Shown piece by piece: positions 1 through 25,277 of a stretch of 25,277 bases of DNA (position 1 is the stretch's first letter; each line of letters starts with the position of its first letter). This DNA comes from a virus, in the IMG/VR virus record IMGVR_UViG_3300045738_000348, positions 1-25,277 of that record; one strand, written 5' to 3'. Made by a program: the position numbers and the translations under genes. Under the pieces are notes generated by a model. That model was not told where the DNA came from and did not search any database. It worked only from the letters and a program-made list of their open reading frames with translations.

Positions 1-1534
1 TAATAATGAAAGAATTTAAACTATCACTGGTAGGAGAAATCTTATTGATGATCAGTGTTGCTTGTTGTGTTTTCGGATCAGGATAAATTCTACCGACCAT
101 AGAGTAGGGTGTATTTAATTCTATAGAATCAGTAGTTACTATCAAGCCAGGTTGTACTCTATAGTCCTCTGTTTCTACATTACGAAGACTTAAATGTGGG
201 GTCAATCGACATTCATAAGCACTATAATAAGAAACAACTTTGAAACTAACAGCCGCACAAAATGGTATTCCAAGAGAGTTTTGTATAGATTTCTTTTGCT
301 TATCTTTTGGAACACTAAATAACTCCAATATGCCATAAGAGTCATCTGGTATTGTTACTTTAACACCTTCGTCCTCATTGAATTGGTGGGAACTAATAGG
401 ACATTTAGAACAATTGCCTTGATCTTGTGAACAATGAACTCTAATCTCTTTTGGCAACATGAAAGGAATCATATCTATACCACTGATTATACCTTTCATT
501 CTTAGTGGCTTACCAATATTATCTGGATCTGCTGCACCATTAAGAGTTGCTTCTATTGTTTCTTGACCATTGGTGTCGTTTTCAAACTCAGTTGGGAACT
601 CAAACCTTTTGGCCTCTGCAATTACTTTTTGAAAATCATCATCGGTAGGCTTACTATTGTATAGCCAGTCATTGATATCCCCCTTGGGAAATTCTTTTTT
701 ATCCAGTGGTAAGGATATTATTAGTACATCTAAAACTGATCCTTTGATTTGGGATGCTACTTTATTAGCAGCCTTACACCCCGGGCCATCGATATCCATT
801 GCTAGGAATATTGTCTTACCTTCTATTTGTTTAGTTAGTTCTTTGTTCCATGTACCTTCTCCACCTGTTACCGCTACTGCTCCAATGTTTAACCTATTTA
901 AGTGTGGGCTAATGGCTAAGGCTTTTAATTCTCCCCCACAGATCCATATAGTATCATATTTCAGTTGCTCCGGCATATATAATGCCGTCGTTGTAAATCC
1001 TCTAGTATGTGTATACTTACGGGTTGGTGCTCCAGGCAGGTACTTCCGTAAGTTTATTGCCTGTCCATGAACATTGAAGATCGGTATTGTTATACGGCTT
1101 TTGTCGTATCCTAGTCTGGCCTTACGTATAAGGTCTTTATCAATACATCTCTTCTCTAGCTCCTGTAACATTACTCCAACGGTCCATAGTTTTTGATGCC
1201 ACTCCTCTATTAATGCTGGGTTAATGACCCTCAGTACTCTTAGATCATATCTCTTTGATAAATCTTCTAGTACGGCTGTACGATCTGATTGAGAAATTAA
1301 GCTCAACAGACCTATTATATTTCCCTTGCCATTACATCCAGCAGTATGGCATACCCATAGATTCTTTGATGTATTTAAACTGGCTGAAGGATGGGAATCA
1401 CTATGCCCAGGAAATGGACATTTGATTCTTACTTCATCACTACCAATAGATTCGTATGGCCAATTGTGTCTCTCCAGTTCAGCAAGTGAGTTTATTTCTT
1501 CTATCAGTATTTGAGTGTAACCCTTTTGAGGCAT
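1..1534 (-). CDS. DNA primase, CHC2 zinc finger + TOPRIM, C-terminus beyond window
   Basis: I read this frame open from an ATG at 1534 to the window edge (511 residues, no stop). TAA TAG lies directly upstream in frame, so the start is firm. Residues 39-71 form a CHC2-type zinc finger: C39-x4-H44, then WVC62-x4-C67, with a C-x4-C spacing instead of the usual C-x2-C. Residues 196-260 look like a TOPRIM domain, with the acidic residue E202 (GGELKALA) and D247/D249 (AMDIDGPG). Together these mark a bacterial-type primase that makes RNA primers for phage replication. After residue 340 the protein changes character: a beta-rich segment with C368, C375 and C378, then YRVQPGLIVTT and PYSMVGRIYPDPKTQ. 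This resembles the OB region that precedes an MCM-type AAA+ helicase, but the helicase part would lie outside the window. The primase call is secure; the MCM resemblance is inference. Confidence 0.88.
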   Translation of the reverse strand, partial: MPQKGYTQILIEEINSLAELERHNWPYESIGSDEVRIKCPFPGHSDSHPSASLNTSKNLWVCHTAGCNGKGNIIGLLSLISQSDRTAVLEDLSKRYDLRVLRVINPALIEEWHQKLWTVGVMLQELEKRCIDKDLIRKARLGYDKSRITIPIFNVHGQAINLRKYLPGAPTRKYTHTRGFTTTALYMPEQLKYDTIWICGGELKALAISPHLNRLNIGAVAVTGGEGTWNKELTKQIEGKTIFLAMDIDGPGCKAANKVASQIKGSVLDVLIISLPLDKKEFPKGDINDWLYNSKPTDDDFQKVIAEAKRFEFPTEFENDTNGQETIEATLNGAADPDNIGKPLRMKGIISGIDMIPFMLPKEIRVHCSQDQGNCSKCPISSHQFNEDEGVKVTIPDDSYGILELFSVPKDKQKKSIQNSLGIPFCAAVSFKVVSYYSAYECRLTPHLSLRNVETEDYRVQPGLIVTTDSIELNTPYSMVGRIYPDPKTQQATLIINKISPTSDSLNSFII

Positions 1535-1563
1535 CTATTAATCCCATTTTCCCAAATGGTTGT

Positions 1564-1788
1564 CTACTCTTTATCATATTCAATTGTATATTTTATATCC
1601 CATAAACTTCTTATACCTGCATACACAATTGCTCCTAAACAGTACAAAAATAAGAAAGGAAGTCCAATAAAGAAACATGTATAAATGAATAAAAATTCCC
1701 ATATTCCCATATTCATACGTCCACAAGAATGGCAATAGTGGGCATTGGATCGCTGTTTCTCTTTACATTTGTAGCAAGCTATCATCAT
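1564..1788 (-). CDS. small membrane protein with N-terminal zinc ribbon
   Basis: This encodes 74 aa. Residues 5-22 hold two CxxC knuckles (C5, C8, C19, C22), a minimal zinc ribbon. A strongly hydrophobic stretch at about 32-57 should be one membrane-spanning segment, possibly a hairpin. The C-terminal tail is short and charged. The start ATG overlaps the stop of the upstream zinc-ribbon gene (ATGA), so the two are probably translationally coupled. The zinc ribbon plus membrane segment resembles generic zinc-ribbon membrane proteins, and no specific function can be assigned. The primase gene follows after a 29-nt gap. Confidence 0.7.
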   Translation of the reverse strand: MMIACYKCKEKQRSNAHYCHSCGRMNMGIWEFLFIYTCFFIGLPFLFLYCLGAIVYAGIRSLWDIKYTIEYDKE

Positions 1789-1967
1789 TTTCTCTTTGAT
1801 ACCTCTTCAGGAGTAGGTGCAAATTTCAACAACCATCTCGCCACGTCGTTATCACAATCAAACTTAAGACACCAGACACATGATCTGAGCAGCACACCAG
1901 ATTGACATTGCTGTGTATACCAACCGCGATGTCCACATTTTTTACAAGACTTGTTTTCCTTGCCCAT
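1785..1967 (-). CDS. small zinc-ribbon protein
   Basis: This encodes 60 aa with cysteines C8, C11, C30 and C33 in two CxxC pairs 18 residues apart, a treble-clef/zinc-ribbon pattern. There is an extra C21 and C38. The start is well supported: AGGAGG lies five bases before the ATG. It sits just downstream of the tRNA-like gene at 1981-2053 and overlaps the next small zinc-ribbon gene by four bases. A nucleic-acid or protein-interaction role is typical for such mini-proteins, but nothing more specific is visible. Confidence 0.7.
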   Translation of the reverse strand: MGKENKSCKKCGHRGWYTQQCQSGVLLRSCVWCLKFDCDNDVARWLLKFAPTPEEVSKRK

Positions 1968-1980
1968 ATTATCCTCCTAT

Positions 1981-2053
1981 TGCGGCAGATGGAATTCGAA
2001 CCCATACCTCCGGATCCGTCTGTCCGGTGTTCTACCAATTAAACTACTGCCGC
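1981..2053 (-). tRNA. tRNA-like gene with 8-nt anticodon loop, isotype undetermined
   Basis: The minus strand folds as a cloverleaf: acceptor stem of 7 bp (GCGGCAG/CTGCCGC), D-arm GTTT/GAAC, anticodon stem CCGGA/TCCGG, 4-nt variable region, T-arm ATGGG-TTCGAAT-TCCAT, and discriminator A. No CCA is encoded. The anticodon loop reads CAGACGGA, eight bases rather than seven, with no T at the position expected for U33. The isotype cannot therefore be read with confidence; GAC, ACG or a four-base anticodon are all possible. Acceptor, D and T arms are otherwise convincing. It could be an expanded-anticodon tRNA, a decayed tRNA or a tRNA mimic. Confidence 0.72.
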
Positions 2054-2055
2054 AC

Positions 2056-2124
2056 CTACATACGAACTTCGTCGTACGCTTCTTCTTCGATTAGCTTATC
2101 AGTTTCGGCACGCTCTTCGTCCAT
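2056..2124 (-). CDS. 22-aa acidic micro-ORF next to tRNA
   Basis: A short frame encodes MDEERAETDKLIEEEAYDEV plus RM. It is acidic and likely helical. Its ribosome binding site is excellent: GGGAGGTGAT, with the GGAGG core eight bases before the ATG at 2124. An in-frame ATG six bases earlier lies too close to that core. The stop codon is two bases from the 5' end of the tRNA-like gene. The strong initiation signal argues that it is translated. Function is unknown; it could also serve as a leader ORF affecting processing of the tRNA transcript. Confidence 0.5.
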   Translation of the reverse strand: MDEERAETDKLIEEEAYDEVRM

Positions 2125-2139
2125 GTGCATCACCTCCCT

Positions 2140-2328
2140 TCAATTCCAATCTGTTCCTTCTTCTACAACCTTCCATGTATCTCCATCATAAGTTTCTATA
2201 ATATCATGTTGGTCATTCCACCGAAACACTTCTAGAACACCTTGCTGTTCTCCTATTTTCATCATTGTAGTTAATTCTGAAGCTGTACTACACTTTCCAA
2301 ATTCATAAATTAATAGGATCATATTCAT
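2140..2328 (-). CDS. hypothetical protein, 62 aa
   Basis: I do not recognise this protein. The N-terminus (MNMILLIYEFGK) is hydrophobic. The C-terminal half is a mix of acidic and aromatic residues (FRWNDQHDIIETYDGDTWKV), suggesting a small alpha/beta fold. The ATG overlaps the TGA of the upstream gene (ATGA), and an AAGAAGGG ribosome binding site lies just before it inside that gene. It belongs to a run of coupled small genes from 3552 down to 2056. Confidence 0.6.
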   Translation of the reverse strand: MNMILLIYEFGKCSTASELTTMMKIGEQQGVLEVFRWNDQHDIIETYDGDTWKVVEEGTDWN

Positions 2329-2567
2329 ACCCTTCTTAAAGTAACTGGTCCATTTATTCCTTCAATCACACCTCCTATTGTAGTAACTGATATATTCCCA
2401 TGTACAACAGCCCTAACAACAGTGGTCGATGGTTGTTGGCTGCACTGCAATGTCATTATGACACCTCTATCATCACTAAGTGTAAAGTTTATTCCCTTAT
2501 TTGTCTCTATCTTAAACTTCTTTGTAGGTCCAACCACCTCTTTGAAATCACCCTCCAGTGCTATCAT
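2325..2567 (-). CDS. hypothetical beta-rich protein, 80 aa
   Basis: No family recognised. The sequence alternates hydrophobic and polar residues throughout (KFKIETNKGINFTLSDDRG, then VVRAVVHGNISVTTIGGVI), which predicts a small beta-barrel or sandwich. The start ATG overlaps the stop of the zinc-ribbon gene upstream and its stop overlaps the start of the 62-aa gene downstream, both as ATGA, so it is embedded in a coupled operon. Neighbouring replication proteins make an OB-like nucleic-acid-binding fold conceivable, but this is only a guess. Confidence 0.6.
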   Translation of the reverse strand: MIALEGDFKEVVGPTKKFKIETNKGINFTLSDDRGVIMTLQCSQQPSTTVVRAVVHGNISVTTIGGVIEGINGPVTLRRV

Positions 2568-2743
2568 TCTAACTCCTCTTCAACCACTATATTCTTGGCA
2601 TTACATAATGGGCAACTATTTGAACGTACAGGGTTAAAATTTGGAAAATCTTCAGCCGAAATATAACCATCACATTTCTCACAAATTACTGTCTTAACTC
2701 CGGGGAAAATTTCTAGAAATAATTCACTAACCTTTCCTATCAT
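2564..2743 (-). CDS. small zinc-ribbon protein
   Basis: This encodes 59 aa from the ATG at 2743. A GTG three bases earlier could also serve, but a G-rich ribosome binding site five bases before the ATG favours the latter. Two CxxC pairs (C21/C24 and C44/C47) form a zinc ribbon, followed by an acidic tail (VVEEELE). The start overlaps the end of the SSB-like gene. The phage carries several such mini zinc proteins. A role alongside the SSB-like protein is possible but not shown. Confidence 0.65.
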   Translation of the reverse strand: MIGKVSELFLEIFPGVKTVICEKCDGYISAEDFPNFNPVRSNSCPLCNAKNIVVEEELE

Positions 2744-3552
2744 CACATCCCCCCATCATCATCGTCGATCACTGCGGTGGATGTTGATTCTTCATCTAGG
2801 ACAATAAGATTCTTTTCCTGCATCGCCTTATATGTCGCATTCATTTCCCTGAATGGCTTCATATGCTGTTGACCAATAACCGATTGCTCCATATTATGGA
2901 AGTTAAACCCGTGCCAGTCCCCAAATTGATTATGTTGTTCAATCAAACTAATACCCCAGACCTGAGACCAGAGGGGTTGACGAATCATCACATTATCTTT
3001 ACCTGTAATCTTTCTAGACTGAATAGCAGTGATGAAACTCTTGCCTTTGAAGTGACCACTCCTCTCAAACGAAAGAACACACTGAGTTCCAGCATGAAGA
3101 CCATCATATATAACACCAAGAAACGTAAGATGCTCTACATACTGGTACTTGAATCCGTTTCCATACTCCTCAGCCCCACGACGTTCGGCACTACGAGCGG
3201 TCTTAGCCATATCCGACCGCATGTTAAAGGTCTGATCGACGATCTTCGGTGGCTCGGTGTCTTTTAGATCTTTCCACTTACGGATGATGGGTACAAAAAG
3301 AATAGGAACAAACTTAAACGGTGGGTCGTCTTTCTTCCAAACACAAGAATTCTGTCCAGTGAGAACAATACTTCCTGCCCCAAACTCATCCACTAGTTCT
3401 TTGGGTTTACTAGTGGCTTCAAGCTTCTTGAGCATCGGAGGTACAAAAAACTCTTCAAGCCCATCAAGAGAGTTATCGTCCTCAGCAAGCTCGGCCAAGT
3501 AATTCACAGTCGTGTCTTCAACTTCCGTTGACAATTCTGTGCGATCTGACAT
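2743..3552 (-). CDS. putative ssDNA-binding-like replication protein
   Basis: This encodes 269 aa with a strong ribosome binding site (AAAGGAGA, seven bases before ATG). The order is an acidic N-terminus, a core with PPMLKKLEATSK, a glycine-rich turn (EFGAGSIVLTG), beta-rich segments (FKFVPILFVPIIRKW; LTFLGVIYDG), then PLWSQVWGISL with GDWHGFNF, and a very acidic C-terminal tail ending DDDDGGM. The layout of a beta-barrel core plus acidic tail resembles phage single-strand-binding proteins such as T7 gp2.5, and the core pattern resembles an uncharacterised phage family next to replication genes. The neighbourhood (helicase, primase) agrees. No diagnostic motif proves the function. Confidence 0.55.
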   Translation of the reverse strand: MSDRTELSTEVEDTTVNYLAELAEDDNSLDGLEEFFVPPMLKKLEATSKPKELVDEFGAGSIVLTGQNSCVWKKDDPPFKFVPILFVPIIRKWKDLKDTEPPKIVDQTFNMRSDMAKTARSAERRGAEEYGNGFKYQYVEHLTFLGVIYDGLHAGTQCVLSFERSGHFKGKSFITAIQSRKITGKDNVMIRQPLWSQVWGISLIEQHNQFGDWHGFNFHNMEQSVIGQQHMKPFREMNATYKAMQEKNLIVLDEESTSTAVIDDDDGGM

Positions 3553-3555
3553 CAG

Positions 3556-3723
3556 TTAGTCTCCTTTGTATTTCGGATTTTGTAAAACACCAACTCTTAT
3601 TCCTCTTACCCATCCAGCTTCAAAAATACTTTTTAAACTAATGTCATATCCTACTTTTCCATTATTATAAGCTCTGATAAAACCTAAACTCCACCCTTCA
3701 TCAAAGATTCCAAACAAAGACAT
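3556..3723 (-). CDS. hypothetical protein, 55 aa, internal repeat
   Basis: A frame of 55 codons starts at an ATG at 3723. Two similar units are visible: IFDEGWSLGFIRA and IFEAGWVRGIRVG. The ribosome binding site of the next gene (AAAGGAGA) lies over its last codons. The frame stays open upstream for about 20 more codons without an ATG, GTG or TTG, back to a TAG. It is in the same frame as the 200-aa gene upstream, separated by TGA and TAG, so a stop-interrupted extension of that gene cannot be excluded. The ATG has only a weak ribosome binding site. Function unknown. Confidence 0.5.
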   Translation of the reverse strand: MSLFGIFDEGWSLGFIRAYNNGKVGYDISLKSIFEAGWVRGIRVGVLQNPKYKGD

Positions 3724-3792
3724 ACTACTATGAATATCTTCATCTAAGAATTTCTGATAAGCATTATCTAGATCAATATCCTACACCGTCAA

Positions 3793-4395
3793 TCAATCTC
3801 CCTTAGAAACTAGTCGTCTATAAGTCATACCCAAATCAGTCTTAACGTCACTTAGACCCTCTGGCAACTCCTCTCCATTCTCCATAGCTTGTGTAATCTT
3901 ATCCTTGACCGTAGGCCAGTGGAATCTCACCATCCCCGTAGGTGAGTCCCCTACATCAATGCCAAAGAACTTACATACTTCTATAAATCTCTCAGGTTCT
4001 TTCTCCGGATGTGGTATACTGGAATAATGAGTAATCTTAGATGATCCAGTGGCCAACGTCCCTCGGTGTTTGGGTTCATCTTCAAGAGATAGTTGATAAC
4101 AAGAAACCTTGCCAATCATTTCTTTATGGGCCTTAAAGTCCTTCCTCATTTCATCAAGTAAGGCTTCACATTCCTTCAACAAGAATCCCATATCCACTAG
4201 TTCAGTTAGGTCTAGATCTTCGTTCTTTACTGACTGTGCTAAACTTCTAAGTAAAGTTAGTCTCCAATCATGTTCTGCTGAAACATCTTTCAGTATCTTT
4301 TTAAAATCCTCAACAAAGCTTGTTTTAGAATCTTTCTCTTCTTCTGCGTTAACCTCTTCTCCACTTATCCAATCAAAATACTTTGTTTTAGTCAT
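3793..4395 (-). CDS. hypothetical protein, 200 aa
   Basis: Not recognised. The ATG at 4395 is preferred over a TTG two codons upstream because GGGAG lies nine bases before it. The first 120 residues are rich in Lys, Glu and Leu and look helical (EEEKDSKTSFVEDFKKILKD; LLKECEALLDEMRKDFKAH). The C-terminal part is mixed alpha/beta (FIEVCKFFGIDVGDSPTGMV). There is no transmembrane segment or metal motif. It lies between the SNF2 helicase and the SSB-like gene, so a DNA-metabolism accessory role is plausible by context only. Confidence 0.65.
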   Translation of the reverse strand: MTKTKYFDWISGEEVNAEEEKDSKTSFVEDFKKILKDVSAEHDWRLTLLRSLAQSVKNEDLDLTELVDMGFLLKECEALLDEMRKDFKAHKEMIGKVSCYQLSLEDEPKHRGTLATGSSKITHYSSIPHPEKEPERFIEVCKFFGIDVGDSPTGMVRFHWPTVKDKITQAMENGEELPEGLSDVKTDLGMTYRRLVSKGD

Positions 4396-4397
4396 AA

Positions 4398-4595
4398 TCA
4401 ATAACTCCCAAAGAAAGATTTATTATAACTTCTAACATATTTTACTACTTCACCTACATTTATTTTATCATCCCATTCACTCGTGGAAGTCTCATCATCT
4501 GTCACCTCCGTAACTTTTACTTCTTCGTTATTAGTATTTAGATAGAGACAATGGCCAATCCGCTCATCAGCTTCTTCTGAATACCATCCAATCAT
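4398..4595 (-). CDS. hypothetical acidic protein, 65 aa
   Basis: No recognised family. The protein has a central acidic/Thr-rich segment (VTEVTDDETSTSEWDD) and an aromatic, slightly basic C-terminus. It starts five bases after the helicase stop, with a ribosome binding site (AAGAAGGG) at the end of the helicase gene, and ends two bases before the next ATG. It is a member of the helicase operon. The fold and function cannot be judged from sequence alone. Confidence 0.55.
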   Translation of the reverse strand: MIGWYSEEADERIGHCLYLNTNNEEVKVTEVTDDETSTSEWDDKINVGEVVKYVRSYNKSFFGSY

Positions 4596-4600
4596 CTTTC

Positions 4601-6640
4601 TTATCCCTTCTTCAACATCTCAAGAATTTCTCTGACATCTTGAACCATAGTTGCGGTTTGTCTCTTCTCCATTACTCTGGCCCTGATTTCTTCATCAATA
4701 GTCCCTGGAACTACTATGTCAATTACATGGACATTTGTCCTAGTACCTCTACGATGGGCCCTATCCTCTGACTGTGCCCTTTGTATCATTGACCAATTAG
4801 AAGAAAAATATACTACATGACTGGTATAGGTTTTAGATTCTGCTTCATTAGATGTATCATACCCAATTATATTAAGTCCTTCTCCCGCTGAGGCAGGATT
4901 TGCTACAAAGACTTTTATGTCTGGGTCACAGTTAAATGCCGATTGAGCTGCGAAACTATCCTTATACTTATACTTTTTCTGTATCACATTATGATACCCA
5001 GAATGTTTAATATTACAAAGATCAAGAGTCTTAGAAAGTATCCTTAAATCTTCGACAAAGGTACACCATACAATACATTTACTTAATGGGTCTTTTAGTA
5101 TATCCGTTCTCAATAATCTATGAAATTCCTTTACTTTTGGATTACCACCGGGTATTTGTGAAACTTGTTCTTCGTCCCATTTTATATGTCCAGATGTAAT
5201 CTGAGCTAGTCGTAATAGGCGTGTCAGTATATGATTAATAGTAACAGCCTTATCCATTGTAGTAGGTGCACTTAATATCTCTTCAATTTCAACTACTAAC
5301 TCCCTTCTCAACTTCTCATACAATTTTGATTGAGGTGTAGTCATCTCAACTTCAGAGATACTGTATACTTTATCAGGTAATTTAAGTCCGGCTTCTTGCT
5401 TAGTTGTCATATAAGTTAGTCGAGCTAACCTCTCTTGTAATAAAGGCAATCCCCTAATCCCTATTAGTTTTTGAATAGGGTTCTTTACTTTGTCATTAGA
5501 GGCAAAAATTCCATGAAAACTGGAGAAACTTCTAAACGTAGTAAATCCAGATAGCCCTTGGCCCAAGAACTCTAATTGCGTATAAAGGTCAAAAACCGAA
5601 TTAGCTATTGGAGTTCCAGTGAGTATCATCCTTTGTTTATATCTTAAATCATTGAACTGAAGACAACTTTTTGTTCTATTAGTCTTACCGCTCTTTATGT
5701 AATGGGATTCATCAATTACAATAAGATCCCATGCAGGTAGTTTTAGAGGGTCAATAGTGGGGCAAACACTATCTATACTGATAATTGCTACTGCCCAATT
5801 ATATTTAGGATCATTCATCACCACATCATGTAATGTTCTCATACGTTTAAATAAAGGACCTCTTAGCACTCCATATTTACCTGGGCACCAAGAGAATCTT
5901 TTTAGCTCATTCTTCCAATTTAGCCTTACTTGATTAGGGCAAATTACCAACACCCTATACATATTATTATGTTCTTCCCTCTTTCTCCGTCCTTCCAAAC
6001 ATATTCTGTTGATTACTATAGGTGTTTTACCTGTACCTTGTTCCATAAGTAGGCCAAATGACTCTTGACCTATACAAGAAAGCAATGCAACCTTTTGATA
6101 ATCGGCCAGAGGTAAATCTGGATGCTCTACAAAATCATCGGGCATATGGGGAACTACCCCATCACTTTTAAACTTAGCCCCCATTACTGCGTTATGAGCT
6201 TGTGAGAAAAATCTTGTTAACAGGTATAGATATAATAGTTTAGCGTCCTCTCCCTTAAAAATTAGCTTTTCTTTAGGCCATATATGATGTATGGTCAAAA
6301 CAGTAAAATCAGTACAAGCGAAGGACCACTTCCCATAGCCTAATTCTTTTCTCTCCGGTATTCGTTTTTGCCAGTTATAAGCTAAGTTTATTGAAATAGT
6401 TCCATTTTTATACTGCTTTATTCCATTAACGATGTAATAATTCCCACCGTTGTCAAAACTATATGGAGTAAATCTTGTAGCTTGTGTAATAAAATGCTTA
6501 CCTGATTTATCTAATTCAATCTCCAGATAATCATCTGCTTCAACTCTTATTGGTGTGAATAGTTGTTGTGTAGCTACTGACAAAGGTTGAAGGATAACTT
6601 TATGAGCAATCTTTTCTAATTCGGCTGTGGCGTTATTCAT
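4601..6640 (-). CDS. SNF2-family DNA helicase/translocase
   Basis: A 679-aa superfamily 2 helicase. The N-terminal 170 residues are a family-specific extension. Motifs then appear in order: LADYQKVALL (178-187), Walker A GTGKT (202-206), motif Ia region LVICPNQVRLNWKNEL (231-246), Walker B DESH (310-313), motif III TGTP (341-344), and motif VI QRAQSEDRAHRRG (620-632). DESH with an RAHRxG motif VI is typical of SNF2-like proteins. It would use ATP to translocate on or remodel double-stranded DNA during phage replication, recombination or transcription. It begins inside the end of the preceding gene (8-nt overlap), indicating coupling. All key residues are present, so it should be active. Confidence 0.93.
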   Translation of the reverse strand: MNNATAELEKIAHKVILQPLSVATQQLFTPIRVEADDYLEIELDKSGKHFITQATRFTPYSFDNGGNYYIVNGIKQYKNGTISINLAYNWQKRIPERKELGYGKWSFACTDFTVLTIHHIWPKEKLIFKGEDAKLLYLYLLTRFFSQAHNAVMGAKFKSDGVVPHMPDDFVEHPDLPLADYQKVALLSCIGQESFGLLMEQGTGKTPIVINRICLEGRRKREEHNNMYRVLVICPNQVRLNWKNELKRFSWCPGKYGVLRGPLFKRMRTLHDVVMNDPKYNWAVAIISIDSVCPTIDPLKLPAWDLIVIDESHYIKSGKTNRTKSCLQFNDLRYKQRMILTGTPIANSVFDLYTQLEFLGQGLSGFTTFRSFSSFHGIFASNDKVKNPIQKLIGIRGLPLLQERLARLTYMTTKQEAGLKLPDKVYSISEVEMTTPQSKLYEKLRRELVVEIEEILSAPTTMDKAVTINHILTRLLRLAQITSGHIKWDEEQVSQIPGGNPKVKEFHRLLRTDILKDPLSKCIVWCTFVEDLRILSKTLDLCNIKHSGYHNVIQKKYKYKDSFAAQSAFNCDPDIKVFVANPASAGEGLNIIGYDTSNEAESKTYTSHVVYFSSNWSMIQRAQSEDRAHRRGTRTNVHVIDIVVPGTIDEEIRARVMEKRQTATMVQDVREILEMLKKG

Positions 6641-6896
6641 TATTTACCTCGACTAATATTGAATCAGTACTACTTTTATTAAATTCACGAATGAGAAATC
6701 TAAGGAAAGCTTCCCCTCCCGTTAAATCTTTTCGAACAGCTTCTATTTGTACCATTACTTTTATAAATATACAGCAATCCCTTGAAATATCCCTCTCAAT
6801 TTTAGATAACGTAGATTTGTCAAACAACATACCAAAAGCTCTACCTATCCAAATGAAGTAACTTGTCCTATCTGTAATTGTAGGTGTATTAACCAT
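6633..6896 (-). CDS. hypothetical protein, 87 aa
   Basis: The ATG at 6896 overlaps the stop of the upstream 57-aa gene by eight bases; a TTG at 6908 is an alternative. The sequence (TSYFIWIGRAFGMLFDKSTL; DCCIFIKVMVQIEAV; AFLRFLIREFNKSS) is amphipathic and helical, with no clear transmembrane helix. The gene overlaps the helicase start by eight bases, so it is probably co-translated with the helicase and could be a partner. No family recognised. Confidence 0.6.
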   Translation of the reverse strand: MVNTPTITDRTSYFIWIGRAFGMLFDKSTLSKIERDISRDCCIFIKVMVQIEAVRKDLTGGEAFLRFLIREFNKSSTDSILVEVNNE

Positions 6897-7062
6897 TGGG
6901 AATCTCAATAGGCTCAGGGATCACTGGGCCCCATTTTTCTATATTTGAATCATGTATTGAATATTCATCCCATTTTTCTGCCATCCAAAATAAATTATTA
7001 CATACTTTTACTACTACCCAATCCTCATTTTTAAATCTCACCCATTGATGATATTGCGACAT
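6889..7062 (-). CDS. hypothetical protein, 57 aa
   Basis: A short frame starting MSQYHQWVRFKNEDWVVVKV. It contains five tryptophans in 57 residues and reads as a compact beta-rich domain with a Pro-rich tail (GPVIPEPIEIPNG). A good ribosome binding site (AAGGAAGGG) lies before the ATG at 7062. The next gene starts inside its 3' end. It is the first protein gene downstream of the tRNA-Met gene. Codon use and initiation signals support a real gene; the function is unknown. Confidence 0.6.
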   Translation of the reverse strand: MSQYHQWVRFKNEDWVVVKVCNNLFWMAEKWDEYSIHDSNIEKWGPVIPEPIEIPNG

Positions 7063-7090
7063 AGTCTACCCTTCCTTTTTGTTTAACTAC

Positions 7091-7161
7091 TGGGTTCGGA
7101 GGGATTTGAACCCTCAACCTATCCGTTATGAGCGGAGTACTCTCCATTGAGCTACGAACCC
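7091..7161 (-). tRNA. tRNA with CAT anticodon (Met or Ile2)
   Basis: The cloverleaf is clear: acceptor stem GGGTTCG/CGAACCC, D-arm GCTC/GAGT, anticodon loop CTCATAA (anticodon CAT), T-arm GAGGG-TTCAAAT-CCCTC, discriminator A, no encoded CCA. The outermost anticodon-stem pair is a C/T mismatch, leaving four good pairs. A paired first base argues against an initiator tRNA. CAT may be elongator methionine, or isoleucine after lysidine modification; sequence alone does not decide. It lies 10 bases downstream of the structured segment 7172-7287. Confidence 0.88.
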
Positions 7162-7171
7162 ATCAAATAAG

Positions 7172-7287
7172 ATCAGATAGAGTAGGTTTTAAGATACTGG
7201 ACTACCTAGGTAACCAGTTCCGTACCTACATCTTGGTTAGCAGCACAAATAGTGCCCCAAGGTTTTAATTTAAACTATCTATCTGAT
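7172..7287 (-). ncRNA. candidate structured RNA between two tRNAs
   Basis: This 116-nt segment is closed by a perfect 10-bp inverted repeat (7172-7181 with 7278-7287, ATCAGATAGA). Inside are two nested hairpins. One has 7232-7236 paired with 7257-7261 (CTTGG/CCAAG) around GCAC/GTGC (7243-7246 with 7252-7255). The other has 7182-7187 paired with 7224-7229 (GTAGGT/ACCTAC) around ACTGG/CCAGT (7196-7200 with 7214-7218). The result is a three-way junction. Its 5' end is the base after the discriminator of tRNA-Leu, so tRNA 3' processing would generate it. No T-arm or anticodon is present, so it is not a normal tRNA. Small stable RNAs in the T4 tRNA cluster are a conceptual parallel. The pairing is visible in the sequence; function is unknown. 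Confidence 0.6.
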
Positions 7288-7360
7288 TGCCAGAGGTGGA
7301 AGTCGAATCCACAAACGCCAAATTTTAAGTTTGGTGGCTTTGCCGTTAGCCTACTCTGGC
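7288..7360 (-). tRNA. tRNA-Leu(TAA) with short variable arm
   Basis: All arms pair: acceptor GCCAGAG/CTCTGGC, D-arm GGCT/AGCC, anticodon stem CCAAA/TTTGG with loop CTTAAAA (U33 present, anticodon TAA), T-arm GTGGA-TTCGACT-TCCAC, discriminator A. No CCA is encoded. A TAA anticodon reads the leucine codon UUA, which should be common in this AT-rich genome. Leucine tRNAs normally carry a long class II variable arm, but here the variable region is only five bases. The gene is 11 bases downstream of a zinc-ribbon gene and directly abuts the structured segment 7172-7287. Confidence 0.88.
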
Positions 7361-7371
7361 TTATAAACAAA

Positions 7372-7614
7372 TTACGTATGCTTAATTCTCCTTCTCCCTT
7401 TTCTTTTAAGCACACTGCCGCCACTTTCCATCCTTGACATGTATTCTACATTGATTGCAGCGTTCGTCTCTTCGGCTGGCTTTAATGGCTCAAAGAATCC
7501 ACAACCACACCAAGGACAGCGAATTTTCTTGCTACCCATAAGCTCCCCTGGAAAGAAAAATAGTTTTTTCTTGCAGTCATAACAGATGTGAGCTTGTTTT
7601 CCAGTAGTACCCAT
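7372..7614 (-). CDS. zinc-ribbon protein, 80 aa
   Basis: C11/C14 (CYDC) and C33/C36 (CPWC) form a classic zinc ribbon with an aromatic linker (KLFFFPGELMG). The C-terminus is strongly basic (LKRKGRRRIKHT), which favours binding of RNA or DNA. The start has an extended ribosome binding site (AAGGAGAAGGTGA). The gene lies between two candidate structured-RNA segments upstream and the tRNA-Leu gene downstream, so an RNA-related role is an attractive but untested idea. Confidence 0.72.
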   Translation of the reverse strand: MGTTGKQAHICYDCKKKLFFFPGELMGSKKIRCPWCGCGFFEPLKPAEETNAAINVEYMSRMESGGSVLKRKGRRRIKHT

Positions 7615-7636
7615 TCACCTTCTCCTTTTAATTAAC

Positions 7637-7738
7637 GCCATCGGCCCGACTTGCACGTTCTGCTAGCTATAGAATTCGGTACTTGACCATGACGTCCGGA
7701 CGTCTACGTCAACTCTTAGAATCCTTCTAGACGATGGC
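7637..7738 (-). ncRNA. candidate structured RNA, 102 nt
   Basis: A 7-bp closing stem (7637-7643 with 7732-7738, GCCATCG/CGATGGC) bounds two good hairpins. The first is 7717-7721 with 7725-7729 (TAGAA/TTCTA, 3-nt loop). The second is two-part: 7683-7687 with 7708-7712 (TTGAC/GTCAA), a symmetric 3x3 internal loop, then 7691-7695 with 7700-7704 (GACGT/ACGTC) capped by CCGG. A third weak helix (TTCT/AGAA) is possible near 7660-7675. The segment has no convincing ORF and is more GC-rich than its surroundings. It lies between two zinc-finger genes and 5 bases from the next structured segment. There is no U-run, so a terminator is unlikely. Confidence 0.5.
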
Positions 7739-7743
7739 ATAAG

Positions 7744-7816
7744 ATAGCCAGCCTAGGTTTGCAAGTTATCAAGACCACTCGGCGAAAGTAGTATTAATAA
7801 GCCCTAGACTGGCTAT
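7744..7816 (-). ncRNA. candidate structured RNA, 73-nt long-stem element
   Basis: A continuous 14-bp stem (7744-7757 with 7803-7816; ATAGCCAGTCTAGG against CCTAGGCTGGCTAT, one G-U pair) closes a 45-nt internal region. That region can form a further 7-bp hairpin (ACTACTT against GAGTGGT, with G-U pairs) and a TTAT/ATAA helix. The length matches a tRNA, but no T-loop or anticodon arm is present. The stem starts 3 bases after the stop codon of the upstream zinc-finger gene. There is no downstream U-run, arguing against a terminator. It may be a processed small RNA, an RNase site or a regulatory element. Confidence 0.5.
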
Positions 7817-7819
7817 GTA

Positions 7820-8206
7820 TTATATAACTACAACCATATTAATATGGGTTCTACAATTTGGGCAATCAATTCCAACTGACTGCATAGAAGGTGTTGGATT
7901 AGAGATTCTATTATTCAAGTCTCCAAATTCTGTTTGAACATGGATAGTTTCAACTGAAACTTCTTCCTCCTTTTTTTCTTGATACTTAGGCATCCATAGA
8001 GCAGGATTCGCTCTAATAAATGTTTTCAAATGGATATGGAATCCTGTATCATCATCTTGTAATCCTAAAAGCTCCGAATGTTTTCTTGTCGCATGGCTTC
8101 CAATACCTTGATTACTAAAACAAATTGCCCCACAAAGTTTACATTCCCAGGGCGTCTCAAACATTGCTGATTTTCTTTTTTTGTACTCCCTCTTTTCTTC
8201 TGGCAT
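7820..8206 (-). CDS. C2H2 zinc-finger protein, 128 aa
   Basis: A basic N-terminus (REYKKRKSAMF) precedes a C2H2-like finger: C22-x2-C25 followed by H38-x4-H43 (SHATRKH). A second knuckle, CPNC, sits near the C-terminus before a hydrophobic end. The pattern suggests a sequence-specific nucleic-acid-binding protein, perhaps a phage regulator. The ribosome binding site AGGAGA is well placed. It is the first gene after the strong promoter at 8370-8398, with a leader of roughly 150 nt, and therefore the likely first product of that transcript. Confidence 0.7.
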   Translation of the reverse strand: MPEEKREYKKRKSAMFETPWECKLCGAICFSNQGIGSHATRKHSELLGLQDDDTGFHIHLKTFIRANPALWMPKYQEKKEEEVSVETIHVQTEFGDLNNRISNPTPSMQSVGIDCPNCRTHINMVVVI

Positions 8207-8369
8207 TTCTATCTCCTAAAATTATTGTCCTTTCTAAATTAAAGTGGTAAGGATAAGATAATCCTTTCAGAGGCTTCTACGAAGCTCCCGCACACAATAA
8301 TTCTAAATTTCTATTTCTTCAATTCTCCATTTTTCTACCACTGTCTATTTGTCCATCCACAAGAAGGGA

Positions 8370-8398
8370 ATTGTACCACAAAGCCAAGCCACTGTCAA
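8370..8398 (-). promoter_or_regulatory. sigma70 promoter, near consensus
   Basis: On the minus strand a perfect -35 box TTGACA (8393-8398) is followed after exactly 17 bases by TACAAT (8370-8375), preceded by TGG, which gives an extended -10. Transcription would begin near 8363 and proceed toward the zinc-finger genes, structured RNAs and tRNAs. It lies in a non-coding region. This is the clearest promoter in the window and implies use of host RNA polymerase for this transcript. Confidence 0.8.
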
Positions 8399-8604
8399 CC
8401 CACGTTCTGACAGATTCTCAGGAGCGAGTTATCGGACCAAGGGCCATCGATCGAGGGCTGGACTGATTCCCCATAGATAGGAACTAGAAGCCAGCAGCGG
8501 GGGCGTCAGAGGCTATGGCTGGCCACCATGAAGGCACATTCACTGACCGCCACCAGCTTCATGGAGACAATGATAATATCGATAGGATATGTCGTAATTA
8601 AGAG
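8399..8604 (-). other. GC-rich non-coding stretch with inverted repeats
   Basis: The 206 bases between the promoter and the stop of the 262-aa gene hold no convincing ORF. Hand counts give about 57% G+C in 8401-8520, well above the surrounding genes. Inverted repeats are present: CCATGAAG/CTTCATGG (8526-8533 with 8557-8564), GCCAGC/GCTGGC and CCATAG/CTATGG around 8480-8525. CTGTCA/TGACAG (8392-8397 with 8408-8413) overlaps the -35 box. No U-run follows any of these. It could be a 3' structured RNA of the upstream transcript, a regulatory region or an origin. Confidence 0.4.
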
Positions 8605-9393
8605 TTATTTATCTGGAGCCCAATTAGGTGTAAGGAAATTTGGTCTATCATCTTTTACTCTTGGGTAAAACCATAAATTAGTAGTGACTCTAGATATTTT
8701 CTTTATGAATTCTTTATCGTTTAAGTAAGCCAAGTATAGGCCCGTCCAAAATGGACTTAAAAGTTTTGCAATAGAAAAATAATTATGTCTTTCTGTTATT
8801 GCTTGATTTATATTTCCCAACTTCTTAAAATTATAGGTCGTATGATCTAAAGTTATTTTCTGAGGTGTATTAGATAAGATGATCTCTGGAGCAGTAAACA
8901 CACTGGGGTATATTGCTACTGGTACTTTACACTCCTTCCAAGGTTGAGCAGCTTCATTAAGTTTAAATACCTCACTTTGTGTATGGTACTTAAAAAAACC
9001 AGTAATACCGTAGGGCTCCATATCAAGAGCTATTGACCCCCACTTGTTGGCCTTTTTAACCATAGCCTCATGATTCTTTTTGTCAAACAACCATCGTCTA
9101 GGATGTTTATTAACTTTAGTATGGGTAAATCTTAAACCTGGAATATAATCCCAACCCATTTCTTCGGCAAAGTCTTTCCATTTATTATGATGTTGTTCAC
9201 TATCAGTAGGAACACCTTTAACCTTATGGGTATGTTCGGCATAAACATTAATAATACCTGTAATCTGTGTTTTTAAATGTGGATGCTTTCTAAGATTTCT
9301 ACCATACCACCACTCTAAATGGGATGGATGAGTCCATAACCATCGTTTGGTTTGAATAGTAGGAACTCTAGTGGGTCGTCTTCTTGTCGGCAT
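8605..9393 (-). CDS. uncharacterised protein, 262 aa, possible TIM-barrel enzyme
   Basis: Not recognised with certainty. The N-terminus is basic (MPTRRRPTRVP) and Trp-rich. The middle has alternating strand and helix segments with SIALDMEPYG (about residues 118-127) and VPVAIYPSVF. The 'LDMEPYG' placement recalls catalytic strands of glycoside-hydrolase-like TIM barrels. As the last gene of the structural half it might be a lytic or carbohydrate-active enzyme, but no family signature proves it. AAGGA lies seven bases before the ATG. Confidence 0.6.
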   Translation of the reverse strand: MPTRRRPTRVPTIQTKRWLWTHPSHLEWWYGRNLRKHPHLKTQITGIINVYAEHTHKVKGVPTDSEQHHNKWKDFAEEMGWDYIPGLRFTHTKVNKHPRRWLFDKKNHEAMVKKANKWGSIALDMEPYGITGFFKYHTQSEVFKLNEAAQPWKECKVPVAIYPSVFTAPEIILSNTPQKITLDHTTYNFKKLGNINQAITERHNYFSIAKLLSPFWTGLYLAYLNDKEFIKKISRVTTNLWFYPRVKDDRPNFLTPNWAPDK

Positions 9394-9429
9394 AGTTTTA
9401 TCCTTAAAGGAAAATTAGGGTCAAATTTT

Positions 9430-10116
9430 TTACATTTCATTCGTCCAAAGACCTACATGCCCAATAACATTCCATGTTCCAGCAACAGCACAAATTACAT
9501 GAAGAGTCTCCCCAATAACTCCATTAACATTTTCTAGATATTTACCACCACCAGTAGTTGCCGGAGTATCTGCCGGTGTAGTAATTGTTTCTGAACCATC
9601 AGGATCTACTCTTAAAATTTCTGCGGCACCAACAGCAAAGTAATATTGTAATCCAACAGTAGCAACAGGAAGTGTACCCGTTATTGTACCACTTGCCCCT
9701 GTATTAGTAAATAATGTTCCGTTGTCTTGTATTTCTATATTAAAATTAGCTGTTTTAGCAGATACATTAAATAAAGGAATCTTAAGATTTATCCAATTCG
9801 TGCCATCAAAAAGTAAATGTTTTTCATCATCTTGAATATAGGCCGTCATCCCTTCTTCAGCAACTATAAACTTCCAACCCTGGTCATAATATGCTATTTG
9901 GTTATCTTTAGAATTAAAGACACCAGTAGTTCCACTACCAGCTACAAGCCAAACATCCCCATTTGCTGGACTACCTAGCCCACTCCCGACATCAATACCT
10001 AATACTGATAACATTACAGTAGCATCAATAGTTCGTAATGCTGTATTAAAAAGGTTCTCACCACCGGATTGTCCTACTACCATTTCGGTAATATTTAGCC
10101 GTAATGTTACTGCCAT
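9430..10116 (-). CDS. DUF2793-like tail/fibre protein, 228 aa
   Basis: Residues about 40-110 show the DUF2793-like pattern: SPANGDVWLVAGSGTTG, NQIAYYDQGWKFIVAEEG, then HLLFDGTNWINL. The C-terminal half is a separate beta-rich domain (GTLPVATVGLQYYF... IGETLHVICAVAGTWNVIG) that resembles the small beta domain seen in the DUF2460 protein and the 111-aa protein. Such domains occur in phage tail fibres and tip-associated proteins. The gene lies just after the intrinsic terminator, so its expression needs read-through or its own start signal. AGGA is found eight bases before the ATG. Confidence 0.65.
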   Translation of the reverse strand: MAVTLRLNITEMVVGQSGGENLFNTALRTIDATVMLSVLGIDVGSGLGSPANGDVWLVAGSGTTGVFNSKDNQIAYYDQGWKFIVAEEGMTAYIQDDEKHLLFDGTNWINLKIPLFNVSAKTANFNIEIQDNGTLFTNTGASGTITGTLPVATVGLQYYFAVGAAEILRVDPDGSETITTPADTPATTGGGKYLENVNGVIGETLHVICAVAGTWNVIGHVGLWTNEM

Positions 10117-10130
10117 TTAATTATTCCTAA

Positions 10131-10178
10131 ATAAAAAAGCCCCTCTACCCTAAGTGTAAAGTCTTAGAGCAGAAGGGC
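10131..10178 (-). terminator. strong intrinsic terminator of tail operon
   Basis: On the minus strand a 16-bp stem (10163-10178 with 10139-10154, including a few G-U pairs) with an 8-nt loop is followed directly by TTTTTTATTT. It lies 26 bases past the stop of the TipJ-like gene, where the tail operon would be expected to end. The loop and U-run fit a rho-independent terminator well. Confidence 0.88.
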
Positions 10179-10203
10179 CTTAATACTATTATGGGTCAAA
10201 TTT

Positions 10204-12945
10204 TTACGTTACCGTAATGGAGGTACTTCCTGAACCCAATGCCACAAGAGTACCTTGGTGAAAAACTTGGACTTTAACTGAACTTGCTCCTTCCCCATGC
10301 TGTGCCGCAGTAGCTGTTGCAGTTCTTGCGGGGCCAACTACATCCGTTTCAGTAAACTTTAAAACATCTGACCCATCTCTATACTCTACTGTATAAAGTT
10401 CATCCCCAAATTCATTGGCGGGGAACGGTTGGCTACCGAATTGCTTCCATCTTTTTGTAGTAACCCTCTCCCATGTAACTGTTATATCATTAGAACCATT
10501 CCTTGTTCCTTCCACTTGTGCTGGAGCGAATGGCGTAGCTGCTCCTGCATTGAATGTATGAGTATGTAATGGTACATCAGCTAAAGCAGCTCTTACACTA
10601 ATGGCCTTCATCCCTAACGTAGAACTTATAAGATCGGAAGAAATACCATAGTATGCTATGTTGCCAGTTTTAAGGGGTATGAATCTATCAAACAAAGCAT
10701 GAGTTGTAGTCTTTGATTGTGTTCCTCGCAAACCTCTAAGCAGACCAGAAAGTGTGTAAGTTCCATCCTCCTGTAGAAATGCAGAAGAAAAAGCAATAAT
10801 CTCATCACCTAGCAATGCAATGTTTTGACCCTCAAGAACTTGTAATCTTGTTATTGTTGTTAGTTGCCCATTGAATAGGACTATAGCTACTGTATTGGTA
10901 ATATCCCATGTTTCAGTATCGCCATCCGCTAAAACTCCACCAGCCCCTTCACCTACAACAGATATACCCATTATAGATTCATTAGGTACATCAATAGCTA
11001 AGGATAGCCCACTATCTGTGATATCAGTCGTTCCTATATAAAGTTGCCCACCTTGCCATCCTCCCAATCTATCATAATCAGTTAGAGCAAAATAGGCCCC
11101 AGATGTATTGACATGGGAATTGGAAAGGGGGGCAATATCTATGAATCCTATAGCTATAAGTGAATCACCACTAGGATCTTGATCTACTGGACCAATATCT
11201 ACTTCATCAACAGTTGGAGAGAAATTAAGCGACTCTATAGACTCTATCACACCTAAACATTCAAGTCTATAGTCATGCCCTCTTTTTATCTCTGTTACTA
11301 TTATGCGAAACTTATTACCACCGGATGTAACAGTCACTATTTCAGTTTCATTGAGAGTTAGCCTACTAGGTGGAAGAGTAAATGAAACTGATTGGCGATT
11401 TATCCAAGCACCCCATAAAAACCGTGAAGCTATTTCACTAGCCTTCGCAGTCGTCATGGTAATAGGGAAATCAAGAGTGAAAGATGTATCTACAGTTGCA
11501 TTGACGCGTCTCTCCTGATGATTACCTTTCTGCATAGAATTTGTAAGATCTAAATAATTTACATTAACAGTTTTAGGTAGATTAAAACTAGCAACATCAG
11601 TGATATCTAATGCTCTAGGGGCATCCCCATCTGTTGAATGAGCAGCTAGTTCAGTAGCAACTAGAGGAATGACAGTAGCATTTTCTCTATGCTTAAATGT
11701 TAATTTTCCATCAACTTCAAATGCCACTAGATTGAATGCTTGTATCAATGGCTGTATGGCATTCATCATAGCCGTTGGGCCGAAGATAGTATACCCATTT
11801 ATGTTAGTATCTTGTATATCACTTACATCTATATTTCTAGCAGGTATGCCCCCTCTTTCTAGAAGAGTGCTAATAGTATCCCCAAGTGTCTGAGTAGTAG
11901 CTTTTTCCACTAAAAACTCTAGACGTGGAACACGATCATTGAATGCATCTAGCTTTAGATTGTCAAAATATACATAAGCTGTATGCCTATAAGCCGGAGA
12001 TATTCTAAGAGGAAATAAACTTTCTGGTAATCTACTGGCTTCTAAGAAAATATTTTGACCCTGACTATCATCACCTTTGTAGATAGTTATAGCGTCGGCA
12101 GTCTTACCTACTCTGAAGAAGTTAAATCCTGGAACTTGTGAGAAAGATTGAACTATTGTTACAGTCGCACCTTCAGCTTCCGTAACAGTAAGCCCTACTA
12201 ATAATGACCAAATATCTAAAAATGTAATATTGGCATCAGTAGGATCAACGTGTGCTCTTCTAACTACACCAGCTATAAGATTATTTCCAGCATTAGCAAA
12301 ACCTGAAATATCAATTAACGAGGGAGTAGTCCATTCAGTAAGATCAATAGAATTAGTACTAGACTTTAATCTTAAAAGTATGGGAAGAAACCCACCAAAT
12401 CCTAATACTTTTTCTACAGATAAAGTAGTTCCAGTCTGTTCAGGCCGAGCATCAATATGTCTCCAGATAGGAACCCCATCAGCCCAAATCTTTCTGACAT
12501 TACTAATCTCGCCCTCGCCTACAGCGATTGCTAGATCCATCGAATAATTATATGTGGTTAATTCTTGATAGTCCCCAGAACTAATTCCACTGGTATCTAT
12601 CTCTTCAACTAACTTTTTTTCTTTTAACTTTGAAGCGTATATAATAGTGCCAGCTAATCGATTAGATGGGCCAAACGATAGAGGTATAGGAGCACCTTCG
12701 GAAGTAAATCCAAGAGGTATCTCCCCTATTCTACGACCTTCTACTTTTGATACATTAGGGAAGGCATAGCTAAGCCCTACTTGAATTCCTACAGCAATTA
12801 ACCCACTGCCAATAGCAGATCCAATGGCCGCAGCACCTACTGCTGGTCCAGCAGCAGATGCAGCGGCCGTAGAAGTAAACGCCTGAGTAGTAGCTTGAGC
12901 ACCTACTTGTGTAGCAGCTAATGTAAAAGAAGATCCTATACCCAT
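10204..12945 (-). CDS. TipJ/GTA gp15-like tail tip hub protein
   Basis: 913 aa. The N-terminal 65 residues are an Ala/Gly-rich hydrophobic segment, as in many tip-attachment proteins. Family hallmarks follow: LSFGPSNRLAGTIIYASKL, later SPAYRHTAYVYFDNLKLDAF with NDRVPRLEFLVEK, and a C-terminal beta-rich, fibronectin-like region. The protein would form the central hub at the tail tip, like lambda J and GTA gp15. Position after DUF2163 and NlpC/P60 genes is the conserved order. It is shorter than typical GTA gp15, which may reflect a missing C-terminal part. The ATG lies six bases after the previous stop, with a weak ribosome binding site. Confidence 0.88.
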   Translation of the reverse strand: MGIGSSFTLAATQVGAQATTQAFTSTAAASAAGPAVGAAAIGSAIGSGLIAVGIQVGLSYAFPNVSKVEGRRIGEIPLGFTSEGAPIPLSFGPSNRLAGTIIYASKLKEKKLVEEIDTSGISSGDYQELTTYNYSMDLAIAVGEGEISNVRKIWADGVPIWRHIDARPEQTGTTLSVEKVLGFGGFLPILLRLKSSTNSIDLTEWTTPSLIDISGFANAGNNLIAGVVRRAHVDPTDANITFLDIWSLLVGLTVTEAEGATVTIVQSFSQVPGFNFFRVGKTADAITIYKGDDSQGQNIFLEASRLPESLFPLRISPAYRHTAYVYFDNLKLDAFNDRVPRLEFLVEKATTQTLGDTISTLLERGGIPARNIDVSDIQDTNINGYTIFGPTAMMNAIQPLIQAFNLVAFEVDGKLTFKHRENATVIPLVATELAAHSTDGDAPRALDITDVASFNLPKTVNVNYLDLTNSMQKGNHQERRVNATVDTSFTLDFPITMTTAKASEIASRFLWGAWINRQSVSFTLPPSRLTLNETEIVTVTSGGNKFRIIVTEIKRGHDYRLECLGVIESIESLNFSPTVDEVDIGPVDQDPSGDSLIAIGFIDIAPLSNSHVNTSGAYFALTDYDRLGGWQGGQLYIGTTDITDSGLSLAIDVPNESIMGISVVGEGAGGVLADGDTETWDITNTVAIVLFNGQLTTITRLQVLEGQNIALLGDEIIAFSSAFLQEDGTYTLSGLLRGLRGTQSKTTTHALFDRFIPLKTGNIAYYGISSDLISSTLGMKAISVRAALADVPLHTHTFNAGAATPFAPAQVEGTRNGSNDITVTWERVTTKRWKQFGSQPFPANEFGDELYTVEYRDGSDVLKFTETDVVGPARTATATAAQHGEGASSVKVQVFHQGTLVALGSGSTSITVT

Positions 12946-12951
12946 CGTATA

Positions 12952-13146
12952 TTACCAATCATTCTCAGATTGACTCATATCTCGTAATGTACTATCAGAT
13001 CTTTTGAAGTTCGTATTTTGATCTAGAACACTATTGGTTTCATCATAATTTTGACTGTGTTGATAATAAGAACTAGAGCAAGAATTACACTTACCCTCTG
13101 AATCTATGAAGGTATGTAGATGGCATCTTTTACAATATCCTATCAT
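12952..13146 (-). CDS. small zinc-ribbon protein in tail operon
   Basis: 64 aa with C5, C8, C20 and C23 forming a tight zinc ribbon, followed by a polar Ser/Asn/Asp-rich tail without hydrophobic core. The ATG overlaps the stop of the NlpC/P60 gene (ATGA), and the TipJ-like gene begins six bases after its stop. A zinc ribbon between gp14- and gp15-like genes is not part of the standard GTA-type order. Function unknown; it could be an assembly factor. Confidence 0.65.
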   Translation of the reverse strand: MIGYCKRCHLHTFIDSEGKCNSCSSSYYQHSQNYDETNSVLDQNTNFKRSDSTLRDMSQSENDW

Positions 13147-13565
13147 ATAACCCCCGGATATTTATAGAAAGCAACTATTCTTGTTACCCACTTCGGTGAC
13201 CAATGTTCTTCTATTGCTATTTTCAAGTGGCCATTAGTATGTACCATACCTATAGATGTTACTATACCTAAATGACTAGGCTCTTTTGTCTGTTGATCCC
13301 ACCACGATACAGCGATGGATCCAACTTCCCTCTTCTTTAATATTAAAAATTGTTCGTCCATATATTCTAATAGCGATAAATTCTTTGTTCTTCTACCATA
13401 TCGTTCAAAATCAGGATGAATAACTAATGGTATTTCTAATTCCTTAGCCACTCCTAAAATTATACCTACACAATCGATACCTAGATTCTTCACCCGTCCT
13501 AAATGATGGAATGGAGTTCCCACATAAGTTTTCGCTACTGATACTATATCTGATCCTGTTACCAC
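13143..13565 (-). CDS. NlpC/P60-family tail peptidase (GTA gp14-like)
   Basis: 140 aa with a GTG start overlapping the preceding stop (TAGTG). The NlpC/P60 catalytic cysteine is C32 in NLGIDCVGI, with the histidine H98 in EPSHLGIV and a polar region following (MVHTNGH). The N-terminal IVSVAKTYVGTPFHHLGR is the family opening. It would cut peptidoglycan cross-links at the tail tip during DNA entry. It sits between the DUF2163 and TipJ-like genes as in gene transfer agents. The catalytic residues are intact. Confidence 0.92.
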   Translation of the reverse strand: MVTGSDIVSVAKTYVGTPFHHLGRVKNLGIDCVGIILGVAKELEIPLVIHPDFERYGRRTKNLSLLEYMDEQFLILKKREVGSIAVSWWDQQTKEPSHLGIVTSIGMVHTNGHLKIAIEEHWSPKWVTRIVAFYKYPGVI

Positions 13566-14605
13566 TACAACCCACCTAAAATTAACTGTGATGCAAATGC
13601 TCTCGCCCCGCCACGGGCTTCAATACTGGGGCCATGTAGCACTTTATCTGGCCCAGGAATATTAGGAAAGCCTCCATGATTTACATTATTATCGAATTTA
13701 GTAATGCAAGTTTGTTGGCTCTTATCACACCCAGCTATAACTATAAATGTATCTGAGGCAGCTATGTCAAATGGTGTTGGTATAGCTAATATGAATGCAG
13801 CTCCTGTTTTAGTCCATGTCTTAACTTCAGTATCAACTCCAGCATTTAAGCCAGTAACCCAATTAATTGTACCTTGTGCCCAAAACTTGTCATCATCCGT
13901 CAATGTTGTCGCTGTAAATCTAGTAGATTCAAAATCAGTGGTTACAGCAGTAACAGATATAGTCGCTGAAGTAAACCCATCAGTAGAAAGATCAACCGTA
14001 CATTTTGAATCCCCAAGAGTATAACGGCAGTTTCTACTATACACATGCCCAACTTGTCTAGTGAGTCTCTTGGCTTGGCCAACGAATTCCGCTACCCATC
14101 TTTCACCATCAAATGTCAATGATTCGATAATATAAATATTACAAATTATGATTCCAGCCCACGGGTAATTCCAATCAACAACAAACTCTGTTACTTCAGC
14201 TTCCCTAAAGAAACCTGCTATCATATTATTTACTGCCATAGATGAACTACTAACAACACCTTCTGCTGTTACATTGATCGACTCTAGTTGTGACTGGGCT
14301 TCTCTTGCCGATGCCAGGAAACTATTTACTGGGGTGTATACTTGACTCTGAACAGTCAACTTCATATTATGGTCAGTAAACCTGAAGATCGTCCCGTCTA
14401 ATCTTTCTATCTTCCAGCATGTTGCAAACCTATGACAATTAACAGTTGGTACGGGTATCTTTCCAAAGTCACAAACTATTTCTGTAGGAGATGTACTAGG
14501 CCGTAGAACCTCAATAACTACCTGAGTTACACGAGCATTCGGTTCACCCGAACTCTCTTGTAGAACCTCACCGACTATTTGTGTTACTCTAGATTCGTTT
14601 GCCAT
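13565..14605 (-). CDS. DUF2163 tail tip protein (GTA gp13-like)
   Basis: 346 aa. Residues 1-36 are two repeats of an RVTQ(I/V)V-x-EVL unit (SRVTQIVGEVL, ARVTQVVIEVL). The DUF2163 part follows: CWKIERLDGTIFRFTDHNMK, a mid beta region, FVGQAKRLTRQVG with YSRNCRYTLGDSKC, and the C-terminal GCDKSQQTC with GGFPNIPGPD. The protein forms part of the tail tip between distal tail protein and hub. There is no clear ribosome binding site before the ATG. Instead a hairpin and a U-rich run lie immediately upstream. The N-terminal repeats are an addition to the usual family plan. Confidence 0.9.
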   Translation of the reverse strand: MANESRVTQIVGEVLQESSGEPNARVTQVVIEVLRPSTSPTEIVCDFGKIPVPTVNCHRFATCWKIERLDGTIFRFTDHNMKLTVQSQVYTPVNSFLASAREAQSQLESINVTAEGVVSSSSMAVNNMIAGFFREAEVTEFVVDWNYPWAGIIICNIYIIESLTFDGERWVAEFVGQAKRLTRQVGHVYSRNCRYTLGDSKCTVDLSTDGFTSATISVTAVTTDFESTRFTATTLTDDDKFWAQGTINWVTGLNAGVDTEVKTWTKTGAAFILAIPTPFDIAASDTFIVIAGCDKSQQTCITKFDNNVNHGGFPNIPGPDKVLHGPSIEARGGARAFASQLILGGL

Positions 14606-14617
14606 GATAAAATATAA

Positions 14618-14657
14618 GGCTCTGGGGCTGTGACACTTCTGGGCCTACCCCAGAGCC
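14618..14657 (-). terminator. hairpin before DUF2163 gene, terminator or attenuator
   Basis: A perfect 10-bp inverted repeat (GGCTCTGGGG, 14618-14627, with CCCCAGAGCC, 14648-14657) encloses 20 bases. On the minus strand it is followed by TTATATTTTATC and then the ATG of the DUF2163 gene. An alternative smaller hairpin CTGGG-GTAGG-CCCAG (14639-14653) excludes the long one. The arrangement suggests partial termination or attenuation at the cassette boundary. The U-run is imperfect. Confidence 0.5.
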
Positions 14658-14682
14658 CACACTTGGAGGAAGTCTTTCTTAG

Positions 14683-14949
14683 TTAACCAGCATTACTAGC
14701 TGGGTCCTTAGACGGAAACGCAATAGGAATAGGTGGTTGACTCACAGTAGTAGTCTGTGGTGGTGGACCATCATTAGGCGTATGTGGATTGGCCGACTGA
14801 AAATTAGCCGTAGTCCTATGGCCACTAGTGGAAGGTGAACTGGAATTACTTCCAGCAGATGATGTTTGATGTCCAGGGGTAGGTACTGGGTTAGAAGGAT
14901 TATGATCCCCCATAAACGCTGAAGTATTTAATACAATGTGCTTCGCCAT
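14683..14949 (-). CDS. Pro/Ser/Thr-rich low-complexity protein, 88 aa
   Basis: The first 13 residues (MAKHIVLNTSAFM) may form a small strand. The rest is disordered and rich in Pro, Ser, Thr, Asn and His (NPVPTPGHQTSSAGS; GPPPQTTTVSQPPIPIAFP). There is no hydrophobic segment or motif. AAAGGAAAG before the ATG lies in the end of a tiny upstream ORF. It could be a flexible linker or a virion accessory protein; the call is by composition only. Confidence 0.5.
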   Translation of the reverse strand: MAKHIVLNTSAFMGDHNPSNPVPTPGHQTSSAGSNSSSPSTSGHRTTANFQSANPHTPNDGPPPQTTTVSQPPIPIAFPSKDPASNAG

Positions 14950-14950
14950 A

Positions 14951-15040
14951 TTACTTTCCTTTCTTTCTAGGTTTAACTACTGGTTTAGGTATACTTCTCA
15001 ATTTCTGTCGTTTCTTCCGTCTAGCCAAATGGCTTGCCAC
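14951..15040 (-). CDS. 29-aa highly basic micro-ORF, GTG start
   Basis: A 30-codon frame from a GTG at 15040 encodes an Arg/Lys-rich peptide (ASHLARRKKRQKLRSIPKPV and further Lys/Arg). GGAGGTGAT, a full match to the 16S anti-SD region, ends eight bases before the GTG and overlaps the end of the preceding adhesin-like gene. The stop overlaps by context the ribosome binding site of the next gene. Composition suggests RNA or DNA binding or a packaged peptide. It might be non-functional, but the initiation signal is strong. Confidence 0.42.
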   Translation of the reverse strand: MASHLARRKKRQKLRSIPKPVVKPRKKGK

Positions 15041-15044
15041 TAGA

Positions 15045-16094
15045 TTAGATCACCTCCAATCCAAATTCAGCCCCGTTCACTTCACTAGCAATCCAAGGGC
15101 TACCATTCTTAGGATTCGTTTCCCACATCTTAGTTTTCATAGTATAAACACTTCCCATTCTTACTAAATCACCTTTATAATCATTACCAGATACTCTAGT
15201 TAAATGTTTCATCTTCCGTCTATTTACATCTGTCTTTCTTACAAAAACAGTATGTTGTACCCCATGGATAGTAAAATTACCAGCTTCGTCCATAGAGAAA
15301 GATGATTTCTCATTCACCACATTAGATTCTATATAAGTAGAATCATCAGTTGTTGGAGGTAATTCATTTATTAGGGCAAAAGAATCAGTACCACTCGAAG
15401 TTGTCAACTCTTCGTAATTCCCATCAGCTCTCGGGAAAAGTGCATCTATTTTCATATCACCAAGCATAGCTTGAACACCTGGGGCATCTCCGTTGGCTAT
15501 ATAAAAATCATCAAAGAAACATTTAGTAGCTGGGGATGCTACTATCCCATTTAGTCTAATGCCATTTGCAAAAGCATTACCAGAACCAAAGATTGTTTCC
15601 TGACTAGTTTGAGTTAAACCAGCAATTTCTGCCCCATCAAATTTCGCAGAAAATGATCCAGTTGAATCATGAATAACACACTGAAATTCTACATAATGCC
15701 AAGCATCATCTAAAGTAAATGCATTATCAGAAGTTGCTAATAATTCTCCAGATATTTCACTGCCACGCATAACACGAAATTTATTGTCAAAATTAACTTG
15801 AAAAGATAGATGAGTTCCATTAATAGTAGATACAGTATGATCTATTATAGAGAAAAGATCATGATCCTGTGACCCACCAACTTCTCCATTAAGTTTTATA
15901 GCTACACCAATTATCCATGTATCACTATTAGGAAATTGCTTCCTTAAAAAATGACTACTTGCCCCCATTTTACAATGTTGTGGTCCATTTCTAGGATCAT
16001 CAGTCTCAATAGTTGCCCCACTAATTCCGTCATATTTTCTACCAAATTCCGAAGTAGAATAATGATCAAAGCTATCTACAAATAATAATGCCAT
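15045..16094 (-). CDS. LamG/concanavalin-like adhesin, paralog B
   Basis: 349 aa, starting MALLFVDSFDHYSTSEFG. Long runs of beta strands and motifs such as HLSFQVNFDNKFRVMRG, AWHYVEFQCVIHD, FSAKFDGAEI, and CFFDDFYIANGDAP suggest a jelly-roll, laminin-G/concanavalin-like lectin domain in residues 1-200. The C-terminal 150 residues have SFALINELPPTTDDSTYIES and end NGAEFGLEVI. It is a clear paralog of the next gene upstream (same start, same inner motifs, same end). Such proteins are candidate receptor- or glycan-binding tail decorations. It overlaps the upstream stop as TAATG. Confidence 0.68.
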   Translation of the reverse strand: MALLFVDSFDHYSTSEFGRKYDGISGATIETDDPRNGPQHCKMGASSHFLRKQFPNSDTWIIGVAIKLNGEVGGSQDHDLFSIIDHTVSTINGTHLSFQVNFDNKFRVMRGSEISGELLATSDNAFTLDDAWHYVEFQCVIHDSTGSFSAKFDGAEIAGLTQTSQETIFGSGNAFANGIRLNGIVASPATKCFFDDFYIANGDAPGVQAMLGDMKIDALFPRADGNYEELTTSSGTDSFALINELPPTTDDSTYIESNVVNEKSSFSMDEAGNFTIHGVQHTVFVRKTDVNRRKMKHLTRVSGNDYKGDLVRMGSVYTMKTKMWETNPKNGSPWIASEVNGAEFGLEVI

Positions 16095-17146
16095 TAGACT
16101 ACTTCCACTCCAAACTCAGCAGCATTTAGACCGCTGACTGTCCAAGCTGAACTAATATCCGGATCATTTTCCCATATATTCATATAAAATGTATAATCAT
16201 CTGTGAGTGTAACATCTGATCCAACGTAATTACTACCACCTACTCGTACTAGATGGTTAAATCCTGCTGAAGTATCTTTCTTAGCATACACAGTTAGTTG
16301 TACACCCAATATAACATTTATACCAGAAACATCATCCATGTCAAATGAATCTTGTTCTGTAGTTACATTCGATTCCACATAAGTTGTATCATCATCCGGT
16401 GGATTTTCATTAACTAATGCAAAAGAATCGGTAGGAGATACTGGGAATAAAGTCCAATCTTCCAATGCCCCATCAGCCTTAGGAAATATAGTCGTTACTT
16501 GACAGTCACCGAGGAAATCGTTGTTCTTTGATCCATTAGTATCACAAATATATAAGTCATCATACCAAGTATCTAAAGGTGACCCAGGGACTTCATTAAA
16601 TACTATTTCTTTTATTACTCCTAGTGGAGAATGAGTTACATTATTATTTCTAGTATCTAACCCTGTACCAGATAAAATACTTTCTTCATCAAATTTTAAC
16701 TCAAAACTACCGATAAAATCAGCTACCTTCACTTTAAATTCTATATAATGAAACCCATCAGATAAATCAAATCTATCTGTAGTTTCCCCTAATGTCTCTT
16801 TTTCTACTACATCAGCCTCATTAGCTCTAATAACTCTAAATTTCTTATCCCCAGTCAATTGAAGAGTAATATGTGTGCCTTGAGAAGGACTATCTTCATT
16901 AAAATTAACTAAATCTCTGGTATCTAGAGTTTGAGGTGTACTAAGATAAAAGCCAAATCCTACTATATACTCATCTTGACTTGGTACAGCTACAGTAATT
17001 TGACCACTCTCTCCGTCTAAATTTAATGCTCCTAATCCAGATCTAAATATCGTGGTATCTATACCAAATTGAGCTTCATCATGATATTTATCTACACCAT
17101 CAGCCGTAGCATAATGGTCGAATCCATCTATGAATATAAGTGCCAT
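16094..17146 (-). CDS. LamG/concanavalin-like adhesin, paralog A
   Basis: The ATG at 17146 (MALIFIDGFDHYATADGV) is chosen over a start 11 codons earlier because it matches the paralog start and overlaps the preceding stop as TAATG. Inner features align with the paralog: KKFRVIRANEADV, FHYIEFKVKVADFIGSFEL, TWYDDLYICDTNG, SFALVNENPPDDDTTYVESN, and the end LNAAEFGVEVV. A beta-rich lectin-like N-terminal domain plus a C-terminal beta region is inferred. Tandem duplication followed by divergence is the simple explanation. Probably a virion surface or host-binding protein. Confidence 0.68.
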   Translation of the reverse strand: MALIFIDGFDHYATADGVDKYHDEAQFGIDTTIFRSGLGALNLDGESGQITVAVPSQDEYIVGFGFYLSTPQTLDTRDLVNFNEDSPSQGTHITLQLTGDKKFRVIRANEADVVEKETLGETTDRFDLSDGFHYIEFKVKVADFIGSFELKFDEESILSGTGLDTRNNNVTHSPLGVIKEIVFNEVPGSPLDTWYDDLYICDTNGSKNNDFLGDCQVTTIFPKADGALEDWTLFPVSPTDSFALVNENPPDDDTTYVESNVTTEQDSFDMDDVSGINVILGVQLTVYAKKDTSAGFNHLVRVGGSNYVGSDVTLTDDYTFYMNIWENDPDISSAWTVSGLNAAEFGVEVV

Positions 17147-17481
17147 TATACCACCCGTGCTCGTCTTAAAGTAAACCAAGTGCCGGCAGCAGATCCATTG
17201 ACTGCTAATGCTACTAGTACTGATTCTGCTGTTGTTCCCGATCCAGCCACTGTTTCCAATACTGTGTTATCATTATCTTCTAAGGCAAAAGAAGGAGCAC
17301 CTAAATTTATTATATAAAAATAAGGGCCACCTTCTTTTAATAATGTCGCGTCAGGTAGCACCACTGACTGACCAGCAGTTGCTACAATAGTCCACACTCT
17401 TTTAGAAATGTGAAGATTCAAAGTGGCAGAGATACTATTATAAATAGCTCCACCGAAGAATTTAGTATCAGATACTGGCAT
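17146..17481 (-). CDS. small beta-domain protein, paralog of distal tail protein C-terminus
   Basis: 111 aa. It matches the last 105 residues of the DUF2460 protein: KFFGGA against YFGGA, VVLPDATLLKEGGPYFYIIN against VFLPDETNLKLGGPYFYMQN, then SFAL and TWF. The LP-x-A-...-G-x-Y-x-F pattern is also seen in the DUF2793-like protein. The domain is beta-rich and probably forms part of the tail tip or a carbohydrate-binding surface. Its start overlaps the upstream stop (TAATG). Unknown as a family to me; the internal paralogy is clear. Confidence 0.65.
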   Translation of the reverse strand: MPVSDTKFFGGAIYNSISATLNLHISKRVWTIVATAGQSVVLPDATLLKEGGPYFYIINLGAPSFALEDNDNTVLETVAGSGTTAESVLVALAVNGSAAGTWFTLRRARVV

Positions 17482-17756
17482 TATTGGGGTCTTTGCGGCT
17501 GAACAGAATCGTCTGATCTTGATTTCAATACAGTTTCTATTTTAGCTATAGCTATATTTATAATTTGTACACTATCTGCTATGCCTGATACTTTTTTATT
17601 GATACTTTCCAATGTTCTACCATCAGTTTTATCTTTTGTTTCTAATATGGTGGTTCGTCTTTCTATACTGAGTAGCATTTTTGCTCCCCACCCAATTGGT
17701 ATCAATAAAATAACTATGACGCTAGCAATGGAAGATACAATTGGTGTCCAGTCCAT
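17481..17756 (-). CDS. membrane + coiled-coil protein, possible holin-like
   Basis: 91 aa from the ATG at 17756 (a start at 17789 would overlap the preceding gene and lacks a clear ribosome binding site). Residues about 5-26 (IVSSIASVIVILLIPIGWGA) form one transmembrane helix. The remainder (LESINKKVSGIADSVQII and neighbours) is a heptad-rich, likely coiled-coil tail ending in a polar segment. Single-pass proteins of this form include phage holin-like and XhlA-like proteins. Location in the tail-tip region leaves a tail role possible. No separate endolysin was identified next to it. Confidence 0.6.
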   Translation of the reverse strand: MDWTPIVSSIASVIVILLIPIGWGAKMLLSIERRTTILETKDKTDGRTLESINKKVSGIADSVQIINIAIAKIETVLKSRSDDSVQPQRPQ

Positions 17757-17773
17757 ATTGCGTACGTGTCCTA

Positions 17774-18748
17774 TCAAAATACATACCAAGTTTTAACACT
17801 GCTGGCATTTAGACCTAGGACCACAACTACTCGACTCCCTGCATCAGGAGATTTAGCTATTGTAGCTACTGCTACATCTGCAAAAGTTCTTAATGCGAAA
17901 GAATCAGTTGTATCTGCATTCTGCATATAAAAGTATGGTCCACCTAGCTTAAGATTAGTCTCATCTGGAAGAAAAACTTTTTTCCCTGATCCAGTAGGAT
18001 CTAATCGTTGAACACGTCCATTAATCTGAGTAAGGGTTATATCAGCATCTAATGCTATAGGTGTCGCTGCCCCACCAAAGTAAAATTCATCATCCACTGG
18101 CTCTTCATTAATTACTTCAATCAGTGGTATACTAGAGATAGAGCCAGACTCAAACGAGTCGTATGTCATTTGTAAGGATGCATCAACTTCTTCACCAAAT
18201 CTTACTGGTACATCAAACTCAAATCCTGCTTTAACATCTTTTAAATTCACAGGAGCAACAGTGAAACTAACTACTCCTGTTGTAGAATTTACTGTGAAAT
18301 CTTCACCTAAAGTCTGAGATACCCCATCCTCTGTCACTAAAACAGTACCTACTACTGGGTAAGTTATAGTACGATTTCGTAAGAAACCACCACTTTCATA
18401 AATCTTAATGAGTTGAAAATTTTTATTTGATCCATCCCCAACTCCAATTAAAACATCAAGGTTAGTATGGGCACCAGTTCCAGTTGTCCCAGTGGTAAAG
18501 TCTGCAAAGTCCTTATATCTAAAGGCATTCGCCACTCCCTGGCGAGCCATATAGAATTCTTTGAGAATGTTAACTTGTGATAGAGTCCTAATGCCATAGG
18601 AAACATCGTACCTATGTCTAGCTTCAGACCATCGGGCAATTCTTTCCTCAGCCCCAGAGTCAGTTACTATAACATTGGTATTGAACCCTGGACCACCTTG
18701 TGACCCATAGGCTATATCATCTGGAAATCTTACGTCGTGAAAACCCAT
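17774..18748 (-). CDS. DUF2460 distal tail protein (GTA gp12-like) with extra C-terminal domain
   Basis: 324 aa. Residues 1-205 are the DUF2460/GTA gp12 type: HDVRFPDDIAYGSQGGPGFN, ERIARWSEARHRYDVSYGIR, FYMARQGVANAFRYKDFADF. This makes the ring that joins tail tube and tip. Residues 222-324 are an added beta domain that is similar to the whole 111-aa protein encoded at 17146-17481. The start overlaps the stop of the tape measure gene (TAATG), as expected from a coupled tail operon. The usual GTA gp12 is about 210 residues, so the extension is notable. Confidence 0.9.
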   Translation of the reverse strand: MGFHDVRFPDDIAYGSQGGPGFNTNVIVTDSGAEERIARWSEARHRYDVSYGIRTLSQVNILKEFYMARQGVANAFRYKDFADFTTGTTGTGAHTNLDVLIGVGDGSNKNFQLIKIYESGGFLRNRTITYPVVGTVLVTEDGVSQTLGEDFTVNSTTGVVSFTVAPVNLKDVKAGFEFDVPVRFGEEVDASLQMTYDSFESGSISSIPLIEVINEEPVDDEFYFGGAATPIALDADITLTQINGRVQRLDPTGSGKKVFLPDETNLKLGGPYFYMQNADTTDSFALRTFADVAVATIAKSPDAGSRVVVVLGLNASSVKTWYVF

Positions 18749-21324
18749 TATGAAAATCTCACAGAAGCTTTTCTTGCATCACTGAATATTTGTTTTTGTG
18801 ATCTACGGAAACTATTGACATCTGGTGTAAAGATATTCATATTTATGACTGTACTTGACCCACCGCCCGCAATCCCCAGGTCGCCCGAAGGCCCTCGCCT
18901 GAGGGGCAGGATGGCCTCTGGACCCCCCTCACCGATCAGACCGAGGGTCGGGCCTGTGATCACACCACCTCGGGCGAAGGGTATTGGGGCTGTACCAGCA
19001 AACTGAGCAGCACTCTGCCCAGCAGCAGCAGTCACCAGGGGGGCATTGGATGCGGCAAGGGCTGTAGTGGCCGCTGAGCCTGCGGTGAGGGCCGCACCGG
19101 CTGCTGTGGCTGCTGCCACTAAGGCTGAGGATGCAGTTACTACCGCTGCCGTGAAGGCTGCTCCAGCAGATGTAACCGCTGCTGCGACAGTGGCCCCCGC
19201 TGTCGTTGTAATTACTGCCGCTGCTTCTGCTGCGGCAATTGATGCAGCAGAAGCTGGTGCATCAGTAAAAGAACCAAATCTCTTACTTTGACCTTCTAAA
19301 AATGTAGATGCTGGATTACGTGAGGCTGGAGCAAAAGTATCCAACCCTCCCTGTGTCCCACCTAAAAGATTTGTAAAACTTGCTGATATGTTATTGGCAA
19401 GTGGTTGCAGAAGAGTTTGCTTTATTATCATATTAGTCAATTCACTGACTAAGTTCTTTAGAACATCTACTGCTGTGCCTGCCCCAGTTATAAGTTTACC
19501 GAAAGCATCAGCAAATGACTCACCCAATTCATCTGTAAATTGAATCAATGATTGTTGTTGGGCTGTTAGTTCCTTTAATTCTGCAGTACCGGTGGGTGTT
19601 GGTGTTGGTGTTGGTGTTGGTGTTGGAGGGGGAATAACAGTTGAGGGTGCTTTGCCCTTAAACTTCTCCAATTCTTTGTTCATTTCTTCTAAGTTATGCT
19701 TAAAAGTTACTGGCATAGTGTTAAAGACTCTAGTCATTTTAGCACTAGCGTTAGCAACATCTTTATAGGCTTGGTCAATATCTTTAGCAAATTTACCTAT
19801 CTCATCGAATTGAAATGTTACCACTGCACCTATATCATTTAAAACACCTTTAACTGAACTACCAATAAGACTTATTTCTGAGGCTAATAAAGTAAAGGTT
19901 GCACCAATAGAATCAGCTATTGCTTTCCAAGCAGCCACTACTACTTTACTAACTGAGGTAGTTACCCCCATTACTTCTAGTTCTTCATTTCTAAATGCTA
20001 CAGCCTGAGCAACAGCAAGACCTATAATTACTGATATTGGATTTAAAGCAGCTACCAAAGCAACTATTCCTACTATGGCAGCAGAAGAAGCAATTACTGC
20101 TATTGCGGCAGAGAACTGTATTATAATTTCTTTAGCTCTTAATACAGCCTTAGTTGAATTTATAAAACCATCAGTTTGTCCCTTAAGAGCTTTAATTACA
20201 TCCGTAGTAAAATCAACTACAGTACGTAAAATACCTAATAAACCTGAATCTCCAACTTCTAGTTGAAGGTCAGTCACTGCTGAAATTAATCTTCTGAATG
20301 CCCCACCTAAATTATTCTCAAAAGCTGATGCCATTGCTTTAGAAGCACCAGCACTATCTAAAGTATCAGCTGTCAAATTTACTATTTCTTTATCAAGACC
20401 AGTTAAAATCAATGCGGCAGTAACTGCTTCTTTACCTACTAATTTAGAATTCTCCCCAGTACCCTTGAAAGTTTGACCTAATAACCTTAAAACTGGAATT
20501 AATCCACGGGCTTCCACACTAAAATCTTCAACAGAAAAGCCCATAGCCTCAATCTCTTTCCTATTTCCTTTACTAAAGTTTTCTAGGGCTAACAGCATTG
20601 ATCTCATAGCTGTACCTGCCCTAGAGGCAGAGCCCATTCTCTCTTGTAATAGCCCTAAAGCAGAAGAAAGTTGTTCAAAAGAAATTCCTAATGAAAAACC
20701 AACTGGTCCTACTTTCTTGAAACCTTCCTGTAAATTTGCTACTGTGGCATTAGTTTTATTAGATACAGTAGTAAATACATCTGCAACTCTAGTTAATCCA
20801 CTAAGACCTAACTCGTACTGTTTAGATGCTTCTAATACAGTGTCTAGGGAATCTTTTAAACTAATATTACCTACTGAAGCCAGATCCAATGCAGGACGTA
20901 AGGATTCTAACGCTTGTTTCCCTCTAGCTCCTGATTGAGCCAATCTTTCAAAAGCATCCGCTACTTCAACTGCTGTAAATCGTGTTTCAACTGCTAATCC
21001 TCGTATACCGGATCTAAACGGCTCAAATGCCTTTGTTGTTAAATCCATCCTCACTCTAGCCCGAGTAATTGCTTCTTCAAAATCAGAAATATTCTTTATC
21101 GTACTTCTAATACCAGCAATAGCAGCAATAGACCCAATGAATCCAGTCGCACTACGAGCAATAAGACCAAAGGTCCCACCTAACCTACCAACAGACTTAT
21201 TAAGTCCATCTATTCGTTTAGACGCACCCGTAGCATCACGTTGAATGTCGCGGGTCGCCGCTCGGAAGACCCTCGCACCTTGACGTGCTGCTATTGCTCG
21301 AATTGCGATTCCAAAAGTTGGCAT
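18748..21324 (-). CDS. tail tape measure protein (TP901 core)
   Basis: 858 aa. Residues about 85-330 show the TP901-type tape measure core (VADVFTTVSNKTNATVANLQ; FEQLSSALGLLQERMGSASR). Hydrophobic stretches occur around 395-450. A Pro-Thr repeat linker is at about 567-578. An Ala-rich helical region of about 80 residues follows (VAAAVTSAGAAFTAAVVTAS). The end carries GLIGEGGPEAILPLRRG, a common C-terminal motif of these proteins. It sets tail length and is injected with the DNA. The gene start overlaps the frameshift-product stop (TGATG). About 18870-19200 are far richer in G+C than the rest of the gene. Confidence 0.95.
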   Translation of the reverse strand: MPTFGIAIRAIAARQGARVFRAATRDIQRDATGASKRIDGLNKSVGRLGGTFGLIARSATGFIGSIAAIAGIRSTIKNISDFEEAITRARVRMDLTTKAFEPFRSGIRGLAVETRFTAVEVADAFERLAQSGARGKQALESLRPALDLASVGNISLKDSLDTVLEASKQYELGLSGLTRVADVFTTVSNKTNATVANLQEGFKKVGPVGFSLGISFEQLSSALGLLQERMGSASRAGTAMRSMLLALENFSKGNRKEIEAMGFSVEDFSVEARGLIPVLRLLGQTFKGTGENSKLVGKEAVTAALILTGLDKEIVNLTADTLDSAGASKAMASAFENNLGGAFRRLISAVTDLQLEVGDSGLLGILRTVVDFTTDVIKALKGQTDGFINSTKAVLRAKEIIIQFSAAIAVIASSAAIVGIVALVAALNPISVIIGLAVAQAVAFRNEELEVMGVTTSVSKVVVAAWKAIADSIGATFTLLASEISLIGSSVKGVLNDIGAVVTFQFDEIGKFAKDIDQAYKDVANASAKMTRVFNTMPVTFKHNLEEMNKELEKFKGKAPSTVIPPPTPTPTPTPTPTGTAELKELTAQQQSLIQFTDELGESFADAFGKLITGAGTAVDVLKNLVSELTNMIIKQTLLQPLANNISASFTNLLGGTQGGLDTFAPASRNPASTFLEGQSKRFGSFTDAPASAASIAAAEAAAVITTTAGATVAAAVTSAGAAFTAAVVTASSALVAAATAAGAALTAGSAATTALAASNAPLVTAAAGQSAAQFAGTAPIPFARGGVITGPTLGLIGEGGPEAILPLRRGPSGDLGIAGGGSSTVINMNIFTPDVNSFRRSQKQIFSDARKASVRFS
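19595..19624. repeat. five tandem hexamers (Pro-Thr linker)
   Basis: Five exact copies of GGTGTT on the plus strand encode repeating Thr-Pro on the minus strand within the tape measure gene. Copy-number change would be in frame. It is a flexible linker between the core and the Ala-rich region. Confidence 0.9.
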
Positions 21325-21710
21325 CAGATCGTTCTTTTCTGCTGACCCTTAGTAGGAGGGTCTGGTTTCTTCTTACGGCCCTGCTCTTCTTTGTTTCTTG
21401 CCCAGGTCAAAAATTCAGCATCAATCCTTATTACTACTTCATAATAATAACGACGTTCGTCAATATCATAAATATCATGGATGTTTAACCATGATTCTAT
21501 TTCACTATAAGGTATAGAGCTAACACTAAAACCTACTAGTCTTACTCTATGCAGTTCATTGTATGCTATCCATACGTCGAAGAACCAAGGTTCTACTATT
21601 GCTCTAGAAGCCCATGTTTCTTGGGCCGACTTTCCACCTTTGATTGCTTGCCGCTCTAAGAAGTCTTCCTTACCTCCCCATTCCAACTGCCATTTTAGAG
21701 CGGCTGTTAA
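21324..21710 (-). CDS. T domain of tail assembly chaperone, made by -1 frameshift
   Basis: This frame has no ATG; the first possible start is a TTG at 21686, yet it is open further up to the slippery site. After a -1 shift the G protein would continue LTAALKWQLEWGGKEDF and onward for 128 residues. The region AIVEPWFFDVWIAYNELHRV with IPYSEIESWL is typical of lambda-T-like and related chaperone extensions, and the end is Lys-rich. The combined G-T product is 260 aa. Its role is to recruit tail tube subunits to the tape measure protein. It overlaps the tape measure start (TGATG). The frameshift is inferred from gene order, frame and sequence. Confidence 0.82.
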   Translation of the reverse strand, partial: LTAALKWQLEWGGKEDFLERQAIKGGKSAQETWASRAIVEPWFFDVWIAYNELHRVRLVGFSVSSIPYSEIESWLNIHDIYDIDERRYYYEVVIRIDAEFLTWARNKEEQGRKKKPDPPTKGQQKRTI

Positions 21711-22105
21711 TTTTTTACAGCTTCCTCAACAAGCTCTGCCCTATATTCATCTTCCCTACTGGCATACTCTAGAGCTAACTCATAAAACTCATCATACTCA
21801 TTGAAGATCTCTAAGGCTCGCTTAGAGGAGTAGGGCATTACAGTCTTCTCATCGTCCTCTAAAAGATCCTTCCAATCCAATAAAATATACTCAGCAGCTG
21901 CTTCTTTACTAAGTCCTAGAATTAACTCCCCAGACTTATCTTTCTTTATTGACCTTTGATTGTCAATAGCTACCTTACGTATAGCTTGTTTATACTTTCT
22001 ATTACCTATCCGAGCTATTTTTAACTTCCAGCCTTCTTCTGTAGTGAACCAAACACCGTCTTGTTCTTTTTCACGATCATATTTACATGCTAATAGACTA
22101 GGCAT
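21707..22105 (-). CDS. tail assembly chaperone G
   Basis: 132 aa. It follows the tail tube gene (after the HNH insertion) and precedes the tape measure gene, the position of phage tail chaperones. Sequence features: SLLACKYDREKEQDGVWF, LKIARIGNRKYKQAIRKVAI, LDWKDLLEDDEKTVMPYSSK, then a long acidic helix (YDEFYELALEYASREDEYRA). The ORF ends at a slippery site (GTA AAA AAT TAA) where -1 slippage makes the longer G-T product. G and G-T keep the tape measure soluble during tail assembly. The ribosome binding site AAGGGACACC lies just before the ATG. Confidence 0.85.
   Translation of the reverse strand: MPSLLACKYDREKEQDGVWFTTEEGWKLKIARIGNRKYKQAIRKVAIDNQRSIKKDKSGELILGLSKEAAAEYILLDWKDLLEDDEKTVMPYSSKRALEIFNEYDEFYELALEYASREDEYRAELVEEAVKN
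21710..21716 (-). other. -1 frameshift slippery site A AAA AAT
   Basis: On the minus strand the last codons of gene G are GTA AAA AAT followed by TAA. The heptamer A AAA AAT fits the X XXY YYZ rule for -1 slippage: both tRNAs can re-pair with AAA and the shifted frame runs straight into the T domain. The stop codon directly after the site may promote slipping. No strong downstream hairpin was obvious by eye. Confidence 0.78.
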
Positions 22106-22109
22106 TTAG

Positions 22110-22677
22110 GGTGTCCCTTTTTACTGGTCGGTGAAAGTTAATATTAAGCTAAAACTTCATTATACACAACTTTCTCACCAATAATTTCTTTGTGACCATG
22201 ATGCAGTTTTTTATGGCATGATCTACAAAGCCAAATAACCTCTTCTGGTTTTTTATAATCAGCATGATGCGCATCTGGAACACATCCTATAAGGCAGCAT
22301 GAACAACTATTAGGTCTCGCAATCTTTTTATCCCTAATCAAATTATTTAATTTTGTGGTTGCAAATAACTTTAATTTAGGGTTGACTATCACACCTATTT
22401 TTCGCTTATTCACATTTAAATTAACTTTAGAACCACATTTCTTACTACAATATTTTAATGTACTTTGTAAAAACCCTAAAAATTCTTTCCCACAATACTG
22501 ACATTCAACTTTAGCCTTCAGCATCTGCCTTCTATTATTCGGGAACCCTTTGTTCTTAACCCATACATTAAAAAGTTTACAAGGTCTATCATCAATAATA
22601 ACATAACACTTCCCATCTATGGAAGTAGTCTTGCAAACAATTCCATTGACTCTCAGTTCTTCATACATAGGTGTCCC
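22110..22677 (-). repeat. short direct repeat flanking HNH gene
   Basis: The 8-mer GGGACACC (minus strand) occurs at 22670-22677 just before the HNH ATG and at 22110-22117 just before the gene G ATG. In both places it supplies the ribosome binding site. It brackets the HNH gene, as if the gene had been inserted together with a copied leader. Eight bases is short, so chance is possible. Confidence 0.5.
22144..22668 (-). CDS. HNH endonuclease inserted in tail operon
   Basis: 174 aa. The N-terminal part has a zinc knuckle region (CQYCGKEF ... YCSKKCGSK, about residues 56-80). The C-terminal HNH fold is CSCCLIGC, then DAHHADYKKPEEVIWLC with RSCHKKLHHGH. The histidine pair and the CxxC zinc sites match phage HNH nucleases related to homing endonucleases. 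It interrupts the usual order of tail tube gene followed by chaperone G. This is typical of free-standing homing endonucleases that invade conserved phage genes. Lys- and Asn-rich composition is more AT-biased than its neighbours. Confidence 0.88.
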   Translation of the reverse strand: MYEELRVNGIVCKTTSIDGKCYVIIDDRPCKLFNVWVKNKGFPNNRRQMLKAKVECQYCGKEFLGFLQSTLKYCSKKCGSKVNLNVNKRKIGVIVNPKLKLFATTKLNNLIRDKKIARPNSCSCCLIGCVPDAHHADYKKPEEVIWLCRSCHKKLHHGHKEIIGEKVVYNEVLA

Positions 22678-22706
22678 CTAATTTTCTTACGACCTATAAT
22701 TAAAAA

Positions 22707-23888
22707 CTATGCAGCAAAGCGTTGAATAACAATCGTCTCCCCTTGTGTCTCATGGCGAAACGAACTAAAAGCTAAATCTGCAAGAATATCTGTATTCACA
22801 CCACCGGCAACACGAGTACCTGAAGAGTAATTAACACGAGGTAAGTCAATGACGTAACCTTTTCCTGTGGAGTCAGCAAATTGTATGGCTAATGCAGTAT
22901 CACTAAAGTTAAGATATTTATCAAGCTCAGCTACCTGAGTAAAGTATCCTTGTAACGTTCCAGTAACATCTACAGTGCCGCTACTAATACCGATTGGACC
23001 CAGTGTACCAATCTGCATTCTTTCTCGTAGATTATTACTTAATGTAATGGAGAACTGTGTACTGGCAAGGGCCACACTGCTCTCCATAATAGCCGTAATA
23101 TCCTCAATACCAGCCATTACTTCATTAGCTGGAGCAGCGGTATTACCACCATCTCCTTCAGTAGCAGCAGCGGATGCTTCGATCTTACCTAAAATACCAA
23201 ATGACCCTGTAACAATATTATCACTAGGTACGGTAAGAGTGAAGCTATCTATCATACATCCCGTATAGATAGAGAATATATTAGTTAAATCAGTGTACTC
23301 TTTCTCTAAACTGAAGGAGTTGTCTACAACTCCATTAACAATTTCCGCACCTTGAGTAAGGATATGTCCAGCATCAGTTCCATCTGTAACTAGAGTACTT
23401 CCTGCGACTACTAGTTTAGTTGCAGCAACAGTAACTATCCTAAAAAACGTATTATTCCCAGCCTCAGAAAAACCCGATGCTTTTATCCATCTATTAGCAT
23501 CAAATCCATCAGTAACAAATGACCCAGCAGTATTAAAAGAATTATCTCCCGATGCCGCATCTATATCATTTGTCCCATTAGTCACTCCACTTACTACTGG
23601 TGTAGTCCATGCAGCAGATTGCAGACCCCAACGAATAAAATCATCAAAAGCACCATAGCTTAATTCTATATTCATATCTCCAGCGACATTTATAGTTGTT
23701 CGCAGGTGGTCTACAATCTGTCTGTCGCTACGAATCTCAGCAGAATTTACAGTTCCTGTTATCTGAGCAATAGATTCAGAAGTAAATCTAAGATCTATTA
23801 ATTCGGTACCAACTGTAACTCCATATGACCCAGACCCATTAATATCCTCATCCTCGTACGCCAAATTCATGCGATTAGCATCTGCCAT
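22707..23888 (-). CDS. major tail tube protein
   Basis: 393 aa. The N-terminal section carries a pattern common in phage tail tube proteins: LRFTSESIAQITGTVNSAEI, RSDRQIVDHL, and INVAGDMNIELSYGAFDDFI. The middle has an inserted beta domain with Gly/Asp/Asn (GVTNGTNDIDAASGDN), and the end repeats tube-type strands (GTLQGYFTQVAELDKYLNF). It would polymerise into the tail tube. The leader contains two small hairpins and GAGGAG, consistent with strong controlled translation. Position after the tail terminator fits. Confidence 0.85.
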   Translation of the reverse strand: MADANRMNLAYEDEDINGSGSYGVTVGTELIDLRFTSESIAQITGTVNSAEIRSDRQIVDHLRTTINVAGDMNIELSYGAFDDFIRWGLQSAAWTTPVVSGVTNGTNDIDAASGDNSFNTAGSFVTDGFDANRWIKASGFSEAGNNTFFRIVTVAATKLVVAGSTLVTDGTDAGHILTQGAEIVNGVVDNSFSLEKEYTDLTNIFSIYTGCMIDSFTLTVPSDNIVTGSFGILGKIEASAAATEGDGGNTAAPANEVMAGIEDITAIMESSVALASTQFSITLSNNLRERMQIGTLGPIGISSGTVDVTGTLQGYFTQVAELDKYLNFSDTALAIQFADSTGKGYVIDLPRVNYSSGTRVAGGVNTDILADLAFSSFRHETQGETIVIQRFAA

Positions 23889-23902
23889 CGTACAATCTCC
23901 TC

Positions 23903-23948
23903 ACGCTATAAAGCGTACTAGATTATTGTCGCTACGCTGCAAAGCGTA
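23903..23948 (-). promoter_or_regulatory. two tandem hairpins before tail tube gene
   Basis: The leader has TACGCT-TTGC-AGCGTA (23933-23948, 6 bp) and ACGCT-TTAT-AGCGT (23903-23916, 5 bp), two near-identical hairpins about 16 bases apart. The second is directly before the GAGGAG ribosome binding site. They may stabilise the mRNA, mark an RNase processing point, or regulate translation of the abundant tail protein. There is no U-run, so they are not terminators. Confidence 0.6.
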
Positions 23949-23959
23949 AACAGTTGATT

Positions 23960-24376
23960 CTATACTTCAGTATCATCTGAATAATAAGGGACGTTGACAT
24001 TTACTTGATACCAGTTAGCCACACGACCAACTCGCAATATACTTGGTGTACGATACACGACACCACCTACTGACACAGACCTAAAAATCCCTGCTGTGTT
24101 AATCGCATTGACTAACAAATTAATATCTCTCGTTCCCTTACCAATTTCATCAAATATTTGTGCTGTAGCTATGCCAAAATGACGAAATCTCTTTTTAGTT
24201 CCAAGTTCTACTTGTACTGTTTCCCCAGGTGTTATTGTAAACCTTATCCAAAGACCAGATGTCGGTGGTTCTTCATCCTGGTTGTCAAATAATGTCGTGA
24301 CATTCTGACCAATGGTGATCTGTGTATTGAATCTAGATCTAATAGCATCTTCAACTGCTGAATAAGTAATGGCCAT
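23960..24376 (-). CDS. tail terminator protein (DUF4128-like)
   Basis: 138 aa. The pattern AVEDAIRSRFNTQ at the start, SGLWIRFTITPGETVQVELG and KKRFRHFGIATAQIFDEIGK in the middle, and VGRVANWYQVNVNVPYY at the end fits phage tail terminator proteins that cap the tail tube and bind the head connector. Length is typical. It overlaps the previous gene by one base (TAATG) and is followed by the tail tube gene, the expected order. Confidence 0.82.
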   Translation of the reverse strand: MAITYSAVEDAIRSRFNTQITIGQNVTTLFDNQDEEPPTSGLWIRFTITPGETVQVELGTKKRFRHFGIATAQIFDEIGKGTRDINLLVNAINTAGIFRSVSVGGVVYRTPSILRVGRVANWYQVNVNVPYYSDDTEV

Positions 24377-24789
24377 TAGAGTCTCACGAATTCCAAACCA
24401 AGTTCCTCAGCCACACCTAATACGAATGGATTACCTGCGTGCTTCTCAGTACCATCATGAACATATTGCAAGTAATGAATACTGTTTATTATAAAAATAT
24501 CATCAAACAAACCAACAGAAGAATCAATAGTAACTGTACCCGCTGCTATTGATGCACTACCCTCTCTATCAAAGAAATTCTCATCTACAAAAGCTGGGGT
24601 ATTATTAATACCAACTAACCAATTACCCTTTAATCTACCTGTGTCTACCGGGGTCCTATTAACTACTGCTGTTAATGCTCTCTTTGCTACAGTCTTCTTA
24701 AAAATCTTAAATTGATTTAGACCAGCTAATTCAACCTCAGTCTTAACGGCTGAAACAAACTGCCTAAGATTAGTAGAAGAAAAAGCCAT
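24376..24789 (-). CDS. HK97 gp10-like head-tail/tail completion protein
   Basis: 137 aa. The family hallmark NRTPVDTGRLKGNW lies at residues 44-57, after a helical segment (FKIFKKTVAKRALTAVV). HYLQYVHDGTEKHAGNPFVL follows, also typical of the family. HK97 gp10-like proteins act in head-tail joining. The gene sits between the connector gene and the tail terminator as expected. It overlaps the tail terminator start. Confidence 0.88.
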   Translation of the reverse strand: MAFSSTNLRQFVSAVKTEVELAGLNQFKIFKKTVAKRALTAVVNRTPVDTGRLKGNWLVGINNTPAFVDENFFDREGSASIAAGTVTIDSSVGLFDDIFIINSIHYLQYVHDGTEKHAGNPFVLGVAEELGLEFVRL

Positions 24790-24795
24790 TACTTT

Positions 24796-25167
24796 TTATT
24801 TTCTAAGTTGCACTTCGTATGCAGCAATCTGCTCGCCTGAATAAATAGGAAGAACAGACACTGCCTTAAAGGTAATATTATCAAACTCTACCAACATGTC
24901 CCTAACTGGAGTTAATGGAAGACCACTCGCAGCCATAAAGATCCTTGCATCCCCACGTTGTACAGAATCACCATCTACATATCGTTGTTCATAGTCAATG
25001 GGAGGTGAAACTTTAACAGTATACGTAGTGTTAATGGACTCAGAACCTGTACCAGTAACTGGATCATAAGAGTTAGCCAATGGTACGGTAAAGTCCATAT
25101 TCCTACCAACCTTATTAATAATTTCTAAGGTCTTAGGAACTAATTTCTTATCTAATGCTGTAGGCAT
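24796..25167 (-). CDS. head closure/head-tail connector protein
   Basis: 123 aa. Features: IINKVGRNMDFTVPL, a conserved-looking YDPVTGTG, TYTVKVSPPIDYEQRYVDGD, RIFMAASGLPLTPVRDMLVE and a beta end (IAAYEVQLRK). This beta-barrel-like pattern is that of the small stopper or head-closure proteins which precede HK97 gp10 in phages. The start follows the previous stop after two bases. Family name is assigned by pattern and position, not by a search. Confidence 0.72.
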   Translation of the reverse strand: MPTALDKKLVPKTLEIINKVGRNMDFTVPLANSYDPVTGTGSESINTTYTVKVSPPIDYEQRYVDGDSVQRGDARIFMAASGLPLTPVRDMLVEFDNITFKAVSVLPIYSGEQIAAYEVQLRK

Positions 25168-25169
25168 TT

Positions 25170-25277
25170 CTAACCACGTCTAATAATCTGAGTATTTTCT
25201 AATAAGTCAGTTAACAATTTATCTACTACCGTAAATTTCGTCTCTGGGCTACCTCCACCGAGAAATTCAATTTCATT
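25170..25277 (-). CDS. C-terminal fragment of upstream gene, probably connector
   Basis: Thirty-five codons are open from the window edge to TAG at 25170. The fragment reads NEIEFLGGGSPETKFTVVDK, then LLTDLLENTQIIRRG. It ends two bases before the head closure gene. In most phages this place is taken by a head-tail adaptor or capsid-side connector, but the fragment is too short to identify. Confidence 0.5.
   Translation of the reverse strand, partial: NEIEFLGGGSPETKFTVVDKLLTDLLENTQIIRRG

What the first reader, a model, noticed from the sequence alone, without database searches (positions are those of the whole stretch)
7172..7287. Undescribed structured RNA placed exactly between two phage tRNAs
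A 116-nt segment begins at the base after the tRNA-Leu discriminator and ends 10 bases before tRNA-Met. It closes with a perfect 10-bp stem and contains two nested two-part hairpins. tRNA maturation enzymes would release it as a discrete RNA. It has no tRNA T-arm or anticodon. Seen: pairing and positions. Inferred: a stable RNA with its own role, comparable in place to the small stable RNAs in the T4 tRNA cluster.
Basis: partly seen in the sequence, partly recalled or inferred. Interest (0 to 1): 0.75.

Follow-up and report, generated by a model that had tools for sequence, protein, structure and literature searches.

The report
Orphan structured RNA between phage tRNAs
Between two tRNA genes of an uncharacterised phage lies a 116-nucleotide stretch that folds into a compact four-armed RNA resembling no known RNA family; the fold is much more stable than chance, but with no relatives found, its release as a discrete RNA and its function remain unproven.

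Summary
On the minus strand, the 116 nt start at the base after the tRNA-Leu(UAA) discriminator and end 9-10 nt before tRNA-Met. They close with a perfect 10-bp stem. The MFE is -40.9 kcal/mol (z -5.35); the whole spacer, bounded only by the tRNAs, has z -4.3, and 3 of 4000 shuffles are as stable. No Rfam family matches, and a phage-tRNA model finds no tRNA there.

No homolog was found in phages, viral contigs, genomes or 48 relatives, so covariation cannot be tested. Release as a discrete RNA is inferred. Structured spacers between phage tRNAs are not rare: this one ranks third of 24 measured.

Best reading: a co-transcribed, excised, stable non-coding RNA, alike in place and size to T4 rnaC/rnaD and the KVP40 pseudo-tRNAs, but not demonstrably related. 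A passive structured spacer is the main rival.

By-product: 113-125-nt phage 'pseudo-tRNAs' (KVP40, S13, GAP32, CBB, Erwinia phages) share a covarying hairpin insert in the anticodon-loop region; my paper searches found no description of it.

The parts
7172..7287 (-). The 116-nt structured element (four-way junction)
   Evidence: MFE -40.9, z -5.35; spacer z -4.3, 3 of 4000 shuffles
7278..7287 (-). 5' strand of the perfect 10-bp terminal stem (AUCAGAUAGA)
7172..7181 (-). 3' strand of the terminal stem (UCUAUCUGAU)
7262..7275 (-).
   Evidence: pair probability about 0.7-0.8
7232..7261 (-). Second arm: CUUGG/CCAAG stem with inner hairpin GGCAC-UAUUU-GUGCU and bulge GCUAA
   Evidence: pair probability 0.96-0.98
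7182..7229 (-). Third arm: GUAGGU/ACCUAC stem with a bulged 12-bp hairpin; abuts the terminal stem
   Evidence: pair probability mostly above 0.9
7288..7360 (-). tRNA-Leu(UAA), directly upstream in the transcript; no encoded CCA
7090..7162 (-). tRNA-Met(CAU), downstream; no encoded CCA
8370..8398 (-). Candidate sigma-70-type promoter TTGACA-17-TACAAT upstream of the gene run that holds the tRNAs
   Evidence: 11 of 12 consensus matches; a consensus match only

Best explanation
It is a non-coding RNA made as part of the tRNA transcript. Shown: the position, the four-way-junction fold and its excess stability. Inferred: tRNA 3'-end processing right after the Leu discriminator sets the 5' end; RNase P cleavage at the 5' end of tRNA-Met, with exonuclease trimming of the 9-10-nt tail back to the 10-bp stem, sets the 3' end; the stem then protects a discrete RNA of about 116 nt. 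Having only short single-stranded loops, it would more likely act by shape, binding a protein as a non-decoding RNA, than by antisense pairing. The protein-binding step is speculation.
For: Flush placement after the Leu discriminator and 9-10 nt before Met. Stable self-contained fold, with both tRNAs intact in the precursor. Same place and size class as annotated extra RNAs in other phage tRNA clusters: T4 rnaC 139 nt and rnaD 119 nt, KVP40 pseudo-tRNAs 3-5. Precedent for a functional RNA cut from a tRNA transcript: the E. coli leuZ-3'ETS sRNA sponge, 5' end made by RNase E (PMC5222698).
Against: No homolog, so no covariation. No expression data. Host and its processing enzymes unknown. Structured inter-tRNA spacers occur elsewhere. 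No target or protein partner identified.
Confidence: 0.45

Rival explanations
1. Passive structured spacer. The sequence folds on itself so that the two tRNAs fold and are processed correctly, and is then degraded; it has no role of its own.
For: With the native spacer the tRNA pairs form at 0.95 (Leu) and 0.89 (Met); with shuffled spacers the means are 0.89 and 0.64, and only 11% of shuffles do as well.
Against: With no 116-nt element at all, only the 9-nt tail, the tRNAs fold nearly as well (0.95 and 0.84), so a 116-nt insulator is not needed. Tight arrays without spacers are common in the compared phages.
Confidence: 0.3
2. Remodelled tRNA gene. An array tRNA kept its cloverleaf junction, but hairpins replaced the anticodon and T loops, leaving a non-decoding tRNA-shaped RNA.
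For: Junction layout 2-0-2-0 resembles a tRNA; tRNA-like gap patterns occur in 15 of 3741 stem-kept shuffles (chosen after seeing the fold). A model of expanded phage tRNAs aligns it end to end, with UA at 8-9, a D-arm and a T-stem with a 34-nt insert: 5.4 bits, E 0.04 for this spacer alone. It shares TAGTTTAA with the window's third tRNA at the same place.
Against: A model of 26 ordinary phage tRNAs gives at most 1.4 bits on the RNA strand, against 67-68 bits for the three real tRNAs. The 5.4-bit match is E 8.1 over the window. No T-loop and no GG in the D-loop; ARAGORN with introns allowed finds nothing.
Confidence: 0.12
3. Chance fold of a non-functional spacer, noticed because it was looked for.
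For: Single sequence only. A 116-nt scan of this window has other places with z below -4, at least one of which is a terminator-like hairpin.
Against: 3 of 4000 shuffles of the whole spacer are as stable, and terminal stems of 8 bp or more occur in 0.7% of shuffles. The 5' boundary is set by the tRNA, not chosen from a scan.
Confidence: 0.13

Closest known systems
T4 rnaC and rnaD (species 1 and 2 small stable RNAs of the T4 tRNA cluster, NC_000866)
   Same: Non-coding, 119-139 nt, in a tRNA cluster within a few nt of a tRNA.
   Different: rnaC has a genuine T-arm and z -4.6; rnaD shows no unusual stability, z -0.8. No sequence similarity to the window RNA.
KVP40 pseudo-tRNAs and relatives (expanded phage tRNAs, 113-125 nt)
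   Same: Length class, place in tRNA clusters, a hairpin inside the region of the second (anticodon) arm.
   Different: They keep tRNA ends and T-arm (Rfam tRNA 41-60 bits) and a conserved C(A/U)GCA after the insert hairpin; the window RNA has none of these and scores 5.4 bits.
E. coli leuZ 3'ETS sRNA sponge
   Same: A spacer cut out of a tRNA transcript (PMC5222698).
   Different: It acts by base pairing with sRNAs as an external 3' spacer; the window RNA is internal, highly folded, and no pairing target is known.
Bacterial Y RNA-like RNAs (YrlA, RF02553)
   Same: From general knowledge: 5' and 3' ends pair in a long stem that closes further modules.
   Different: No YrlA match here at E <= 10, and no T-arm.

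Membership tests
tRNA (RF00005) | Covariance-model match | tested here: not met
   No Rfam tRNA match in the spacer at E <= 10; phage-tRNA model R3 1.4 bits or less on this strand
tRNA (RF00005) | T-loop GTTCNAN and a 7-nt anticodon loop | tested here: not met
   Fold: third-arm and second-arm loops are replaced by hairpins
tRNA (RF00005) | Four-way cloverleaf junction with a 2-nt linker before the D-arm and none after the T-arm | tested here: met
   Fold gaps 2-0-2-0; 15 of 3741 shuffles have tRNA-like gaps. The middle linkers (0, 2) are shorter than usual
Expanded phage pseudo-tRNAs (alignment A6) | Match to family model R2 | tested here: not met
   5.4 bits, E 8.1 in the window, E 0.04 on the spacer alone; members score 74-110 bits
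Expanded phage pseudo-tRNAs (alignment A6) | C(A/U)GCA after the insert hairpin | tested here: not met
   The window RNA has CUGCU
T4-type small stable RNA of a tRNA cluster | Located in the cluster next to a tRNA, about 120-140 nt, non-coding | tested here: met
T4-type small stable RNA of a tRNA cluster | Accumulates as a discrete stable RNA | not testable with these tools
   Needs RNA from infected cells
YrlA Y RNA-like (RF02553) | Covariance-model match | tested here: not met
   No match at E <= 10

The most novel reading that the evidence does not exclude
A tRNA-array gene reshaped into a non-decoding, cloverleaf-shaped RNA with hairpins in place of the anticodon and T loops, excised by tRNA processing and acting in trans, for example as a decoy for host proteins that bind or cut tRNAs.
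Probability: 0.12. Interest if true: 0.7.

Novelty: new member of a known kind. Interest (0 to 1): 0.4.

Why it matters
Phage tRNA clusters hold extra RNAs whose function is, to my knowledge, still unknown decades after T4 rnaC and rnaD were found. A compact, well-folded example with clear ends is a good object for testing whether such RNAs are released and do something. The comparison set assembled here shows that one class of them, the long 'pseudo-tRNAs', is a conserved family with a covarying insert rather than debris.

Tried and rejected
Homologs were sought by: blastn in phages; exact patterns from the RNA and from tRNA-Leu in viral contigs and genome contigs; blastn and nhmmer on 150 fetched loci; a covariance model over the window, over 20 and 28 records of relatives, and over other phage tRNA clusters. 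All hits were at chance level. Relatives by helicase (31-49%) and tail tube (best 61%, a 5.6-kb fragment) have almost no tRNAs: one tRNA in the 48 records searched, so in these data the cluster is private to this lineage. Rejected: tRNA with an anticodon-loop intron and metazoan-mitochondrial-type tRNA, Y RNA, any Rfam family. The neighbouring protein 8605-9393 finds no relatives. The insulator idea was tested by folding probabilities; it is compatible but not needed.

Full report
Context. The window is a 25,277-bp viral record with a tail module (tape measure, tail tube, Rcc01698-like tail protein) and a SNF2-type helicase. The identified genes and the three tRNAs are on the minus strand. A strong sigma-70-like match (TTGACA-17-TACAAT, 8398-8370) lies upstream, and the scan calls no minus-strand terminator between it and the tRNAs. 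Order of transcription: promoter, 128-aa ORF, two further structured stretches, 80-aa CxxC ORF, tRNA-Leu, the RNA, tRNA-Met, two small ORFs, helicase.

Observation. The fold is a closed four-way junction. A perfect 10-bp terminal stem is followed by 'UA', a 4-bp hairpin (GUUU-AAAUUA-AAAC), directly a 5-bp stem carrying an inner 5-bp hairpin and a 5-nt bulge, then 'AU', then a 6-bp stem with a bulged 12-bp hairpin that abuts the terminal stem. In the 291-nt precursor the three units fold separately. Because a fold with chosen ends is biased, I tested the entire 125-nt spacer, whose ends are set by the tRNAs alone: z -4.3, 3 of 4000 shuffles as stable, terminal stem of 8 bp or more in 29 of 4000. 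With the stem fixed, 64 of 3741 interior shuffles reach the observed energy, so much of the signal comes from the stem.

Is it a known RNA? Rfam gives nothing in the spacer even at E 10, apart from one 25-nt viral pseudoknot match far below its cut-off. A tRNA model built from 26 phage tRNAs (three of them the window's own) scores the window's tRNAs 67-68 bits and the RNA strand at most 1.4 bits. ARAGORN with introns allowed finds nothing.

Homologs. None found; the search list is under 'tried and rejected'. By helicase and tail tube the nearest relatives are distant (best 49% and 61% protein identity) and lack tRNA clusters.

Base rate. In seven other regions of phage tRNA clusters, T4 and the window, I measured 24 same-strand spacers of 60-260 nt between ARAGORN tRNAs: mean z -1.9. 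The window spacer is third (z -4.4 in that run), behind spacers of XacN1 (-5.7) and Myrna (-5.2); only one other, in Myrna, has a terminal stem of 10 bp or more. Some of these spacers contain tRNAs or other genes that ARAGORN missed, so this is a rough yardstick. It shows that structured inter-tRNA spacers are not exceptional in phages.

Comparison with known cluster RNAs. T4 rnaC (139 nt) has a true T-arm and z -4.6; rnaD (119 nt) has no unusual stability. KVP40 has three annotated pseudo-tRNAs of 113-124 nt; I found similar ones in GAP32, CBB, S13, nt-1, CZ01, D482, D479 and two Erwinia phages. Fifteen aligned sequences (A6) show tRNA ends and an insert in the anticodon-loop region with a 7-bp hairpin. 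All seven of its pairs have changes on both sides; 92% of cells are paired against 59% in shuffles, covariation score 0.84 against 0.23. The hairpin is followed by CAGCA or CUGCA. A model of this family (R2) finds further copies, one unannotated in KVP40. The window RNA scores 5.4 bits, E 8.1 in the window or 0.04 if the spacer alone is searched, aligned end to end in tRNA register. Together with the plain-tRNA result I treat this as not supporting membership, and at most as a hint of tRNA-like layout.

Mechanism. Shown: place, fold, stability, lack of family. Inferred: co-transcription; excision at the Leu discriminator (both tRNAs lack encoded CCA, so an RNase Z-type cut, or RNase E plus trimming, is possible) and at tRNA-Met by RNase P; protection by the stem. 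A role in trans is speculation; precedent for functional tRNA spacers exists (leuZ-3'ETS, PMC5222698). The rival, a passive spacer, is compatible with folding calculations, but the array would fold nearly as well without the element.

Verdict. The interpretation as an independent stable RNA is plausible but unproven, with no relatives to support it. Interest 0.4.

Noticed in passing
L248 6405-6517, 8071-8191, 8202-8314, 8433-8555 (-) (KVP40); L255 972-1094 (GAP32); L256-L259, L262-L265: Phage 'pseudo-tRNAs' of 113-125 nt in Vibrio, Cronobacter, Pectobacterium and Erwinia phages share a conserved insert in the anticodon-loop region: a 7-bp hairpin with strong covariation (score 0.84 against 0.23 shuffled), then C(A/U)GCA. 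Annotated as pseudo, tRNA-OTHER, tRNA-Ser, tRNA-Lys or not at all; my paper searches found no description. Could be an unrecognised mini-intron or a non-decoding tRNA-like RNA.
   Followed up: partly
window 7640-7735 and 7747-7815 (-): Two more structured stretches in the same gene run: a 7-bp GCCAUCG/CGAUGGC-closed element and a long hairpin; together z -4.3, no Rfam match.
   Followed up: partly
window 1980-2054 (-): Third tRNA has an 8-nt anticodon loop (CAGACGGA; ARAGORN 'gacg', Val or Arg), as in frameshift-type tRNAs.
   Followed up: no
L250 1190-1328 (+) (Mycobacterium phage Myrna): A 139-nt structured spacer next to tRNA-Met with an 11-bp terminal stem has a sub-threshold match to YrlA Y RNA-like (27 bits, E 0.0013, gathering score 69).
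   Followed up: no
window 7288-7360 (-): tRNA-Leu(UAA) has a short variable loop, unlike the long-arm leucine tRNAs usual in bacteria; UUA is the commonest leucine codon in the window's genes (220 uses).
   Followed up: no
window about 10134-10181 (-): A 19-bp hairpin followed by a T run between the tail gene 10204-12945 and gene 9430-10116, probably an intrinsic terminator; among the most stable local folds in the window.
   Followed up: no
window 8400-8604: A stretch upstream of the candidate promoter that looks richer in G+C than the 38.6% window average; no ORF of 60 aa or more covers it, and the 8207-8604 fold is not unusually stable (z -0.25).
   Followed up: no
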